A stretch of 64,000 nt of DNA from Candidatus Bathyarchaeota archaeon (GTDB lineage Archaea > Thermoproteota > Bathyarchaeia > Bathyarchaeales > Bathycorpusculaceae), in NCBI GenBank assembly GCA_026014745.1, contig JAOZHS010000001.1, positions 1,116,001 to 1,180,000 of the forward strand, given 5' to 3'. Shown here piece after piece: positions 1 to 64,000 of this stretch (position 1 is its first letter; each line of letters starts with the position of its first letter). Below the pieces are notes generated by a model, which was given only the letters and a program-made list of their open reading frames with translations, made no database searches and was not told the origin of the DNA. The position numbers were made by a program, and so were the translations under genes.

Positions 1-1
1 T

Positions 2-1096
2 AAAACCCAAGCCATCAACTTTTCCCTCATAACAGGGCGAACAAAATTTCTGCTCATAACCAAAAACATCAAAAAATACGAGGACGCAGGCTTCCTCAAA
101 GTTTACCGCCTTGGTCCAACCCCCGTCGACGTCGTTAACGGCGCCTGCATTTACACGTTTGGTTCCAGCCCGGAACTTGTGGACCGCATGAAGTTCGCCA
201 GCCTTTACCGCGAAGCAGCCCAGCAGAAGGGCGCCCGCTCGGCTGATGTTTTCCATATTCATGGCGTATGGAAAGACCTCGAATACATCAACCTTGGCAT
301 TTTCCTGAGTCGGCGTTTTCATAAACCGTTGGTTATGACGTTGCATGGCGGCTTTGTGGGTGACCCCAAAGATGGGGGTATGCCGCTTAAGGACCCTGTC
401 ATTAGAAATATTCTTGAACATGATGTGGCGGCGATTACTACGTATTCTAAAGAAATTCTGGGTACTCTGCAGGAGTTGGGCCTAGGCAAAAAAAGCTACT
501 TCATCACCAACTTTGTCGATTCCCCTCACTTCCAAAACCCCGCCGAAACCGCGCCCCGAGACCCCACAATAATCTATGTAGGCAGATTAGAACCCGTGCA
601 GACCCCCGAGATAGTAATCAAAGCATTCAAACAAGCCCACAGTCAATATCCCAACGCAAAACTCATCATGGTAGGCTATGGAAGACTCTTTGAGCATCTC
701 CAGAATTTGATACGGCAACTAAACTTGGAAGGCGCCGTAGCCATGGTGGGCAAACAAACCGATGTGCGACCCTTTCTGTGGCGGAGTGATGTTTTTGTCG
801 CTACCAATTTTGGCTATATCGCCTCATTGGAAGCCATGTCGGCTGGGCTTGCGGTGATAGCACCGAATTTTGGCATCTTAAAAGAAACCATAAACCACGG
901 CTTTAACGGGCTACTCGTCGAGGAGCACGACGTTGACCAGCTTGCAGCGGCTTTAATCCGCTTAATCCATGATGAACCCTTCAGACGGACACTTTCGCAT
1001 AACGCGTTTGAATCCGTCAAAAACTATGACATCCGCGTGATAGCTCCCAAGATGGCGGAAGTATATCAATCCGTATCTAAAAATAATCATCTGTAG
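2..1096 (+). CDS. Glycosyltransferase family 4 (GT-B), 5' end outside window
   Basis: The frame is open from the first base of the window, so the gene begins upstream; about 364 residues are visible. The GTG at 179 is only the first internal start-like codon and not the real start. The C-terminal half carries GT4 hallmarks: a donor-domain strand with VGRLEP near 584, the region LIMVGYG near 662-680, and the nucleotide-sugar loop with SLEAMSAGLAVIAPN followed by KE near 825-890. The N-terminal half has acceptor-domain features such as VFHIHGVWKD and TLHGGF. The family transfers a sugar from an activated donor to a lipid-linked or protein acceptor at the inner face of the membrane. It heads a long co-directional glycan cluster with short gaps (9 bp to the next gene). 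Donor and acceptor cannot be told from sequence alone. Confidence 0.9.
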   Translation, partial: KTQAINFSLITGRTKFLLITKNIKKYEDAGFLKVYRLGPTPVDVVNGACIYTFGSSPELVDRMKFASLYREAAQQKGARSADVFHIHGVWKDLEYINLGIFLSRRFHKPLVMTLHGGFVGDPKDGGMPLKDPVIRNILEHDVAAITTYSKEILGTLQELGLGKKSYFITNFVDSPHFQNPAETAPRDPTIIYVGRLEPVQTPEIVIKAFKQAHSQYPNAKLIMVGYGRLFEHLQNLIRQLNLEGAVAMVGKQTDVRPFLWRSDVFVATNFGYIASLEAMSAGLAVIAPNFGILKETINHGFNGLLVEEHDVDQLAAALIRLIHDEPFRRTLSHNAFESVKNYDIRVIAPKMAEVYQSVSKNNHL

Positions 1097-1105
1097 GCGT
1101 AAAGC

Positions 1106-3208
1106 ATGACGCAACAAAACAGTTTTTCTGGTCAGTTTCTAGCCATAGTGGTAGTTCTGCAGGTCATAATGTATGTAGCCCTGTTCCTAAACTTCACCAT
1201 AGTCCGAGCAGTCATAGGACTATTCTACTTGACATTCATTCCCGGCTTAATCTTCATCAAGCTACTCAAATTTAACTTCGAAACCAGCGAACTCATCGTT
1301 TACGCTGCAGGATTCAGCCTCGCCTTTCTAATGGTGACAGCTCTGGTGCTTAACGGGTTTGGCCCACTGGTGGGAATCACTTTTCCTCTCGCAGCTTTGC
1401 CTCTTTCTTTGGTGGTTAACACTGTGATTTTAGGCGCCGCCGCCATAGCCTACATAAGAAGCACCAACAAAAAAACAGAAACGACACCAAAACCGCTGGG
1501 TTTCCACCCCTCCTACGTTATTTTAACGCTCATACCTGTGTTAAGTGTTATCGGCGCCTACTTCGTCAACACCACTGGCGACAACTTCTACTTAATGCTA
1601 ACAATCATATCCATCGCCGTCGTCTTCATAGTGGGCGTCTTCTACAAAGATTCACCCAAAGTGTACCCCTACGCCATCTTCATGATAGCATTGGCACTCC
1701 TGTTTCAAACCACATTTATCACCAACTACCTCCTATCCTACGGAGGCGACTCGCCTTCAGAATTCTTCGTGTTCCGCACCACCCAAATAAACTCAGTCTG
1801 GGACCCAATCTTTCAAGTTCCCACCGACCTAGGCATGGGCAGATATAACGCCATGCTAAGCGTCACCATCCTCCCCACCGTCTACTCAAACATGCTGGGA
1901 ATTGACGCCACATGGGTCTTCAAACTCGTCTTCCCTCTGCTATTCGCTTTAGTTCCCATAGCCGCATACCTGCTCTGGCAACCCTACATTGGCAAAAAAC
2001 TCGCATTTTTAGCAGCCTTTCTCTTCATGGCACAAAACACTTTCTTCACTGAAATGACTGCCCTCAACCGCCAAATGATTGGCGAACTATTCCTTATCCT
2101 ACTTCTTATGGTTCTGCTCAACAAAACCATCAACCGTAGCACACGGTTTTTGAGCTTCGGCATCTTCGGATTCGCCCTTATAGTTTCCCACTATGCCCTC
2201 GCGGAAATCTTTTTGATATTAATTTTCGTTGCCTGGGCTATTTCCGTGGTTTATCTAAAGCGTCCTAGCCTTAACTTGCAGTTTAGCATGGTGCTCTTCT
2301 TCTCGGTCGCAATGTTAGGCTGGTACATCTACACGTCGGAGGCTGTGGTTTTTGATAGCTTCATGACATTTGGCACATCTGTGCTCAGCCAACTAGGGGG
2401 CTTCTTTGACCCTGCCAGCCGCGGTACAATGGTGCTAACGGGACTGGGGCTAGCTGAGTCACCTTCATTCCTTAATACCATCAGCCGCATGTTCGCCTAT
2501 CTAACGGAGCTCTTCATAGCGTTGGGCCTTTTGGTGCTTCTGCTAAACAAGACAAAGTTCCGATTTGATCGCGACTTCACCGTTTTCAGCATTGTGGCAA
2601 TCATCTTTCTGGTGGCGTTAACGGTTGTACCAGGTTTAGCAAACACACTTAACATGACTCGGTTCTATCATATTCTGCTGATTTTTTTGGCGCCGTTTTG
2701 CATCGTCGGCATATGGACACTCGCAAATTACATGGCTAAGCATCAAAGAACCGTCGTGTTTTCGTTGCTGGTTGTGGTGATTTTAGTACCGTACTTCCTG
2801 TTCCAAACCAGCTTTGCGTACGAGGCTGCAGGCGCTGAAAACTGGAACGTTGCGTTAAGCCTAAGCACCATGGACCCCGTTAAGTTGCATGGTATTCTTG
2901 GGTTTATTGACAGCTACAGCGCCAATAGCGCTAAGTGGGTTTCAAGTAACGCGCCCTTCAATCGTACTATGGCTTCGGATGGAGAAATCTACACGTCTCT
3001 AACCGCGTATGGGCATGTCTACAGAGGCGGAGTGGAAACCCTAAGTAACACTACAGTGCTCGCCCCCGGCGAAATGGCGTATCTGAGTTATCTCAGCATT
3101 AACTATGAGAATCAAGTCTGGAACGGCTCCCTAGTGGCCCCACTGAACCAAACTGACGTGGTCTACTCCAACGGTGGTAGCGTAATCTACTGTGCACCCC
3201 AAAAATAG
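1106..3208 (+). CDS. Large polytopic membrane protein, DUF2206-like (possible GT-C-like)
   Basis: A 700-residue protein with many hydrophobic segments over residues 10-610, starting with a helix around FLAIVVVLQVIMYVALFL, and a final soluble tail of about 90 residues. The N-terminal layout (two helices, a short charged loop with FNFETSE, then several helices) and the size resemble archaeal DUF2206 membrane proteins that sit in glycan or S-layer clusters. Many such proteins look like GT-C oligosaccharide or lipid-linked-sugar transferases, but I see no clear catalytic DxD or EED in a lumenal loop that would prove it. The position between glycosyltransferases supports a role in assembling or transferring a surface glycan. 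Family assignment is from recalled resemblance, so moderate confidence. Confidence 0.7.
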   Translation: MTQQNSFSGQFLAIVVVLQVIMYVALFLNFTIVRAVIGLFYLTFIPGLIFIKLLKFNFETSELIVYAAGFSLAFLMVTALVLNGFGPLVGITFPLAALPLSLVVNTVILGAAAIAYIRSTNKKTETTPKPLGFHPSYVILTLIPVLSVIGAYFVNTTGDNFYLMLTIISIAVVFIVGVFYKDSPKVYPYAIFMIALALLFQTTFITNYLLSYGGDSPSEFFVFRTTQINSVWDPIFQVPTDLGMGRYNAMLSVTILPTVYSNMLGIDATWVFKLVFPLLFALVPIAAYLLWQPYIGKKLAFLAAFLFMAQNTFFTEMTALNRQMIGELFLILLLMVLLNKTINRSTRFLSFGIFGFALIVSHYALAEIFLILIFVAWAISVVYLKRPSLNLQFSMVLFFSVAMLGWYIYTSEAVVFDSFMTFGTSVLSQLGGFFDPASRGTMVLTGLGLAESPSFLNTISRMFAYLTELFIALGLLVLLLNKTKFRFDRDFTVFSIVAIIFLVALTVVPGLANTLNMTRFYHILLIFLAPFCIVGIWTLANYMAKHQRTVVFSLLVVVILVPYFLFQTSFAYEAAGAENWNVALSLSTMDPVKLHGILGFIDSYSANSAKWVSSNAPFNRTMASDGEIYTSLTAYGHVYRGGVETLSNTTVLAPGEMAYLSYLSINYENQVWNGSLVAPLNQTDVVYSNGGSVIYCAPQK

Positions 3209-3261
3209 TTGCAGTAAATTCTTTTTCCAGAAAAACGCGACCCCAAAGGAGGCAACCGCGA

Positions 3262-3951
3262 ACGCTAAACCGTGACAGATTAGAAGAAACACTAAAATGG
3301 AGACTCATCGACCCCCTATTTGCGGGGTTTGAGCGTGCCAAACTCAAAAACAAGGATTTCTCCATCATCGGCAACAACTGCGTCATCGGTGGCATGTACC
3401 ACAAATTCGGCTTAAACTTCACGTCCCCCACGGTTTGGTCATTTTTTTATCCCCAAGACTACATGCGTTTCCTTGAAAACCTCGACTGGTACCTAAAACA
3501 AAAAATGCAATTCACAAAAACATCAAAGCATCCCACAGCGTCAAAACTCAAAGAACTAGTGCACCGCGATTACCCCATCGGCGTTTTAGGGGGCGACGTA
3601 GAAATCCACTTTCTCCACTACGTCACTGAAGCTGAGGCAGCCGAGAAATGGAGCCGACGCGCCAAACGGGTAAACTTTAGCAATCTCTTTGTGGTGTTCT
3701 CAGACGCAGAAGAGGGCTTTAGTGAACAGTTGCTGGAGCGATATGAGAATTTACCATTTGAGAACAAGGTGTTCTTTTCTTCTAAACCCCGCCCTGGCTG
3801 CAAATCCGCCGTTTTCATTGAAGAGTATGCTCAGCGGCAGGGCGTTTTGGATTCAACGCGGAACCGAAAATACGAGAAATACCTTGATTTAGTGAAGTGG
3901 CTAAACGGCGAAGAAAATTACCGTAAAAATGAACGGAACCGTGGAAGCTGA
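3262..3951 (+). CDS. DUF1919 family protein (exopolysaccharide-associated), probable ACG start
   Basis: The DUF1919 signature is clear: SIIGNNCVIGG, then SPTVWSFF, then a central block with EIHFLHYVTEAEAAEKWSRR and NLFVVFSD. The family is found in polysaccharide clusters and is often described as putative acyltransferase; its chemistry is not established. The first ATG (3394) lies inside the conserved core, after the NNC motif, so it cannot be the start. The frame is open back to a stop at 3178 with no ATG, GTG or TTG. A strong ribosome site, AAAGGAGG at 3245-3252, is followed nine bases later by ACG at 3262, giving a 229-residue product of normal family length. The gene abuts the next one directly (TGA then ATG). 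Confidence 0.75.
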   Translation, partial: TLNRDRLEETLKWRLIDPLFAGFERAKLKNKDFSIIGNNCVIGGMYHKFGLNFTSPTVWSFFYPQDYMRFLENLDWYLKQKMQFTKTSKHPTASKLKELVHRDYPIGVLGGDVEIHFLHYVTEAEAAEKWSRRAKRVNFSNLFVVFSDAEEGFSEQLLERYENLPFENKVFFSSKPRPGCKSAVFIEEYAQRQGVLDSTRNRKYEKYLDLVKWLNGEENYRKNERNRGS

Positions 3952-5013
3952 ATGAATTGTGCATACGGAAACTGCTGGGTAACAATTGTTATTCCAACCT
4001 TCAAACGTGCAGATATACTGCCGTATCTGCTTGCAGCTCTGGAGCGGCAGACCTACCGTAGTTTTGACGTAGTTGTGGTAGTTAAGCCATCAGGAGACGG
4101 AACCGAAGCTGTACTTACCGCTGCAAAAGAATACCTCAAACTGAAAATGGTTACGCAATCCAGCGGGCATATCGTGGATGGCTACTTTTTAGGCGTCAAA
4201 GAATCCACTGGCGACATCGTGGCGTTCCTTGACGATGATGCTATTCCCGCGGATGATTGGCTTGAAGAAACCGTGAAAATCTTTTGCGGCAGCGACGTCT
4301 CCGCGGTCACTGGCGACTCCTTTCCCGTACTGCTCCAACCGAATGGGCTGCAAATCATCCAAGAAACCGAATTACCCACCGTCATGTCACCATACGAATT
4401 CGCCTGGTTTGGTCCCCCAATAAAGGGATTAGAAGACTACAAAAATGCAGTAGCAGTCTCAGGAATAGTCTATGAACGCGGCAACAACGCTTACTGGCGC
4501 AAACATGGCTGCATCAAAGCGTTGCTTCGGGGTCCCTCGATGGCGATTTCAGGTGAGGTGCTACGGGGCATCGCTTTGCGGGGCGAGTGGATTTTGGGCT
4601 GCGCATGGGAAATGGTTTTAGGCTGGCACATCTGGAAACGCGGGTACAAGCTCATTTTTAGCCCCGACGTCAAAGTCTATCATATCGTGCATGGTCGAAC
4701 CAGCAGCCGCGACTACCTTAGCCCCCGTACGGATCTGCTTTGGGCGGTGGAGGCGGAACTGCTCTTTTATCGGCTATATGGCGAGGAGCCTCAGCTCTCT
4801 GTGCATCACAAGTTCCGAGCCGACATCTTTCGGGTTCTTCACAGTTTAAAGTACCTAAAAACAAACCCAGCGTATAATCTACGCAAAATCGAGGGCTTAG
4901 TATTCGCTAACTTAATCGGTGCAAAATGGTTGCTGTACAAGAAACTCGGCGTTGCCTACTCGCCGATAGCTGACTTAAATCGGTTTAAACCCAAAAAAAC
5001 CCAAAAACGGTAA
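3952..5013 (+). CDS. Glycosyltransferase family 2 (GT-A)
   Basis: A 353-residue inverting GT2-type transferase. Residues 8-20 (WVTIVIPTFKRAD) form the first Rossmann strand, and FLDDDAIPADDW near residues 91-102 holds the DxD-like metal and sugar-nucleotide site. A later WEMVLGWHIWKRGYKL segment corresponds to the acceptor-side catalytic region. There are no membrane helices, so it should act at the cytosolic membrane face. The start codon directly follows the upstream stop, so translation is probably coupled. Sugar specificity is unknown. Confidence 0.88.
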   Translation: MNCAYGNCWVTIVIPTFKRADILPYLLAALERQTYRSFDVVVVVKPSGDGTEAVLTAAKEYLKLKMVTQSSGHIVDGYFLGVKESTGDIVAFLDDDAIPADDWLEETVKIFCGSDVSAVTGDSFPVLLQPNGLQIIQETELPTVMSPYEFAWFGPPIKGLEDYKNAVAVSGIVYERGNNAYWRKHGCIKALLRGPSMAISGEVLRGIALRGEWILGCAWEMVLGWHIWKRGYKLIFSPDVKVYHIVHGRTSSRDYLSPRTDLLWAVEAELLFYRLYGEEPQLSVHHKFRADIFRVLHSLKYLKTNPAYNLRKIEGLVFANLIGAKWLLYKKLGVAYSPIADLNRFKPKKTQKR

Positions 5014-5023
5014 GTGCTTTTTT

Positions 5024-6091
5024 TTGCAAGACGAGTATCCATTGGTTTCCATTGTGATTCTTAATTATAATGGAAATGGCTGCATCAAAGACTGCCTGCA
5101 ATCGGTGTTAGCTACGCGTTACCCCAACTTTGAGGTGGTGCTTGTGGACAATGCGTCTAAGGACGGCAGCTTAGAAGCTGCTGAGACCGCTTTTGGCAAC
5201 AATCCTTTGGTGCAGTTTGTGAAGAATCCGGTGAATGTAGGGTTTAGCGGCGGCAACAACATCGGCTACGCACACTCTCACGGCGCCTACATTGTTTTCT
5301 TAAATAACGACACTGTCGTGGACCCTGAATGGCTCACCCCTTTGGTGGATGCAATGCGAAATGACGCCTCTATTGGTCTCGCACAAAGTCTAATCCTAAA
5401 TATCGATGGCCAAACCGTGCAGACCGCGGGGTGGCTCTATAGCGATTACCTCATAGAGAAGTACCAGCTTGCAAAAGATCAACCTGCTGCTCAACATTTT
5501 TTGCCTATCTTTGAGATCTCCTTTGTCTGCGGCGCCTCAATGATGATACGACGATCCATCGCGGAGGAGATGGGTCTTTTTGATGTATCGATGCCCTTCT
5601 TCTATGATGATACTTTGCTTTCGCTTAAGACTTGGTTGGCGCAGAAAAGAGTTGTCACGGTTTCAGCTAGCAAAATCCGCCACATCGGCGGAGCAACCAA
5701 CGTCTGGAAAATTCGCTTCACCACCTATCACCTCAGAAAATCCAACCTCACCCTGCTCCTCGACATTTACCCCAAACTCCGCGACTTCGCCAGTGCCCTG
5801 TTAATCAACCTGCTTTACTTGTCAAGTAGTACCGTGTTTATGCTAAAAGACGGCAACGTAGCTGCTGTGTTAGGAAACTTTGATGCGCTGAAGTGGGGCT
5901 TGGCGCATTTTAGGTTTCTTTGGCGCAACCGCGTGAATCATCAGTCTCGGGCGAAGATTTCGGCGCAGGCGCTAAAAGACAGTTTTGTGCGGATTCGGAT
6001 TCCTGTGCCCTTCTATTTCTTGCCCTCCAAGCTTAGCAGTCGCCACTTGGCGGCGGCAGTGACACGGCACGAAAACGCCGTAATATGTTAA
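5024..6091 (+). CDS. Glycosyltransferase family 2, rhamnosyltransferase-like
   Basis: A 355-residue GT2 protein with a TTG start. Typical blocks are LVSIVILNYNGNGCIKDCLQS (residues 7-27), VVLVDNASKDGS, the donor motif NVGFSGGNNIGYAHS and the metal site FLNNDTVVDPEWL near residues 93-105. This pattern is that of the WbbL-like group, many members of which transfer rhamnose or other deoxysugars; specificity cannot be fixed here. A GASMMIRR motif and the downstream DVSMPFFYDD segment fit the acceptor-side helices and catalytic base. It lies 10 bp after another GT2 gene in the same operon. Confidence 0.88.
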   Translation: MQDEYPLVSIVILNYNGNGCIKDCLQSVLATRYPNFEVVLVDNASKDGSLEAAETAFGNNPLVQFVKNPVNVGFSGGNNIGYAHSHGAYIVFLNNDTVVDPEWLTPLVDAMRNDASIGLAQSLILNIDGQTVQTAGWLYSDYLIEKYQLAKDQPAAQHFLPIFEISFVCGASMMIRRSIAEEMGLFDVSMPFFYDDTLLSLKTWLAQKRVVTVSASKIRHIGGATNVWKIRFTTYHLRKSNLTLLLDIYPKLRDFASALLINLLYLSSSTVFMLKDGNVAAVLGNFDALKWGLAHFRFLWRNRVNHQSRAKISAQALKDSFVRIRIPVPFYFLPSKLSSRHLAAAVTRHENAVIC

Positions 6092-6100
6092 CTTTTTCTG

Positions 6101-6556
6101 GTGAATGATGAAATGCAGCAGTTGGAAGTATGCAGTGCACTGGATAAGTGCAAAATCGTGAATTTCCCCAAAATCACCGATTACCGCGGCAACCTCTCCT
6201 TCATAGAAGAAAACAACCAAATCCCGTTTGAAATCAAACGCGTCTATTACCTCTACGATGTTCCAAGCGGCGCCACAAGAGGCGGACACGCCCACAAAGA
6301 ACTCCAACAAGTTATCATAGCCCTCAGCGGCAGCTTCACCGTTATCCTTGACGACGGGTTTAGACGCCGCAGATTCTTCCTCAACCGACCCCACTACGGT
6401 CTCTACATTCCTCCGCTGATTTGGCGTGAGCTCAAAAACTTCTCTTCCAACTCAGTTGCGCTCTCGCTTGTTTCGGAAGTTTACAAGGAATCCGATTACA
6501 TGCGGGATTATGCAGTTTTTAAGAAGATGGCGCACAATGGCTGGCAAATGTCCTAA
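6101..6556 (+). CDS. FdtA/QdtA-like sugar 3,4-ketoisomerase (WxcM-like cupin)
   Basis: A 151-residue single-domain cupin with a GTG start. Diagnostic blocks are KITDYRGNLSFIEE, IKRVYYLYDVPSGATRGGHAHKELQQ (the paired His of the active site), SGSFTVILDDG and the PHYGLYIPPLIWRELKNFS stretch. These match dTDP-4-keto-6-deoxyhexose 3,4-ketoisomerases such as FdtA, QdtA and Tyl1a, which move the keto group from C4 to C3 before amination. The next gene is a PglD-like acyltransferase, as in FdtA/FdtC and QdtA/QdtC pairs. The usual aminotransferase partner (FdtB type) is not in the window. The C-terminus overlaps the next gene by 20 bp. Confidence 0.88.
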   Translation: MNDEMQQLEVCSALDKCKIVNFPKITDYRGNLSFIEENNQIPFEIKRVYYLYDVPSGATRGGHAHKELQQVIIALSGSFTVILDDGFRRRRFFLNRPHYGLYIPPLIWRELKNFSSNSVALSLVSEVYKESDYMRDYAVFKKMAHNGWQMS

Positions 6557-7232
6557 ACAGAAACTAGTAATCATAGGCGACGGCGAAACCGCAGAGTTAG
6601 CCCATAACTACTTCGCAGCCGACACCGACTTTGAGGTAGTGGGGTTCAGCGTGGAGGGTGCCTATCTAAAGAAGCAAACACTGCTTGGGTTACCTGTGGT
6701 GCCTCTTGAATCCGTCCAAGACGTCTTTTGCCCCCAAACCCACCGCGCCTTTGTAGCAGTCTCATTTACCCAGCTTAACAGGCTTCGACGCCGGCTCCTA
6801 AACATTGTAAAAGCCAAAGGCTACCCAATCTGCAGCTACATCAGCCCCAAAGCCTACATTGGCACACAAACCGAAATTGGAGAAAACAGCTTCATACTCG
6901 AAGGTGCAATCATACAGCGGGGTGCCAAACTCGGCGATAACGTGACTATTTGGAGTGGCAGCTTTATTGGTCACCGCTCAACGGTTGCTGCGGATTGTTT
7001 TGTAGGGGCGCATGTGGCGGTTTCTGGTTTTTGCACTGTGGGGGCAGGCTGTTTTTTGGGGGTAAACTCCTGTTTGGCGGCGAGCGTAAAAATCGCAGAG
7101 AACTGCGTGATTGGTGCAGGGGCTGTTGTGATTTCTGATACTGAGGCAGCCAAAGTTTACGTGGGCAACCCCGCAAAATCGCTGTCTAACCGAAGCGTCG
7201 AAGATTTCATTTCGGGAGAAGAAGCCATTTGA
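6537..7232 (+). CDS. PglD-like sugar O/N-acyltransferase (left-handed beta-helix)
   Basis: About 231 residues from the ATG at 6537; the longer frame from 6426 is rejected because its extra 37 residues only shadow the upstream gene. The N-terminus KLVIIGDGETAELAHNYF is the Rossmann-like PglD_N domain. The C-terminal two-thirds is hexapeptide repeats (IGTQTEIGENSFILEGAII, AKLGDNVTIWSGSFIGH, VGAHVAVSG, VIGAGAVVISD) ending with YVGNPAKSL, typical of trimeric acetyl-CoA-dependent transferases. The His of the SFIGHRS turn fits the usual catalytic base. It probably acylates the amino sugar formed downstream of the neighbouring ketoisomerase. Confidence 0.85.
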   Translation: MAGKCPKQKLVIIGDGETAELAHNYFAADTDFEVVGFSVEGAYLKKQTLLGLPVVPLESVQDVFCPQTHRAFVAVSFTQLNRLRRRLLNIVKAKGYPICSYISPKAYIGTQTEIGENSFILEGAIIQRGAKLGDNVTIWSGSFIGHRSTVAADCFVGAHVAVSGFCTVGAGCFLGVNSCLAASVKIAENCVIGAGAVVISDTEAAKVYVGNPAKSLSNRSVEDFISGEEAI

Positions 7233-8203
7233 CTCTTGAACAGCCGCAGCATTGTAAAGCAGGCAAAACTGTCTGGGTAGCCCAGTACCAGCCTAAGGAC
7301 AGCGAGGACTGGAACAGGTTTGTCGCAGCCTCCAAAAACGGCGTGTTTCTCTTCAACCGTAACTACATGGACTACCACGCTGACCGATTCAAAGACCATT
7401 CATTGCTGTTTTTTAGGGGCAGTAAACTGGTTGCGTTGATGCCTGCGAACTTGCTGGGGGATGTGCTGCAGAGTCATGGCGGCTTAACGTTTGGCGGGGT
7501 AATCTCAGGGTTTGAAATGACACAAGAGCTAATGCTGCAAGTCTTCGATGCGCTCAGGGCGCACTGCAGAGACCAAGGCATAGCTGAAGTGACGTATAAG
7601 GTGGTTCCCTACATTTACCATTCTGCCCCCGCAGACGAAGACCTCTACGCGCTATTTCGCAACGATGCCACGCTGGTTGCCCGCCAGGTATCTTCAGCAA
7701 TTCCTTATCCTCAGCCCCGCGCGTTTGATCACAGCCGCCAAGATAACCTCAGAAAAGCCCGCAGAAACGGCTTGGTTGTGGAGCAAAGCACTGATTTTGA
7801 GGGATTCATGCAAATAGCCAATGAAACGCTGGTATCTCGTCACGGCGTTAGACCTGTGCACTCTGTAGCGGAAATTAAGCTATTGAGCAGTCGTTTTCCT
7901 GAAAGCATCAGATTATTTGGCTCCTTTAAGGACAATGCTATGTTGGCGGGGGTAGTCATGTATGAAAGTACAAACGTTGCCCACATGCAGTACGCCGCGA
8001 ACTCCAAGGAAGGCTGGAACATCGGGGCACAAGACATAATCGAAGATTACCTCATCAACAGTCATTACAAGAACAAGAGATTCTTTGATTTTGGTATCTC
8101 TACCGAGCAGGCGGGGCAACTGCTAAACACTGGGTTAATTGGTCGAAAAGAAAAGTTTGGTGCAAGCGCCGTAATGTATGACGTTTACCGCATGACGCCC
8201 TAA
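7229..8203 (+). CDS. FemAB/GNAT-like acyltransferase
   Basis: A 324-residue protein whose TTG start overlaps the upstream stop by 4 bp, so translation is probably coupled. The first half (WNRFVAASKNGVFLFNRNYMDYH) and the second half (NLRKARRNGLVVEQS, GVVMYESTNVAHMQYAANSKEGWNIGAQD, FDFGISTEQ) fit the two GNAT-like halves of the FemAB or Acetyltransf_6 superfamily. Such proteins in glycan clusters add acyl or aminoacyl groups to sugars or lipid-linked intermediates. No membrane helix is seen. The substrate is unknown; placement after a ketoisomerase and PglD-like enzyme suggests decoration of the same sugar. Confidence 0.75.
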   Translation: MTLEQPQHCKAGKTVWVAQYQPKDSEDWNRFVAASKNGVFLFNRNYMDYHADRFKDHSLLFFRGSKLVALMPANLLGDVLQSHGGLTFGGVISGFEMTQELMLQVFDALRAHCRDQGIAEVTYKVVPYIYHSAPADEDLYALFRNDATLVARQVSSAIPYPQPRAFDHSRQDNLRKARRNGLVVEQSTDFEGFMQIANETLVSRHGVRPVHSVAEIKLLSSRFPESIRLFGSFKDNAMLAGVVMYESTNVAHMQYAANSKEGWNIGAQDIIEDYLINSHYKNKRFFDFGISTEQAGQLLNTGLIGRKEKFGASAVMYDVYRMTP

Positions 8204-8216
8204 GGAGGCGTATTGT

Positions 8217-9842
8217 ATGTTTGAAGCAGACCGACAGCTTCAAGAAAGCCAAAAAATATTTCAAGAAACCGTTGAACGCGCCGAAAACGCGTTTAGAAAC
8301 GGCGATTTGAAAGCGGTTTTGGCCTGGGCAAAAATAGCCGCGCATTTCGCGTTTGTTCGGCACCCAGGGTTCTATGTGAGTGCGGAACTGGAGAGTTTGT
8401 TGCTTGAAGTAGCGCAGGTTCTAGAAAGGGAACCCATCGATATTGATTCGCCCATAGCTCGTGGTTTAAAAACCAAAGACTACGGAAAAATGCGGTTTCT
8501 TTTCGTCGTTACAGAGAGTTACAATAGCGGCGGTCACACCCCCTTTATTGCCCGCTGGATACAAAACACCTCCGACAACTCTATTCACAGCTTAGTATCT
8601 ACCGCCCACAACGGCGATTTACCTGACATATTAACTGACGCCATAACCAAATCTGGCGGATGGCATTATACCCTCCCTGAGTTAACCCCGAATCTGCCTG
8701 AACAGACCTATCTGCTGCGTGCCTTCGCCCGTGACTGGGCCGATGTTGTTGTGCTTTTTGTTCACCCCTTTGACCCCTTGCCCACCGCAGCGTTTGGCAT
8801 AACCGATTGCCCCCCCGTCATGTACTGCAACCACGCCGACCACGCGTTCTGGGTAGGCAGTAGCGTAGCCGATGTAATTGTAGACTATCACACTCAAGGC
8901 AGCATCCTAAGCGCGAAGCGACGAGGACGCTCAAACAACAAACTCTTACCCATACCACTAATAAAACCAGAACCTGCACAAAGCGGCTTCGTTTTGCGCA
9001 ACACCCTAAACATAAGCAACAACGACACAGTCTTGTTGACTGTTGGGCGAGACGAAAAGTTTCTGCCATTCGGAAAAATCAACTTCCTTGAGGTCATGGT
9101 GGACACACTCAAACGCTATCCAAACGTGCGCCTTTTTGCGGTGGGTCCTGAACCCCGTGGCGTTTGGAAACAGGCTTCCGCAATGGTTGAAGGACGCATT
9201 CAAGCGTTAGGAACTGTAGATCGCGACTTTTTAGACTTATTTTATGGGGCGGCAGATTTGTTTGTACCAAGTTTTCCCTGTGGAAGCGGAACTGCACTCT
9301 TAGAAGCAGGAATGCACGGGTTACCGATTATTGGGTATGATTATGCACCTTTGCCTCATATCAGCGGCGCCGACGACGTATCCTTTAGAGATGCACCTGT
9401 ACATACACAGTCGATTGGAGAATTCAAAGACATCTTAGAAAACGCGCTCAACAACTTGGCTGCATATCAAGTCAAAGCCCAAGTGGTTCAGGAGAATATT
9501 TTGCGTGACCATTGCCCGCCCGGATGGAACAAATACCTCGATGATGTGCTGCAGGCGTTGCCTTCTCAGCATGGCATCCAAACACCCCAACCCATCCCCG
9601 CCCAAAGTGAGTACGCCGACCATTACTTGGCATATTTAGATTCGCAGATGATGGGTGACGAGTTACCTGAACTTTCCTTTAGTCGCCTTGTCCGCGCCTA
9701 CGCGGTTCACTTGTCCCGTTCTGAGGCTAGAAATGCGCAAGCCAAAAGTTTGCTGCGGGCTTTTGGGCAAGTTGATGGGACACGGCAGTCAAAGCAGTAT
9801 TTGATGGGTTGCATGGAGTTTGTAACTTCCACCCTTAAGTAG
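8217..9842 (+). CDS. Glycosyltransferase, GT4-like, with N-terminal helical extension
   Basis: A 541-residue protein with a strong ribosome site (AAGGAGG at 8204-8210). Residues 1-80 are a charged helical extension. From about residue 95 (MRFLFVVTESYNSGGHTPFIARWI) it has a GT-B Rossmann fold. The second Rossmann domain shows TVGRDEKFLPFGKINFLEV, VRLFAVGPE, and DLFVPSFPCGSGTALLEAGMHGLPIIGYD near residues 345-375, the donor-binding loop with the conserved Glu. The tail of about 100 residues after residue 440 has no recognised domain. It probably adds one sugar in the surface glycan made by this cluster. Confidence 0.8.
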   Translation: MFEADRQLQESQKIFQETVERAENAFRNGDLKAVLAWAKIAAHFAFVRHPGFYVSAELESLLLEVAQVLEREPIDIDSPIARGLKTKDYGKMRFLFVVTESYNSGGHTPFIARWIQNTSDNSIHSLVSTAHNGDLPDILTDAITKSGGWHYTLPELTPNLPEQTYLLRAFARDWADVVVLFVHPFDPLPTAAFGITDCPPVMYCNHADHAFWVGSSVADVIVDYHTQGSILSAKRRGRSNNKLLPIPLIKPEPAQSGFVLRNTLNISNNDTVLLTVGRDEKFLPFGKINFLEVMVDTLKRYPNVRLFAVGPEPRGVWKQASAMVEGRIQALGTVDRDFLDLFYGAADLFVPSFPCGSGTALLEAGMHGLPIIGYDYAPLPHISGADDVSFRDAPVHTQSIGEFKDILENALNNLAAYQVKAQVVQENILRDHCPPGWNKYLDDVLQALPSQHGIQTPQPIPAQSEYADHYLAYLDSQMMGDELPELSFSRLVRAYAVHLSRSEARNAQAKSLLRAFGQVDGTRQSKQYLMGCMEFVTSTLK

Positions 9843-9865
9843 AAAATTTTTTGGAGAGGTTAATT

Positions 9866-10768
9866 TTGAGTTTGGTTAGTTTAGTTAAAATTTCTAAAGA
9901 TGCCCCTTTTCCGATGAAGCAGTCGATCTCTGAGGCCCTAAACTGCATAAACTATCATTTAGACAAGAAAATCAGAAAAGTAGTCATTAAGCCTAACCTC
10001 TGCTATTACTGGGACAGTAGCACAGGACAAACCACCGAACCCCAATTTGTAGCCGAACTCATTGATTATTTGCGTGAAGAAATCAACCCCGATATAGACA
10101 TAGCCATCGTTGAATCCGATGCGTCAGCGATGCGTTGCAAGTACGCTTTTCGCATGCTCGGCTACGAGGACATCGCTGCAGCAGAGAATGTTCGCCTTGT
10201 TAACTTGTCCGAAGATGAATATGACAGCGTAGATGTACCCTGCGACGGGAACGTCTACAACTTTAAAGTACCCAAAACCATAAGCGACGCCGACATTCGC
10301 ATAAACATCGCTCACATCAAATACACGGTTAGCCCCATCAAACTGACCTGCGCACTCAAAAACATCTTCGGCTGCAACCCCGACCCCAAGAAATTCAAGT
10401 ACCACATTGACCTCGGACACGTCATCGTGGCATTAAACAAAGCCATGAAATTTGACCTCCACATAATCGACAACAACATCGCTGCAGGCATAGCTCCAAG
10501 GCGTATGGGACTGGTTATGGCGAGTCAAGACCCCGTTGCTCTTGACAATGTTGCGGCTAAAATTGCGTGGCTCAACCCCGACAAAATCCCCTATTTCCAG
10601 CTTGCAGAGCAGGAGGGTCTTGGAAAACGTGACTACGTCACCTGCGGCGAACCGTTGAGTACGTTTAAGGCGATTTATCCTAAACCGAACTATTCAATGA
10701 AGAGTAAAGATAACGCGCTCAAAATTTTGGTTGGCGTTGGATTGGGGAAACGGTTGGGACTCGAGTAG
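9866..10768 (+). CDS. DUF362 domain protein
   Basis: A 300-residue protein. The TTG at 9866 is chosen over the TTG at 9851 because GGAGAGG at 9852-9858 lies at good spacing before it. DUF362 blocks are visible: VVIKPNLCYY, IAIVESDA, ADIRINIAHIKYT, the core CALKNIFGCNPDPKKFKYH, HIIDNNIAAG and MASQDPVALDNVAAKIA. DUF362 proteins often accompany iron-sulfur or metabolic enzymes, but their reaction is not settled; no ferredoxin motif is present here. It sits 11 bp before a Gfo/Idh/MocA oxidoreductase inside the glycan operon, which suggests the two act together on a sugar intermediate (inference only). Confidence 0.82.
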   Translation: MSLVSLVKISKDAPFPMKQSISEALNCINYHLDKKIRKVVIKPNLCYYWDSSTGQTTEPQFVAELIDYLREEINPDIDIAIVESDASAMRCKYAFRMLGYEDIAAAENVRLVNLSEDEYDSVDVPCDGNVYNFKVPKTISDADIRINIAHIKYTVSPIKLTCALKNIFGCNPDPKKFKYHIDLGHVIVALNKAMKFDLHIIDNNIAAGIAPRRMGLVMASQDPVALDNVAAKIAWLNPDKIPYFQLAEQEGLGKRDYVTCGEPLSTFKAIYPKPNYSMKSKDNALKILVGVGLGKRLGLE

Positions 10769-10779
10769 GAGGCAATAGA

Positions 10780-11763
10780 ATGGATTCTGTAAGGTTAGGC
10801 ATTGTGGGGTTAGGTTTCATCGGGCAACTCCACATGCGACATGCCTTGATGGCTCCAAACGCTAAGGTAGTGGCAGTCGCGGACACCTCTACGGTTGCTT
10901 TGAAGCGCGCCAAAGCCGCAGGCATAGAGAAAACCTACACCGACTATAGCGAAATGTTCCAAGACCCAACCATCGACGCCGTCGTAGTTTCCTTGCCGAC
11001 GCATCTACATCTTGGATGCGTAGTTAAGGCGGCAGAAGCAAAAAAGCACATTTTCCTCGAAAAACCCATCGCAACTACCATCTGGGAAGGCAAAGAAATC
11101 CTCGATGCCGCCGAACAAAACCATGTCAAGTTGATGATGGGGTATCCGATGCGGTTTAACCGGCACTTTAAGCAGGTCAAATCAGACCTCGACGACGGCT
11201 TGCTGGGCGAAGTAGAGAATGCGCATGCCACCTATGTGAGTTCAGGTCCCTTCTTTCACCGTGCTGATGGGCATTCTCCGGTGCCTGTTCCTGACTGGTG
11301 GTTTAACCTGCAGTTGACGGGCGGCGGGGTTTTGATGGATTTGGGTTGTCATCTGTTTAATTTGCTGAGATGGTGGTTCGGCGAAATCCTCGACGTTAAG
11401 GCACAGTTTGGGCATCGGTTACGTATGGATTTTGAAGACTCCGCCATGTGTCTGGCGCGGTTTGAGTCGGGTTCGATTGCCGTAGTGAATGTGGGTTGGT
11501 TTTCGCAGGAGTATCTTTTACGGCTCGACTTGTTAGGCAGCGTTAGGAATGTTTCGGTTTCGCATGCACCATCTTCTGGGGCATCGAATATTTATCAAAT
11601 GCTAACCAAGGGGATAACCGCGTTTAATCAGCCGCATTTTGATGAACTCCAATACTTCATAAACTGTATAGCCAAAGATGAGTTTCCCTCTCCGTCGGGT
11701 CTGGATGGGTTGCGTGATTTAGAAGCCATCCTCAAGGCGTATAATAACCAAATAATCCTCTAA
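10780..11763 (+). CDS. Gfo/Idh/MocA family oxidoreductase
   Basis: A 327-residue NAD(P)-dependent sugar dehydrogenase-type protein. The N-terminal Rossmann fold starts LGIVGLGFIGQLHMRHA, followed by VVAVADTS, VVSLPTHLH and the family hallmark FLEKPIA near residues 93-98. The C-terminal substrate domain has GYPMRFNRHF and GGGVLMDLGCHLFNLLRWWFGE, where the His in the GCH turn is the usual catalytic-region residue. Family members oxidise or reduce sugar hydroxyl or keto groups. It follows the DUF362 gene closely with a GGAGG site and belongs to the glycan operon. Confidence 0.9.
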   Translation: MDSVRLGIVGLGFIGQLHMRHALMAPNAKVVAVADTSTVALKRAKAAGIEKTYTDYSEMFQDPTIDAVVVSLPTHLHLGCVVKAAEAKKHIFLEKPIATTIWEGKEILDAAEQNHVKLMMGYPMRFNRHFKQVKSDLDDGLLGEVENAHATYVSSGPFFHRADGHSPVPVPDWWFNLQLTGGGVLMDLGCHLFNLLRWWFGEILDVKAQFGHRLRMDFEDSAMCLARFESGSIAVVNVGWFSQEYLLRLDLLGSVRNVSVSHAPSSGASNIYQMLTKGITAFNQPHFDELQYFINCIAKDEFPSPSGLDGLRDLEAILKAYNNQIIL

Positions 11764-11784
11764 AACAGGCTGCAGGGTTTTTTT

Positions 11785-13488
11785 ATGGATAAGGCATTAG
11801 AGCTCGGCAAATCTTCTGCGCTGGGAAGCTTTCACCTCCTAATAGGAGTGGTAGGCGGCACTGTCATACTCGCCGTAGGCACCCTGATACTGGCTACGTT
11901 GCTGTCCCCCGAAGGCGTCGGACTCTACGGCATGGCTCTTATACCATTCACCATGATTAGCTTCTTCCGAGACTGGGGCATAAACAACGCCCTAATCCAA
12001 AAAATCGCCAGCCTAAAAGCCCAAGGCAAAACTGAAGAAATCCACGACGTCATCGTCTCAGGTATAGTTTTTGAAATTATCACTGGCGCCGCGCTTGCGT
12101 TGGTCTGCTTTGGTTTGGCTTGGCCCCTTGCGTATATCCTGAGCCCAGCCGACGTGTCCGAGTTAAGCGTCTACATTGAGTTGTCAGCGTTGGCTGTGTT
12201 TACGGGTGCGCTTATTTCAGCGGCAGGCGGCATCTTTGTCGGGTTTGAACGCATGAAACTCAACAGTTTCGCCCAAATCTTCCAAGCAGTCATAAAAACC
12301 GCGTTGGGTCCGTTGCTGATTATTTTGGGGTTTGGAGTGTTTGGCGCGGTATTTGCCGCTGTTGTCTCTTTGGTTGCCACGGGAATAGTCTGCATATTGC
12401 TTGTGTATTTCTATCTGTTTAGACCTCTCAAGAAGAGTAAGGTTGGCAGATGTGACATCAAAAAAACCCTCAAACCCATGATTAGCTTCGGTCTTCCCCT
12501 AACCGTCTCCAACGTCGTGATAGGTGTGTTGCCGCAGTTTTTCACCTTTGTGATGGCGGCGTATGCGGGCACTTGGATGATGGGTAACTATTTTGCAGGA
12601 ACCTACTTCGCCGTGATTTTGACGTTTGTGTCCTTTCCCATCCAAACCGTCCTGTTCCCGATGTTCTCTAAAGTTAACCCCGATACCGAACCCAAACTCG
12701 TCAAAACCGTTTTCGCATCCTCAATCAAATACACCGCCCTACTCCTTGTACCCGCCACCATGCTCTTAATCACCCTAGCTGAACCACTGGTTAACACTCT
12801 TTTTCCCGCTGAAGGCATTCTCCAATCCCTCTTTGTCGCCAACGCCGCCCCCAAATACCCCTACGCACCCATATTTTTGATCCTCTCAATTCTTGTGGAC
12901 CTGTTGGTTTTAATTGGCAACATCAGCTTGGTAGTTTTCCAAAGTGGCGTCGGGCAAACCCGACAAGTCATGAAACAAAGTATTCTGTCATTGGCGGTTG
13001 GGTTGCCGCTTGCCTACGGTTTAGTTGCCTACTTTGCAGAGGTAGGCGGTCCAGCTCTTGCGGTGGTAGGCGGCATAATCGGCGCTATGATTGCAAATTT
13101 TCCAGGTATGTTTTGGGGGCTCTCGTGGATATGGCGAAAATACGGCGTAAAAGCGGATTTTGTTTCCTCCGCAAAAATATTTTTGGCATCTTTGATTGCC
13201 TCAGGAGCAACTTACCTCCTCATAACCGTGCTAAGCATAGCCTACTGGGTTATCTCGCTGATCGTTGGTGCGGTTGTGTTTTTGTTGGTGTTCTTGACAA
13301 CGGCTCCAGTCATAGGGGCTGTCAACCAAATGGACATCGACAATTTCCGAACAATGTTTTCAGGCTTAGGCATAATCGCAAAACCCATAAACCTAACTTT
13401 AGGCTTCATGCGACGCATGTGCAAACCCATAAAGCCACAACCACACCCAACCGAACAGTTGCCAAAAAATCAAACCGACTTGACATAA
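11785..13488 (+). CDS. Polysaccharide flippase (Wzx/MATE-like, MOP superfamily)
   Basis: A 567-residue integral membrane protein with about 12-14 hydrophobic helices. The N-terminus LGKSSALGSFHLLIGVVGGTVILAVGTLILATLLSPEGVGLYGMA and the repeat of this topology near residues 230-270 (ISFGLPLTVSNVVIGVLPQF) are typical of MOP-superfamily exporters. The C-terminal tail after residue 530 is polar and Pro/Gln-rich. It would flip a lipid-linked oligosaccharide from the cytosolic to the outer face, the export step of the cluster. It is the last gene of the continuous glycan run. Confidence 0.88.
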   Translation: MDKALELGKSSALGSFHLLIGVVGGTVILAVGTLILATLLSPEGVGLYGMALIPFTMISFFRDWGINNALIQKIASLKAQGKTEEIHDVIVSGIVFEIITGAALALVCFGLAWPLAYILSPADVSELSVYIELSALAVFTGALISAAGGIFVGFERMKLNSFAQIFQAVIKTALGPLLIILGFGVFGAVFAAVVSLVATGIVCILLVYFYLFRPLKKSKVGRCDIKKTLKPMISFGLPLTVSNVVIGVLPQFFTFVMAAYAGTWMMGNYFAGTYFAVILTFVSFPIQTVLFPMFSKVNPDTEPKLVKTVFASSIKYTALLLVPATMLLITLAEPLVNTLFPAEGILQSLFVANAAPKYPYAPIFLILSILVDLLVLIGNISLVVFQSGVGQTRQVMKQSILSLAVGLPLAYGLVAYFAEVGGPALAVVGGIIGAMIANFPGMFWGLSWIWRKYGVKADFVSSAKIFLASLIASGATYLLITVLSIAYWVISLIVGAVVFLLVFLTTAPVIGAVNQMDIDNFRTMFSGLGIIAKPINLTLGFMRRMCKPIKPQPHPTEQLPKNQTDLT

Positions 13489-13564
13489 GCCTTAAAGCGA
13501 ACGGTTGCCTAAGTCAATATCAAGGAAATTCTCGTTTTTTAAGTGTTAAAGGTGGATTTTTTTT

Positions 13565-14371
13565 TTGCAAAAACTCAAACCTATTCGTAAAAAGTCTTCT
13601 GCGCTTTTGAGGGCGGCAGGCGTTTTCTTAGTCGCCGGTGCCTTCCTATTTTTGTTTTCCATATTTTTCGAAGTCCAAGTCGCTGCCTTCATTGGGTTAG
13701 GCTTGGTTTTTTGGGGCGCGATATTTGCGGCGACTCAAACTAACCGATACGTAGAAACAACTCTTCTTGACTCCACCGCCAAATCCTCCTATGCCACCAT
13801 GGAACGCGTCATGAATGACCTCAAATTCACTGGACACGCATACTATCTACCCGCATACCCCCAAGACGTCACCATCCCCGAATATCTCAAACCCCTACGA
13901 GAACCCGTGGTTTTCATAGCTGAAGACTTCGACGGCAAGCCCTCCGTGGATGAAATAGCAGAGGGCAAATTAATATCAGACAAAACCCAAGGCATATTCA
14001 TCGCGTCGCCTGGTGCGGGTTTGATGGCGCATCTAGAAAAGCAGCTTCAAATGGATTTTAGCAAGGCAACAATGGATGAACTGATATCGATTCTTCCGCG
14101 TAGCTTGACCGATGGATTAAGTTTAGCACGGTCAGTGAACATGACGGTTACGCCGGGCGGCGTGGATTTTAAGGGGTCGGGAATTGTTTATGAAAGCCTC
14201 TATCGCCCTGAAGCGCCACTGAAAAGTGTTAGCATCTTAGGTTGCCCTGTTGTAAGTGCAGTCGCAAGCGCCCTTGCCAAAACCAGCGGCAGAACCGTAA
14301 CCATAACTGACCAGGTTCTATCGCGTGGGGGAACTAAAGTGCGGTTTGAGTTTTTGGGTGAAAAAGCATGA
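13565..14371 (+). CDS. Membrane-anchored protein of unknown function
   Basis: A 268-residue protein with a TTG start. Two hydrophobic helices lie at residues 15-55 (AAGVFLVAGAFLFLFSIFF and AFIGLGLVFWGAIFAAT), followed by a soluble alpha/beta domain of about 200 residues with no Cys pairs or known catalytic motif. I do not recognise the family. Its ATGA stop/start overlap with the following 67-residue membrane protein shows that the two are translated together and probably form a complex. A T-rich run at 13548-13571 precedes it and may end the flippase transcript. Confidence 0.65.
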   Translation: MQKLKPIRKKSSALLRAAGVFLVAGAFLFLFSIFFEVQVAAFIGLGLVFWGAIFAATQTNRYVETTLLDSTAKSSYATMERVMNDLKFTGHAYYLPAYPQDVTIPEYLKPLREPVVFIAEDFDGKPSVDEIAEGKLISDKTQGIFIASPGAGLMAHLEKQLQMDFSKATMDELISILPRSLTDGLSLARSVNMTVTPGGVDFKGSGIVYESLYRPEAPLKSVSILGCPVVSAVASALAKTSGRTVTITDQVLSRGGTKVRFEFLGEKA

Positions 14372-14571
14372 TTTTTCCACTCACCATATCTGATTTAAGT
14401 TTGTGGCTGGCTGTAACCGCAATCATTTTGCTGGTGACTTCGGAGCTGATTTTTGCTTTGCCTGACACTGCACAGATTGCGCTGGATAAGCGATTGCTAC
14501 GGGGATGCGCGCTTGGGTGTGGTTTGGCTTTTCTGGTCACGGTGGGTCTAAAAATCATGAACATACCCTAG
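14368..14571 (+). CDS. Small two-helix membrane protein
   Basis: Sixty-seven residues with two predicted membrane helices (LWLAVTAIILLVTSELIFAL and GCALGCGLAFLVTVGLKIM) joined by a short loop holding DKRLLRG. It overlaps the preceding gene by 4 bp (ATGA), the best evidence that it is real and cotranslated. No family recognised. Its function is probably linked to the upstream membrane-anchored protein. Confidence 0.6.
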   Translation: MIFPLTISDLSLWLAVTAIILLVTSELIFALPDTAQIALDKRLLRGCALGCGLAFLVTVGLKIMNIP

Positions 14572-14624
14572 TACCTGCTGAGTAGCGCAGTTTCGTTTGG
14601 TTTTTGTGTGTTCGTTAGTTATTC

Positions 14625-14646
14625 TTGCAGCTTGAAAGTTGCAGCT
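14625..14646. repeat. Short direct repeat TTGCAGCT in intergenic region
   Basis: TTGCAGCT occurs at 14625-14632 and 14639-14646, a 14-bp period, in the 167-bp gap before the YdjM-like gene. A TATA-like GCTTAAATG lies about 45 bp downstream. It may be part of a regulatory site; evidence is limited to the repeat itself. Confidence 0.3.
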
Positions 14647-14738
14647 AACGCTCACCTAAACTTGACCCTAACTCTACCCTAACGCTTAAATGTGCAGCAA
14701 CCTCCCTTCTTTTGAAATCTCAAGGGGGAGAACACTGC

Positions 14739-15428
14739 TTGTATGCCGTTGGACATATGGCCCTTGCGTACCTTTTAGGTAAAAGCGCCGCGAAGGCACT
14801 CCACGAAAAAGTCAACGTTCCCATACTTCTGGTTCTTTCGATTCTCCCCGACATCGACATAATCTATGACTTTTTCACTGGCACCGAAATCCATCGTGGC
14901 CCCACCCACTCTATAATTTCTATAATCATTATCTTTATTCCCATCTTCATTCTGCTACGCAAAAAAGCAGTCCCCTACTTCTTAGCTATGATCTCCCACC
15001 CCATCCTATCAGACTTCATAGCGGGAGGACAACTACAACTACTCTGGCCCATAACTAACCAGGAGTTTGGGCTCCACGAATTAGGCGGACCCTACATCGA
15101 CATAACCGACCCCGCGAACCTCGCCCTCGAACTATCCTTGTTTGCTGTAGCCACAGTAATTCTATTTGCGTCGGGTGACTGGAAAGTCTTTTTCTCAAAC
15201 CAAAAAACCAACCTTGTCCTCATCATACCCATCGCCACGGTTCTGTTGCCCAGCACCCTTGGCTACCCCTTCACGATGCCCCTGATTTTGACAAGCCCGA
15301 TTCTTGCATTAGCCCACCTCTTCTATCTGGTGCTCTTCACCATTGCGGTAGTAAAAGCCTTGATACCCCTAGTCAGGCGCCTGTTTGGGTTGCAAACAAA
15401 AAATCCGCCGCCCAAATTGCCCGGGTAG
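14739..15428 (+). CDS. YdjM-like membrane-bound metal-dependent hydrolase
   Basis: About 229 residues from the TTG at 14739, which follows GGGGGAG (14724-14730) at 8 bp; the earlier TTG at 14712 has no such site and overlaps the ribosome site. The start YAVGHMALAYLLGKSAAK, then LPDIDIIYDF and HRGPTHSII give the conserved metal-ligand pattern (H, D-x-D, H, H) of the YdjM or DUF457 family. Several hydrophobic segments follow. Members are membrane-bound putative metal-dependent hydrolases whose substrates are unknown. No operon partner is evident. Confidence 0.82.
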   Translation: MYAVGHMALAYLLGKSAAKALHEKVNVPILLVLSILPDIDIIYDFFTGTEIHRGPTHSIISIIIIFIPIFILLRKKAVPYFLAMISHPILSDFIAGGQLQLLWPITNQEFGLHELGGPYIDITDPANLALELSLFAVATVILFASGDWKVFFSNQKTNLVLIIPIATVLLPSTLGYPFTMPLILTSPILALAHLFYLVLFTIAVVKALIPLVRRLFGLQTKNPPPKLPG

Positions 15429-15545
15429 CTTTGTATATTTGTAGTTTAAATAACGGAAGGGGCAGAGTCTGGGGGTAGTCATTTAATGCGCAATTACTCG
15501 AGTTTTTTGGTTTTTCTTGTTGATTTTGGGTTTTTCTTTTGGCAA

Positions 15546-15556
15546 AATTTATAACG
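15546..15556 (+). promoter_or_regulatory. TATA box for the polyferredoxin-hdrA operon
   Basis: AAATTTATAA lies about 85 bp upstream of the polyferredoxin ATG, which implies a leader of roughly 55-60 nt ending with a GGTGA ribosome site at 15622-15626. The preceding 60 bp are T-rich and may also end transcription from the left. Confidence 0.5.
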
Positions 15557-15634
15557 AAAACTATGCATTGCTTCACTATTCAATTGTGCGCGTGGACGTT
15601 TGTCTGCGTGACGTGATTCCTGGTGAACATGTAG

Positions 15635-16531
15635 ATGCCGTTAAAAACTAGTAAACAAGATGCGGCTGACCTTTTGACCTTGGAATGGGTTCTCCAAGTA
15701 AAGGCTTACCGATTAACATTAGATAGACGGCGATGCGTTGGCTGTCAAGTTTGTACTTTGGCCTGCCCCAAAGAAGCAGTCACCACCACCGAAGTGCCCC
15801 CCGTGGATGGGAAAGCTCAACATCGCCATGTCGATATTGACCTAAAAAAATGCAACTTCTGCGCCATATGCGACTTAACCTGCCCCTTTGGCGCCATAAA
15901 AGTAACCCAAAACGGCGTCCACACCCCCGCGGTGCTCGCCAAAGACAGCTACCCCCAACTCACCCGCGAAATCGAAACCGAAACCACCAAATGCCCCCCC
16001 GAATGCACCAAATGCGAAGAAACCTGCCCCCTGCACTTAATCAAAGTCACCAAAACCAGCGACGAACCAGCCAAAACGCAGGTCGCCATCCAAAAAGAAG
16101 CTTGTCCCACCTGCACCCTATGCGCGCATGAGTGTCCCGTTTCGACGATTCATGTTAAGAAAACCTTTGAGGGCGCCCTCTCAGTGGACGCTGACAAGTG
16201 CCCCAAGGGATGCCACAAATGTGTTGATGTCTGCCCCATCCCGGGCACCCTGACCTTGGGTGAGGATGGAAAAGTCCAAGCAGAATCCGCCACCTGCGTC
16301 TTCTGCGGTGCATGTCTAAACGTCTGCCCCCAGCCCGAAGCACTCCATGTCCACCGCAGCCGCATCCACCACGCAGCAATCCACTCAGGTGCATGGAACA
16401 AAACCCTTGAAAGACTCACATCCTGCGCGGATGCCGCCAAGGAATTTCGCACTCAAGCTTGCGAAAACCGTAAATTAGCAATCGCGAAACGTCTTCAACT
16501 TGAGGGACGCAACAACAATGAGCACACCTAA
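15635..16531 (+). CDS. Polyferredoxin with six [4Fe-4S] cluster motifs
   Basis: A 298-residue Cys-rich protein. Six cluster motifs are visible in order: CVGCQVCTLACP (from residue 35), CNFCAICDLTCP, CPPECTKCEETCP, CPTCTLCAHECP, CPKGCHKCVDVCP and CVFCGACLNVCP. The third and fifth have CX3CX2CX3C spacing instead of CX2CX2CX3C, so the protein reads as three two-cluster ferredoxin units. It should carry electrons in the cytosol. The last 14 bp overlap the hdrA start, so it is most likely the electron donor or acceptor of that HdrA. The tail after residue 260 is helical with two further Cys residues. Confidence 0.9.
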   Translation: MPLKTSKQDAADLLTLEWVLQVKAYRLTLDRRRCVGCQVCTLACPKEAVTTTEVPPVDGKAQHRHVDIDLKKCNFCAICDLTCPFGAIKVTQNGVHTPAVLAKDSYPQLTREIETETTKCPPECTKCEETCPLHLIKVTKTSDEPAKTQVAIQKEACPTCTLCAHECPVSTIHVKKTFEGALSVDADKCPKGCHKCVDVCPIPGTLTLGEDGKVQAESATCVFCGACLNVCPQPEALHVHRSRIHHAAIHSGAWNKTLERLTSCADAAKEFRTQACENRKLAIAKRLQLEGRNNNEHT

Positions 16532-18953
16532 CTCTTCTGAGGCGCCTCGTGTCGGCGTATTCGTTTGTCACTGTGGCTTAAACATAGCAGGCACTGTCGA
16601 CGTTAAAGCAGTCGCCGACTACGCCCGCAGTTTACCTGACGTTGTTTTCGTTAAAGAAAACCGCTACACCTGTGCTGACCCCGGCCAAGAAGAAATCCGC
16701 AAAGCCATCCGCCAAAACAACCTTAACCGCGTCGTCATAGCCGCCTGCAGTCCCCGCATGCATGAACCCACCTTCCGACGAACCGTATCAGAGGCTGGAC
16801 TAAACCCCTACCTCTACGAGATGGCTAACATCCGAGAATTCGCTTCATGGTGCCACCAAGCTAACCCCGCCGCGGCTACGGAACGCGCCAAAGAAACTGT
16901 GCGCATGGCAGTCGCCAAAGTCCGACTCCTCCAACCCCTAAAAACCCTTGAAGTCCCAGTCACCAACAAAGCCCTAATCGTGGGCGGAGGCATCGCAGGG
17001 ATAAACGCCGCGTTAGACCTCGCTGAGCAGGGCTTTAAAGTTTACATGCTCGAAAACACGCAGAGCATCGGCGGACACATGGCGGCTCTTGACAAGACTT
17101 TCCCCACGCTGGACTGCAGCATATGCATCGAAGGCCCAAAGATGGTGGATTGTGCCCGCCATCCCAACATTACCATATTTGCCAACAGCGACCTGATTCG
17201 TGTTGATGGCTATGTGGGTAACTTCCGCGTCAAAATCCGCCAAAACCCCCGCTACGTCCTAACCGAGAAATGCACGGGCTGCGGAGAATGCAAAGACGCC
17301 TGCCCCATCGAGTACCCCAACGAATGGGACCTTAACTTGGGCACCCGCAAAGCCATATCCGTCCCCTTCGACCAAACCGTCCCCCTCATCTACAGCATCA
17401 ACCGCGACTACTGTATTGAATGCTTCAAATGCACCGAAGCCTGCGGGGAGCGCCAAGCCATCGACTTCGACCAGCAACCCAAAGAAGTTGACCTCGAAGT
17501 AGGCGCCATAGTTGTCTCCACAGGCTTTGACGTGTATGAACCCTACGATATGCCGCTTTTGGGTTACGGCAGGTACCCTAACGTGGTGACAAGCATGGAG
17601 TTTGAGCGCCTCATCCTCGCTGCAGGCCCCACGGGCGGCAAAGTGCTTCGCCAATCTGACGGGCAAAAGCCGCATCGCATAGCATTCATCCAATGTGTGG
17701 GCAGCCGTGATAAGGCGCATTATCCTTACTGTAGTAACTTCTGCTGCATGTACACGCTCAAACATGTGGTGCAGCTGAAAGAGAAATACAAAGAAGCCAT
17801 CGAAGTCTACGTATTCTATATGGATATTCGTAGTCCCGGCAAGGGTTATGAGGAGTTCTATGACCGTGCCCGTGAGCGTGGAGTGAACTTTATTCGTGGT
17901 CGGGTGAGCCGCATCGAAGAGGACCCCCAAACCCACAACTTAACGGTGCACTCTGAGGAGTCGTTGCTTGGGCAGCCTATCGAGATTCCTGTGGATATGG
18001 TGGTGCTTGCAACCGCCGCAGTTCCCAAGAAGGGCAGCGCCGAAGTCGCCCGTATCCTTAACCTCAGTCGCGACGCCAGCGGATTCTTCATGGAAGCACA
18101 TCCCAAACTCAAACCGCTAGATGCCCCCACAGACGGCATATTCTTCGCAGGTGCATGTGCGGGTCTAAAAGACATCCCCTACAGCGTCTCACAAGGCTCT
18201 GGCGCGGCGTCTAGGGCGGCTACGGTTATTAGTAAACCGAAGTGGAAAATCGAACCCATCATCAGCACCATCAACCCCGCTAAATGCATCAAGTGTGGCC
18301 TTTGTGTTTCGAAGTGTCCCTACGGCGCCATCCATCAACCTAAGGGTCAAGTTGCCACCGTTGTCACTGCAAGTTGCCATGGCTGTGGTACTTGTGTTGC
18401 GGAGTGTCCTCAGCATGCTATTAGCCAGATGCATTTCACGGATGAGCAGATTATGGCGCAGATTCACGCGGCGCTTGCCGATAAGCCTGAAGAGAAGATT
18501 ATGGCGTTTCTGTGTAACTGGTGCAGCTACGCAGGCGCAGACCTTGCAGGGATTAGCCGCTTTGACTACCCCGCCAACATCCGCGTTGTCCGCGTTATGT
18601 GCAGCGGTCGCGTCTCTAACGAATTTATCCTCGAAGCTCTCCGATTGGGCGCGGGTGTGGTTCTTGTGGGCGCCTGCCATTTGCCCTATGACTGCCACTA
18701 CATCACAGGCAACGTACACATGAAGAGGCGCACTGACGCACTAAAAGGTACTTTGGCAAAGCTGGGTTTGAGTCCTGAACGTTTCCGCGTCGAATACGTG
18801 TCTGCCGCTGAAGGCAACCGCTATGCTGACCTCATCAAAGAAATCGACCAACAACGCAAAGCGCTGGGCACAGAGAAGATCCAAGAAGAAACCGCCAAAC
18901 TCCAACCCTACCTCGAGCGGATGCTTAAACCCAAAACCAAAACCCCCGCTTAA
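16518..18953 (+). CDS. hdrA: HdrA-like heterodisulfide reductase subunit fused to MvhD domain
   Basis: An 811-residue fusion starting at the ATG at 16518. Order of parts: N-terminal VGVFVCHCG domain (residues 12-20); FAD-binding LIVGGGIAGINAALDLAEQG near 155; the Cys segment LDCSICIEGPKM; an inserted ferredoxin with CTGCGECKDACP near 251 and CIECFKCTEAC near 298; a second flavin-domain half with GIFFAGACAG near 540; two clusters CIKCGLCVSKCP and CHGCGTCVAECP near 590 and 621; and a C-terminal MvhD/FrhD domain (about 655-780) with FLCNWCSY, VMCSGRV and GACHLPYDCHY, the five-Cys [2Fe-2S] pattern. HdrA bifurcates electrons at FAD between ferredoxin and a disulfide or other acceptor, and MvhD passes electrons from hydrogenase or formate dehydrogenase. 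No HdrB or HdrC is next to it. Confidence 0.93.
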   Translation: MSTPNSSEAPRVGVFVCHCGLNIAGTVDVKAVADYARSLPDVVFVKENRYTCADPGQEEIRKAIRQNNLNRVVIAACSPRMHEPTFRRTVSEAGLNPYLYEMANIREFASWCHQANPAAATERAKETVRMAVAKVRLLQPLKTLEVPVTNKALIVGGGIAGINAALDLAEQGFKVYMLENTQSIGGHMAALDKTFPTLDCSICIEGPKMVDCARHPNITIFANSDLIRVDGYVGNFRVKIRQNPRYVLTEKCTGCGECKDACPIEYPNEWDLNLGTRKAISVPFDQTVPLIYSINRDYCIECFKCTEACGERQAIDFDQQPKEVDLEVGAIVVSTGFDVYEPYDMPLLGYGRYPNVVTSMEFERLILAAGPTGGKVLRQSDGQKPHRIAFIQCVGSRDKAHYPYCSNFCCMYTLKHVVQLKEKYKEAIEVYVFYMDIRSPGKGYEEFYDRARERGVNFIRGRVSRIEEDPQTHNLTVHSEESLLGQPIEIPVDMVVLATAAVPKKGSAEVARILNLSRDASGFFMEAHPKLKPLDAPTDGIFFAGACAGLKDIPYSVSQGSGAASRAATVISKPKWKIEPIISTINPAKCIKCGLCVSKCPYGAIHQPKGQVATVVTASCHGCGTCVAECPQHAISQMHFTDEQIMAQIHAALADKPEEKIMAFLCNWCSYAGADLAGISRFDYPANIRVVRVMCSGRVSNEFILEALRLGAGVVLVGACHLPYDCHYITGNVHMKRRTDALKGTLAKLGLSPERFRVEYVSAAEGNRYADLIKEIDQQRKALGTEKIQEETAKLQPYLERMLKPKTKTPA

Positions 18954-18983
18954 CCCCCCTTTTCGTTTTTAACTACTGAATTT

Positions 18984-19038
18984 CAACATACTAATGAGGC
19001 ATTTTTCAGCCAATACTGACCTACCCCCTCTTAGAAAA
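18984..19038. repeat. Dispersed repeat element, copy 1 (part A)
   Basis: The stretch beginning TTTCAACATACTAATGAGG and ending ACCTACCCCCTCTTAG matches 56589-56643 (TTTCAACATGTTAATGCG through ACCTACCCCCTATAGG) at most positions by eye. It lies between the hdrA stop and the small zinc-protein gene. It is noncoding and of unknown role. Confidence 0.5.
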
Positions 19039-19065
19039 ACAGCAGTAAACAAAAAGAAAGAAAAA

Positions 19066-19242
19066 TTATTTTTTTTGTAGTCTAATCAATTCTGTTTTTG
19101 AAATCCTTGCTCGCAGCGTTGCATCATGATGTTTCGCGTTGTGCAACGTAACTAGTTCGTCGAGGTCTTCTTTGCCAAACGGCGTTTTAACGGCGAAACC
19201 GCACACTGGACAGGTAAACGTTGAAAACTCTACCTTACTCAC
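19066..19242 (-). CDS. Small zinc-binding protein, DUF1059-like
   Basis: Fifty-eight residues from the GTG at 19242, which directly follows a GGAGGTGAG ribosome site; the longer frame would read through that site. The core FTCPVCGFAVKTPFG followed by LVTLHNAKHH gives a CxxC...HxxxHH zinc-site pattern, like short archaeal DUF1059-type proteins. The C-terminus is basic (KTELIRLQKK). It is isolated and flanked by copies of a dispersed repeat. Function unknown. Confidence 0.65.
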   Translation of the reverse strand: MSKVEFSTFTCPVCGFAVKTPFGKEDLDELVTLHNAKHHDATLRARISKTELIRLQKK

Positions 19243-19349
19243 CCTCTCACCTCCCGCCAAGCAGCCCACCCTTGAATTGATGCGATAGGCAGCATAAATC
19301 CCTTTTTAGAGGTGACCTCACAGACTTATCCCTCTTAGGCAGACAGACC

Positions 19350-19397
19350 CCCCTCTATAGTTTATGCATAGAACCACTAATAGCATCCAAATAGGCT
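19350..19397. repeat. Dispersed repeat element, copy 2 (part B)
   Basis: The block from CCCCCCTCTATAGTTTATGC through CACTAATAGCATCCAAATAG is nearly the same as 56631-56673 and partly the same as 56691-56741. It lies in the noncoding gap upstream of the 48-residue coiled-coil gene. A hairpin GGTTCGAGGCGGCTCAACC follows at 19405-19423. Confidence 0.55.
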
Positions 19398-19495
19398 GCA
19401 AATAGGTTCGAGGCGGCTCAACCTTCGAATGCTCAGCGTTTAGTCCTAAAAAACAATTAATCCCGCCCCCCACCCATTCTAGATTGGTGACCACC

Positions 19496-19642
19496 ATGCG
19501 TGACCGTTACCAAGAAACCCTCCAACACGCAAAAGAGGAACAGCAAAAACTCGAAGCCACCATGCGCAGCCACCCCAACACCCAAGAACACGACGACCAA
19601 CTCCAAATACAACTACAATGGCTAAACAAACAAGAAAAATAA
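19496..19642 (+). CDS. Small charged coiled-coil protein (48 aa)
   Basis: A 48-residue frame starting MRDRYQETLQHAKEEQQKL and ending LQWLNKQEK. It has a well-placed GGTGA ribosome site (19486-19490, 5 bp before ATG). The composition is rich in Gln, Glu and Lys with heptad-like Leu spacing, suggesting a helical or coiled-coil peptide. No family recognised. The longer frame on the other strand over the same bases has no ribosome site and is treated as a shadow. Confidence 0.5.
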   Translation: MRDRYQETLQHAKEEQQKLEATMRSHPNTQEHDDQLQIQLQWLNKQEK

Positions 19643-19780
19643 GGCACACTCGAAACGTTGTTTGAGCTACCTTAAAAAGCAGAAACACTTTCGGAAAGCG
19701 ATGTAGTTGTTAGGTTACCTTTTATTAAATCAGCTTTGTGTAGCTGTCTGAATAAGAGAAATTAAGCCAGATTTATTGCA

Positions 19781-19793
19781 TAAATTTATATTC
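19781..19793 (+). promoter_or_regulatory. TATA box for HNH gene
   Basis: TAAATTTATATTC lies about 27-33 bp before the ATG at 19816, which fits a leaderless transcript for the HNH-domain gene. Confidence 0.55.
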
Positions 19794-19815
19794 AATTAAA
19801 AATTATTGGCATTTT

Positions 19816-20118
19816 ATGCCAAAATTTGATCTATTTGGTTTTGGAAATGATGAACCAAAGCGAATCCCTGTAAAACAGAGCATGAAGACAAAGCTTTTGG
19901 TCAGGTCTAAAGGGCGTTGCGAACGGTGTCATCGCTCTTTAGAGGGAATTAAACCTCATATCCACCATAAAGACGGTAACCCTAAAAATAACACAATGTC
20001 TAATCTGAAAGTTCTCTGTCCTAATTGTCATTCAACTGTGCACGACAAGCCGATTAAGCGACGAAAACCTGCAAATAGTAGCGAAAATCCTTTTTTTGGT
20101 CCCAATCCGATTTTTTAA
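19816..20118 (+). CDS. HNH-domain protein (possible endonuclease)
   Basis: One hundred residues. Two CxxC pairs (CERC near residue 35 and CPNC near residue 75) flank the HNH core HIHHKDGNPKNNTMSNLKVL, giving a complete zinc-bound beta-beta-alpha metal nuclease motif (His-His, Asn, His of CHSTVH). Free-standing HNH proteins of this size occur as homing or restriction nucleases and as uncharacterised genes. Its base composition is more AT-rich than that of the glycan and hdr genes, and it lies in a patch of tiny genes and repeats, so recent gain is possible. Confidence 0.8.
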   Translation: MPKFDLFGFGNDEPKRIPVKQSMKTKLLVRSKGRCERCHRSLEGIKPHIHHKDGNPKNNTMSNLKVLCPNCHSTVHDKPIKRRKPANSSENPFFGPNPIF

Positions 20119-20192
20119 TTTTCAAAAATTATTGCTGTTTTTTTCACAAATGATAAATAAAAGAGCTCTTAAAATTAAAACGGGTGAAGAGA

Positions 20193-20297
20193 TTGCCAGT
20201 ACCTAAAGTTAAAAAGGGCAAATGGGAAAAAGAACGCGAAAGAAATGACGACGGAAGCTGGAGAAAAAAACGTTCAGACGCAGGTAAAAGTCGCTAA
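20193..20297 (+). CDS. Very small basic protein (34 aa)
   Basis: A 34-residue frame with a TTG start just after GGTGAAGA (20183-20190). It reads MPVPKVKKGKWEKERERN, then DDGSWRKKRSD, ending AGKSR. It is highly basic with two Trp in similar K/R-rich contexts. The ribosome site and unbroken polar composition make it plausible, but it is short and I do not recognise it. It is 74 bp after the HNH gene and could be cotranscribed. Confidence 0.4.
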   Translation: MPVPKVKKGKWEKERERNDDGSWRKKRSDAGKSR

Positions 20298-20338
20298 AGT
20301 TATCATTAGGTAGCTCGTTTTTCAATACCTCTTTTTAG

Positions 20339-21307
20339 TTACATTTTTGTTCTTTTTAGGATTTTTTGTGTTTGCAGCGTTAGCCATTGTGAGGGTTGCT
20401 TTTTTTGTCCGAAGTCCCAGTCTTTCCATGCTTGCCAAACCGATTCGGGCGTGTATCTGCCCTCTTTATCCGCCTTTGACTCCACAATCTCTGCCATTTC
20501 TTGTATTCGCGGGTCGCTTCTAAGCCATCGAAACCCTGATAAGACGTCGAGCACGTGGAGTATGTCGTACCATATGTTGGGGGCTTTTAGTTTTCTAAAG
20601 TCGGTTCCCATGTAGAATATGTAGGGGTGTTGTTGGCGGCTGTTGCTCCAGAGGTTTAGCAGGCTCTCCGCGCCGTTGAGGGTTTGGTTGCTGTTTTGCC
20701 ATTTGGGGAACTGTTGGAGGGCTTTTAGGCTGATTAGCGTCGCGTAGGGGCAGGGGTCTTCTTTTCTGCCCGGACCATGAAAACTACCAAGCTCCTTGGA
20801 TACGGCGCAGGGAAACCCATTATCTCGACCAAGCCCCGCAATGTATGCAGCTGCTTTTTGGACTTGGCTGTTTTGGGTTAAGCCAAACTTTGCCAACGCA
20901 TACACCAACGTAGGCGCATCGCAAAGCGCCCATCCCCATTCGTCTTTTCCTGAGCCGCCAAAATGCTTCGGCACATTCGTGGGCAACGTGAAGGGTCCTT
21001 CTTCGGATTGATGCGCCATAACTTTGCCGATGATTTCGGCGACGCCCGGGTCGTTTTGATTTAAGCCTAAGTCCGCGAGGAAGGCAAGTTTGTGAAAGGG
21101 TTGACCTGCACTTTTGTGGCTGCTAATCACGGTTCCGGGCCAATCCTGCAACTCTGCAACTAACGCCACAATTTTTGGGTGCCCCACCATTTTGGTTTTG
21201 GCTGCGGCTACTTCTGGGTCGGTTTCTTTTTGGTTTAGCAGGTCAAGGCGGGTTCGATATTCAACCCAAGGCTCCCCCGCCAAAAGCCAATCCATCAATT
21301 TCTCCAC
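20339..21307 (-). CDS. Alpha-toroid (prenyltransferase/squalene-cyclase-like) protein
   Basis: A 322-residue protein with repeated helical hairpins typical of alpha/alpha toroids, for example FHKLAFLADLGLNQNDPGVAEIIGKVMAHQSEEGPF, WALCDAPTLVYALAKFGLTQNSQVQKAAAYIAGL and YATLISLKALQQF. No DxDD of squalene cyclases and no complete protein-prenyltransferase metal site is evident, so enzyme function cannot be claimed. It is transcribed away from the ribosomal genes. The start MEKLMDWLLAGEPWVEYRTR fits other proteins of this unassigned archaeal group as I recall them. Confidence 0.6.
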   Translation of the reverse strand: MEKLMDWLLAGEPWVEYRTRLDLLNQKETDPEVAAAKTKMVGHPKIVALVAELQDWPGTVISSHKSAGQPFHKLAFLADLGLNQNDPGVAEIIGKVMAHQSEEGPFTLPTNVPKHFGGSGKDEWGWALCDAPTLVYALAKFGLTQNSQVQKAAAYIAGLGRDNGFPCAVSKELGSFHGPGRKEDPCPYATLISLKALQQFPKWQNSNQTLNGAESLLNLWSNSRQQHPYIFYMGTDFRKLKAPNIWYDILHVLDVLSGFRWLRSDPRIQEMAEIVESKADKEGRYTPESVWQAWKDWDFGQKKQPSQWLTLQTQKILKRTKM

Positions 21308-21450
21308 AAAGACCCCTCAACTCTACATATTTTTTAAACCGTTTTTATGGTTTGCCCCCCTGAAAATGACAGGTAAACCAATACTGGGCGGACGGGGGTT
21401 GGCTGATTTTTAGTGCTTCAATTCAAAAAAACCAGTGCTTCTTCGTTCTG

Positions 21451-21460
21451 TTTATATATT
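21451..21460 (+). promoter_or_regulatory. TATA box of rps12-rps7 operon
   Basis: TTTATATATT at 21451-21460 predicts a start near 21480, followed by the ribosome site AAAGAGGA at 21486-21493 before the ATG at 21505. Confidence 0.6.
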
Positions 21461-21504
21461 AGTGTTTTAACTATGGTGGTGCATTAAAGAGGAATATCTT
21501 AGAT

Positions 21505-21945
21505 ATGGGTTCCAAGTCACCAAGAGGCGAATTCGCCGCAAGGCAATTAGCTAAGAAACGGAAGAATTTCCGTTGGCACGATCGTTACTTTAACCGACGC
21601 ATGCTTATGCTCGACGAAAAAGTTGACCCCATGCAAGGCGCACCCCAAGCACGAGGCATTGTTCTTGAGAAAGTCGGCGTCGAATCCAAACAGCCCAACA
21701 GCGCCATCAGAAAATGTGTCCGCACACAACTTATCAAAAACGGCCGCACAATCAGCGCATTCCTCCCCGGCGACGGCGCACTTAACGTTGTCGACGAACA
21801 CGACGAAGTCGTAGTGGAAGGCATCGGCGGCACCCGCGGCGGCGCCATGGGCGACATTCCCGGTGTCAGATGGAAGGTAGTCAAAGTCAACGGCACCAGC
21901 CTAAACGAACTCGTTTATGGCCGTAAACAAAAACCAGCGAGGTAA
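21505..21945 (+). CDS. rps12: 30S ribosomal protein S12 (uS12)
   Basis: A 146-residue archaeal uS12, longer than bacterial S12 as expected. Conserved blocks are [60 protein letters not shown] and [25 protein letters not shown]. It sits in the decoding centre of the small subunit. The gene precedes rps7 with a 5-bp gap, the usual str-operon order; elongation factor genes do not follow here. Confidence 0.98.
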
Positions 21946-21950
21946 ATGAA

Positions 21951-22556
21951 ATGTCACAAGTTACAGCCCCAGCTCCATCTGTTGCAGCACCTCAAGAAAT
22001 CAAACTCTTCCAAAAATGGACCTTCAAAGACATCGCAGTCCAAGACATCGGTTTACAACGCTACCTCAATTTAACCCCAATGGTTGCACCCCACAGCATG
22101 GGTCGCCATGAACACCAACGATTCCGCAAAGCCAAAGTCAACATCGTCGAACGCCTAATCAACGGCTTCATGCGATCAGGCAAAAACGCAGGCAAAAAAG
22201 CCAAAGCCACCAACATCGTAAAAGAAGCATTCGAAATCATCAACGCAAAAACCGGCAAAAACCCCATCGAAGTCCTCGTCAAAGCAGTCGAGAACAGCGC
22301 ACCCTGTGAAGATACCACACGTATCAGCTACGGTGGTGTTGTCTATCACCTCTCCGTCGACGTTGCTCCACAACGCAGAATCGATTTAGCCATACGCCAC
22401 ATAACAGTAGGCGCACGCGCAGCCAGCATAAACAACCCAAAAAGCATCCAAGAAACACTCGCAGACGAGTTGGTCTTGGCAGCTAACAAAGACATAAAAA
22501 GCGCCGGCGTCGCCAAACGCAACGAAATCGAACGCGTCGCGCAAAGCAGCAGATAA
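21951..22556 (+). CDS. rps7: 30S ribosomal protein S7 (uS7)
   Basis: A 201-residue archaeal uS7. Recognisable blocks are LNLTPMVAPHSMGRHEHQRFRKAKVNIVERLINGFMR, GKNPIEVLVKAVENSAPCEDTTRISYGGVVYHLSVDVAPQRRIDLAIRHI and the C-terminal LADELVLAANKDIKSAGVAKRNEIERVAQSSR. It binds 16S rRNA and shapes the head of the small subunit. The N-terminus carries about 15 extra Ala/Pro-rich residues. It is cotranscribed with rps12 and followed by a T-rich tract. Confidence 0.98.
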   Translation: MSQVTAPAPSVAAPQEIKLFQKWTFKDIAVQDIGLQRYLNLTPMVAPHSMGRHEHQRFRKAKVNIVERLINGFMRSGKNAGKKAKATNIVKEAFEIINAKTGKNPIEVLVKAVENSAPCEDTTRISYGGVVYHLSVDVAPQRRIDLAIRHITVGARAASINNPKSIQETLADELVLAANKDIKSAGVAKRNEIERVAQSSR

Positions 22557-22559
22557 ACC

Positions 22560-22590
22560 AATTTTCTTTTCTTCTTTTCATTTTTGTTTT
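22560..22590 (+). terminator. T-rich terminator after rps7
   Basis: AATTTTCTTTTCTTCTTTTC followed by ATTTTTG lies immediately after the rps7 stop, the usual form of an archaeal intrinsic terminator. Confidence 0.5.
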
Positions 22591-22675
22591 GGTTTGTTTA
22601 TTCTACACAAGGCTTTTCAAGCTAAGCCCTCCCTATAACCAATAGAGGATCCCGATTATTTGAGGGCTCGACAAG

Positions 22676-25540
22676 TTGACGCAGAACGTCTTAGCTGATC
22701 CAGTCCTAGTAGGTAGAGAACGCGAACTCAGCCAACTCCAGCGTCTTCTAGAGGCTGCTTTAAAGGGCAGGGGAAACACGGTTTTTGTCTCCGGCGAAGC
22801 AGGAGCGGGCAAAACCCGTCTTGTCAAAGAATTTTTGGGTCAAGCCAAAAAACAAGGCATAATCACACTATGCGGCTGGTGCCTCAGCAACGCAGCCGTC
22901 CCCTACTTCCCGTTTTTTGAAGCCTTCAACGCTTACTTCTCAAAAGACGAAAACCACAAAATAGAAATAAAAAATTGGTTGATGGACCCACCTAAAACCG
23001 GGGCAAAATTTGTTACACCGCAAGTTTGGAAGGACCAAACCTTCACCGCCGCTGCAAACACTCTTGCCCAAATCTCAACCAAGCAGCCTCTGATTCTTTT
23101 CATCGACGACCTGCAGTGGGCAGACTCCGCCTCATTGGCACTTATCCACTACCTAACCAAAACCGTAAGTACAGAGCCGGTTCTCATCGTCTGCACCTAC
23201 CGCAGTGAACAGCTCTCTGCAGAATCCGAAGGCAGACCCCACCCCCTCACTGAAACACTAAGACAAATGCGTCGCCAAGATGCAATCACAGAAATCACGC
23301 TTCCCAGCCTAACCGAACAAGCCATCAGTCAACTAGCTGAAAACATGCTAGGCGGATGCATCCAGCCACTTCTCGCCCAGCAACTTGCCGAGGAAAGTCA
23401 AGGTAACCCTCTCTTCATTGTTGAATCACTGCGCATGCTAAACGAACGCAACGGCTTAACCATGCAAAACGAGGTCTGGCGTCTAACCAGCGACGCCGTA
23501 GGAATCCCGCCGAAAATAAAAGACATAATTTTACAACGCCTAAGCGTCCTTTTACGCAGCCAACGAAACCTTCTTGACGTAGCATCCGTTATCGGCGAAA
23601 AATTCGACCCTGCCCTCGTAGCCCACGTTTTAGGCGCCGACACTTTTGAAGTAATAAAAACCCTCGATAACATCGCCAAAGACACCTCACTTGTGCGTTG
23701 TGAAACCGACCTCTACCGCTTCGACCATGCCCGCACACGCGACGCCATCTATGATGACATTTCTCCTGCACTGCAAAGAGTCTACCACGCAAAAGTCGCT
23801 CAAACCCTTGAAGCCACAGAAGACAGCGAAAATATGCCGATAAGCGATTTAGCCTACCAATTTGCCAAAGCAGGCAACAAGCAAAAAGCCATAAAATATT
23901 CAATGGCAGATGGACAGAGCGCGCTAGCTAAGTGGAGTAACATCGAAGCTGCTAAACAATTCAGATATGTTGTGGAGGCAGCAGGCGAAGACCCGCAGTA
24001 TGCTCAAGAAAGATTGGTCGCCCTAGAGGGGCTCGGCGACGCCTACTATGCCGGAGACAACTTTAAACAAGCTGGCGCTGTTTACGAGCAGCTTGCCACA
24101 ACGAAAAGTGCCGATATCAAACTTCGAGCAATCCGAAAAGCCTCCCATGCAGCCTTCTATCAGGGGGACGTTGCCAAACAAAAGGAACTCTTTGCCAAAG
24201 CAACGGGGGTCGTCACCGCTGACCGACTTGAAGCTGCACGTATCACTTATCAAAAGGGTGCGGTCGCAGGTGCAGAGAACGATTGGGTGACAGCTTTTAA
24301 GTTGGATTTTGAGGCGTTGCAGGTTTTTGAAGAGGAATATTCGCTGGCTGATGCCGCTCAAATTCTTTTGTGGCTAGGCTATGGCACTTCTATGCTTGGG
24401 CAACTGGAACTCGGGGTAGAATCCGCTTTGCGTTCGATTGCACTCTACGATGAAGTGGGGGATGTTCGCTCTGAATTGGAAGCTTTTGCTTATGCTGGAG
24501 GAACCTTACAAGCATGCTCACTAAACGATTACGCTAACCGCATGTTTTCTAAAGCGGTTGAGGTCAACGAGCAACACAAAATATGGGATTATATCCGTTT
24601 AATCCCCGCTTACGTCTGGTGGTCAATGGGCACGATGAGCGAAGATTTGGCTGGTTCCACTGCCAAGGTTCTAAAAGCCCTTGAATACTGCGACAAAACA
24701 GATGCCAGACTCTACTATGGCGCAATCCACGGCGTGCTCATCATAGCGCACGCCTTCGCCAGTGACATCCCTCAAGTTGATCGATACTACGCTAGGCTCA
24801 TGAGTCTGCCGCCTTATATTCTATCAAACGGGCCCTCTCAAGTTTATCTGGCGCCCATGATGGGCGTGTATCATGCCGCTAAAGGCGACTTTGAGCAATC
24901 CACGAAGTACTTCAATCAAATGTTTGAAGTGATTAAAGCTACTTTTCCCAATCCCTTCTTAGAGGCAAGCACAAGGCAACTGTACGCGTGGGCTCTTGGC
25001 AAGGCAGGAAAAGCTGAGGACGCTCAGACTCAGTTAAATAAAGCTCAAAAGGTAATCGAGGCAGCGCACGAGCGATTCAGTCATGTGAATGTTCATGCAA
25101 ACCTAATGACGCTCTCGACGCCCCCCGTTAATGAAGCGTTTCCTGTTAGAATAGACTTGGTTAACGTGTCTTCCAGTGAAGGCTCGATAGTAAAGGTGGA
25201 TGGGTTATTTACATCGGGACTTGAATTGATGGATGTGCCAATTGATTGGCAAATTGAAGATGGCGTGTTAACTTTTATAGATAATAAAATAAGCGCCTTC
25301 CAAGTGAAAACAATTAAATTAACAATGAAAGCTCCACAAATCGGCATGCAAATCACTCTAAAACCGCAAGTTACCTACCAAGACGAACTTGGGCAATTGA
25401 AAACTTGCAGTCCAAGACCAATCACACTAACCCTTCAAGAGCCAAGCAAGGTTTCCCAAATCATCAGACCCGACTCAGATGTCTCAGGTGAAGGGGAAGC
25501 AGAGATTGATATTCTTAAAAGGTTTGGTTTACCCCGCTAA
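22676..25540 (+). CDS. AAA+/STAND-type ATPase with TPR repeats
   Basis: A 954-residue protein with a TTG start. Residues 12-22 (VGREREL) and the Walker A GEAGAGKTRLVKEF near 40 open an AAA_16 ATPase domain; Walker B LILFIDDLQWAD is near 140, followed by sensor region CTYRSEQ. Residues 400-830 are helical TPR-like repeats (for example ALEGLGDAYYAGDNFKQAGAVYEQL and YLAPMMGVYHAAKGDFEQSTKYFNQ). The last 110 residues are a beta-rich Ig-like domain (FPVRIDLVNVSSSEGSIVKVDG). This is the layout of MalT or adenylate-cyclase-associated signalling ATPases but lacks both the DNA-binding and the cyclase part. A cyclase-like gene faces it 12 bp downstream. Confidence 0.85.
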   Translation: MTQNVLADPVLVGRERELSQLQRLLEAALKGRGNTVFVSGEAGAGKTRLVKEFLGQAKKQGIITLCGWCLSNAAVPYFPFFEAFNAYFSKDENHKIEIKNWLMDPPKTGAKFVTPQVWKDQTFTAAANTLAQISTKQPLILFIDDLQWADSASLALIHYLTKTVSTEPVLIVCTYRSEQLSAESEGRPHPLTETLRQMRRQDAITEITLPSLTEQAISQLAENMLGGCIQPLLAQQLAEESQGNPLFIVESLRMLNERNGLTMQNEVWRLTSDAVGIPPKIKDIILQRLSVLLRSQRNLLDVASVIGEKFDPALVAHVLGADTFEVIKTLDNIAKDTSLVRCETDLYRFDHARTRDAIYDDISPALQRVYHAKVAQTLEATEDSENMPISDLAYQFAKAGNKQKAIKYSMADGQSALAKWSNIEAAKQFRYVVEAAGEDPQYAQERLVALEGLGDAYYAGDNFKQAGAVYEQLATTKSADIKLRAIRKASHAAFYQGDVAKQKELFAKATGVVTADRLEAARITYQKGAVAGAENDWVTAFKLDFEALQVFEEEYSLADAAQILLWLGYGTSMLGQLELGVESALRSIALYDEVGDVRSELEAFAYAGGTLQACSLNDYANRMFSKAVEVNEQHKIWDYIRLIPAYVWWSMGTMSEDLAGSTAKVLKALEYCDKTDARLYYGAIHGVLIIAHAFASDIPQVDRYYARLMSLPPYILSNGPSQVYLAPMMGVYHAAKGDFEQSTKYFNQMFEVIKATFPNPFLEASTRQLYAWALGKAGKAEDAQTQLNKAQKVIEAAHERFSHVNVHANLMTLSTPPVNEAFPVRIDLVNVSSSEGSIVKVDGLFTSGLELMDVPIDWQIEDGVLTFIDNKISAFQVKTIKLTMKAPQIGMQITLKPQVTYQDELGQLKTCSPRPITLTLQEPSKVSQIIRPDSDVSGEGEAEIDILKRFGLPR

Positions 25541-25552
25541 AGCCTAACAGGT

Positions 25553-26293
25553 TTACTGTTTTCCCTGAGCTGAGACATAATCAAAGAAAGCCAAAGTGTT
25601 CTTGTATTTCTGTGCCGCTGCCACGCTGATTGGACGGTTAGCAAACGCGTCAAGAATTAGCCCTCTCGCCGTAAGTTGTTTCTGGCTAACCTGAGGGTCT
25701 TTGTGTGCAAATCTTGGCCAAGCTAATGACCATTCACTTTTCTGCGTTTCGCCCTTGGACGGTATGTCATATTTTATGAACCATTTTGAGATGTCGGCTT
25801 TTTGGTCTTCTAGTCTTGAGAGTCCAAAGGAGGCGCTGGGCGCTGCAGATACACCCATCCATTCGGGTTGGGTATACCATTCAGCGGCTTCATCTATGGC
25901 TGGTCCAATTATGAGCGTGTTGGATTGAAAGAATTTACCAATGGCGATGACGCCTCTAAAGTAGATGCCTTTGATTAATGCAAAGAAGAACGTGTCTGAA
26001 ATAATCTTGGCTAATAGGGGAACGTGCGCGGCAGGATCATCTATACACTTCAGAGTTATTATGACGGTGTCCGAGAAAGCAGCGATGTTGTAGTCCAAGC
26101 ATTCAGCGGTGCTGCCTATGTTTCCCACTTTAGGCGACTTTCTTATGGACTCATTGAGCCGTTTAAGCACATCTTCCCATGAAGCAATCACGCTCTCTGG
26201 TTCGGCTCGTGCCCAGATGCCTTTGACTCCCAAAGCATCAAGAAAAACAACGACTCCTTCCTGCATCCGCGTCTCTTTCTTAGCCATTTCCAT
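25553..26293 (-). CDS. Class III nucleotidyl cyclase-like domain protein
   Basis: About 246 residues; the ATG at 26293 is preferred over TTG 26305, though ATG 26287 is also possible. The order of motifs resembles the cyclase homology fold: VVVFLDALGVKGIW (first metal-Asp strand), a middle AFSDTVIIT, then FFALIKGIYFRGVIAIGKF and LIIGPAIDEAAEWY, equal to the RGAIxxG and GxAIxxA segments seen in many uncharacterised relatives. Only the first Asp (FLDALG) and the SD of AFSDT are plausible metal ligands, so activity is unproven. The gene converges with the AAA+/TPR ATPase, a domain often fused to such cyclases. Confidence 0.55.
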   Translation of the reverse strand: MEMAKKETRMQEGVVVFLDALGVKGIWARAEPESVIASWEDVLKRLNESIRKSPKVGNIGSTAECLDYNIAAFSDTVIITLKCIDDPAAHVPLLAKIISDTFFFALIKGIYFRGVIAIGKFFQSNTLIIGPAIDEAAEWYTQPEWMGVSAAPSASFGLSRLEDQKADISKWFIKYDIPSKGETQKSEWSLAWPRFAHKDPQVSQKQLTARGLILDAFANRPISVAAAQKYKNTLAFFDYVSAQGKQ

Positions 26294-26343
26294 CGCTAAA
26301 AGCAATAGCTGTGAGTTGCCACATAAGCCTTTGCATAAGAGGT

Positions 26344-27537
26344 TTACGTTTTTGTTCTTATGTGAATTTCTATGATGTCGCCATCATCAAGTACGAAGTT
26401 CAAACCGACTTTTTTGGGGCTAAAGGGTAGCCTTTTCGCCCAAACCATTGCAAACAAAAAATTCGAGACCAGCTCTTTGTGGATGTTTTTGGCTAATTCG
26501 TTGACGGTGGCGCCTTTGTGTAGGGCGAATGGGCGGGGGCTATGGGTTTTGCTTCCGGGTTCTTTAGTGTAGATGCGGATGATGCCTAACGTGTCAAAAA
26601 GTGCGCGACCCAACTCTTGTATGCCTGTTTTCTGTTCACAAGACATCGCCACAATGGGGAGACGCCCGTTCACGTGCCGTTTGAGCGTCGCTAGGTTTGC
26701 CGCTGCGCCTTTGATGTCTAATTTGTTAGCCACAATCACCGCGGGTTTATAGATGGTGTTCTCGTAAATCGCGTCTTCCACGTCATTTAAGGAGATGTCG
26801 CCGCTTATGCGTACAATGGCGTCGTTTATGCGGTAACTTCGCAATAGCTCCTCCACATCACGCATGCTACAATCCAGCAGCCGCCCAACCACGATGATTC
26901 GCATCCTCGAACCCGCAGGTCGCCGCTCAATTTCAACGCGCCCGCCAGTAGGCTTAGTTACCAAAACACGGGTCTTCTCCAACTCCGCCAAAATCAACTC
27001 CAACTGTTCCACAGGGTTTCCCGAGAGGTCCAGCATCAAAATTACGCCGTCAGCGTTACGTGCCAGCCCAAGGGTGACGTTGCCACCTGCTTTGCCTTCT
27101 GCCGCGCCTTCCATAACTGCTGGGGCTTCCACCATCTGGAATTGCACGTCAAGGTAACTCATGATGCCTGGTACGGGTTCATGGGTACTAAAAGGCGTGG
27201 GAGTGACGACGACTTTGGAGTTGGTGGTGGCGTTCATGAGGCAGCTTTTACCAACGTTAGTCATGCCAACAATTGCGACTTGTGCGGTGGCGCCTTTCTC
27301 TATGAAGAGTTTGGGTCCGCCGCTGCTTTTGCCAGTGCCTTTGCGTTTTTTGTCCTCAAGATCCATTTTTATGATGGCGATTTTGCGTTTGATTTCGCCG
27401 CGGAGCTTTAGAGTGCCTTTATGTTGAGGCACATACTTTAAGAACTCTATCATCGCCTCCATTTTTTCGCGAGGCGAGTGGGCTGCTTCTACTTCTTCCC
27501 ACTTGTCGAGTGCTTCTGGCGGCAGATTAGTCGGCAT
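26344..27537 (-). CDS. DRG-family GTPase with TGS domain
   Basis: A 397-residue OBG/DRG-type GTPase. The helical N-terminus is followed by G1 GMTNVGKS at residues 91-98, a G2 region TPFSTHEPVPGIM, a G3-like stretch QMVEAPAVMEG, and G4 VANKLD near residue 268. The C-terminal TGS domain (from about 315) reads IRIYTKEPG, FALHKGATVNELAKNIHKEL and GDIIEIHI. G3 lacks the usual DxPG and reads EAPA, an unusual change. DRG proteins bind ribosomes and RNA. There is no close operon partner; the region upstream of the start is A-rich. Confidence 0.9.
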   Translation of the reverse strand: MPTNLPPEALDKWEEVEAAHSPREKMEAMIEFLKYVPQHKGTLKLRGEIKRKIAIIKMDLEDKKRKGTGKSSGGPKLFIEKGATAQVAIVGMTNVGKSCLMNATTNSKVVVTPTPFSTHEPVPGIMSYLDVQFQMVEAPAVMEGAAEGKAGGNVTLGLARNADGVILMLDLSGNPVEQLELILAELEKTRVLVTKPTGGRVEIERRPAGSRMRIIVVGRLLDCSMRDVEELLRSYRINDAIVRISGDISLNDVEDAIYENTIYKPAVIVANKLDIKGAAANLATLKRHVNGRLPIVAMSCEQKTGIQELGRALFDTLGIIRIYTKEPGSKTHSPRPFALHKGATVNELAKNIHKELVSNFLFAMVWAKRLPFSPKKVGLNFVLDDGDIIEIHIRTKT

Positions 27538-27670
27538 AATTTAACTTCGCCTTACCATAACGCAAAATCAGCTTTAAGACGTTTTCTAAAACTAAGCAGA
27601 AAAAACCCAAAAAACCACACAAAAAGACAAAAATCCAAAAGAACGTCCACTGCAAAACACGCCCAAAAAA

Positions 27671-28159
27671 CTATTTTTCTCGTTTACGATTGTAGACAAG
27701 GATGTTAACCCCTGTCATGATTATGGCTACTGTTATCACTAAACCGATTAAAACTATAGGGTTAATGCCTAAGATTGGTGGTGCGCTTATTGTATATGCG
27801 TAGTCAATGTAATCGCCAAAGGGGTTATCGTTTCCAATATCAATGAAATATTGGCCGTTGACAGTGGCGGTAAATACAAAGGTTCCCTGATTTCCTTCAC
27901 TTGTGCGAGAACCTATTTCGTTGCCATTAGGGTCGCCAATGAGAAACCATGCCCCATTTGTGTCGCCAGTGTAGTTTAGCCATCCATTGACGGTTTGTCC
28001 GCTTTTTAGGTCAAAGGTTATGCTCTTAGACGCAGTTATCCAATCTATCCTTTGATGATTTTTGCTGACTGTACTATCCTGAGATAAAAACGATAGAGGC
28101 AAGATGATGGCTATTACAGAGAGGATAATGATGGCTTGGTAGGTTGCTTGTTTGTTCAT
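27671..28159 (-). CDS. GOLD-like membrane-anchored exported protein, paralogue 1
   Basis: A 162-residue protein with an N-terminal helix (QAIIILSVIAIILPLSFL), a beta-sandwich segment (ITFDLKSGQTVNGWLNYTGDTNGAWFLIGDPNGNEI, then FTATVNGQYFIDIGNDNPFGDYIDYAYTIS) and a C-terminal helix (PIVLIGLVITVAIIMTGVNIL) with a short basic tail. The middle resembles GOLD/emp24-type or bacterial pre-peptidase C-terminal beta domains. The topology suggests a domain outside the cell held by two helices. It is divergently transcribed from a PQQ-repeat gene, an arrangement repeated at 29755-31764. Confidence 0.65.
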   Translation of the reverse strand: MNKQATYQAIIILSVIAIILPLSFLSQDSTVSKNHQRIDWITASKSITFDLKSGQTVNGWLNYTGDTNGAWFLIGDPNGNEIGSRTSEGNQGTFVFTATVNGQYFIDIGNDNPFGDYIDYAYTISAPPILGINPIVLIGLVITVAIIMTGVNILVYNRKREK

Positions 28160-28217
28160 TTGACGTCTAGGTTGCTATTGGAGTTGTCTGCTTAAATGAT
28201 TTACCGCATGCTGATTT

Positions 28218-28401
28218 CTAACTAAGTAAGGCGTAGGCAACCACGTTGTGGCTGTCTTTTGCAAAAAATTATAACCGCAGCACCCAATATTTCATCGATC
28301 ACCCCTATGCGCAGTAGAAGAGTTGCCGCTACCTTACTTGTAGTATACTTGTTTCTCGGTGTGTTTGTTCAGTTAGCAAACTCAGCTGCTGAACCCACTT
28401 C
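28218..28401. repeat. Near-identical promoter plus signal-peptide block, copy 1
   Basis: From CTAACTAAGTAAGGCGTAGG through the codons for the signal peptide, this 184-bp block is almost identical to 30382-30563 (182 bp), with a small indel near 28244-28256. Beyond it the two genes differ strongly. It covers the upstream region, the start and codons 1-31 of the propeller gene. Confidence 0.9.
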
Positions 28402-29539
28402 TTCAAACGATGACTGGTCAATGTTCCATCATGATCCAGCACACACTGGCTTCACGAATAGTTCCGCACCCACTTCCATTCCTAAAGAACTTTGGAGTAC
28501 GGGACCAATGGCTGCTTATTTAACGTCACCTGCAATAGTAAACGGTATCGTATACATGACTGGCTATTCTTTAATCGCTTTTGATGCATCCACAGGGGAA
28601 ATTGTCTGGCAACAGCGCGAAAAAGGCGGTTCACAACTAATTGTTGAAAATGGTATAGTTTACACGGGATTAGGTGCATTCAATGCTACTAATGGCGCTG
28701 AAATATGGGGTTTTCAGGGTGGTTCAATAGTTGCCGTTACAAATGGCCTCTATTACACAGTAACTGACAATTATTCAATTATTAGTCGAGATGGTTATAC
28801 TGGCGAGCTACTGTGGGAGCACGGTCAGTTAGGTTGCCCATCAGGTATTGCGGTCGAGAACGGGGTATTATATTTTGGAACTAGTTCCCACTTTTTTGCT
28901 CTCGATGCTTACAACGGCAGTACTGTGTGGGAAACTCAAAAAGGCATTATACAAGAATCTTCTCCTGCTGTTTCAGACGGATATGTGTATTTCAGTGGAG
29001 CCTTTAACGGGACCACAACGGACTATAATTTATTCTACTGTCTAGATGCGTTTACGGGCAGAGAAGTGTGGTGTTCAAAGGTGTACATTGGCTCGTCTCC
29101 CGCTGTTGCAGGTGGTCGCGTTTTTGTCGGTGGAAGAGATGGGCAGTTCTTTGCTTTTAATGCCACAGATGGTTCCAAAATTTGGAACTACTCTGTATTT
29201 TCTATGCCTGTAGGCCATGGTTTTGAGTCTTCCCCTGCTGTTACTAGTGACGCCGTATACGTTGGTGCCGACGATGGCTATCTATATGCATTTAATGCCT
29301 CAGATGGAAATAAACTGTGGAGTTATAAAGTGGGTGATAAACAGCATTTACAGTGTTCTCCTGCTATAGCTAATGGGCGAATCTACATGGGTTCTGAGGA
29401 GAATTTCTTGGTAGTCCTTGAACCTTGCGAAGTATGCTTTGATGTTACCTTTTTAGAGATTTCACTAATCATTTTGGTGGTTCTTATAGGGATTGCATTA
29501 GCTATAATTTCCTATAACAAACTCTTGAAAGCCAATTGA
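28307..29539 (+). CDS. Exported PQQ-repeat beta-propeller protein 1
   Basis: A 410-residue protein from the ATG at 28307; a TTG at 28259 would add 16 residues in front of a standard signal peptide (MRSRRVAATLLVVYLFLGVF, ending near ANSAAEP). The mature part begins DDWSMFHHDPAHTG and has about seven PQQ-like blades, each with Y-A-FNASDGNKLWSY-type repeats (for example LYAFNASDGNKLWSYKVG). The C-terminus has one membrane helix (ISLIILVVLIGIALAII) and a short basic tail, so it is displayed on the cell surface. These repeats form a propeller; binding of PQQ itself is not implied. Probable role: envelope or substrate-binding protein. Confidence 0.88.
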   Translation: MRSRRVAATLLVVYLFLGVFVQLANSAAEPTSSNDDWSMFHHDPAHTGFTNSSAPTSIPKELWSTGPMAAYLTSPAIVNGIVYMTGYSLIAFDASTGEIVWQQREKGGSQLIVENGIVYTGLGAFNATNGAEIWGFQGGSIVAVTNGLYYTVTDNYSIISRDGYTGELLWEHGQLGCPSGIAVENGVLYFGTSSHFFALDAYNGSTVWETQKGIIQESSPAVSDGYVYFSGAFNGTTTDYNLFYCLDAFTGREVWCSKVYIGSSPAVAGGRVFVGGRDGQFFAFNATDGSKIWNYSVFSMPVGHGFESSPAVTSDAVYVGADDGYLYAFNASDGNKLWSYKVGDKQHLQCSPAIANGRIYMGSEENFLVVLEPCEVCFDVTFLEISLIILVVLIGIALAIISYNKLLKAN

Positions 29540-29615
29540 TTACTCGTGTGCCTTTTAACTAAGGTCTAAATTTTAGCTCACAGAAATTGGCTCATAAAAA
29601 ATACTGACTGGTACA

Positions 29616-29708
29616 ATGAAAAAATGTGCCGAGTAACCATCCATACGAAGCTACAAATGCCAAAAATGCGCAACAACCATCCCCAACCCCGAATACGGCG
29701 ACCCCTAA
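29616..29708 (+). pseudogene. Possible decayed zinc-ribbon mini-gene
   Basis: The frame MKKCAE, TAA, PSIRSYKCQKCATTIPNPEYGDP, stop looks like a small zinc-ribbon protein with one internal TAA. The second part has a CxxC and a conserved-looking tail. It lies between convergent genes. The internal stop is TAA, so pyrrolysine (TAG) readthrough cannot explain it. It may be chance. Confidence 0.25.
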
Positions 29709-29735
29709 AAAGGAAGATGCCCTTTTTCTTTTTTT
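29707..29735 (+). terminator. Hairpin with T-run between convergent genes
   Basis: AAAAAGG, a 7-bp loop, then CCTTTTTCTTTTTTT forms a short stem followed by a T-run at the end of the propeller gene 1 transcript. Confidence 0.4.
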
Positions 29736-29754
29736 GTCTGCTATCGCCGTTTTT

Positions 29755-30306
29755 TTACTGAATTGATTGTTTCCCCTTATGTCTTGTTAGGATTATTGCT
29801 AAGACGAAGATAATAACTGCTAATACAGCGCTTACTGTTATTACCATGCTCATCAGGCCTGTTGGGTTAAATCCAAAAATGGTCGGCGTACTAATGGAAT
29901 ACTCGTAATCGATGAGATGAGGCATAAAATCATCGCTTGAGATATAGAGGGAGTATTGTCCGTTGGTGTCTGCTATAAAGAAAAAGCTTGCGTTATTTTT
30001 ATTGTATTCATAATCAGTCGGACTAGAAATCATGGAGTCGCCCGCAGGATCAATAATTTCACAGTAAGTATGATTGTAACCATTAATAACATAAGACCCG
30101 TTGACGGCTTGGCCACTCTGAAGATCAAAAATTAGATATTTCACGCCACTCCCCGTATTAATATTCTGATTAAACTTGGTCGCTGAGGTAGTAACTGAAT
30201 ACTGCACAGCAGATTCCAAAGATAACACAATAACTGCTGTAGAGATTATTATGATGATTTCGAGGGCAATCAATTTCTTCAGCACACAACCCCCATTTCC
30301 TTTCAC
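29755..30306 (-). CDS. GOLD-like membrane-anchored exported protein, paralogue 2
   Basis: A 183-residue paralogue of the protein at 27671-28159. It starts at GTG 30306 with GGGAG six bases upstream. It has an N-terminal helix (LIALEIIIIISTAVIVLSL), the same beta segment (LIFDLQSGQAVNGSYVINGYNHTYCEIIDPAGDSM, FFIADTNGQYSLYISSDDF) and a C-terminal helix (GLMSMVITVSAVLAVIIFVLAIIL). The shared phrases LxSGQxVNG, DPxG, NGQYxxxIxxD and IDYxYxISxPxIxGxNP show common descent. Again it faces away from a PQQ-repeat gene. Confidence 0.65.
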   Translation of the reverse strand: MKGNGGCVLKKLIALEIIIIISTAVIVLSLESAVQYSVTTSATKFNQNINTGSGVKYLIFDLQSGQAVNGSYVINGYNHTYCEIIDPAGDSMISSPTDYEYNKNNASFFFIADTNGQYSLYISSDDFMPHLIDYEYSISTPTIFGFNPTGLMSMVITVSAVLAVIIFVLAIILTRHKGKQSIQ

Positions 30307-30381
30307 TGTTAGCTCCCTGTCAAGCTATCCGCAGGTCTTTTCTTATATGATTTTGGCTTTCTTGAAAGCGTAGAAATAGCT

Positions 30382-30563
30382 CTAACTAAGTAAGGCGTAG
30401 GCAACCACGTTTGGCTGTTTTTGCAAAAAATTATAACCGCAGCACCCAATATTTCATCGATCACCCCTATGCGCAGTAGAAGAGTTGCCGCTACCTTACT
30501 TGTAGTATACTTGTTTCTCGGTGTGTTTGTTCAGTTAGCAAACTCAGCTGCTGAACCCACTTC
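30382..30563. repeat. Near-identical promoter plus signal-peptide block, copy 2
   Basis: Second copy of the block at 28218-28401. The identity ends right after the codons for the signal peptide, where the second gene has an inserted EtS codon pair before the DDWPM motif. Confidence 0.9.
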
Positions 30564-31764
30564 CGAAACTTCAAACGATGACTGGCCGATGCTCCGACAT
30601 GATCCCGCCCATACGGGTCACTCTCCAAAAACTTTAAACATTAGCTTGAATGTCGCCTGGACATACAAACCTAGCATATCTTATGGCTTCTACCATCGAG
30701 TACCAGCAGTCGCCAATGGTTATCTCTACATAACTGACGACAATTATCTTTATTGCATTGATGCTTCAACTGGAAACCCTCATTGGATACAAAATTTGAC
30801 GATACAAGGTCCAATTACTCAGGAGGAATTTTCAACTGCTGTCTATGATGGTTATGTCTACACTGATAACGCAGCCTATGATGCTTTGACAGGGAAACTA
30901 GTTTTTACATTTCCAGTGCAAGCATCCACCTCACCCACAGTAACTGATGGCGCTATTTACATGGGCTCCAAAAATGGTGGTGTTATCGCTCTTAATGCCA
31001 CGACCGGCGGTGTTTTATGGGACACGAAGGGCGAACTACTTGAATCCTCGCCAGCCGTTTCAAATGGCGCTGTTTATTATTCCTATGGAAACCCTTGGCG
31101 GCAAAGCGGAGAAAGCTATGCAGTAGCTGCCCTAACTGGGAAAGAAATATGGCACAACTCGGCAGTAGGTGGACTCTACGCACATGTAGCGGTAGCCAAT
31201 GGGTATGTATATATTAACGGATTTAGCGGTCTGTTCTATTGCTTGAATGCAACGAGTGGAGCAACTGTTTGGAGCTATCCCGCTTACGCTGGCTGGCATT
31301 CTAATTCCCCCGCAGTAACGAACGAATATGTTTATGCTGGACCGCACATTTTCAACGCATCAACTGGAACTCTGCTTTATAACAATTCGATATTGACTGG
31401 TTCCGCTCCAGCCGTTACAAGCGAAAGCCTCTACGTCGGTTACTATAATAGCACCAATTCCGGAATGACGCCATATGTGCAAAAACTGTATACATTAAGT
31501 GGTTTTGGCGAAGGCATAACGAGCTATAAATTTCCCGGTGAATATGAATATGATACCTATTCTTCTCCAGTGATTGCCAATAGTATGGTTTACATTTGTG
31601 CCATCGGAAGCAATGAGATTTATGCTTTTGGCAACCCTGCGTCAATTGATGGTATTATCCTTTTCCCGAATCTATTTAGTGCTGTATTAATTATCGGAAT
31701 TACCCTTATCGCTGTAGTGATAACTGCTTATTTATTTAGATTAAGAAAGCTCAGAAGAGCATAG
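30469..31764 (+). CDS. Exported PQQ-repeat beta-propeller protein 2
   Basis: A 431-residue protein from the ATG at 30469, with the same signal peptide at DNA level as protein 1. The mature region starts DDWPMLRHDPAHTG and carries about seven PQQ-like blades (for example YLYCIDASTGNPHWIQNL, GGVIALNATTGGVLWDTKG, FYCLNATSGATVWSY). The C-terminal helix LFSAVLIIGITLIAVVITAYLF plus basic tail RLRKLRR anchors it. Outside the signal peptide, identity to protein 1 is low. Likely surface protein; ligand unknown. Confidence 0.88.
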   Translation: MRSRRVAATLLVVYLFLGVFVQLANSAAEPTSETSNDDWPMLRHDPAHTGHSPKTLNISLNVAWTYKPSISYGFYHRVPAVANGYLYITDDNYLYCIDASTGNPHWIQNLTIQGPITQEEFSTAVYDGYVYTDNAAYDALTGKLVFTFPVQASTSPTVTDGAIYMGSKNGGVIALNATTGGVLWDTKGELLESSPAVSNGAVYYSYGNPWRQSGESYAVAALTGKEIWHNSAVGGLYAHVAVANGYVYINGFSGLFYCLNATSGATVWSYPAYAGWHSNSPAVTNEYVYAGPHIFNASTGTLLYNNSILTGSAPAVTSESLYVGYYNSTNSGMTPYVQKLYTLSGFGEGITSYKFPGEYEYDTYSSPVIANSMVYICAIGSNEIYAFGNPASIDGIILFPNLFSAVLIIGITLIAVVITAYLFRLRKLRRA

Positions 31765-31907
31765 CAGAGTGTTTGTTTCTGAGACTTTGAGTGTTTCTTT
31801 AATTTTACGAGAACTTGTAGCATAGAACGCTGATTTGAAGGCTAAACTTGCGGAGGCACAACAACCCTGAATGGTGTAGAAGCATTTTTGCTTCTTTTTC
31901 TTTTGAT

Positions 31908-32114
31908 TTATGTTGGGGTTCGGCTTTTGGCGCAGTAAAAGTTGCCGTTTAGCCTGATGAAGGCGGGGCATTTGCCGTCGTAGCAGTGGTCTAGCCATTG
32001 GCAGGGTTGGCGGACTTCGTGGACGCGTGGCATGTAGCCGCGGGCGTCAAAATTTTGTTTGGGGATTTCTCGTTTAGAAATTTGTTTTAAAATTGTATCC
32101 ATGCTTGTTTCCAT
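31908..32114 (-). CDS. Small Cys-containing protein of unknown function
   Basis: Sixty-eight residues from the ATG at 32114, which follows AAAGGAG at 8-bp spacing; the longer frame starts inside the ribosome site. The C-terminal half QPCQWLDHCYDGKCPAFIRLNGNFYCAKSR has four Cys and one His, likely a metal site or cluster. No family recognised. It is divergent from pyrB across a 140-bp promoter region. Confidence 0.55.
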   Translation of the reverse strand: METSMDTILKQISKREIPKQNFDARGYMPRVHEVRQPCQWLDHCYDGKCPAFIRLNGNFYCAKSRTPT

Positions 32115-32192
32115 TTTTACTGCTCCTTTCAAAACCAGTCCTGAATTTATGTGACTATGCGTGCCTGATGCATATTAAAATGTGTTACAGTC

Positions 32193-32219
32193 GTTGTACA
32201 ACAACAAAAACATATAAGC
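32193..32219 (+). promoter_or_regulatory. pyrB promoter region: palindrome and TATA box
   Basis: The perfect 10-bp palindrome GTTGTACAAC (32193-32202) is followed by ACATATAAGC (TATA, 32210-32219). The predicted start near 32240 gives a 15-nt leader before the ATG at 32255. The palindrome could be an operator for either of the divergent genes. Confidence 0.45.
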
Positions 32220-32254
32220 ACTAATCTGCAAAACCAAAAAGCCACCCCACACAA

Positions 32255-33217
32255 ATGTTATTTACCCCTAACACGTCATCATGTTTGGTGCACAACTTGA
32301 CCTTTAAAGGCAGAGACATCGTATCCATCGCGGACTTCACAAGAGCCGAAATCAACCACATCCTCGACGTCACCGCCTCCATGGAGCCCCTTGCAAAAAA
32401 CGGCTCCGACATCCTCAAAGGCAAAATCCTCGCCACCCTCTTCTACGAACCCAGCACCCGCACACGCCTAAGCTTCGAGGCAGCCATGCTAAAACTCGGC
32501 GGCAGCAACATAGGATTCGCAGACGCCGACATCGCCTCAGTCAAGAAAGGCGAAACCCTCGCAGACACCGTCCGCGTTGTCGAAAACTACGCCGACGTAA
32601 TCGCGTTGCGCCACAGCCTCGAGGGCTCCGCAAAATTATCCGCAGAATTCAGCAAAGTCCCCCTCATCAATGGCGGCAGCGGGGCAGAAGAACACCCAAC
32701 CCAAGCCCTCACCGACCTCTACACAATCCAAAAAGAAAAAGGAACCATAGACGGATTAAAAATCGCCATAATCGGCGACCTCCGCTACGGCAGAACCGTC
32801 CACTCACTTGCCTACGCGCTGGCGCTCTACAACATCGAACTCTTCCTCATCGCGCCCGAATCGTTGCGGATGCGCAAAGACGTTCTGGAAACTATAAAAA
32901 ACAAAATCCCTGTCGCCGAAGGCACCAACCTTGACGCTATCCTGCCCCAAGTCGACGTTCTCTACGTGACCCGTATCCAAAAAGAACGCTTCCCCGACGC
33001 CTCTGAATACCTAAAAGTCAAAGGCGCCTACAAAATCGACCTCAAAACCCTACAAGGCGCCAAAAAAGACCTCATCGTACTCCACCCGCTGCCTCGTGTG
33101 GATGAAATTGCCCCCGAAGTGGATGCCACACCGCAGGCGAAATATTTCCAGCAGGTGCACAATGGTATCGTTGTGCGCATGGCGCTCCTTAGTCTCGTAT
33201 TGGGTGCGGTCCAGTAA
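32255..33217 (+). CDS. pyrB: Aspartate carbamoyltransferase, catalytic chain
   Basis: A 320-residue enzyme that joins carbamoyl phosphate and aspartate in the second step of pyrimidine synthesis. Clear motifs are the carbamoyl-phosphate loop FYEPSTRTR (S67-T-R-T), HPTQALTDLYTI near residue 150, GDLRYGRTVHSL and HPLPRVDEI near residue 277. Length is normal. The first 16 residues before TFKGRDIVSI are slightly longer than usual, but the TATA position supports the ATG at 32255. No pyrI regulatory-chain gene follows; the next gene is an unrelated surface protein. Confidence 0.96.
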   Translation: MLFTPNTSSCLVHNLTFKGRDIVSIADFTRAEINHILDVTASMEPLAKNGSDILKGKILATLFYEPSTRTRLSFEAAMLKLGGSNIGFADADIASVKKGETLADTVRVVENYADVIALRHSLEGSAKLSAEFSKVPLINGGSGAEEHPTQALTDLYTIQKEKGTIDGLKIAIIGDLRYGRTVHSLAYALALYNIELFLIAPESLRMRKDVLETIKNKIPVAEGTNLDAILPQVDVLYVTRIQKERFPDASEYLKVKGAYKIDLKTLQGAKKDLIVLHPLPRVDEIAPEVDATPQAKYFQQVHNGIVVRMALLSLVLGAVQ

Positions 33218-33227
33218 TCGGCGGGTT

Positions 33228-33242
33228 TGCGTAAATTAAATA
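33228..33242 (+). promoter_or_regulatory. TATA box of propeller gene 3
   Basis: TAAATTAAATATC at about 33230-33242 lies 25-37 bp before the ATG at 33267, which fits a leaderless or very short leader transcript. Confidence 0.5.
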
Positions 33243-33266
33243 TCTTTTGCGTGCTTAGGCAACACT

Positions 33267-34637
33267 ATGGCAAAGGTTAACTGGGCAGTGTTGTTTTTGG
33301 TTGTGTTTCTAATAACGCCGCTGTTATCTGCTGCTTGTGGGCAGTTGGGAGCACAAACCTTTGCTTCAAATGATGATTGGCCGATGTTTCGACATGACTC
33401 TACCCATACAGGTGCCGTAACAAATTCCTCCCTCATTGTGCCAAATGAGCTGTGGCGTTTTGCTGAAGGCACATCAAATAACATCTTTATTAGTTCATCT
33501 GCATCCGTCGTCAACGGCATAGTTTACATTGGGTCAAACTACAATGCAGTTAACCATAGAGGGGGCAGCATTTACGCGTTGGATGCTTATACTGGAGTTA
33601 AAATCTGGGATTTCTCAACTAATGGGTCCATATATTCATCCCCCGCGGTATGGAACAATATTTTGTTCGTTGGGGGTGCAGAGAGTAATTTCTATGCATT
33701 AAACGCGTTAACTGGCGCTAAACTATGGAGCACTAAGGTGTTTGCGTCTTATTCTTCACCATGTGTTGTTGACGGAGTGGTTTATGTTGGCTCAATTGAT
33801 GGTAACGTTTATGCTTTTGATGCTTGCAGTGGGGAAAAAATTTGGAATTACACAACGGGGGATTCGGTTGGGTCCTCGCCTGCCCTCCACGGAGGCGTTG
33901 TTTATGTGGGTTCAAATGACCACAACGTTTATGCCCTTGATGCGAAGGATGGTAGCAAAATTTGGAACTTTTCAACTGGTGGTATAGTTCATTCTTCGCC
34001 TGCTGTTAGTGGCGGAGTGGTTTATGTTGGTTCTGGGGACAGCACCCTTTACGCTCTAGATAGCTCTACGGGGACAAAATTATGGAGTTATCCGTATAAG
34101 ACACACGTAAGGGATGTAAGCGGCATTCAGGCTTCCCCCGCGGTGGCAGATGGTTTTGTATTTTTTGTTGCGTCTGACCATGTGTTCTATGCACTTAATG
34201 CGGCTACGGGTTCACAGGTTTGGAACGTCACAAAACTTTCTGTGGATGTTTCTTCTCCGGTTGTTGCTGACGGCCTTGTTTATGTTTGTGTTCCCCGAGG
34301 GTTTCTTGCATTTAACGCTTCGACTGGCGCGACAATACAGACATACGTCCTCAAGGATATCGCGAACGCAAAAATAATTGATGGTCACTGGCAAGTCATT
34401 ACGGGGTATGGCTTGATTAAATCATCACCTACCATAAGTAACGGTGTCATATACTTCACCTCGGAAAATGGGAACCTCTACGCAATAGGCGAACCAATAA
34501 TCCAGCCTTCAACTGACCAAGTGATTTCAGGCTTGGATAACTATGTTATCTGGATTATTCTTGCTGCCCTTACCTTGGGGATTAGCATTGTGATTACAAT
34601 CTTTGTACGTAACCGAAAAGCCAAACATTCAGGTTGA
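33267..34637 (+). CDS. Exported PQQ-repeat beta-propeller protein 3
   Basis: A 456-residue protein with a signal peptide (VNWAVLFLVVFLITPLLSAACG), the shared opening DDWPMFRHDSTHTG, and about eight PQQ-like blades of high regularity (VYVGSIDGNVYAFDACSGEKIWNYTTG, VYVGSNDHNVYALDAKDGSKIWNFSTG, VYVGSGDSTLYALDSSTGTKLWSY). The C-terminal helix YVIWIILAALTLGISIVITIF and basic tail RNRKAKHSG anchor it at the surface. The Cys near the cleavage site might allow lipid attachment, though an anchor is already present. Its last 9 bp overlap the convergent NrdD-like gene. Confidence 0.88.
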   Translation: MAKVNWAVLFLVVFLITPLLSAACGQLGAQTFASNDDWPMFRHDSTHTGAVTNSSLIVPNELWRFAEGTSNNIFISSSASVVNGIVYIGSNYNAVNHRGGSIYALDAYTGVKIWDFSTNGSIYSSPAVWNNILFVGGAESNFYALNALTGAKLWSTKVFASYSSPCVVDGVVYVGSIDGNVYAFDACSGEKIWNYTTGDSVGSSPALHGGVVYVGSNDHNVYALDAKDGSKIWNFSTGGIVHSSPAVSGGVVYVGSGDSTLYALDSSTGTKLWSYPYKTHVRDVSGIQASPAVADGFVFFVASDHVFYALNAATGSQVWNVTKLSVDVSSPVVADGLVYVCVPRGFLAFNASTGATIQTYVLKDIANAKIIDGHWQVITGYGLIKSSPTISNGVIYFTSENGNLYAIGEPIIQPSTDQVISGLDNYVIWIILAALTLGISIVITIFVRNRKAKHSG

Positions 34638-36836
34638 TGTGAAGCGGTCAAATGTCGTCAGGGTGCTCATGGACCCGCAGCTTGGGCATTTATGCAGGGT
34701 GCCGGGATAGTTTTTGCGGCAGTTCTCACAGAAACTCACCACACGGTTGTAAGTGAAGAATTCGATGGGGGTTTCTTGGAGTTGTTTGGTGAGTTCAAAT
34801 AATGCGTCGGCTTTGATTTCACCTTCCAGCTCGAAGACGTCAAGGCTGCCCCCATTATAGAGGCCCTTTTGGACTCGCGCCATCTCCACAAGCCCGCTGG
34901 GCAACCGTAAGGGTTCGTTTTGTTGGATTTTGATTCTTTTGATGGTCGAGTAGAAGGGTTTTTCACGTGTGCCCGAAAACTTGACCTTAGCCACTCCATA
35001 ACGTTCCATATCAAGTTGGGCGAGCCGTTCCGAGGCTTCGCGGTCGCCGAGGACCACTGTGTAGAGGCGTTTGCCGTATTTTCTGCCCATTTTCTGCTTC
35101 GACGCCAACAGAGTCGCGATGACTTCTTGGGCAAACTGGTTAGCCTCAGCTGACCCTATGGGTTTCTCAGTGAAGGCTTCGATTGCTTCTTTGAAGCCCG
35201 CTAAATCCACGATACGGCTACAGTTTTCCAATCGGAAGTAGGTGTCGCCGCTGCTTTTCTGAAGCAGAAACGGCAAGCTGTTTTTGCCGAATTGTTTGAG
35301 CGCATTATTTTTAATGCTCAACGCCCGCGCCGCGAGTTCGAAACGTTCGCGCAGTAAATCCATGAATTTGTTGAGGTCACGCTCCGATTCCAATACGAGG
35401 CGGGGTAAGTTTATGGTTACGCAGCCTAAGCTGCCTGTTCGCAATGTGTCGGTTTCCCAGTCGCCCGTGAGTTCGCCGCTGAATTTGACTCCTGAACCCG
35501 AAAACGCCGCGTTCTCCGTGTCCTTTTTGGTGAGGTTCGCGAAGTAGAGTAAGCCGCTTTTAGCCGCGATATTGTGAGCTTTTAGGAGCAGGGCTTTGGC
35601 GCGTTCATCGGTTTGGAGGGGTTTGTTGATTTTTATTACGATTTTGGGGTTAAGAAGCGGTTTTAGGTCGCTTTCTTCGTTGATGACGTCAAGGATTAGG
35701 CTCGCTACAAGCTGGCTTTCCTGTTGATAATCGCCATATTTGCCTGCGGCTTTGCCCTGTGCGCCTATAGCTTCCTTTTGAGCCGCCGAAGATGACATAG
35801 CCAGTTCCAGACCTAACGTGGCTTCAACATGCTGGTTGAGGTCAAAGAGGAACAGTCGCAGGTTCTCTTTGAGGCTGGCGACATCGTTGCCCCGCACAAA
35901 CGGCGCGAGTGCCACATTGAAATAGTTGAAGGTTTGAGTGCGGCTGGTTTCTTTACTGGAATGCAACAGCACATTGAATACAATGTCTAAGGCGGCTTTG
36001 AAGCTGACCGGCGGCTCCATCGCTGCTTGGGTGGGGTCGTCAACGTGTATACCATGCTGGAAGAAGTATCGGATGTCATGGACAACCTCGTTGGGTTTAA
36101 GCAGCCATGTGCCCAAGGAGTTAATGTGTATCGCGCCGGATAGGTGGGCGTCGGCGATGTCGCGTGGAAAAATGTTTAGCAGAGTATATTCGCCCAGCAC
36201 GGTTTGCCCCGCCCGATATATGGTGGACGCGGACTCTAAGAGGTCCTTGTTTTCGATGAGGATGGTGACTTCGTGGATAGGCATGCCGACACGGGTAAGT
36301 TTGTGACGGTAATCCTCATAGCCCTTCTCAACGAGGATGCTGTTAACGACTTCGCGGATAAGCGGGGCAGTTAAGTATTTGGTTTTGGATTTTACAAGGC
36401 GCTTCTCAGCTTCTTTAGCGGCTTTCTGCGCTAGTTCAGGCGGCACCTTGGCTTCTCTTATGAGGTTGTTGGCGATTTTGTTGGCGTCAAACTCTTCCAC
36501 AGTCAAATGAGAAGTGCGCACCATCATGCCGCGTGGTTTGACTGCTTTTTTCTCGACACGGTCGGCGACGTCTAGCACCATTTTGCCTAGGTCTGTTAGG
36601 AAGTATTTTTTTGCCTCGACATCGGCTTCGACGAGGTCGGCTTTAAGGAGATATTTGAGGTGGTAGGCGAAGCGTCCAGCGTCGCGGCTGGGATTCATTT
36701 TAAGCTGATTCATAAGTTCCGTGTAGGAGAGTGCGTTGCTGTCAAAGAGCAAGTTGAGGATTTGTAGCCGCAGGGGTGATGATACGGCTTTGAGTACTTT
36801 TACGCCTCGACTGCGCATTGGCTGCTGATTAACCAT
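34629..36836 (-). CDS. Winged-helix + ATP-cone + NrdD-like protein lacking catalytic residues
   Basis: A 735-residue protein. Residues 10-85 are an ArsR-type winged helix (VSSPLRLQILNLLFDSNALSYTELMNQL, ADLVEADVEAKKYFLTDLG). Residues 104-195 are an ATP-cone (VRTSHLTVEEFDANKIANNLI). Residues 200-700 follow the anaerobic ribonucleotide reductase (NrdD) fold, with IHINSLGTW, VVHDIRYFFQHG and GSLGCVTINLPR. The C-terminus has a zinc ribbon CENC...CPSC. Genuine NrdD has a Cys in the RPFCQ-type motif, a further Cys pair in the finger loop, and a glycyl-radical RxxGY at the end; here these read LLKPNEVVHD, SGVKFSGE, and DRFTST followed by stop. So it is probably not an enzyme but a nucleotide-sensing DNA-binding regulator (inference). 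Confidence 0.8.
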   Translation of the reverse strand: MVNQQPMRSRGVKVLKAVSSPLRLQILNLLFDSNALSYTELMNQLKMNPSRDAGRFAYHLKYLLKADLVEADVEAKKYFLTDLGKMVLDVADRVEKKAVKPRGMMVRTSHLTVEEFDANKIANNLIREAKVPPELAQKAAKEAEKRLVKSKTKYLTAPLIREVVNSILVEKGYEDYRHKLTRVGMPIHEVTILIENKDLLESASTIYRAGQTVLGEYTLLNIFPRDIADAHLSGAIHINSLGTWLLKPNEVVHDIRYFFQHGIHVDDPTQAAMEPPVSFKAALDIVFNVLLHSSKETSRTQTFNYFNVALAPFVRGNDVASLKENLRLFLFDLNQHVEATLGLELAMSSSAAQKEAIGAQGKAAGKYGDYQQESQLVASLILDVINEESDLKPLLNPKIVIKINKPLQTDERAKALLLKAHNIAAKSGLLYFANLTKKDTENAAFSGSGVKFSGELTGDWETDTLRTGSLGCVTINLPRLVLESERDLNKFMDLLRERFELAARALSIKNNALKQFGKNSLPFLLQKSSGDTYFRLENCSRIVDLAGFKEAIEAFTEKPIGSAEANQFAQEVIATLLASKQKMGRKYGKRLYTVVLGDREASERLAQLDMERYGVAKVKFSGTREKPFYSTIKRIKIQQNEPLRLPSGLVEMARVQKGLYNGGSLDVFELEGEIKADALFELTKQLQETPIEFFTYNRVVSFCENCRKNYPGTLHKCPSCGSMSTLTTFDRFTST

Positions 36837-36942
36837 CCCTGCTCTATCTCTCCTTACCCAGCTTTTTGTCGGGGCTACCTATTATTCCACTGGAGAGTTT
36901 AAACTTAGCGAAAAAAGAAGGAAACCGTGAAGTGTTTGACTC

Positions 36943-37992
36943 TTAAACAGGACAGGGTTGCTGCTGGCTGATGCAATGCAGGGTGCCAAAGCCATAAACC
37001 ACGTCCCCACAGTAGATTCCTACGACTTTTCGGGTTGGAAACAGCTCCTGCAGAATCCTGATTGCCTCGGCGTCGTGGGGGTCATTGAAGACTGGAACGA
37101 GGACTTTGGTGTTGCCGATGTAGAAGTTGGTGTAGCTGGCGGGGAGCAGGTAGTCTTCGTCGCTGATGACTTTGGGCATGGGCAGTTTGACGATGCGGAA
37201 GGGTTTGCCGTCTTGGTCTACTGCCTGAGTAAGGATTTCATAGTTTTCTTGAAGCGCTGCATAGTCTGCGTCGTTGGGGTTTTCTTGGTAGGCGCAGACG
37301 ATGGTGGTGGGGTTAACGAAGCGGGCTAAATCATCGATGTGCCCATCAGTATCATCGCCGAGGATGCCGCGTTTGAGCCAAATAAAATGCTGCACCCCCA
37401 AATACTTGCAGAGGTACTTCTCGATTTGCTGCTTGTTGAGGTCGGGGTTGCGGTTCTCGTTTAACAGGCATTGCTCCGTGGTGAGTAGGGTGCCTTCGCC
37501 GTTGACGTCAATGGAGCCGCCCTCTAAAACGATGCCCGGTTCAAAACAGGGCAACGCCATCTTTTGGTTGATAACGTCGGGGATTTCTTTGTCTTTTAGG
37601 AGAGTTTCGTATTTTTCGCCCCAAGAGTTAAACTTCCAATGAATCATCGCCAACTCATGTTTGGAGTTTTTGACGAATATAGGACCGTAATCGCGGAACC
37701 AAACGTCGGCGTAGTCATGAATGTGAAAGGTAACTTTGGATAAATCAATGTCCGCCGCTTGGAAGAGGCGGCTGGCTTTCTGTTTGGTTTCTTCGTCTTT
37801 TACAAAGAGGTTTACGTGTTCGCTTGTGTGGATTTCTTTGACGATTTGAACGTAGGTGCCTTCGACTTTTTCGACGCGATTAGGGAAGGTTAGGGGGTCG
37901 TAGGGCCACGCGAGCCAGATGGCGCTGTGGGGTTGCCACTCGGCGGGCATCCTATAATCCAGCGGATTGCAGGCTTTAGGGGTTTTACTCAT
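36943..37992 (-). CDS. aguA: Agmatine deiminase
   Basis: A 349-residue protein of the agmatine deiminase/porphyromonas-type PAD family, which converts agmatine to N-carbamoylputrescine. Motifs are RMPAEWQPHSAIWLAWPYDP at the N-terminus, DVWFRDYGPIFV, LEGGSIDVNGEGTLLTTEQCLL, GDDTDGHIDDLARFV (catalytic Asp/His) and the nucleophile Cys in GFGTLHCISQQ near residue 340. Length is normal. It overlaps the next upstream gene (N-carbamoylputrescine amidase) by 8 bp, so both steps are made together. Confidence 0.95.
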   Translation of the reverse strand: MSKTPKACNPLDYRMPAEWQPHSAIWLAWPYDPLTFPNRVEKVEGTYVQIVKEIHTSEHVNLFVKDEETKQKASRLFQAADIDLSKVTFHIHDYADVWFRDYGPIFVKNSKHELAMIHWKFNSWGEKYETLLKDKEIPDVINQKMALPCFEPGIVLEGGSIDVNGEGTLLTTEQCLLNENRNPDLNKQQIEKYLCKYLGVQHFIWLKRGILGDDTDGHIDDLARFVNPTTIVCAYQENPNDADYAALQENYEILTQAVDQDGKPFRIVKLPMPKVISDEDYLLPASYTNFYIGNTKVLVPVFNDPHDAEAIRILQELFPTRKVVGIYCGDVVYGFGTLHCISQQQPCPV

Positions 37993-38887
37993 GTTTGTCG
38001 GCTCCTTGGGTGAGGGGTTTGTAGGTGTCGGGGCGGCGGTTGCGCAGAAAACCCCAGCCTTCCTGAATAAGTTGATTTCTGGCTAAGTCTAGTGTGACGA
38101 CGATGACTTCTTCTTGGGTGGTGCTTGCTTCCGCGACGACTTTGCCAAAAGAGTCAGCTATGAAGCTGCCTCCCCAGAATTCCAGTTCGTCTTCTTCGCC
38201 GACACGGTTCACGGCTGCCACATGAATGCCGTTACCTATGGCGTGGGCACGTTGCACGGTTCGCCATGCGTCATGCCAGTCGCCGTCTGCGGATGTGTAC
38301 CCTTTGACGTAGCCGATGGCTGTGGGGTAAAAGATGATTTCAGCTCCCTGCAAGGCGTGGATGCGGGCGGGTTCAGGGAACCATTGGTCATAACAAATCA
38401 AAGCGCCAATTTTGGCGTAGCGCGTTTGGTAGACTTGGTAGGGTGTGTTGCCTTCTGAGAAGTATTCTTTTTCGTAGAAGTAGGGGTCAAACGGTATGTG
38501 GGCTTTGCGGTAGGTGCCCAAAATTTTGCCGTCAGCGTCAATTACGGCGGCGGTGTTGTAGTATTTGCCGTCTGAGCCCTTCTCAAAGAGGGGCGCGACA
38601 ATGACGATTTGATGCTTTTTGGCTAATTCACAGAAGAGTTTGGTGGATTCGCCTGGGATGGATTCCGCGTAACTTGATGCGTCCACGTTTTCCTGTTGTG
38701 GGAAGTATCTGGTTCGGTAGAGTTCTTGAAGGCACACGATTTGGGCGCCTCGGCTTGCGGCTTCCTCGATTTTTGCTGCGGTTTTTTTCATGTTCGCCGC
38801 TATGTCGCTGGTAACTGCGGTTTGGATAAGCCCTACCGTGACTGTTTTTTTGTTGGGTGCTCTCTTCGTTGTTATTGGCGTTTCCAT
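37985..38887 (-). CDS. aguB: N-carbamoylputrescine amidase (nitrilase family)
   Basis: A 300-residue carbon-nitrogen hydrolase. The catalytic triad is E55 (LQELYRTRYF), K128 (YRKAHIPFDP) and C165 (ICYDQWFPEPARIHAL). The sequence matches the AguB group, which releases putrescine, CO2 and ammonia from N-carbamoylputrescine. It is the first gene of a two-gene operon with agmatine deiminase. Together they turn agmatine into putrescine, so the cell can make putrescine without agmatinase. Confidence 0.94.
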   Translation of the reverse strand: METPITTKRAPNKKTVTVGLIQTAVTSDIAANMKKTAAKIEEAASRGAQIVCLQELYRTRYFPQQENVDASSYAESIPGESTKLFCELAKKHQIVIVAPLFEKGSDGKYYNTAAVIDADGKILGTYRKAHIPFDPYFYEKEYFSEGNTPYQVYQTRYAKIGALICYDQWFPEPARIHALQGAEIIFYPTAIGYVKGYTSADGDWHDAWRTVQRAHAIGNGIHVAAVNRVGEEDELEFWGGSFIADSFGKVVAEASTTQEEVIVVTLDLARNQLIQEGWGFLRNRRPDTYKPLTQGADKHE

Positions 38888-39043
38888 CCTTTTGGAATTA
38901 ATTTATGTGCAGTTCTATTAACTTTTTGAGAACGCAACGCTAAACGCACTTAAAAACCTGTTTTCTCACTTGGATGCGCCTTGGTTTTGCCCTCCACTTT
39001 GTTTCTGGGCTAAACACGAAAGGGCAGCTTAAATCGGGTTTTT

Positions 39044-39080
39044 TTGAACAGTTCTTCAACATTTGTTCAATAAATTTATA
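39044..39080 (+). promoter_or_regulatory. Inverted repeat next to TATA box of CLC gene
   Basis: TTGAACA (39044-39050) and TGTTCAA (39064-39070) are perfect inverted arms with 13 bp between them, centres 20 bp apart. The right arm touches the TATA box TAAATTTATA (39071-39080). The ATG at 39107 lies where a leaderless start is expected. The site is a good candidate operator or activator site. Confidence 0.55.
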
Positions 39081-39106
39081 AGCAATTGGTGGGTTTGACG
39101 CGCAAA

Positions 39107-40780
39107 ATGAGTAGGCTCGATAGTGTCCGTTATTATTTGATGGTTGCTGTAGTAGGTTTAATGGCAGCTGCCGCCGCCATCGTGTTGTACTTGGTTTACA
39201 CAGAACTCTGGGCATTTACACAAACCTGCATCTCCTACTCAATTCTACTCTTCATCCCCCTGGCTTTTGGCGCTATAGTGGGGTCATTTTATTTAGTAAA
39301 ACGCTGTGCAAACACCAAAACCACTGGGTCAGGTACCCACACGGTACTGGAAGCTTACCATTTAACCAACGGCGAAATCAGCCTCCGAGACACCGTAGTC
39401 AAACCCGTCGCAGGTATGTTAACAATCGGTTTAGGGGGCAGCGCAGGACCTGAGGGACCCGGTCTGCTAGCAGGCGGCGGAATCGCTTCATGGTTTTCTC
39501 GGCGGCTCAAAATTCCCCCTGACATGCGTATGCGCCTCTTCATCGCGGGCGCCGCTGCGGGCTTAGCCGCTACCTTTCGGACACCGCTGACTGCCATTTT
39601 GTTTGCGCTTGAAATCCCCTATAAAAACGACTTAGACCGCGAAACCTTCGTCGAAGCCTCCGTTGCATCCATCCCCGCCTATTTGCTTTCGGTTGCGGTG
39701 CTGGGCAGCGAACCCATCTTTGGCTCCATTGCCAACGTCCCCCTCACTTTAGAAGTGATTGGGTTGTCTTTGCTTTTGGGTTTAATCTGTGGTCTCTACG
39801 CTGTGTTCTTCACTAAATCGTTTGCTTGGATGGGACAATTAGGTGTCAAAATCCGCAAACGCTACGGCCTCAACACCGTGATAATTCTCGGTGCATTGGT
39901 GCTTGCAGCTTCTGGCTTAATCTCTGTTTACTCTATCGGTGTAGGACTGCATTTTGTTAACGCCTTAATCAGCGGGGCAAGCTTTAGCATCGCTGTGCTT
40001 ATCGGCATTGTATTGTTGAAGACTTTTGTAACTGCCACAACGCTTAACTTCGGCGGTTCCGGAGGCTTGTTCTTCCCCACAATCGTTATCGGCGCTGGCT
40101 TAGGTTACATCTTCTCGCTGGTCTTTAGCCAAGTTAACCTCGCGGTGATGTTTATCGCGGTCGGTATGGCGTCTTTGCTTGCTGGAACCCACAAAATACT
40201 CCTCACCCCTGTGGCGTTCGTTGTGGAAACTTTGGGCGGCGTGTTTGCTATACCCGCGTTGCTTGCCAGTGGCATCAGCTACCTGCTCTCCGGTAAACAC
40301 TCCTTCTATCCGCTTCAGCCTCGTACCCGCTTAAAGACTGAGGAGTTAGCTTTGGAGCGGTTCTTCCTTAAAGGTCAAAAACTAATACCTGATAAACTCC
40401 GTAGCTCCATCGCGTCAGAAGTCATGACTAAGCGACCTATCGTACTGCTTAAAGGCACCAGCGTCCGTGAAGCTCTCGAGACCTTTGAGGGCACTAAACT
40501 GCGTGTTATGCCCGTAATTGATCAAGAAAACCATGTTATTGGCGTGGTGAACCTTGAAGACCTCGGCTACATCGATGTGCGACGTCAAGAACTCAGCCTC
40601 TCAGATACCGTGATGCATACACCCATTATCCAAAAAGAAACTGATAATCTTGAGACGATAGCGCAATCCATGATGGACACCCAAGAAGACCACATCTTTA
40701 TCGTGGACTCAGACGATAAACTGGTCGGCGTCATCTCTGGTATTGATGTGGTTAAGAAAATCATTGAACTCCTGTCCTAG
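39107..40780 (+). CDS. CLC-family chloride channel/antiporter with CBS pair
   Basis: A 557-residue protein; the ATG at 39107 is preferred over TTG 39086 because the TATA box predicts transcription to start about there. The membrane part has CLC signatures: GGSAGPEGPGLLAGGGIASW (with the gating-Glu type GPEGP near residue 110), RTPLTAILFALE, and the second-half NFGGSGGLFFPTIVIGAGLG. The C-terminal 150 residues hold two CBS domains (VMTKRPIVLLKGTSVREAL and DNLETIAQSMMDTQEDHIFIVD), likely sensing adenine nucleotides or ionic state. It moves chloride or exchanges it with protons. Confidence 0.93.
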   Translation: MSRLDSVRYYLMVAVVGLMAAAAAIVLYLVYTELWAFTQTCISYSILLFIPLAFGAIVGSFYLVKRCANTKTTGSGTHTVLEAYHLTNGEISLRDTVVKPVAGMLTIGLGGSAGPEGPGLLAGGGIASWFSRRLKIPPDMRMRLFIAGAAAGLAATFRTPLTAILFALEIPYKNDLDRETFVEASVASIPAYLLSVAVLGSEPIFGSIANVPLTLEVIGLSLLLGLICGLYAVFFTKSFAWMGQLGVKIRKRYGLNTVIILGALVLAASGLISVYSIGVGLHFVNALISGASFSIAVLIGIVLLKTFVTATTLNFGGSGGLFFPTIVIGAGLGYIFSLVFSQVNLAVMFIAVGMASLLAGTHKILLTPVAFVVETLGGVFAIPALLASGISYLLSGKHSFYPLQPRTRLKTEELALERFFLKGQKLIPDKLRSSIASEVMTKRPIVLLKGTSVREALETFEGTKLRVMPVIDQENHVIGVVNLEDLGYIDVRRQELSLSDTVMHTPIIQKETDNLETIAQSMMDTQEDHIFIVDSDDKLVGVISGIDVVKKIIELLS

Positions 40781-40889
40781 AAATATTAAGCGAGGTTGTA
40801 GAAATAACTCTGCGGTTGATTAGCCCGATTCATCCTTAAAGAAAACTTGATAACTGATTTTAGAAAAAAAATCTAAAAAAGGGGAAAAT

Positions 40890-41786
40890 TTACTTGTTTC
40901 TTCTGCTTCGGAACACAAGCGCCGCTGCAATGCCGATTACCGCAATAACCGCTAATATGCCGATGATGATGTAGAGATACATTACGTCTATGCCGCCGGT
41001 TGAAGTGCCACCGGTGCTGGAGCCTGCTGGAGCAAACATTGCCTGATAATCATAGGTGTATCCGTAACCGCAGTTGATGTTGGTGGGGTTATCAGTGATT
41101 GTGGTTGGGTGTCCGTCGGTGCCTGTTGCAACCCAGTAGACAAAGGTGTTGCCTGAGTCAGGGGTTGCTTGAAGCACTATGTTTGTGCCGTTAGCGTAGT
41201 AGTAGGTTCCTGGTCCAGGGTTGGTGGATCCTCCCACTGAATCTAAAACCTTCACGACGGCGTCAGTGGTTGGCGCAACATCAATGGGTGCAAATATTGG
41301 TTGATACACGTAGGTGTAGCCGTAGCCGCAGATGATGTTTAGCGGGTTCGTGGAGGTGATTAGGCTGTCTTGGGCTACTGATGAGGTTGATGGAAATGTG
41401 GGAACAAAGTTGGGATCGTTGATGGCGTTTTCAGGATAATTAATTGGGGGCTGGTTGTGGCCGGGTGTGTAGGAACCGCGGATGCTCCAGTATAAGAATT
41501 TGTAGCCAGAGTCAGGGGTTGCTTTGAGGTTGATGGTGGCGCCGTAATTGTAGCTGTAGGCTCCAGGTGTAGGTTCGGTTGTTCCGCCCACGGATGCGGC
41601 GACAACCACGTTAGCGACTTCTGCGGTTGCAGGCGGCGATGGGGTCACGTTGGGGTTTGGCACGGAGGGGTACTGTTGAATAGGAAGTTGCTCGATGGGT
41701 TGGTCTTGGGCGATTGCTACTGCTAACGATGATGTTAACAGTATCAGAAAAAACAAAGTTGACGCTCTTACAAGTTTGGACGACAA
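40890..41786 (-). CDS. Exported protein with two InlB-type beta repeats and membrane anchor
   Basis: A 298-residue protein with a signal peptide (ASTLFFLILLTSSLAVAIA), a Pro-rich linker (PSVPNPNVTPSPPATAE), two InlB B-repeat-like domains (VGGTTEPTPGAYSYNYGATINLKATPDSGYKFLYWS and VGGSTNPGPGTYYYANGTNIVLQATPDSGNTFVYWV), each followed by the phrase CGYGYTY, a Gly/Ser/Thr-rich spacer, and a C-terminal helix (YLYIIIGILAVIAVIGIAAALVF) with basic tail. It is displayed on the cell surface. The duplicated CGYGYTYxYQxxFAP ending supports internal duplication. Confidence 0.8.
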   Translation of the reverse strand: MSSKLVRASTLFFLILLTSSLAVAIAQDQPIEQLPIQQYPSVPNPNVTPSPPATAEVANVVVAASVGGTTEPTPGAYSYNYGATINLKATPDSGYKFLYWSIRGSYTPGHNQPPINYPENAINDPNFVPTFPSTSSVAQDSLITSTNPLNIICGYGYTYVYQPIFAPIDVAPTTDAVVKVLDSVGGSTNPGPGTYYYANGTNIVLQATPDSGNTFVYWVATGTDGHPTTITDNPTNINCGYGYTYDYQAMFAPAGSSTGGTSTGGIDVMYLYIIIGILAVIAVIGIAAALVFRSRRNK

Positions 41787-41869
41787 AAATTACTCCTCTA
41801 TCGCTTGGTTGTATTTGGCTAGTTTTCGCATTTAAGAATGTGTGACTGTGCCCACGCAACAACAAGAAC

Positions 41870-41960
41870 TAGCATATCCCAACTTAACCCAACTGGGTAG
41901 CACAGGTTGATCTGGATGTCGTCAGGTACCTTTGGTATGGTTGAATGGCTGGTTATGCTA
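41870..41960. other. Inverted-repeat-bounded noncoding segment upstream of nop5
   Basis: TAGCATA (41870-41876) and TATGCTA (41954-41960) are perfect inverted arms around a noncoding segment that itself holds a small hairpin (ACCCAACTGGGT) and the palindrome AGGTACCT. A separate TATA-like TTTATTAA at about 41990 serves nop5. A small structured RNA is possible, but no box C/D or H/ACA pattern is convincing. Confidence 0.25.
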
Positions 41961-42041
41961 TATACAACAGACTGAGTAAGAGACAACTATTTATTAAGAG
42001 AGACTGCGGAACAATACTGTAGTTTAATTGGGGCCAAATAC

Positions 42042-43517
42042 ATGAAAGCATTCATAGTTCAATTCCCATTCGGCGTTGCAGCCTTCGACGAAACCAACAG
42101 TCTTGTCGAAAAAGCCCTATTCGCAAAAAAAGCGCAGGCAGCAGCCAAAGCGCTCTTAAGAGCCGAAACGGGAAAACTCATCGATCAAGCCACATCACTT
42201 GTTACCTTACTAAAAAACGCGGGCTACGAAACCTTCGTCTTCGAATCCGCAGCGTTGGCGCAAGACGCCCACCGTAAACTCCAAGTCACAACCGAAGTTA
42301 TCTCACCCGCAGAATCAGCCGTGCTCCATTCACGCATGGCAGAAGTTGCGTTGGAAAGCGGATTTGCCGCAGACGAATCTGAACTCAACGTCTGGAACCG
42401 CAACGTCAGCATGGAACTTGCCAAACTGCGCATTAAAGGTGCAGTTGAAAAACGTGACCTCGTAGTTGCACAGGGCATCCAAACACTCGACAGCCTTGAC
42501 CAATCTGTTAACCTCTTTATGGGCAGACTCCGCGAATGGTACGGCATCTACTTCCCCGAACTAGACCGCCTCATCGAGAAACATGAAACCTACGCGCGTC
42601 TCGTCATGAACCTCGGCAACCGCGATAGCTTCACCGTTGACGGTTTAGAAGCTGAAAACATACCAAAAGAACGCACTCAAATCGTGGCGAAAGCCGCCGA
42701 ATCCTCTATGGGTGCAGACATCGCCGAAACCGACCTCGTGCAGGTTAGAGCTTTAGCAAAAGACGTCCTCGCATCCTACGAACTTCGCAAGAGTATGGAA
42801 GAATACGTAGACCACACAATGGAGGAGATAGCGCCAAACATCCGTGCCGTCGCAGGTGCACTACTTGGTGCCCGCATGATAGCCATGGCCGGCGGCATAC
42901 ACAACCTTGCGATGCGACCCGCCAGCACCATCCAAGTCCTCGGAGCGGAAAAGGCACTATTTCGCAGCCTCAAAACCGGCGCCCGACCCCCCAAACACGG
43001 CTTAATCTTCCAACACACCCTACTTCACGACGCTAAACGGTGGCAACGTGGAAAGATTGCACGTGTCATCGCAGGCAAACTCGCCATAGCCGCACGCGCC
43101 GACGCATTTGGTCAAGACCACCACTACATTGGTGATAAACTCAAAGAGGACATTAACAAACGCATCGAAGAAATCCATGAGAAATACAAAGAAGCGCCGC
43201 CGCCAAAGGAACCTAAACCCCGACCTCAACGTGAAGGCGGATTTGACCGTCGACACGGCGGAGAACGCCGATTTGACCGCGGAAGAGACCGACGTCCCCC
43301 ACGTGAAGGCGAACGCCGTTTCACATACCGTGAACCCCCACGAGACGCTCAAAGTCAACCAAAACGCGAATTCCAAGAGACCCCCCGAACGGAAGCACCA
43401 CCACCAAGAGCTGACCAACAGCGTCCATTCACGCCTAAACCGCAGCAAGAGGTACCACCACGAGGCGGCAAACGCAGACGTAAACAGTGGAGAGACAAAC
43501 GTGGGCGTCCGAGTTAA
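42042..43517 (+). CDS. nop5: NOP5/NOP56-like C/D box RNP core protein
   Basis: A 491-residue protein that bridges L7Ae and fibrillarin in archaeal box C/D RNPs guiding 2'-O-methylation of rRNA and tRNA. The N-terminal fibrillarin-binding domain, coiled coil (SMELAKLRIKGAVEKRDLVV) and NOP domain (ALLGARMIAMAGGIHNLAMRPASTIQVLGAEKALFRSL, KHGLIFQHTLLHDAKRWQRGKIARVIAGKLAIAARAD) are all complete. The tail after about residue 380 is a long basic, Arg/Pro/Glu-rich low-complexity region that most archaeal Nop5 proteins have only as a short Lys-rich end. The stop overlaps the fibrillarin start by 17 bp. Confidence 0.96.
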   Translation: MKAFIVQFPFGVAAFDETNSLVEKALFAKKAQAAAKALLRAETGKLIDQATSLVTLLKNAGYETFVFESAALAQDAHRKLQVTTEVISPAESAVLHSRMAEVALESGFAADESELNVWNRNVSMELAKLRIKGAVEKRDLVVAQGIQTLDSLDQSVNLFMGRLREWYGIYFPELDRLIEKHETYARLVMNLGNRDSFTVDGLEAENIPKERTQIVAKAAESSMGADIAETDLVQVRALAKDVLASYELRKSMEEYVDHTMEEIAPNIRAVAGALLGARMIAMAGGIHNLAMRPASTIQVLGAEKALFRSLKTGARPPKHGLIFQHTLLHDAKRWQRGKIARVIAGKLAIAARADAFGQDHHYIGDKLKEDINKRIEEIHEKYKEAPPPKEPKPRPQREGGFDRRHGGERRFDRGRDRRPPREGERRFTYREPPRDAQSQPKREFQETPRTEAPPPRADQQRPFTPKPQQEVPPRGGKRRRKQWRDKRGRPS

Positions 43518-44199
43518 GCCAAACGACCGATTCAAAGAAATCTATCAGGTTCTTCTTGAAGACGGTGCCAAACGTCTTGGCACAAAAAACTTGACGCCGG
43601 GCTTAAGTGTTTACGGTGAACGTCTCGTTAAATACAGACGTGTCGAATACCGCGTTTGGGATGCGTTCCGCAGTAAACTTGCAGGCGCTATAATCAAAGG
43701 CTTGCAGAATGTTCCAATTGAACCCGGCTCTAAAGTTCTCTATTTGGGTGCAGCCTCAGGCACAACGCCGAGCCACGTTTCCGACATCGTGGGCGAAACG
43801 GGTCAGGTTTACTGCGTTGAATTCGCCCAAAGAAGCCTGCGCGATTTAGTCAACAACGTAGCAACTTTCCGCCCAAACATCTCGCCTATGCTTGAGGATG
43901 CTCGTATGCCTGAACGCTATGCCATGTTCATCAGCGGCAAAGTTGACGTGATTTACTGTGACGTGGCTCAACCCGAACAAGCCAAACTTCTCGCCGACAA
44001 CGCCGACGTCTTCTTAAAACAGGGCGGCTGGGTCATGCTTGCCTGCAAATCACAAAGCATCGACGTTACTATGGCACCCGAAGCAGTGTACAAACAAGAA
44101 GCTGCCATTCTGAGGAAACGTGGGTTTGACGTGAAAGAGATTGTTGAGTTGGACCCGTTTGATAAGGCGCATGCCATGATTGTGGCACAGAAGCTTTAA
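43501..44199 (+). CDS. flpA: Fibrillarin-like rRNA/tRNA 2'-O-methyltransferase
   Basis: A 232-residue protein from the GTG at 43501, which follows GGAGAGA at 5-bp spacing; the open frame back to 43108 only shadows the nop5 tail. The SAM-binding motif VLYLGAASGTTPSHVSDIVG, then VYCVEFAQRSLRDLVNNV, DVIYCDVAQPEQA and the catalytic Lys segment MLACKSQSIDVT are typical. It transfers methyl groups to ribose 2'-OH sites chosen by C/D guide RNAs. It is translationally coupled to nop5. Confidence 0.97.
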   Translation: MGVRVKPNDRFKEIYQVLLEDGAKRLGTKNLTPGLSVYGERLVKYRRVEYRVWDAFRSKLAGAIIKGLQNVPIEPGSKVLYLGAASGTTPSHVSDIVGETGQVYCVEFAQRSLRDLVNNVATFRPNISPMLEDARMPERYAMFISGKVDVIYCDVAQPEQAKLLADNADVFLKQGGWVMLACKSQSIDVTMAPEAVYKQEAAILRKRGFDVKEIVELDPFDKAHAMIVAQKL

Positions 44200-44281
44200 A
44201 AATTAAAGATGCGGGCGCGATGCCCGTTCTTTTGTATCAAGTTTTTTGGAGATTGAATCACGGCGTCAGCGAAAAGGTTGC

Positions 44282-45034
44282 TTAAGCAATGTAGCACATT
44301 GAATTTTCGTAATAATCTCTGGCGACTCGAATTAAGTTCTTGTCTTGGGAGAGCATGGCAGTTTCAGAGAATTTCAAATCAGTCACTGTTACTAGTGTTT
44401 TAACATCGATTATAAGCAACGTTACGTCACAGCATAATTGTCGAGTGTCGCCGAGTCCTTTGATGTTCTCCGTTTTTAGCATCTTCTCCGTCATTGCAAT
44501 ATTAATCCTAATTTTGCGATCTTGCGCTTCTCTTAGCGTTGTTTCAAGTTCTTGAAAAAGCATGGGGTAAGATACAAAGAATGTGATTTCTTTTTTAGCC
44601 GTCGCCATGAGCGTTTTCATTTTGTTTACGATGTTGATTTTGCCGTTCATGATGTAGGCTACTTCAAGTTCATCTTGCTTGTCTGTGCTTTCATAAATTG
44701 GGATTAACAAATCTGTGAGGACATCTGCTTCTTTTAGTTCTTCTTTTAATTTCTCGGTTAAGCGCTGTTTGAGATTTGATATGGCTTCTTTGGGCGGAAC
44801 GGGTTTGTAGATTTTTGGACTGGCATTACGTACGATTAGCATTCCTTTTTCAGACAATCCGTCGAGGGCATAGTAGATTTTTGTGTCCGAAATCCCTGTT
44901 TCTTTGCAGAGTGCGCTTGCCGACATTGAAGGGTGTGATAGTAAGGTGGCGTAGACTTCTGCTTCGTATGTTGATAGGTTGAGGTTTTTTAAGCCTTGAA
45001 TTATTCGGTCTTTTGCGATTGCGTCATTTTTCAC
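44282..45034 (-). CDS. TrmB-family transcriptional regulator
   Basis: A 250-residue protein. Residues 10-80 are a TrmB winged helix (LNLSTYEAEVYATLLSHPSMSASALCKETGISDTKIYYALDGLSEKGMLIV). A coiled-coil linker (ISNLKQRLTEKLKEELKEADVL) leads to an effector domain of about 130 residues resembling the phospholipase-D-like TrmB C-terminal region without its usual sugar-binding extension. It is divergent from the AhpD-like gene, and two inverted repeats lie between them, so autoregulation and control of that operon are likely. The ligand is unknown. Confidence 0.85.
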   Translation of the reverse strand: MKNDAIAKDRIIQGLKNLNLSTYEAEVYATLLSHPSMSASALCKETGISDTKIYYALDGLSEKGMLIVRNASPKIYKPVPPKEAISNLKQRLTEKLKEELKEADVLTDLLIPIYESTDKQDELEVAYIMNGKINIVNKMKTLMATAKKEITFFVSYPMLFQELETTLREAQDRKIRINIAMTEKMLKTENIKGLGDTRQLCCDVTLLIIDVKTLVTVTDLKFSETAMLSQDKNLIRVARDYYENSMCYIA

Positions 45035-45047
45035 GGTTGCTTCCTCT

Positions 45048-45070
45048 TTCTGAGAAGTATATGTCAGAAA
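45048..45070. promoter_or_regulatory. Inverted repeat between trmB-type gene and AhpD-like gene (site 1)
   Basis: TTTCTGA and TCAGAAA are perfect 7-bp inverted arms separated by about 9 bp, placed just upstream of the TrmB start. Candidate operator for the regulator's own gene. Confidence 0.45.
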
Positions 45071-45074
45071 AATC

Positions 45075-45109
45075 TTAAATATATTTCTACTCCCTTTTAG
45101 GAAGTAGAA
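45075..45109 (+). promoter_or_regulatory. TATA box and 25-bp inverted repeat (site 2) of AhpD-like operon
   Basis: TTAAATATATT (TATA) is followed by TTCTACTCCC (45085-45094), 5 bp, and GGAAGTAGAA (45100-45109): 9 of 10 positions pair. The site covers the predicted transcription start, so a bound TrmB protein would block initiation. The AGGAAG inside the right arm may also act as ribosome site. Confidence 0.55.
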
Positions 45110-45123
45110 GCAAAGTGATTAAA

Positions 45124-45369
45124 ATGGAAACAAAAGAAAAATGGCTCATAGCGGTTGGCGCAGCATTCACGATAAACTGTCAACCATGCCTAAAAACCAT
45201 AACCAAAAAAGCCCTCGAAAGCGGTGCAACCAAAAAAGAAATCGCAGAAGCAATCGGAGTCGCCAAAGTAGTAAGAAAAAACGCGACCACCCAAATGGAC
45301 CGATTCTCAGCGGGGCTATTGGACATGGAAATCGGCGAGAACAACGAAAGTTCGTGCGGCTGCACTTGA
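45124..45369 (+). CDS. AhpD/carboxymuconolactone-decarboxylase-like small protein
   Basis: Eighty-one residues from the ATG at 45124 (a GTG at 45115 is an alternative). LIAVGAAFTINCQPCLKTITKKALESGATKKEIAEAIGVAKVVRK has the CxxC redox pair and helix pattern of the CMD/AhpD family. The C-terminus adds a second Cys pair (SSCGCT). Such proteins are thiol oxidoreductases or are of unknown function. The TrmB-type regulator upstream and the inverted repeats suggest it is induced by a signal, possibly redox or metal. Confidence 0.82.
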   Translation: METKEKWLIAVGAAFTINCQPCLKTITKKALESGATKKEIAEAIGVAKVVRKNATTQMDRFSAGLLDMEIGENNESSCGCT

Positions 45370-45394
45370 GCTAACAAAATTGGGGGTGAAAAAA

Positions 45395-45748
45395 ATGCAA
45401 GAAAAATCTATAAAAAACAAAGTCTTCGACGCAATAGCCTGGGGAGCCTTCATTATTCTTCTTGGCGCTGGCTGGATAACATCAACCTACTATCAAATAG
45501 AAACAGGCGTTTACGTAGCTCTCGGCGTTGGCTGCATCTTAATTGTCCTCAACATCGCTAGGCGGATAACTGGAATTGCCATTAGCAAATTCAGCCTCTT
45601 CATAGGTCTACTAGTGCTTGCCCTAAGCGGTTCAGGGCTTATAGGATTCGCAATGCCCTTTATCCCGACCGTAATCGTACTCATAGGCTTATTCATCGTC
45701 GCTGAAGCTATGCAAAAAGCAATCACAAAAAAACCCACACAACCATAA
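45395..45748 (+). CDS. Small membrane protein with four hydrophobic segments
   Basis: A 117-residue protein from the ATG at 45395, with GGGGGTG (45382-45388) at good spacing; the frame from 45380 begins inside this site. Hydrophobic segments: FDAIAWGAFIILLGAGWITS, VYVALGVGCILIVLNIA, FSLFIGLLVLALSGSGLIGFA and PTVIVLIGLFIVAEAM. The pattern resembles LiaF-type membrane domains, but no family is certain. It lies 25 bp after the AhpD-like gene and is probably cotranscribed. Confidence 0.65.
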   Translation: MQEKSIKNKVFDAIAWGAFIILLGAGWITSTYYQIETGVYVALGVGCILIVLNIARRITGIAISKFSLFIGLLVLALSGSGLIGFAMPFIPTVIVLIGLFIVAEAMQKAITKKPTQP

Positions 45749-45873
45749 TAATTCCTAAGATAAGAACTCGGGTTTTACCCGTTTATTTCACTTGGAGCCT
45801 TTGCTCCCCTTATTCTTTACTATCAATTATCGGGTTGGTTACGCGTGTTTTTTTTGCTTCGCTAACTGTCCGT

Positions 45874-46821
45874 TTATGGTCTATAACCGCTCAACGTACA
45901 CAAAGCCAACGCCGCTGCAGTAATATCTGCAGTGGTTCCCGGGTTGTAATCGTTTCCCGCTTTGCGGAGTTTCTTGTCAAATGCGATCAGGTGGGCTTTG
46001 CCTTCTTTGGTTTCCACGCCGCCGAGGTCAAGAATTTTCTTGGCGCCCAGTGAGACTTCTTGGGCTTTTTTTAAGCCAACTTTGCGGCTGATGAAGGTGT
46101 CAGGGTATTCCGCGAGGACTTTTAGGAAGCTGTCCACGATGGCGGTGTTTAGGTCTTTAGTTTTAAGTTGCTTGGAGAGGTAGGGGTAGGCTAAGCCGAA
46201 GGTAACGGGGAAATTGTTGACCCACTCACGGCAAATATCGTCATAGCCAGCAGCGATTTTGAAGACTTTAAGGAGAGAGACATTTTCGTTGAGGAGCCGT
46301 TTTTTGCTGTTGGCATCCTTGACGTTGAGGTCAGGCGCGCCGTTGAGGCCGCTGGGTTTTGCGATGTCAATGGCTTCATACACCGCAACCGCATCTTTTG
46401 GGGTACTGGCCTGTATGACGGCGTCCATGTTTCTGCGTAATTGTACAAAATCAAGAGTGTATTTCTCGTCGTTGGGCGTCATGCCAGCCGCGACTGCGAG
46501 CGGCGCAAAGAGCATAATCGTGCCCAGCAGGGTGTTGCCGCCATGCTGCCACGCGTCGATGTCTGTGATGCCCCACTTTATGAGTTCTCCCAGTCCCGCT
46601 TCGGAGAGGGCGCGTTTTTTTTCGGCGATTTCTATGCCACGAGTTGCTGCCGCCTCAAAAGAGGGACCTGCAGCTATGGAAGATGCCAAGAAGTGTTCGC
46701 ATCGGGTGCCTTCGAAGTCAACGACTAGGTTGACGTTTCCAGGTTTGTCTGCGCTGACTTCTAGGATGATGGCTAACTGTAGACATCGGGAAATGTGTTG
46801 TGCTTTTTCGCGGTTGCCCAT
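45874..46821 (-). CDS. CitG/MdcB-like triphosphoribosyl-dephospho-CoA synthase family protein
   Basis: A 315-residue protein. The motifs LEVSADKPGNVNLVVDFEGTRCEHFLASS, WQHGGNTLLGTIMLFAPLAVAAG, and the C-terminal GNDYNPGTTADITAAALALCTLSG match the CitG/MdcB superfamily (COG1767 type). In bacteria these make the prosthetic-group precursor of citrate lyase or malonate decarboxylase. No lyase or decarboxylase genes are nearby, and archaeal members form a separate group whose substrate is not established, so the exact reaction is uncertain. Confidence 0.82.
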   Translation of the reverse strand: MGNREKAQHISRCLQLAIILEVSADKPGNVNLVVDFEGTRCEHFLASSIAAGPSFEAAATRGIEIAEKKRALSEAGLGELIKWGITDIDAWQHGGNTLLGTIMLFAPLAVAAGMTPNDEKYTLDFVQLRRNMDAVIQASTPKDAVAVYEAIDIAKPSGLNGAPDLNVKDANSKKRLLNENVSLLKVFKIAAGYDDICREWVNNFPVTFGLAYPYLSKQLKTKDLNTAIVDSFLKVLAEYPDTFISRKVGLKKAQEVSLGAKKILDLGGVETKEGKAHLIAFDKKLRKAGNDYNPGTTADITAAALALCTLSGYRP

Positions 46822-46910
46822 GAGGAATGCACTGTTGTATTAGGGTTCAAAAAAACACTTATTAACGTTATGTAAAAAGTTACAAACAATTGAAGTAACA
46901 TACAATCAAC

Positions 46911-47936
46911 GTGACAACTATGAAAGCCCGAGAAGGAGACCTCATAAAAACGGTCAGCGGCGTAGTCTTCGACGTCAAAGGCACCACCCACCCCCCAGAG
47001 AGCCTCATAGCTTTCCCCCGCTTCATCCCCGACCCCGCAGGACCACGCAAAACCGCCGCAGGCAATTATGGCAAAGTCTACAGCCTAACCGACCGCTTCA
47101 ACTACCTCCAAACCCACCACCCCGACCTCATCGTATACGACCCAGTGTTTGGCGAAACCCTCTGTGAAGTTCCCACCAGCCAAATCGCAGCGCATTATCA
47201 ACCCGCTGAAAAACTCGCATCCCTCCGCGCTGCCCAGACCCTGACGCCGCTGGAAGCCAAAGCCCTCCAACTCGCCACCACACTCAAAGAAGCCGCCGAC
47301 ATCCCCTGGATCGCCATTGGCATCTCAGGCTCCATCATGGCAGGTTTAACCACCGACACCTCAGACATTGACCCCCTCGTCTACGGCATAGAAAACAGCC
47401 ACAAAGCCTACACCGCACTCAAAAAACTCCGCGCCAAACCCGACTCAGGCTTTAAACCCTACACGGAAGCGGAACTCAAAAACCTCTACGACTTCCGCTT
47501 CAAAGACACCCACATGAGCTTCCCCGACTTTGCCGCCGTCGAGAGCCGCAAGGCGTTTCAAGGTATGTATCAGGGTGTAGATTACTTCATCCGCTTCCTC
47601 AAAGACTGGAACGAAACAGGCGAAGCATACGGCGACATCGTCTACAGCAACAGTGGCTACGTAAAAATCCAAGCTGCCGTTGCTGATGACTCGGATGCGC
47701 TGTTCACCCCCTGCACTTATGGGCTAAAAGCGGTTGAGGTTTTGGAAGGACCCAAACTGGAACCCATCAAAGAAGTTGCATCCTTTCGTGGGCGTTTCTG
47801 CATGCAAGCCACCGTTGGCGAAAAAATCGAAGCCCAAGGCAAAATCGAACTGGTAAAAAACAAGAAAAAAGCAACGGAATATTACCGTTTGATTTTAGGC
47901 AACAAACCCACAGACTACATGGTGCTTCTGCGTTAA
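46911..47936 (+). CDS. Predicted nucleotidyltransferase (COG1665-like), paralogue 1
   Basis: A 341-residue protein with a GTG start. The Pol-beta-type nucleotidyltransferase signature is WIAIGISGSIMAGLTTDTSDIDPLVYG near residues 140-165 (GS...DxD). The N-terminus EGDLIKTVSGVVFDVKGTTHP aligns with the two paralogues downstream, and the C-terminus (DDSDALFTPCTYGLKAVEVLEGPKL, ASFRGRFCMQATVGEKIEAQGKIE) forms a second conserved, beta-rich domain. The substrate of the family is unknown; an RNA or nucleotide target is plausible. It converges with paralogue 2 with a 4-bp overlap of ends. Confidence 0.78.
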   Translation: MTTMKAREGDLIKTVSGVVFDVKGTTHPPESLIAFPRFIPDPAGPRKTAAGNYGKVYSLTDRFNYLQTHHPDLIVYDPVFGETLCEVPTSQIAAHYQPAEKLASLRAAQTLTPLEAKALQLATTLKEAADIPWIAIGISGSIMAGLTTDTSDIDPLVYGIENSHKAYTALKKLRAKPDSGFKPYTEAELKNLYDFRFKDTHMSFPDFAAVESRKAFQGMYQGVDYFIRFLKDWNETGEAYGDIVYSNSGYVKIQAAVADDSDALFTPCTYGLKAVEVLEGPKLEPIKEVASFRGRFCMQATVGEKIEAQGKIELVKNKKKATEYYRLILGNKPTDYMVLLR

Positions 47937-49006
47937 TGCAGGACTTTTAGGACCTGTTCGTAGTATCGTGGGCAATATGTCAGGGTGATTTGGTAGAAGC
48001 TTTCTTCTGCCCACTGCACCTCTTCGAGACTGCCCTCCACAATGACTACTTCGTCTTTTTGGGCTTGCTGACGGAACTCCTCCATGTAACTAAAAACCCG
48101 CACCGCCTCCAACGCCTCGCTAGGTCCACTTAACACTTCCAGAGGCTCAATACCATAGACCGAGGGGATAAAGGGTGCGTCGTCATCTGAGGTAATTCGC
48201 GCTTTGATTCTTGCCCAGCCCCGTTTGGTTACACAGGTTTTGGGGTCGTATTCGTTTTTGATTTCACCCCAAGCCTTGACGGGTTCAAATTCGGCTTTTA
48301 TGATTCTGCCACTGTTTTTGCGGTCGTCGTAGAGTCCATATATCATTTTGCGGCGTTGATGCCAAACGAAATCTTTAACATCAAAATTCAAGAACCGCCA
48401 ATCCTTGCCCTTCATCGCATCCTCAGATTCAAACTCGTTACTCAACCCCGAAGCGTTATCCGCGTAGAGTTCTTGGAGGGTTTGGCACATTTTTTTGTTC
48501 TGGGGTTTGCCATAAATTGTGAAGTCAATATCGCTATATTTTGGATGATGAAAACCATGAAGCATAGAACCAAACACGCCAAAATCTGCAGTCGCCACGC
48601 CTGATTTATCGGTAACTATACCCAAGACGCGTTCCATTGCTGCCAACAGTGGGTCTGTGGGTCCTGCCTTTAGGAGTTCTTGAAGGCGGGGTTGGGGTTG
48701 CCGTGCCTCTAAGATGGCGCTCTGTGGAACACCAACGATTTGTAGCCCGAGCATCTCGTGAAAAAGCAGGTACTGGGGGTATTTTTTGGCGATTAGTTTC
48801 ATGCCTTCGTCGTTGTAGAATTTGTAGAAGAGTTCGCTTCGTCCTGTTCTGGGTGCGCGTGGGTCTTTGGATTGGAAAATTTTGGAGCTGGCGTATTCCG
48901 CATCGCAGATGTAGGCGGTGGCTGGATGGGCGTAGCCAAAGACTCGGAAAATGATGCCTTCCGCGGTTTGGATGGCGTCGCGGTCACGCAAAACTACATT
49001 GGCCAT
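47933..49006 (-). CDS. Predicted nucleotidyltransferase (COG1665-like), paralogue 2
   Basis: A 357-residue paralogue. [35 protein letters not shown] at the N-terminus and the nucleotidyltransferase core [25 protein letters not shown] near residue 143 are the best-conserved parts; this copy looks closest to the widespread archaeal family. The C-terminal domain repeats the pattern [22 protein letters not shown] and [27 protein letters not shown]. It overlaps paralogue 3 by 13 bp and both are on the minus strand, so they form an operon. Confidence 0.8.
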
Positions 49007-50007
49007 AGGTACTCTTCTTCCGAAGTGGCGGTTCCCACAACAACCTGATAGAACACGCTGCCATCACGGGTAGACTGGGCTTTTTCGAGGGTGCCGGCGA
49101 CTTTGATTTGTTGTCCAGCGCGGGCGACGTTTCGGTAGCAGCCAATGTTTGAGGTGACCACGGTTGGGGTTTGTTCGAGCGGGATTTCGCTTTGGTCGTC
49201 TAGGGGTTTGTAGTTGCCTATTTGGTAGCTGGCGGGGCGATACATGGTTTGGGTATCATCGCAGATGGTAGCAGTGAAGCGCAGGGGGGCAAGGGGCGTG
49301 TAGATGTAGTCGCCGAAGTCGCCTTGGATTTCGTCGGGGGTTTTGGTGGCGTTGTACATCCAGATTTTGCCTTTATATTTCCCGACGAATTTGCGTGCCG
49401 CCTCAATGCGGTTACCTGCGGTGTAGGTGAGTGTGCCCTGGTTAACTAAGGCTTGGATGGTGCTTTCGACTTGTCGGAAGTTATCGCTGCCGTAAACGAC
49501 AAAGTCAATGTCTGATTCAGGCGCATGCATCTCTAGCGCGATTGAGCCGTGGATGCCGAGGTGACTGTATGGGACGCCTGATTCTTTGGAGACCAACTCG
49601 ATGAGGTCGAGTGCCATGCTTTGGAGTTTGTCGGGGTTAGGTAGGTTCTGGAGCCAGACAAGGCGGTCTTTGGGTACAAACACTTGTTGGATGCGGTCGA
49701 GGGGTGCGGTTATGAGTTCTTTGCCGCGTGTAGAGTCGTAGAAGAGGTAGTTGGGGAATTTTTTTCGGAAAACTTCTATGAAGGTTTGGTAGTTTTTGGC
49801 GGTGTAGAGTTTCTCGGCGCGGAATAGCTGGCTGGTGAGGGGTGCGGTGCCAAATTTCCATGTCCGCGTTAACATCTCCACATTAAACAGGTCTTTGTAG
49901 GCGGCGGGGATGTATTTGAGGAATGCAAACACCCTATCGTTGGGGTGTTCGTATCCAAAAGTGTTCATGATAAATCCGTCTTTGGTGACGAATGTGTCTC
50001 CGTCCAT
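48994..50007 (-). CDS. Predicted nucleotidyltransferase (COG1665-like), paralogue 3
   Basis: About 337 residues from the ATG at 50007; a TTG at 50055 is possible but alignment with paralogue 2 ([19 protein letters not shown] against [19 protein letters not shown]) favours 50007. The core is [24 protein letters not shown], keeping GS and DxD. The C-terminal domain ([44 protein letters not shown]) matches the other copies. Identity among the three looks low outside the motifs, so they diverged long ago and probably have different targets. Confidence 0.78.
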
Positions 50008-50196
50008 GGGGGTCCAGATTTCTGCTTTTTCTTCCGTGATTTTGCACCGCAACAATTAGGTGAAACGTGGATTAAAAAAGCTATTGCACACGTTTTTTGC
50101 TTGCTCGCTCCGTTTTTGATTTTTACAATTAGAAGGCCTAATCCTTAATTCGGCGAATGTTAGCGTTGTGAAATCTGACGGTTGCTTTGGGTCTGC

Positions 50197-50631
50197 CTAT
50201 CGCTTTTTTTGCTCGTAATCTTCTTTCTGCTTGAGGTACTCCTGATGCTTCTGCAGTAGCCCGCGGATTTGTTGATTTATGAAGTCGTCAACGCTTAGAA
50301 AATCGGTGCCAAGGTCTTGGAGGGCTAGTTGGAGTCGTTCGTATTCGTCTTTGGGGACTTCGATGCAGGTGTATTCTTCTTTAATTTCTCGGAGTTTGTA
50401 GCGGATGGCGTCGCGGATGAATTCTTCGCGACTGGTGTAGCCGAGTTGGCGGTTGGCTTCGATGACGTTTTGGGTTTCGTTTAGGAGTTCGGGTGGGAGG
50501 CTTATGCTGGTGCCGAGGAGGTTTTCGATGGCGTCGGTGTAGGTTTGCATTTTCATGGTTTGGGCGGTTATTTCGCCTAACATGGCGGTTAGTTTTTGGT
50601 GGGCGTCGTCGGATATGCGTAGGGTTTTCAT
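50197..50631 (-). CDS. Ribbon-helix-helix (CopG-like) regulator with helical tail
   Basis: A 144-residue protein. ISLPPELLNETQNVIEANRQLGYTSREEFIRDAIRYKLREIKEE is a ribbon-helix-helix DNA-binding domain near residues 47-90. The N-terminus MKTLRISDDAHQKLTAMLGE resembles a second, antitoxin-like RHH strand and helix. The tail is a charged helix (QIRGLLQKHQEYLKQKEDYEQKKR). It is divergent from a second, shorter RHH gene with a shared short promoter region. No toxin gene is next to it. Confidence 0.78.
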   Translation of the reverse strand: MKTLRISDDAHQKLTAMLGEITAQTMKMQTYTDAIENLLGTSISLPPELLNETQNVIEANRQLGYTSREEFIRDAIRYKLREIKEEYTCIEVPKDEYERLQLALQDLGTDFLSVDDFINQQIRGLLQKHQEYLKQKEDYEQKKR

Positions 50632-50683
50632 GGGTTGTCCCTATTTATATATGGGGGATAGTAAAGCTAATAAAGGCTTGTCT

Positions 50684-50698
50684 GTATACTTGGTATAC
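50684..50698. promoter_or_regulatory. GTATAC repeat between divergent RHH genes
   Basis: GTATAC-TTG-GTATAC (50684-50698) is a symmetric site located 22-27 bp before GTG 50711, so it also covers the likely TATA position of the short RHH gene. It suits a dimeric RHH protein as operator. A separate TATATAAAT-like element for the other strand lies at about 50643-50652. Confidence 0.45.
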
Positions 50699-50710
50699 AA
50701 CGTGTAACTG

Positions 50711-50923
50711 GTGGACAACAACGTGAAGCACAACATAAGCATAACCATGGACCAAAAACTCTTCCGCGAACTCGAAAACATCCGCGGCAGAGAAAAACGC
50801 AGCACCTTCATAGAACACCTAATAATAACAGGCCTAAAAAACTACAAAACCCAACACCCTCTCTCCACCCCCATAATCCTATCTCCAACAAACACCACTC
50901 CAAACCGACTAAACGCTAAATAA
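50711..50923 (+). CDS. Short ribbon-helix-helix protein
   Basis: Seventy residues from GTG 50711; GTG 50723 is an alternative start. HNISITMDQKLFRELENIRGREKRSTFIEHLIITGLKNYK is a complete RHH domain (strand, then two helices with ExxxRGREKRSxFIEHLI). The last 20 residues are low-complexity Ser/Thr/Pro/Asn. It probably binds DNA as a dimer, and the GTATAC pair just upstream is a candidate site. No clear partner gene. Confidence 0.72.
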   Translation: MDNNVKHNISITMDQKLFRELENIRGREKRSTFIEHLIITGLKNYKTQHPLSTPIILSPTNTTPNRLNAK

Positions 50924-50993
50924 TTTACCCCCACAGAAACCCGATACGAAATTTTCATATCATAGTACGCACGAATTAGTACAACGAACCCAT

Positions 50994-51452
50994 ATGACTA
51001 CTCCCTTGGTACTTGATGAAGCAGATAAACGAATCCTTGAAGTCCTCCAACATGACGGCAGGATATCCTTCGCGGACCTGAGCCGTAAACTAAACCTCGC
51101 CGAAGCAACCATCCGATTCCGAGTCAAACGCCTCGAAGACCACAAAGTCATAACCCACTTCGCCGCCATCGTAGACCCCACAAAAGTGGGATTTGGAGTA
51201 AGCGGCGCAATTTTGCTAAAAATTGACCCAGCACATTTGGAGGAGGCTTGTAAAGAACTGATGGCGTTTACTGAGACGGCTTACCTGTTTCAGAGTACGG
51301 GTGAGTATGATGTGGTTTCGGTGATTTTTGCCCACGACATGGCACACCTCAACGATGTGGTTAAGAAGACGAAGTTGATTGAGGGTGTGAAGGATGCGCG
51401 GATTTCGGTGACTACTCGGCTTTTGAAGATGGATTCAGCCATAACCTTGTGA
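50994..51452 (+). CDS. Lrp/AsnC-family transcriptional regulator
   Basis: A 152-residue protein with the N-terminal helix-turn-helix (EADKRILEVLQHDGRISFADLSRKLNLAEATIRFRVKRLEDHKVI) and the C-terminal RAM/AsnC ligand-binding domain (GVSGAILLKIDPAHLEEACKELMAFTETAYLFQSTGEYDVVSVIFAHD). Length is normal. It precedes the ahb operon by 130 bp in the same direction. AhbA and AhbB are themselves built on the Lrp fold, so this gene could be either a real regulator of heme synthesis or just an unlinked relative. Confidence 0.88.
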   Translation: MTTPLVLDEADKRILEVLQHDGRISFADLSRKLNLAEATIRFRVKRLEDHKVITHFAAIVDPTKVGFGVSGAILLKIDPAHLEEACKELMAFTETAYLFQSTGEYDVVSVIFAHDMAHLNDVVKKTKLIEGVKDARISVTTRLLKMDSAITL

Positions 51453-51595
51453 TGTTGCTGATTCAGCAATACTATTTTATTTGTGGATAATTTTACGCAA
51501 CATTAATACGATTTAACGCTGTAAAAAGAGCCACCGTATGCACCAACCTTGCCCAAACAAACCTGAAGAGGCAACAAGGCATGCCGGTGACAAAC

Positions 51596-52072
51596 ATGAC
51601 CCAACCCCCAGCAACCCTAACCTCCACCGATAAAAAAATAATCCAAATCCTCCAAGACCAATTCCCCCTAACAGAACGCCCCTACCAACAAATCGCAAAC
51701 CAACTCAACCTCACCGAAACCCAAGTCCTAAACCGAATAAAACACCTAACCAAGCAAGGCATCACCCCAAAAATAGGCGCCATCATAGACACCCAAAAAA
51801 GCGGGTACGCCGCCACCCTAGTTGCCCTAAAAGTGCCCCCGCACAAAATAGACGAAGTTTCTGCAGTCATAAACCAGTATTCAGGCATCTCTCACAATTA
51901 TCAAAGGGAACATGCTTACAACGTTTGGTTCACGCTCCGAGCAGCAACCAAAACCGCATTAGACAACACCCTAAGCGAAATTGCCCAAAAAACCAGCATC
52001 GCCCCAAAGGACACGCTTAACCTGCCCACCAAGCAATGCTTCAAAATCCAAGTGCGCTTCCAACTCACCTAA
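51596..52072 (+). CDS. ahbA: Siroheme decarboxylase subunit AhbA
   Basis: About 158 residues from the ATG at 51596, which has GGTGA at 51585-51589; ATG 51581 would add five residues. STDKKIIQILQDQFPLTERPYQQIANQLNLTETQVLNRIKHLTKQGI is the Lrp-like helix-turn-helix seen in AhbA/B, followed by GYAATLVALKVPPHKIDEVSAVINQYSGISHNYQREHAYNVWFTL with the His residues of the family (SHNYxREHxYNxWFT). With AhbB it removes two carboxyl groups from siroheme. First gene of ahbABCD. Confidence 0.9.
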   Translation: MTQPPATLTSTDKKIIQILQDQFPLTERPYQQIANQLNLTETQVLNRIKHLTKQGITPKIGAIIDTQKSGYAATLVALKVPPHKIDEVSAVINQYSGISHNYQREHAYNVWFTLRAATKTALDNTLSEIAQKTSIAPKDTLNLPTKQCFKIQVRFQLT

Positions 52073-52085
52073 TCGTGGTGTCTAT

Positions 52086-52556
52086 ATGGATGCAGTTGAC
52101 CGCAAGCTTTTAGCAAAAACCGAAAAAGGCCTCCCCCTCACACCCAAACCCTTCCATGACGTAGCCGCCCAACTCGGCATCACCTCCGACGAAGTCCTCA
52201 CACGACTACAAAGGCTAAAAGAAGAGGGCGTTATACGTAGGTTTGGCGCTTCAATTCGACCCAACAGCGTCGGGTTTAGCGCAAACGCCATGGTCGCGTG
52301 GAAAGTCCCCGCAGAGCGCATCCAAGAAGTAGGTGCCTTTTTTTCGGGATACACAGATGTTTCCCATTGCTATGAACGCCAAATTGTTGTGGACCGCTGG
52401 GAATACAATCTCTATACAGTTATGCATGCCCCCGACCGCACTACCCTAGAAGCGTTGGTTAAGCGGTTAAGTGAAGCTTCGGGGTTAGGGGACTTTACGA
52501 TTCTCTACAGCACTCGAAACCTAAAAACATCCAAAGAGGAAAAAAGCCGATGCTAA
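52086..52556 (+). CDS. ahbB: Siroheme decarboxylase subunit AhbB
   Basis: A 156-residue partner of AhbA, starting at ATG 52086; the longer frame from 51981 shadows ahbA. The order is the same: helix-turn-helix PFHDVAAQLGITSDEVLTRLQRLKEEGVIRRFGASIRP and the second domain with YTDVSHCYERQIVVDRWEYNLYTVMHA. The conserved SHCYxR and WxYNLYTxMH blocks are diagnostic of AhbB. The last 7 bp overlap ahbC. Confidence 0.93.
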   Translation: MDAVDRKLLAKTEKGLPLTPKPFHDVAAQLGITSDEVLTRLQRLKEEGVIRRFGASIRPNSVGFSANAMVAWKVPAERIQEVGAFFSGYTDVSHCYERQIVVDRWEYNLYTVMHAPDRTTLEALVKRLSEASGLGDFTILYSTRNLKTSKEEKSRC

Positions 52557-53695
52557 ACATAACCAAACTTTGGTGTGGCGTCCCCGGCAGCATGGACAGC
52601 CTTCGGTACAGTGACTCTACACACAAAAAACCCGTCATCGTCTGGAACAGCACGCAACGCTGTAATCTGCACTGCGTTCACTGCTACGCCAACTCCGAAA
52701 ACAAACCCTACCCCAACGAATTAACCACCCAAGAAGCCCGCGCCTTCATAGCGGACCTAGCCGCCTTCAAAGTTCCCGTGCTGCTCTTCTCAGGCGGCGA
52801 ACCGATTCTTCGAGAAGACCTCTTTGAATTAGCAGCTTATGCCACAACAAAGGGTATCCGGGCGGTGCTCTCGACCAACGGAACCCTCATCACACCAACC
52901 GTAGCTAAACAACTCAAAGCAGCAGGGTTCTCTTATGTCGGCGTAAGCATCGACGGCACCGAAGAAACCAACAACCGCTTCCGAGGCTGCCCAGACGCGT
53001 TTGAAGCTGCCATCGAGGGCATCCGTAACTGCAAGGCCGCAGGCGTCAAACCCGGATTGCGCTTCACGGTAACCAAGTACAACTATGCTGATTTGCCAAA
53101 GATTTTTGATTTAATTGAATCTGAGCAAATTCCCCGTGCCTGCTTCTACCATTTAGCCTATGCGGGTCGAGGCTCAGGCATCACCAAAGACGACCTTACA
53201 CAAGCGCAGACGCGGGAATTCATGGATTACATTTTAGCCAAAGCCGAAGACTTCCAGCATAAACACCTAAACACCGAAATCTTAACCGTGGACAACCATA
53301 CTGACGCAGTTTACTTGTACCTCAAACTTAAAGAAAAGAACCCCGCGTGGGCGCAAATTGTGCTTGAGCTCTTGAAGTTAAATGGTGGCAACAGTTCAGG
53401 GGAAGGCATCGGCTGTGTCGACGCGCAAGGCTTTGTGCATCCGGATCAGTTTTGGCGTCACCACACGTTGGGGAATATTCGGGAGCGGCGGTTTAGTGAA
53501 ATCTGGACCGACCTCAAAGAACCCCTCTTGATGGGTCTGCGAAGCCGCCGAAGTCTCCTAAAAGGCAAATGCGCGACCTGCTCGTTTCTTGACATCTGTA
53601 ACGGCAACCTTCGCGTCCGCGCTGAAGCCGTCTACTGTGACGTTTGGGCATCCGACCCCGCATGCTACTTAACCGCCTCCGAGATAACGCCATGA
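52550..53695 (+). CDS. ahbC: AhbC: 12,18-didecarboxysiroheme deacetylase (radical SAM)
   Basis: A 381-residue radical SAM enzyme. MLNITKLWCGVPGSMDSLRY at the N-terminus and the cluster motif CNLHCVHCY near residue 39 match AhbC, followed by FSGGEPILREDLFELAAYA and VSIDGTEETNNRFRG. The C-terminal SPASM-like region has KGKCATCSFLDICNGN. It removes the acetate side chains to give Fe-coproporphyrin III in the alternative heme pathway. It overlaps ahbB by 7 bp and ahbD by 4 bp. Confidence 0.92.
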   Translation: MLNITKLWCGVPGSMDSLRYSDSTHKKPVIVWNSTQRCNLHCVHCYANSENKPYPNELTTQEARAFIADLAAFKVPVLLFSGGEPILREDLFELAAYATTKGIRAVLSTNGTLITPTVAKQLKAAGFSYVGVSIDGTEETNNRFRGCPDAFEAAIEGIRNCKAAGVKPGLRFTVTKYNYADLPKIFDLIESEQIPRACFYHLAYAGRGSGITKDDLTQAQTREFMDYILAKAEDFQHKHLNTEILTVDNHTDAVYLYLKLKEKNPAWAQIVLELLKLNGGNSSGEGIGCVDAQGFVHPDQFWRHHTLGNIRERRFSEIWTDLKEPLLMGLRSRRSLLKGKCATCSFLDICNGNLRVRAEAVYCDVWASDPACYLTASEITP

Positions 53696-54729
53696 CAACT
53701 CCCCCTAGCTCCTCGGCTGTTGCGCCTCGCGTCGTGGCTTGGGAATCTACCCGCGCCTGCGCCTTCGCCTGCCGTCACTGCCGCGCCCAAGCCCAAAAAA
53801 ACGCTGACCCCAACCAACTCACCATCCCCGAAGCCCTAAACCTGATAGACCAAATAGCTGAGTTATGCAAACCCGTATTCATCATTAGCGGCGGTGACCC
53901 CCTCCAGCGCCCAGACATTTTTGAAATCGCTGCCTACGCGTCTAAGAGGGGGTTTAGGGTGGTAATGTCTCCAAGTGGCAGCAATATCACTTCTGGGATT
54001 ATTGAGAAGCTCAAGGCTTCGGGAGTTCGGATGATTTCTCTAAGTTTAGATGGCTCCACCGCTTTAGTGCATGATGGTTTTCGGCAGGTTTTGGGCGCTT
54101 TTGATTTGGTTCTGCGCAACGTATCCTATGCAAACGGGGGCGGGTTGCCCTTTCGCATTAACACCACCGTCACGCAGCATAATGTTGGCGATTTAGAAGC
54201 CACCCATAGGTTGGCGGTTTCTTTGGGCGCTAAAGAATTTGACGTATTCATGCTGGTGCCCACGGGCAGAGGTAAGATAAGCATGGAACTCTCCCCCAGC
54301 CAATACGAAGAAACCCTCAAAACCATACACAACCTCAGCCTCACCTCATCCATACCCGTCAAAGTGACCTGTGCACCCCAGTATGTGCGGGTTGCGTTAC
54401 AGCAAAAAAACCAAACTACACGCGCAGCCATGGGGCGGGGCTGCATGGCGGGCAACGGCTTCTGTTTTGTTTCCCATGTCGGCGACGTGTTCGGTTGTGG
54501 GTTTTTGCCTTTGGCGGCGGGTAATGTTAAGCTTCAAAGTTTCAGGGATATCTATCACAATTCGCCTCTTTTTTTGGAGTTGCGCAATCCTGAGTTGTTG
54601 CGGGGGAAGTGCGGCGTTTGCGGTTTTAAGGCATTATGTGGCGGTTGCCGCGCTAGAGCTCTATCGGTCCATAGGAGTCACTTAGCCCAAGAACCCTACT
54701 GCGAATATCTGCCGAGCAATGGTTGTTGA
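53692..54729 (+). CDS. ahbD: AhbD: heme synthase (radical SAM)
   Basis: A 345-residue radical SAM enzyme starting at ATG 53692 in an ATGA overlap with ahbC. PRVVAWESTRACAFACRHCRAQAQ holds the CxxxCxxC cluster site; FIISGGDPLQRPDIFEIAAYA and MISLSLDGSTALVHDGFRQV follow. The C-terminal cluster segment is KCGVCGFKALCGGCRARAL. AhbD converts the two propionates of Fe-coproporphyrin III to vinyl groups, giving heme b. The close similarity of motifs to AhbC fits the known AhbC/AhbD pair. Confidence 0.92.
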   Translation: MTTPPSSSAVAPRVVAWESTRACAFACRHCRAQAQKNADPNQLTIPEALNLIDQIAELCKPVFIISGGDPLQRPDIFEIAAYASKRGFRVVMSPSGSNITSGIIEKLKASGVRMISLSLDGSTALVHDGFRQVLGAFDLVLRNVSYANGGGLPFRINTTVTQHNVGDLEATHRLAVSLGAKEFDVFMLVPTGRGKISMELSPSQYEETLKTIHNLSLTSSIPVKVTCAPQYVRVALQQKNQTTRAAMGRGCMAGNGFCFVSHVGDVFGCGFLPLAAGNVKLQSFRDIYHNSPLFLELRNPELLRGKCGVCGFKALCGGCRARALSVHRSHLAQEPYCEYLPSNGC

Positions 54730-54769
54730 TGTAAAAAGAAGGGAGCCTGATTTGCAGGCTGGGGTTTTT

Positions 54770-55126
54770 TTATTCTATGTGCCATCGTTTTGCGACTTTA
54801 ACAACCAGGAACACTAGGAAGGCAACGATCAGGAATGTGATCAAAGCAACCAAGAAGTCTCCAATTGCAAATGGTCCCACAACGAAAGTTGCTAGGTTGT
54901 TTATGTTTGGAATTGCCAAGCCAATCAGCGGCAGCAACAAATCTTTTACCAACGCTTGAACCAGTGTGCCCACGTATAAGGCAACTATGAAGGCAACAGC
55001 CAATCCAAAAATCTTGTATTTGGACAAGAACTCTTTGAATTCGTTCACAAGTCCTTTTGGCGGCGCTGGTGCAGGTGGCGGCGCTTTTGTTAATGCTTCA
55101 CGGATTTTCCTTAATTCCTCTAACAT
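54770..55126 (-). CDS. mscL: Large-conductance mechanosensitive channel MscL
   Basis: About 118 residues from the ATG at 55126, which follows AAAGAGG; an upstream start at 55165 is possible. The core NEFKEFLSKYKIFGLAVAFIVALYVGTLVQALVKDLLLPLIGLA (first helix) and FAIGDFLVALITFLIVAFLVFLVVKVAKR (second helix) matches MscL. The protein opens under high membrane tension to release solutes. Unlike bacterial MscL, the charged cytosolic helix (LEELRKIREALTKAPPPAPAPPKG) is at the N-terminus and the C-terminal helix is short. Confidence 0.85.
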   Translation of the reverse strand: MLEELRKIREALTKAPPPAPAPPKGLVNEFKEFLSKYKIFGLAVAFIVALYVGTLVQALVKDLLLPLIGLAIPNINNLATFVVGPFAIGDFLVALITFLIVAFLVFLVVKVAKRWHIE

Positions 55127-55307
55127 TTCCTCTTCTTTCGTCAAACAAAACCCTCTCCGTATCATTTCACTTGAAGGATTAATAATACTTGCCGTTTACG
55201 CTACAGGCTGATTTGTGATTGCTTGTTACCACCCACAAAATCATATAGCATCCGTAGCGACTGAGACCTTGAACCAGCGTTTTCTTACTGTAGAATAGGT
55301 TGACTGC

Positions 55308-56354
55308 ATGGATAAACGGGACCTCTATAGGCTTTTTAGAGACGCTTATTTGCATTGGCGAGAAGACTGCGCCCAGCTCCGAGCAGGCGCCTTAACCTTC
55401 TTCATAATCCTGCCTCTCCCCACTTTGCTTCTTATTGTGGTTGAGATGTTTTCGCTTTTTTTAGGCGAAGACCAAGCCATAGACATCTTGATGCAACAAA
55501 TAGCCTCCGTCGCTGGACCCGCCGTCGCAGGACTCTTTCATGATTTAATCACAAGCACTAACTCCCCCTTTGGTTCCGTTTGGACATCCATCGTTGTGAT
55601 TGCGTTCTCTTTTGGGGGTGCTATCGGCGCGTTTTCTGTTTTGCGGGATGCGATGGATTGCATCTGGGATGTGCACCTGCCCAAGGGATTGCCGCTTGTG
55701 ACGAGGCTCCGCCAAAAAATCGTGCCCTTTGCTTTGCTCTCGGCTATGGGGTTAATCATTATTGTTTGGACGATTATCTCCAGCGGTCTATTTACCCTAA
55801 TAAAAATCTACTCAATTAACGGCACATGGTCGGATATTGGGATAACGATTGCGCAGACGCTGCTGTCGTTTGTTATCGCCACCTTGCTTTTCGCGATTAT
55901 TTTTAAACAGATTCCTGAGGCTAAGGTTCACTGGCGAGACGTTGTCTTAGCCGCGGTGATAACTGGTGTTGCGTTTACGATTATTAACGCCATTTTTGGG
56001 ACTTATATTTCGACGTTTACGGTGACGACTGTTGCGGGGGCTGCGGGGTCATTGCTGATTATTTTGCTGTGGATTTATGTGCTTAACCAGATTGTGCTTT
56101 TCGGCGCAGAAATCTCCCACGTCTACGCCACCTCCATTGGCACTCACGCCAAGGAGTATTTGCCCCATGTCATAACCCGCAAGGAAACGGCAATCAAAAA
56201 CGAAGAGGAAAAAGCCCCAACAGGAGCCCCCGCGCCCTCTGAGCGACCTGTAGAGGGGAAAATGGTGCCTGTGAAGCAGGAAAACGGGAGCATAGAAATT
56301 GACATAAAAATAACGCCGCCTAACCAAAAACAGCAAGATGGCGAAGAGAAGTAG
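55308..56354 (+). CDS. YihY/BrkB-family membrane protein
   Basis: A 348-residue protein with six membrane helices: LRAGALTFFIILPLPTLLLIVVEMFSLFLGE, SPFGSVWTSIVVIAFSFGGAIGAFSVLRDAMDCIWDV, IVPFALLSAMGLIIIVWTIISS, ITIAQTLLSFVIATLLFAIIFKQIPEAKVHWRDVVLAAVITGVAF, and INAIFGTYISTF..., then GSLLIILLWIYVLNQIVLFGAEISHVYA. These are BrkB/YihY hallmarks. The C-terminal 60 residues are a charged cytosolic tail. The function of the family (transport or envelope biogenesis) is unsettled. Confidence 0.88.
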   Translation: MDKRDLYRLFRDAYLHWREDCAQLRAGALTFFIILPLPTLLLIVVEMFSLFLGEDQAIDILMQQIASVAGPAVAGLFHDLITSTNSPFGSVWTSIVVIAFSFGGAIGAFSVLRDAMDCIWDVHLPKGLPLVTRLRQKIVPFALLSAMGLIIIVWTIISSGLFTLIKIYSINGTWSDIGITIAQTLLSFVIATLLFAIIFKQIPEAKVHWRDVVLAAVITGVAFTIINAIFGTYISTFTVTTVAGAAGSLLIILLWIYVLNQIVLFGAEISHVYATSIGTHAKEYLPHVITRKETAIKNEEEKAPTGAPAPSERPVEGKMVPVKQENGSIEIDIKITPPNQKQQDGEEK

Positions 56355-56360
56355 TGGGAA

Positions 56361-56438
56361 TGGTGGGCCGAGGCGGATTTGAACTGCCGACCTTTCGATT
56401 ATCAGTCGAACGCTCCAGCCGTGCTGAGCTACCGGCCC
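56361..56438 (-). tRNA. tRNA-Ile (GAT anticodon), CCA encoded
   Basis: A complete cloverleaf on the minus strand: acceptor GGGCCGG with TCGGCCC, D stem GCTC/GAGC, anticodon stem TTCGA/TCGAA with loop CTGATAA (GAT), T loop TTCAAAT, discriminator A and an encoded CCA (56361-56363). The T stem GGCAG/CCGCC has one A-C mismatch (position 52-62). No intron. It lies 7 bp after the BrkB stop and is transcribed towards it. Confidence 0.95.
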
Positions 56439-56441
56439 CCA

Positions 56442-56840
56442 TATTTTCGAGGTGACAGAACACTAATATTGTGTGGGTTTAAAAATATAACGGAACACAC
56501 CTAGCGTAAATCATAATATTTTCCGAAAATACCGACAAACCGCTAAGCCGACGCCGACAACAGGCGCCTTCCTTTCCTATTACGCTGGTTTTCAACATGT
56601 TAATGCGCTTGTTTTCAGTCAATAGGACCTACCCCCTATAGGTTTCTGCATAGAACCACTAATAGGATCCAAATATGTCCGTTGGGCGCCCTCCCCCTCT
56701 ATCGTTTTCTGCATAGCTTGGATATTAGCATCCAAATAGACGCCACGCAGCTGGGGTGTGCCTTTTTTGTGCTTATCCGCCTCAAAGGAAAGAAACGCTT
56801 ATTAAATGAGCTAATTAATACCTATGAAGCCACACCGTTT
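56442..56840. other. Intergenic region between divergent tRNA genes
   Basis: About 400 bp with no supported gene. It contains promoter elements for tRNA-Ile on the left (T/A-rich stretch near 56463-56490 read on the minus strand), three parts of a dispersed repeat (56589-56741), and the TATA box for tRNA-Ala (TTATTAAAT near 56799). The open frame that starts at 56682 runs through tRNA-Ala and is rejected. Confidence 0.6.
56589..56741. repeat. Dispersed repeat element cluster (copies A, B1 and B2)
   Basis: Part A (56589-56643) matches 18984-19038. Part B1 (56631-56673, CCCCCTATAGGTTTCTGCAT through ACTAATAGGATCCAAATA) matches 19350-19397. Part B2 (56691-56741, CCCCCTCTATCGTTTTCTGC through TATTAGCATCCAAATAG) is a second, diverged copy; it contains the inverted pair TTGGAT/ATCCAA. 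The unit therefore occurs in two places 37 kb apart, once in tandem. Confidence 0.6.
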
Positions 56841-56918
56841 GGGCGAGTAGATCAGCCTGGTACGATCGCCACGTTGGCATCGTGGAGGCCGCGGGTTCAA
56901 ATCCCGCCTCGTCCACCA
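56841..56918 (+). tRNA. tRNA-Ala (GGC anticodon), CCA encoded
   Basis: A complete cloverleaf: acceptor GGGCGAG with CTCGTCC, which includes the G3-U70 pair that marks tRNA-Ala; D stem GATC/GATC; anticodon stem CCACG/CGTGG with loop TTGGCAT (GGC); T stem GCGGG/CCCGC with loop TTCAAAT; discriminator A and encoded CCA (56916-56918). No intron. Confidence 0.97.
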
Positions 56919-56994
56919 AAGTCTCCTTATTATTAAACCCGAATCCGTAAAGCCTAAAGCTAAATACGGCACAATAAAAACTAAGGGTTAAGCC

Positions 56995-57513
56995 ATGTCA
57001 AACACGGAAAAGCAGTTGGCTATATTTGAGGATGTTTTGTTGCCGGTTGACCGCAAGAACCGCTATGACATCTACCTAACCGATAGTCGCATAGCCATTG
57101 TTTGTTTGGGCAAAATTGGTCGTCACGAATCTGAATCGTCCGGGTCATCTGGGGGGTTACCTGCGGCTTTTGGCATGCCCGCACCTATCCAAAAGAGCAC
57201 CCAACCCAAAGCGGACATGGCGGCGATAAAAGAAGAACTAAACCGAATGCCGCTTGATGATTTGCTTAGACTTAGCAAGAGAAGCTGCTACTACACCTAC
57301 GACGAAATCGAGGAGCTTCGGCTGATTTTGTCTCGGCACCCAGTTTTTAAGATTATAAGTGGGGACTGCGAATCCAAGTTTGCGCCCCACGGGCAGCAGG
57401 CTACGGAGTTATTGAGTTGGTTGACCTCAATAGAGGCTCTGAGAAATAAGCTCTCCATTGCAGCAAACTGGAATGTGCTCCGCGAGATTTTTCGTAGTAT
57501 CCCTTTGCGTTAA
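56995..57513 (+). CDS. Hypothetical cytosolic protein
   Basis: A 172-residue protein with no membrane segment. The N-terminal part EDVLLPVDRKNRYDIYLTDSRIAIVCLGK looks like the strands of a bacterial-PH-like or PRC-like small domain. A Ser/Gly/Pro-rich linker (residues 45-70) follows, and the C-terminal half is helical (KADMAAIKEELNRMPLDDLLRLSKRSCYYTYDEIEELRLILSRHPVFKII). I do not recognise the family. It has its own position downstream of tRNA-Ala and upstream of an ArsR gene. Confidence 0.6.
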   Translation: MSNTEKQLAIFEDVLLPVDRKNRYDIYLTDSRIAIVCLGKIGRHESESSGSSGGLPAAFGMPAPIQKSTQPKADMAAIKEELNRMPLDDLLRLSKRSCYYTYDEIEELRLILSRHPVFKIISGDCESKFAPHGQQATELLSWLTSIEALRNKLSIAANWNVLREIFRSIPLR

Positions 57514-57532
57514 ACCGGCTTTCGGGTACAGA

Positions 57533-57563
57533 TAGTTTAAGTGTTAGTTAGAATGTTAGAATA
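57533..57563 (+). promoter_or_regulatory. TATA-like box and tandem 8-bp repeat before arsR-type gene
   Basis: TAGTTTAAG (57533-57541) is followed by TTAGAATG-TTAGAATA (57548-57563). The same arrangement and 14 of 16 repeat bases occur at 58003-58031 before the small exported protein. The repeat sits on the expected transcription start, so a bound repressor would block initiation. Confidence 0.55.
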
Positions 57564-57580
57564 TTTGAAGGAATGCCCGA

Positions 57581-57922
57581 ATGACTGAGAAACCAAAACT
57601 CGACATGACCGTTTATAATTTACAGGCGGAAATCTCCAAGACGCTGGCCAACCCCGTTCGCTTAGCCATATTACACACTCTTCGAGACGGCGAGAAAAGC
57701 GTCAACGAACTCGCTGATATCATCGGTATTGGTCAGTCTAATCTTTCGCAGCATCTGGCGTTGATGCGGCAGAATGGAATTGTCAAGACGCGCAAGCAGG
57801 GAACGAGCATTTTTTACAGTGTTACGGATCCAAAAATTAACGTTGCTTGTGACACTATCCGTGAGGTTTTGATTAATCAGTTGAGGCAAAGTCAGGATCT
57901 TGCGAGTGCTTATCGTGGGTAG
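57581..57922 (+). CDS. ArsR-family transcriptional regulator
   Basis: A 113-residue winged helix: YNLQAEISKTLANPVRLAILHTLRDGEKSVNELADIIGIGQSNLSQHLALMRQNGIVKTRKQGTSIFYSV. The classical ELCVCDL metal site in the recognition region is absent (NELADII), and the only Cys is near residue 91 (VACDTI), so a metal ligand is not obvious; other inducers or distant His/Asp sites are possible. The promoter carries a tandem repeat shared with the next gene, which suggests autoregulation plus control of that gene. Confidence 0.88.
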   Translation: MTEKPKLDMTVYNLQAEISKTLANPVRLAILHTLRDGEKSVNELADIIGIGQSNLSQHLALMRQNGIVKTRKQGTSIFYSVTDPKINVACDTIREVLINQLRQSQDLASAYRG

Positions 57923-58000
57923 GCGTGGTTGCTGGGGTTTTTTGGGTTTTGTGTGATTTTTTGATGGTTTTTGGACTGTTTCAGTTTTGTTTCAGCGAAC

Positions 58001-58031
58001 ACCTATAAGCAACTATTAGTATATTAGAATA
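58001..58031 (+). promoter_or_regulatory. TATA box and tandem 8-bp repeat before small exported protein
   Basis: ACCTATAAGC (58001-58010) then TTAGTATA-TTAGAATA (58016-58031). The repeat differs from the one upstream of the ArsR gene at two positions and lies at the same distance from the TATA box. GGTGA (58033-58037) directly after it is the ribosome site. Confidence 0.55.
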
Positions 58032-58044
58032 TGGTGATAAATGA

Positions 58045-58362
58045 ATGTTGACTAAAAAAATTGTAATCGCCATCGTCGCCATAGCTGCAGTCACTCTCGC
58101 AGCCGTCGGGATAGCCGCAGGGCAAATCGCACAAAACCAAACCTACACCCAGACAAACCCAAATGCCCCCAACCAAGGCGTCTGGGGATGGATGGGCAAC
58201 TGTTTCGGCTACTGGGTAAACGAAGCCCCTGACGGCCAATACACCGCTCCGCCAGCAACCCCAACCGAACCCACAGGCCCCGAAGTTACTCCCTACCAAG
58301 GCTACTGCGGCTATGGATACGGATATGGGTATGGTCCATGTGGTCCCTGCTGGGCACGCTGA
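58045..58362 (+). CDS. Small exported protein with Gly-Tyr and Cys-rich C-terminus
   Basis: A 105-residue protein. An ATG at 58041 gives only four codons, so ATG 58045 (seven bases after GGTGA) is the start. Residues 5-25 form a signal peptide or anchor (IVIAIVAIAAVTLAAVGIAAG). The outer part has Asn/Thr/Pro-rich spacers, the segment WGWMGNCFGYWVNEAPDG, and a C-terminus with repeated Gly-Tyr and four Cys in total (GYCGYGYGYGYGPCGPCWAR). The Cys/aromatic pattern could bind a metal or form disulfides. Its promoter shares a repeat with the ArsR-type gene upstream. Family not recognised. Confidence 0.75.
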   Translation: MLTKKIVIAIVAIAAVTLAAVGIAAGQIAQNQTYTQTNPNAPNQGVWGWMGNCFGYWVNEAPDGQYTAPPATPTEPTGPEVTPYQGYCGYGYGYGYGPCGPCWAR

Positions 58363-58479
58363 TAACCAAGTGACCTATCCCTCTCTACTTTTTCTTTACT
58401 CTTTTTCTTCAAAAAACAAAACTCAAATTTGCATATATTTTATTTTAAACGCGGCAAAGAGCAATTCAAGCATGTTTTG

Positions 58480-61047
58480 TTATCTATAGTAAGCTACGAT
58501 TGTACCTGCACGTGTTATGCTAAGCGTATCTTGTTGTTGCGACGATAAGCCGAATGTATATCGCCAGAAAACTTGGTTAGGGCTGGTTATGTTGAGCGGC
58601 GAGTAGTACTGATAGTTGTGTATGGAGCCGGTGTTCCACCAGAACACGATTGGGGTAGACGTGTAGGTGTAGTTGACGCCGTCAACATTTAGGATGTTGC
58701 CACTATATGTGCGGGGTACGCCCATGAAGAAGAATGTAACTTTTACTTGCGAGGTATAATTCGCTGTGAAGTTTGTGGGTGCGTTCATGACGATGGAGGC
58801 GCGGGGATTATCAACTGAACCATCCGTCCAATTGCTAAAGATGCTTCTTGAGGTCAAGCCTGTGATGGTTGAGTCAACGCCGATGGTTCCCGTGGAGGTG
58901 CCTGCATTTAGCCACAACTCCAGCGGTGACGATGTCGATGTGACGCCGCTCAAGCGGTTAGAAAGGTAGACCTTGGCGTAGGTGTAGGCTGGAAGTCCCT
59001 CTGCGTTTATGGTGAGTTTGTACAGTGTGATGAAGGTAATAGCTTTGGAGCTTTGTGAGGGCACAGAGAGCAACCCAACCGTGGAGTCCGCGACCGAGCG
59101 GGTGTCTGCACCGTTGGGGATGGGGGATTGGACGCGCCAAACACAAATGCCCTTTGCCACGTTGGTGAAGGTTATGGTTTCTTCGGATGATGTTTGGGTT
59201 TTGCCGTTTAGCATAACGCTCCATGATGTTCCCTGTGGTAAGCCCGTTTGGGTGAAGGTAACGGTGTAGGTCCCTGTTTTGGTGAAGGTGGCGGTTATGG
59301 TCTTGTTTTGGTCCATGATTATGGTTGCGGGGTTGGTTTGCCCAACTAAATCGCCACTCCAACCCGCGAATTGGTAGCCAGAAGCGGCTGTTGCAGTAAG
59401 TTCTACGGCTTGGTTTTGCGTGTAGGGCGCGGATGCGTTTCTTGACACGGAGCCCTGCCCAACGGTGTTAATGGTTAGCGTGTAGATGCTTTGTTGTATC
59501 TGGGCAAACGTGGCGGTTACGGATTTGTTAGCGTCAACTATCAGCGTGGCGGGGTTTGATGAGCCAGATAAGTCTCCGCTCCAACCTACAAAAAACCAGC
59601 CCCCATCAGCAAGTGCAGTTAAGTTGACCGCTTGACCGTAGCTGTATGGTTCAGTCGCGTTTCTGCTGATTACACCTTGGCCTGTTACAGAGGTGGTGAT
59701 GTTGTAAGTGTCCGGTATATTTTGTACAAAGGTTGCTGTCACCGTTTTGTCTGCGTTCATGGTGATTGTGGTGTTGCCTGTGCCTGACGCGTCTCCGCTC
59801 CAACCGCTAAAACTCCAACCAGCCGCTGGTATCGCCTTTAAATCAACCGACGAACCCGACAAATGCGAAGAGTTGCCTGGCAAAACGAAGCCCTCGCCAA
59901 CTGTTAGCATCGTTAAATTGAATAAGTTACTGTTAAAAGCATATACCGCGCCCGAGGTTCCATCGTTGGCTCCAATGTATACGATGTCGTTTACGGCGCA
60001 TGGAGACGAAAATACTCTGCCAATGCTGGTTCTGTAACTCCAGATTTTTGTTCCCGTCGCAGCATCCAAGGCATATACGTTGCCATCATCTGATCCAAAG
60101 AATACGATGCCATTGGAAGTAATGCATGGAGAAGAATTTACTACGTCTCCTGTTTTATAATTCCAGATTTTTTCACCTGAGGTCGCATTCAAAGCATACA
60201 CGTTGCCGTCGCCTGTTCCAACGTATAAGACGCCGTTGGCAATGCAGGGTGATGAAAATACGTCATGTCCTGTTGGGTAACTCCATATTTGGCTGCCTGA
60301 AGTGGCATTTAGGGAATAAACAAAACCGTCATAGGAGCCAAAATAGACAATCCCATTCGAGACGCATGGCGAGGACCACACGGTGCTGCCGGTTGTGTAA
60401 TTCCAGAGTTGGGCTCCTGTGGTTGCATCTAAAGCATACAGGTAGAAATATGATCCAAAGTAAATGATGCCGTTAGCGAGGCAAGGAGATGACCAAACGA
60501 TATTGTCTGTTGTGTAGTTCCAGATTTTAGCTCCGGTAAGGGCATTTAGAGCGTATATAGAGCCGTCCATTGATCCGAAATAGACAACTCCATTGGTTAC
60601 GCAAGGAGAAGTCAAGATGGTGGACCCAGTTGTGTAATTCCAGATTTGCACGCCCGTAGTGGCGTCTAAGGCGTATAAGTTATGGTCGTATGATCCGATG
60701 TATACGATGCCGTTGGCGACGCAAGGAGAAGAATAAACTTCCTGACCTGTGATGTAGCTCCAGATTTTTGCACCTGAGGTCGCATTCAAAGCATACACGC
60801 TATAGTCAAGTGACCCAACATAAACAACCCCATTAGCAACAGCGGGAGACGAGTACACTGGACCAATTGCGGTATAGCTCCATAGCGTCTGGTTAGTTAA
60901 AGGTCCATATGAATCTGTATTGCCCATGTGCATAGGGTCATGGTGGAACATTGGCCAATCACTTGTGGCTGAAACATAACATACACTAAATGAGCAGGAA
61001 ATTGTAAATACGAAAAATAATGCGATAGACATGTTTTTTTTGTTCAT
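58480..61047 (-). CDS. Large secreted mosaic protein: PQQ-like propeller plus InlB-type repeats
   Basis: An 855-residue protein from the ATG at 61047 (an in-frame start at 61101 would add 18 residues before the signal peptide MSIALFFVFTISCSFSVCYVSA). The mature part starts DWPMFHHDPMHMG. About eight highly regular PQQ-like blades follow (VYVGSLDYSVYALNATSGAKIWSY, VYFGSMDGSIYALNALTGAKIWNY). Then come three InlB-like repeats ending WSGD...ATF (for example VGQGSVSRNASAPYTQNQAVELTATAASGYQFAGWSGD), a FTQTGLPQGTSWSVMLNGKTQ domain as seen in archaeal thermopsin-like proteins, and a last Thr/Ser-rich beta domain. No C-terminal helix is present, so it is either released or held non-covalently. Confidence 0.88.
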   Translation of the reverse strand: MNKKNMSIALFFVFTISCSFSVCYVSATSDWPMFHHDPMHMGNTDSYGPLTNQTLWSYTAIGPVYSSPAVANGVVYVGSLDYSVYALNATSGAKIWSYITGQEVYSSPCVANGIVYIGSYDHNLYALDATTGVQIWNYTTGSTILTSPCVTNGVVYFGSMDGSIYALNALTGAKIWNYTTDNIVWSSPCLANGIIYFGSYFYLYALDATTGAQLWNYTTGSTVWSSPCVSNGIVYFGSYDGFVYSLNATSGSQIWSYPTGHDVFSSPCIANGVLYVGTGDGNVYALNATSGEKIWNYKTGDVVNSSPCITSNGIVFFGSDDGNVYALDAATGTKIWSYRTSIGRVFSSPCAVNDIVYIGANDGTSGAVYAFNSNLFNLTMLTVGEGFVLPGNSSHLSGSSVDLKAIPAAGWSFSGWSGDASGTGNTTITMNADKTVTATFVQNIPDTYNITTSVTGQGVISRNATEPYSYGQAVNLTALADGGWFFVGWSGDLSGSSNPATLIVDANKSVTATFAQIQQSIYTLTINTVGQGSVSRNASAPYTQNQAVELTATAASGYQFAGWSGDLVGQTNPATIIMDQNKTITATFTKTGTYTVTFTQTGLPQGTSWSVMLNGKTQTSSEETITFTNVAKGICVWRVQSPIPNGADTRSVADSTVGLLSVPSQSSKAITFITLYKLTINAEGLPAYTYAKVYLSNRLSGVTSTSSPLELWLNAGTSTGTIGVDSTITGLTSRSIFSNWTDGSVDNPRASIVMNAPTNFTANYTSQVKVTFFFMGVPRTYSGNILNVDGVNYTYTSTPIVFWWNTGSIHNYQYYSPLNITSPNQVFWRYTFGLSSQQQDTLSITRAGTIVAYYR

Positions 61048-61310
61048 CAAAAATACGCCGCTAAATTGTAGGGGGGAGGGTTGTTTAAGGATGCGCCTCA
61101 CGTATAAACCGTCACCCCGGGTAAGGCTTCATCAGTGGCAGTGATTTAAACAATGCGCAAGCCTACATGTATAAATCAAAACGTTCATTGGCGAATAATT
61201 TCAAGTTTTAAACATAAGTGTCAGCGGTTTTATGGGATTTAAGGGGCTATTTGTCGCTACCTCAACCGTGAAGGTCACAGCAAAGTAAAATGTGATCCAG
61301 CTAACGGAGG

Positions 61311-61592
61311 TTATTTGTAGGCTATGCCCATGCGCTCCATGAAATCCAGCACCGTTCGATACTGGTTTAAGTATTCTTTGCCCTTTTGGGTGAGTCTGTA
61401 GGATGTCTGGTTTTCGATGAGTCCAAGGGCTTCGAGGTCGGCGAGGTAACTTTTTAGGCGGTCAAAGGGAACGTTGAGTTTTGCCTGAATGCGGCATAAT
61501 ACTATTTTTTCGGTGATGCGGGTTTCGGAGTTAAGAATCGACAAAAGATCGCCGTAGATCTTCATTTTGTCTCTTCTTACTATTTTCTTCAT
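61311..61592 (-). CDS. Small winged-helix DNA-binding protein
   Basis: A 93-residue protein from the ATG at 61592, with AAAGGAG just upstream; a longer frame from 61664 reads through that site. MKIYGDLLSILNSETRITEKIVLCRIQAKLNVPFDRLKSYLADLEALGLIENQTSYRLTQKGKEYLNQYRTVLDFMERMGI is a typical archaeal winged helix (like those of DUF4364/PadR-like size). It overlaps the upstream membrane-protein gene by 4 bp and probably regulates or senses through it. Confidence 0.8.
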   Translation of the reverse strand: MKKIVRRDKMKIYGDLLSILNSETRITEKIVLCRIQAKLNVPFDRLKSYLADLEALGLIENQTSYRLTQKGKEYLNQYRTVLDFMERMGIAYK

Positions 61593-62263
61593 TCTATACT
61601 CCTTTTTGGTTTCCCGTAGAAGGTTCGATAAGCAATTATTAGGAAAAGAACTAAGCCTATCCAACGGAGTACTAAGCCGCCGTAAAAGGCTATGTCGCTA
61701 CCTTCAACAGTTGAAATTAAGATTGAGTACTGACTTACCAGCAAAAAGATGAATCCAAAAGGTGTCAAGATTGTCTTCGGGTCTCGAGTCTCTAAGTGGC
61801 TCCGAAGAGTGTGGATAGAAATGTAGAGTAAACAGAACATGTTGAAGATTCGGATGTAAATGGACAGAGCGCGATAATTACCAAAAGCGAGTTGTGGCGC
61901 AACAAAAACCAACACAGCTGCAGAAGTTAAAGCCACAATTAATACACTTAGCGTTATATCCCAAACTAGTCGGGTGTTTGAGGGTTTGCTCGAAAAATAA
62001 TATGTGAAGGTAAGGAAAGCAAACGCAAAGGGTCTTGCGAGAAGTTGGAACCAGGCTAAGTCATTAACCACAAACGTTGTTGTGTGTGCTAAAGCTGCCA
62101 TCAGATACGAGAAGCCAAGAAAGCCAAACCCTAAAGGAAGACCCAAATATCGGCTTTCTCTGGTGATTTGATACGGTTTGATTAGAAACCACACGAGAAC
62201 GAAGCAGGCAATAGCTGAAAAGAGTTCTTCTGAAAACAGAAAGATTGGGTCTGGTGCTGCTAT
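61589..62263 (-). CDS. Archaeal multi-helix membrane protein, probable ATA start
   Basis: About 224 residues with six to seven hydrophobic helices. The first usual start codon (GTG 62194) would cut off the first helix. The open frame extends to a stop at 62302-62300 and reads AAPDPIFLFSEELFSAIACF before WFLIKPYQITRESRYLGLPLGFGFLGFSYL. The phrase PDPIFLFSEE...Y..TRE..YLGLPLGFGFLG is a common opening of archaeal seven-helix proteins as I recall them. A TATA box (TTAAATATA, read on the minus strand at 62311-62303) and a GGAGG site (62275-62271) precede ATA at 62263-62261 by seven bases. It is cotranscribed with the winged-helix gene. Confidence 0.6.
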   Translation of the reverse strand: MAAPDPIFLFSEELFSAIACFVLVWFLIKPYQITRESRYLGLPLGFGFLGFSYLMAALAHTTTFVVNDLAWFQLLARPFAFAFLTFTYYFSSKPSNTRLVWDITLSVLIVALTSAAVLVFVAPQLAFGNYRALSIYIRIFNMFCLLYISIHTLRSHLETRDPKTILTPFGFIFLLVSQYSILISTVEGSDIAFYGGLVLRWIGLVLFLIIAYRTFYGKPKRSIE

Positions 62264-62302
62264 CGGGCTGCCTCCATATAGCCCCCCATAGTCGTGGTCT
62301 TA

Positions 62303-62311
62303 GTATATTTA
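62303..62311 (-). promoter_or_regulatory. TATA box of the membrane-protein/winged-helix operon
   Basis: TTAAATATA on the minus strand predicts a start near 62281, which includes GGAGG at 62275-62271 in a short leader and excludes longer upstream starts. Confidence 0.5.
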
Positions 62312-62404
62312 ATTTATCTATTTTCAGCGACCTTGCAGTTAGCACACAAGTTACTTTTTTAATTAAGGGCTGTAGCCATAAAAAGAAGAGGGGGCGTATT
62401 TTTT

Positions 62405-63052
62405 TTATTCTTTGAATACGCTTTCATCGAATTCGGATTTTTTGTCGTCCTCTGAGGTTTCTTCGGATTCTGTGTCCTCGGTGTCTTCCTCGTCTTCGGA
62501 GGGTGCAATGTAGTCGGTGAAGCCGGCTTTTGAGTTAGAGATGAAGAATAAGCCTGCCAATGCAAACACTAAGCTGGGAATTGCAGTGGAGATTATTCCG
62601 TCAGAGAATCCTAGGGCGAATATGTAGACGACTATGATCGTGACGAATGCTGAGGCGCACATGAAGCCTGAGCCGATGAGGGCAAGTTTGTAGCGGTTAC
62701 CCCTAAATGAGAACAATGACGCCAAAAAGCCGAGGGCAGCAGCGGCGAATCCGACGCCAGAGAAGATAAGGAAGCCGATGGCTTCGGGGGTTTCCACGCC
62801 ATAGTAGATGCTGTAAGTGGTGTATGTTTGGTAGGTGGTGATGCCGATAACTGCCATGGCGAGCGTAAAAGTTGCTGCAATCAGGGTTAACATGCCAGCG
62901 TTGCTTAATGAGGGGGCATTTGAGGTTGTGGGTTCGGGGGCTGCGGTTAAGGTTTGGCCGCAGTAGGCACAAAATGTGCTGGTTTCGTCAAGGACCGGTT
63001 TGCCGCATTTTTGACAATTCAAAGTGGTAAGCCTTCGTTGGCTATTGTGCAC
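62405..63052 (-). CDS. Zinc-ribbon membrane protein with acidic tail
   Basis: A 215-residue protein. The N-terminus has a zinc ribbon (CQKCGKPV, then CAYCGQTL, residues 13-35), then four helices (GMLTLIAATFTLAMAVIGITTY, IGFLIFSGVGFAAAALGFLASLF, LALIGSGFMCASAFVTIIVVYIFAL, AIPSLVFALAGLFFIS) and a very acidic tail (EDEEDTEDTESEETSEDDKK). Such zinc-ribbon membrane proteins are common in archaea and their role is unknown. A GTG start at 63052 is used; TTG 63022 is an alternative that begins at the zinc ribbon. Confidence 0.7.
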   Translation of the reverse strand: MHNSQRRLTTLNCQKCGKPVLDETSTFCAYCGQTLTAAPEPTTSNAPSLSNAGMLTLIAATFTLAMAVIGITTYQTYTTYSIYYGVETPEAIGFLIFSGVGFAAAALGFLASLFSFRGNRYKLALIGSGFMCASAFVTIIVVYIFALGFSDGIISTAIPSLVFALAGLFFISNSKAGFTDYIAPSEDEEDTEDTESEETSEDDKKSEFDESVFKE

Positions 63053-63268
63053 ATGTGTTATTTAACTGCTTGCCATAATTTAACCCAACTTGAGAAAATC
63101 CTGTTTTGCCGCTAGATGAAACCCAAAAAACCGCTTTTTGAAAAAATATTGATTTTGCATCATTTTAAAAAATATTGGGGGTAAAATTTTATTTTTAGTT
63201 GAAGTTTGGTTCAAAATATCTCAATGATGAATTATGTTGGAGTCGTATATATTGCTGGTTTTGGAATA

Positions 63269-63278
63269 ACTTTATAAT
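63269..63278 (+). promoter_or_regulatory. TATA box of the HEXXH-protein gene
   Basis: ACTTTATAAT lies about 25-30 bp before the TTG at 63300, which supports leaderless transcription starting at that TTG. Confidence 0.55.
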
Positions 63279-63299
63279 GTTCTCCTTATTTATGCTGTC

Positions 63300-63893
63300 T
63301 TGAGGAAGAAGAAGGTATTGCAGATTAGCCAACGGCAGATAGAAGACCAAATTCGCGCCTACGCAACAGACTTTCTTGGACGCGAATACAGCGAAGACGC
63401 ACAAAAAAAGTTACAAGCCTTCTCCATAATCACAGTCGACTCCTACGACAACGGCGGCGTCTCCGAAGCAACAGACGACCATATAGTAATCGCCATCAAA
63501 CGCGACTTAGTAGCGGGCAAACTCACCGAAACCACCAAACTCGTGGTCCGCCATGAACTCGGCCATATCCTCGACGACACCGCACCTCTCTGCCCCACTT
63601 TTGAAGAGGAAGTCGCTCATGAAAAAATTGCCTGGAAAAACGCCAAACCCAAAACCGCCGCGGAACGTTGGTACATGTGCGTATCTCTGCGTACCCATAT
63701 GGACCCGCTGAAGATGCAAGCGGTGGGGTTCCCGCAGCCTCAAACCAAAATCGCGCCACAAAAGCTTATCTATGCGGCGGAGACAGAGGCGCATCGAATG
63801 GGTCAGCAAAGCGTGTTTGTAGATGAGGCGTGGGCGGAGCGGTTGGCTATGGCGCATCTGCTGGAAAACCCCGACTACTACAGTTTACTCTAA
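63300..63893 (+). CDS. HEXXH putative zinc metallopeptidase (ImmA/IrrE-like)
   Basis: A 197-residue protein with a TTG start supported by the TATA position. TKLVVRHELGHILDD (residues 77-91) is a HEXXH zinc motif, and the following EEEVAHEKIAWKNAK, with a Glu in a helix and the later His, resembles the third-ligand region of ImmA/IrrE-type peptidases. The N-terminal part (QISQRQIEDQIRAYATDFLG) and C-terminal SVFVDEAWAERLAMAHLL are helical. No signal peptide, so it would act in the cytosol. No neighbouring regulator target is seen before the window ends. Confidence 0.7.
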   Translation: MRKKKVLQISQRQIEDQIRAYATDFLGREYSEDAQKKLQAFSIITVDSYDNGGVSEATDDHIVIAIKRDLVAGKLTETTKLVVRHELGHILDDTAPLCPTFEEEVAHEKIAWKNAKPKTAAERWYMCVSLRTHMDPLKMQAVGFPQPQTKIAPQKLIYAAETEAHRMGQQSVFVDEAWAERLAMAHLLENPDYYSLL

Positions 63894-63975
63894 ACGGGTG
63901 ATGCCCAAAAGTTCCAAGCTTTCGACGAATGTTAAGCGTCACCTTCTTAAATGACGGTTTTTGATGGTTAAGGCT

Positions 63976-64000
63976 ATGTCTCAGTTTAAAGCATTCAAGA
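63976..64000 (+). CDS. Start of a further gene, cut by window end
   Basis: ATGTCTCAGTTTAAAGCATT begins an open frame (MSQFKAFK) at the window edge, with an in-frame upstream ATG at 63964 and a TATA-like CTTAAATG about 26 bp before 63976. Too short to identify. Confidence 0.3.

Follow-up and report, generated by a model that had tools for sequence, protein, structure and literature searches.

The nearest functional parallel to the gene described here is NrdR (TIGR00244), the bacterial repressor of ribonucleotide reductase (RNR) genes, in which an ATP-cone lies beside a DNA-binding domain and whose gene is linked to RNR genes. NrdR is a protein of about 150 aa that binds DNA through an N-terminal zinc ribbon. 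It does so when loaded with ATP plus dATP (PMC12051234), demonstrating that an ATP-cone reading ATP and dATP can control DNA binding. Since NrdR is mainly bacterial, transcription-level control of dNTP supply in most archaea is largely unknown. Two further systems bear on this gene: the class III reductases, NrdD (PF13597, TIGR02487), and the archaeal winged-helix regulators of the ArsR family and DUF7347, which are mostly small proteins. In a 64,000-nucleotide stretch of a Candidatus Bathyarchaeota archaeon genome (hereafter, the window), we found a gene whose product shares with NrdD an ATP-cone, by model the RNR fold, the motif GSxGxVTxNLPR and a C-terminal zinc ribbon, and shares with the winged-helix regulators a domain that exceeds both of their Pfam cut-offs. 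Among open-licence papers, we found no earlier description of an NrdD fused to a DNA-binding domain, and we regard the novelty of the fusion as provisional.

Domain composition and catalytic columns

The gene lies at 34629..36836 on the minus strand (stop included), begins with ATG and encodes 735 aa, a full length that is conserved in relatives. Its ArsR-type winged-helix domain (aa 14-88, 36573..36797, minus strand) was detected by both HTH_5 (26.7 bits, cut-off 22) and DUF7347 (32.4 bits, cut-off 27.6), in agreement with the initial annotation, which had placed an ArsR-type DNA-binding domain at the front of the protein. The recognition region of this domain has the consensus AGRFAYHLKxLL, and the surrounding segment is basic, with a net charge of +5 over aa 10-100. 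Every family member whose N terminus is intact has an alignable winged helix, whereas the NrdDs lack one. Next comes an ATP-cone (aa 104-177, 36306..36527, minus strand; PF03477, 33.0 bits, cut-off 25.8) carrying R-T at the classical K-R positions, as active archaeal NrdDs do, and then an NrdD-fold domain (aa 207-731, 34644..36218, minus strand; PF13597 (NRDD), 219 bits, cut-off 26.2). The NCBIfam equivalog model for NrdD, TIGR02487, scored the protein at 234 bits, below its cut-off of 326.35, and the NrdR model TIGR00244 gave no match to it. Within the NrdD-fold domain, the fold landmark GSLGCVTINLPR (aa 468-479, 35400..35435, minus strand) aligns with GSIGVVTLNIPR of the genome's own NrdD. 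The C-terminal four-Cys zinc ribbon (C703, C706, C717 and C720; 34677..34730, minus strand) is invariant in alignment A1, and the three zinc-ribbon Cys columns that we scored are retained in 56-58 of 59 family members.

A sequence search of the PDB with the window protein ranked class III NrdDs first and winged-helix factors next. We also built an AlphaFold2 model from a 30-sequence alignment (mean pLDDT 84.5), in which the NrdD core was confident and the winged helix well modeled, while confidence in the ATP-cone was moderate and the linkers around residues 98-102 and 180-200 were uncertain. When this model was compared with the PDB using Foldseek, the first 36 matches were all class III NrdDs. 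The structure prediction that the initial annotation had called for thus yields an RNR fold by model, and its statement that the landmarks of the NrdD fold (ATP-cone, GSLGCVTINLPR and C-terminal zinc ribbon) are retained is borne out by the Pfam matches, the alignment and Foldseek.

We then asked what remains of the active site. Catalytic columns were fixed by aligning the genome's own intact NrdD to solved NrdDs, with the thiyl-radical Cys column identified through MGCRTR of P. copri (the GCR motif of the T4/P. copri type), and were scored across 59 family members aligned together with 19 NrdDs. All 19 NrdDs but none of the 59 family members have Cys in the column of the first active-site Cys, which in the window protein is occupied by E250 (36087..36089, minus strand). 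At the thiyl-radical column, Cys is present in 19/19 NrdDs and 2/59 family members; here the window protein has V450 (35487..35489, minus strand), and the MGCR-type motif reads SGVK. The glycyl-radical column contains Gly in all 18 NrdDs whose C terminus is present and in 3/59 family members, and is filled by S734 (34635..34637, minus strand), one residue before the chain stops (S734-T735). Overall, none of the three residues occurs in 54 of the 59 family members, exactly one occurs in the other five and no member has more than one, as compared to all three in 18/19 NrdDs. These comparisons support a predicted loss of catalysis across the family. The absence of the active-site Cys residues, and a chain that halts at DRFTST where RxxGY is expected, had both been noted in the initial annotation and stand; its broader claim that every radical residue was lost holds for the window protein and the 54 members, but not of the three members with the Gly or the two with the thiyl Cys.

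A sequence error that truncates the protein just ahead of RxxGY, which the initial annotation had raised as a contrary explanation, finds no counterpart in the DNA: the motif was absent in every frame over 300 bp after the stop, and close orthologues stop at the same place (...DRFxST and similar). More distant members keep a tail beyond the zinc ribbon that resembles the end of NrdD (e.g., LxPLxxWPxAK), nearly all without the Gly, a pattern that reads as stepwise decay and leaves intermediate states still visible among relatives. Where dS could be estimated, dN/dS against relatives was 0.06-0.12, values that are rough as dS is near saturation, indicating that the gene is maintained by purifying selection rather than decaying. 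Together with the conserved ends in relatives, these values ruled out a pseudogene or frameshift.

The distribution of sequence identity is informative as to which parts of the protein are under constraint. Conservation within the family peaks in the ATP-cone, with a mean identity of 62.9% as opposed to 37.3% among NrdDs, whereas the NrdD domain is the least conserved, at 32-33% compared with 40-45% among NrdDs. Between the window protein and members from ammonia oxidisers, identity was 54-56% in the ATP-cone and 23-25% in the NrdD domain. The conservation pattern is thus reversed relative to NrdD, with the ATP-cone favored over the enzyme domain, as expected if function resides in the sensor and DNA-binding parts.

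Distribution of the family and its genomic context

Searching one phylum, we recovered full-length or nearly full-length relatives at E 1e-79 or better in 197 of the 257 Bathyarchaeia genomes, with three families of this class (f25-f27) seemingly devoid of the gene. The gene is also present in many further families of the phylum, including ammonia-oxidising archaea; beyond the named loci, these lineage labels rest on AmoA and kinship labels. Archaeal AmoA was detected in 13/13 genomes tested from families f29, f60, f57 and f74, which identifies these as ammonia-oxidising archaea, and was not detected in the f69 representative (G511). In one ammonia oxidiser (G491, L147:3502-5627), the family gene is split into two overlapping ORFs by a frameshift in either the gene or the assembly. 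In a maximum-likelihood tree, a single branch (SH-aLRT 100) separates the family from all NrdDs, and because the root of the tree is not known, this supports a single separation from NrdD without giving its direction. We considered a mobile origin and rejected it: among the plasmid matches listed, there were only ordinary NrdDs, none of which reached the N-terminal winged helix.

Gene order links the family to RNR genes of two classes. The family gene lies directly upstream of, and co-oriented with, nrdJ, which encodes the class II RNR, in 20/20 genomes examined from f29, in 5/5 from f60 and in those genomes that represent f57, f74 and f69. In f75, the pair is convergent. At six loci of Bathyarchaeia (L114-L118 and L121), it instead directly adjoins a class III nrdD whose catalytic residues are intact. 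Occurrence beside RNR genes of two such different classes speaks for control of RNR rather than for a fixed enzyme partner. The arrangement is not universal; in several carrier families (e.g., f34, f38, f50 and f76) we saw no RNR gene beside the family gene, and within the window's genus it has no nrd neighbors, but a few relatives (e.g., L046) carry it within about 4-20 kb of nrdR-nrdD.

The host has an RNR of its own. Most of its closest relatives in named collections are labeled Candidatus Bathyarchaeota or Bathycorpusculum, in keeping with a Bathyarchaeia-type archaeon. Its assembly (2.7 Mb, 3 contigs) contains an intact nrdR-nrdD-nrdG set on a contig other than that of the NrdD-like gene, so the separate nrdD-nrdG pair that the initial annotation had suggested looking for is present, together with nrdR. 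No nrdJ was found in the host genome; with the intact set in place, the dead copy is not needed for catalysis. We found no nrdG-like ORF beside the NrdD-like gene in the window, nrdG residing with the intact nrdD elsewhere, and the intact set rules out the NrdD-like protein as the genome's sole NrdD. Nearly every genome in the window's genus has NrdR, whereas none of 34 carriers tested outside the window's wider group had an NrdR over the cut-off, suggesting that the family may serve where NrdR is missing while coexisting with it in the window's genus. Across this genus, a TATA-like element upstream of nrdR (L001:3582-4347 and L176-L195) is closely followed by the conserved inverted repeat TGTAGTGT-N(about 15)-ACACTAC, which is likely an archaeal NrdR site.

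Upstream of the NrdD-like gene itself, we found a different element. The block GCTAAGTTTAAACTCTCC (36892..36909, minus strand), which contains the palindrome AGTTTAAACT, is conserved in 20 genus members and, judged by its conservation, is a candidate core promoter or operator. No second good site for it was present in the genome, which contained only two three-mismatch matches, near chance by our estimate. We also sought an operator common to the NrdD-like gene and nrdR-nrdD-nrdG and found none, the two conserved upstream blocks being different in the genus. In other lineages, the sequence upstream of the family gene shows GATC enrichment in f29 (15.2 vs 4.8 per kb; noted at loci L132, L133 and L136-L153) but not in f60. 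An Rfam search of window positions 30000-40000 returned no RNA element.

Several neighboring genes are of separate interest. In the interval 32255-34637 of the window, pyrB lies close to the dead NrdD gene and in convergent orientation, as in 15/15 genus relatives checked, and between the two is a gene for a PQQ-repeat protein (33267-34637) that shares 9 bases with the end of the NrdD-like gene. On the other side, upstream and on the same strand, are agmatine deiminase-like and N-carbamoylputrescine amidase-like genes (36943-38887), which in some relatives are both matched by a single long ORF. Further away, two proteins of the PQQ-repeat (beta-propeller) type (28259-29539 and 30421-31764) are identical over about their first 48 residues, which suggests that the leader was recently duplicated or underwent gene conversion. 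Finally, a run of three AsnC/Lrp-type regulator-like ORFs and then two radical-SAM-like proteins (50994-54729) resembles an alternative heme (siroheme decarboxylase, Ahb) cluster.

A predicted nucleotide-responsive regulator and its alternatives

We propose that the members of this widespread archaeal family, pseudo-RNRs with a fused winged helix, probably regulate the transcription of RNR genes in response to nucleotides; that they bind DNA, their nucleotide ligand, the direction of control and the target promoters are features that we infer. As the family gene often adjoins the gene of a working enzyme, it probably encodes a switch that controls that gene by sensing nucleotides. In the mechanism we envision, the ATP-cone would tell ATP from dATP, and dNTP binding may persist in the NrdD fold, at the specificity site of the dimer interface. 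Nucleotide binding would then alter how the protein oligomerizes or how its paired winged helices are arranged, and these helices would bind near the promoter of an RNR gene and, in ammonia-oxidising archaea, also at the family gene's own promoter, such that RNR expression would be lowered when dNTPs are plentiful. The initial annotation's description of a reductase turned into a regulator fits all of the evidence and is strengthened by the gene-order link to two RNR classes, "regulator" being the inferential part of it. The parallel it drew with NrdR fares less evenly, as it suits the 34 NrdR-less carriers, but in the host genome a true NrdR is present and has not been replaced. Regarding origin, we consider it an evenly balanced proposition that the family evolved once in the Bathyarchaeia/Nitrososphaeria line by joining a winged helix to a complete RNR, with catalysis lost afterwards, giving an RNR regulator that replaced NrdR.

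Certain observations run against a regulator. The whole 500-residue NrdD fold has been kept, which is more than a simple dATP sensor needs, and the ATP-cone has R-T rather than K-R, a feature it shares with active archaeal NrdDs. In the window's genus no shared operator was found, the upstream block has no second good site in the genome, the gene lacks nrd neighbors and NrdR is present. Retention of the fold and zinc ribbon, along with adjacency to RNR genes of both classes, would also suit a dead paralogue of NrdD that associates with NrdD or NrdJ to tune activity or stability and uses its winged helix for protein contacts, and pseudoenzyme partners are common in other families. We nonetheless find such a partner unlikely, given that class II and class III RNRs differ so widely that one direct partner would be hard to keep, that the NrdD domain is the part least conserved and that the winged helix is retained in members across the phylum. 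The large fold could alternatively reflect other chemistry or a residual reductase activity, with the thiyl-position Cys in 2/59 members and the radical-position Gly in 3/59 as its possible traces; however, more than one of the three residues is found in no member, and members occur in ammonia oxidisers that have class II NrdJ, making an enzyme very improbable.

The genus of the window raises a different question, namely whether the protein regulates genes other than those of RNRs (e.g., for nucleotide salvage, pyrimidine synthesis or DNA replication) in response to a ligand other than dATP. Here the gene is off the nrd loci and close to pyrB in 15/15 relatives, and its promoter block is unlike that of nrdR. 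Convergent orientation, however, means that it has no promoter in common with pyrB, RNR genes of two classes adjoin the family gene in many other lineages and ATP-cones have been described mainly in RNR proteins and NrdR, and we therefore regard non-RNR targets as improbable as well. In the evenly balanced reading of a single origin, the regulator would have inherited the allosteric sensors of the enzyme (the ATP-cone and possibly the specificity site), so that transcription of class II and class III RNRs would be tuned by the enzyme's own nucleotide logic. The family is also a clear case of an ancient essential enzyme turned pseudoenzyme, probably a sensor. It offers a concrete candidate regulator of dNTP supply in the abundant ammonia-oxidising archaea and in Bathyarchaeia, with the candidate gene sitting right before nrdJ in a group that has cultivated members. 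As databases likely count such proteins as anaerobic RNRs, they may also mislead on the anaerobic capacity of aerobic archaea.

Comparison with known systems

Relative to NrdR, the window protein has an ArsR-type winged helix followed by a full, dead NrdD, and its zinc ribbon is C-terminal, as in NrdD. From class III NrdD it departs in that both active-site Cys residues and the radical Gly are replaced, its TIGR02487 score falls under the cut-off and a winged helix has been added. Compared to the regulators of the ArsR family and DUF7347, its candidate sensor is an ATP-cone plus an NrdD fold. Reuse of an RNR fold without catalysis is otherwise seen in some herpesviruses, which have catalytically dead RNR large subunits; these, however, have the class I fold, serve in protein interaction and lack the fusion of an ATP-cone with a winged helix.
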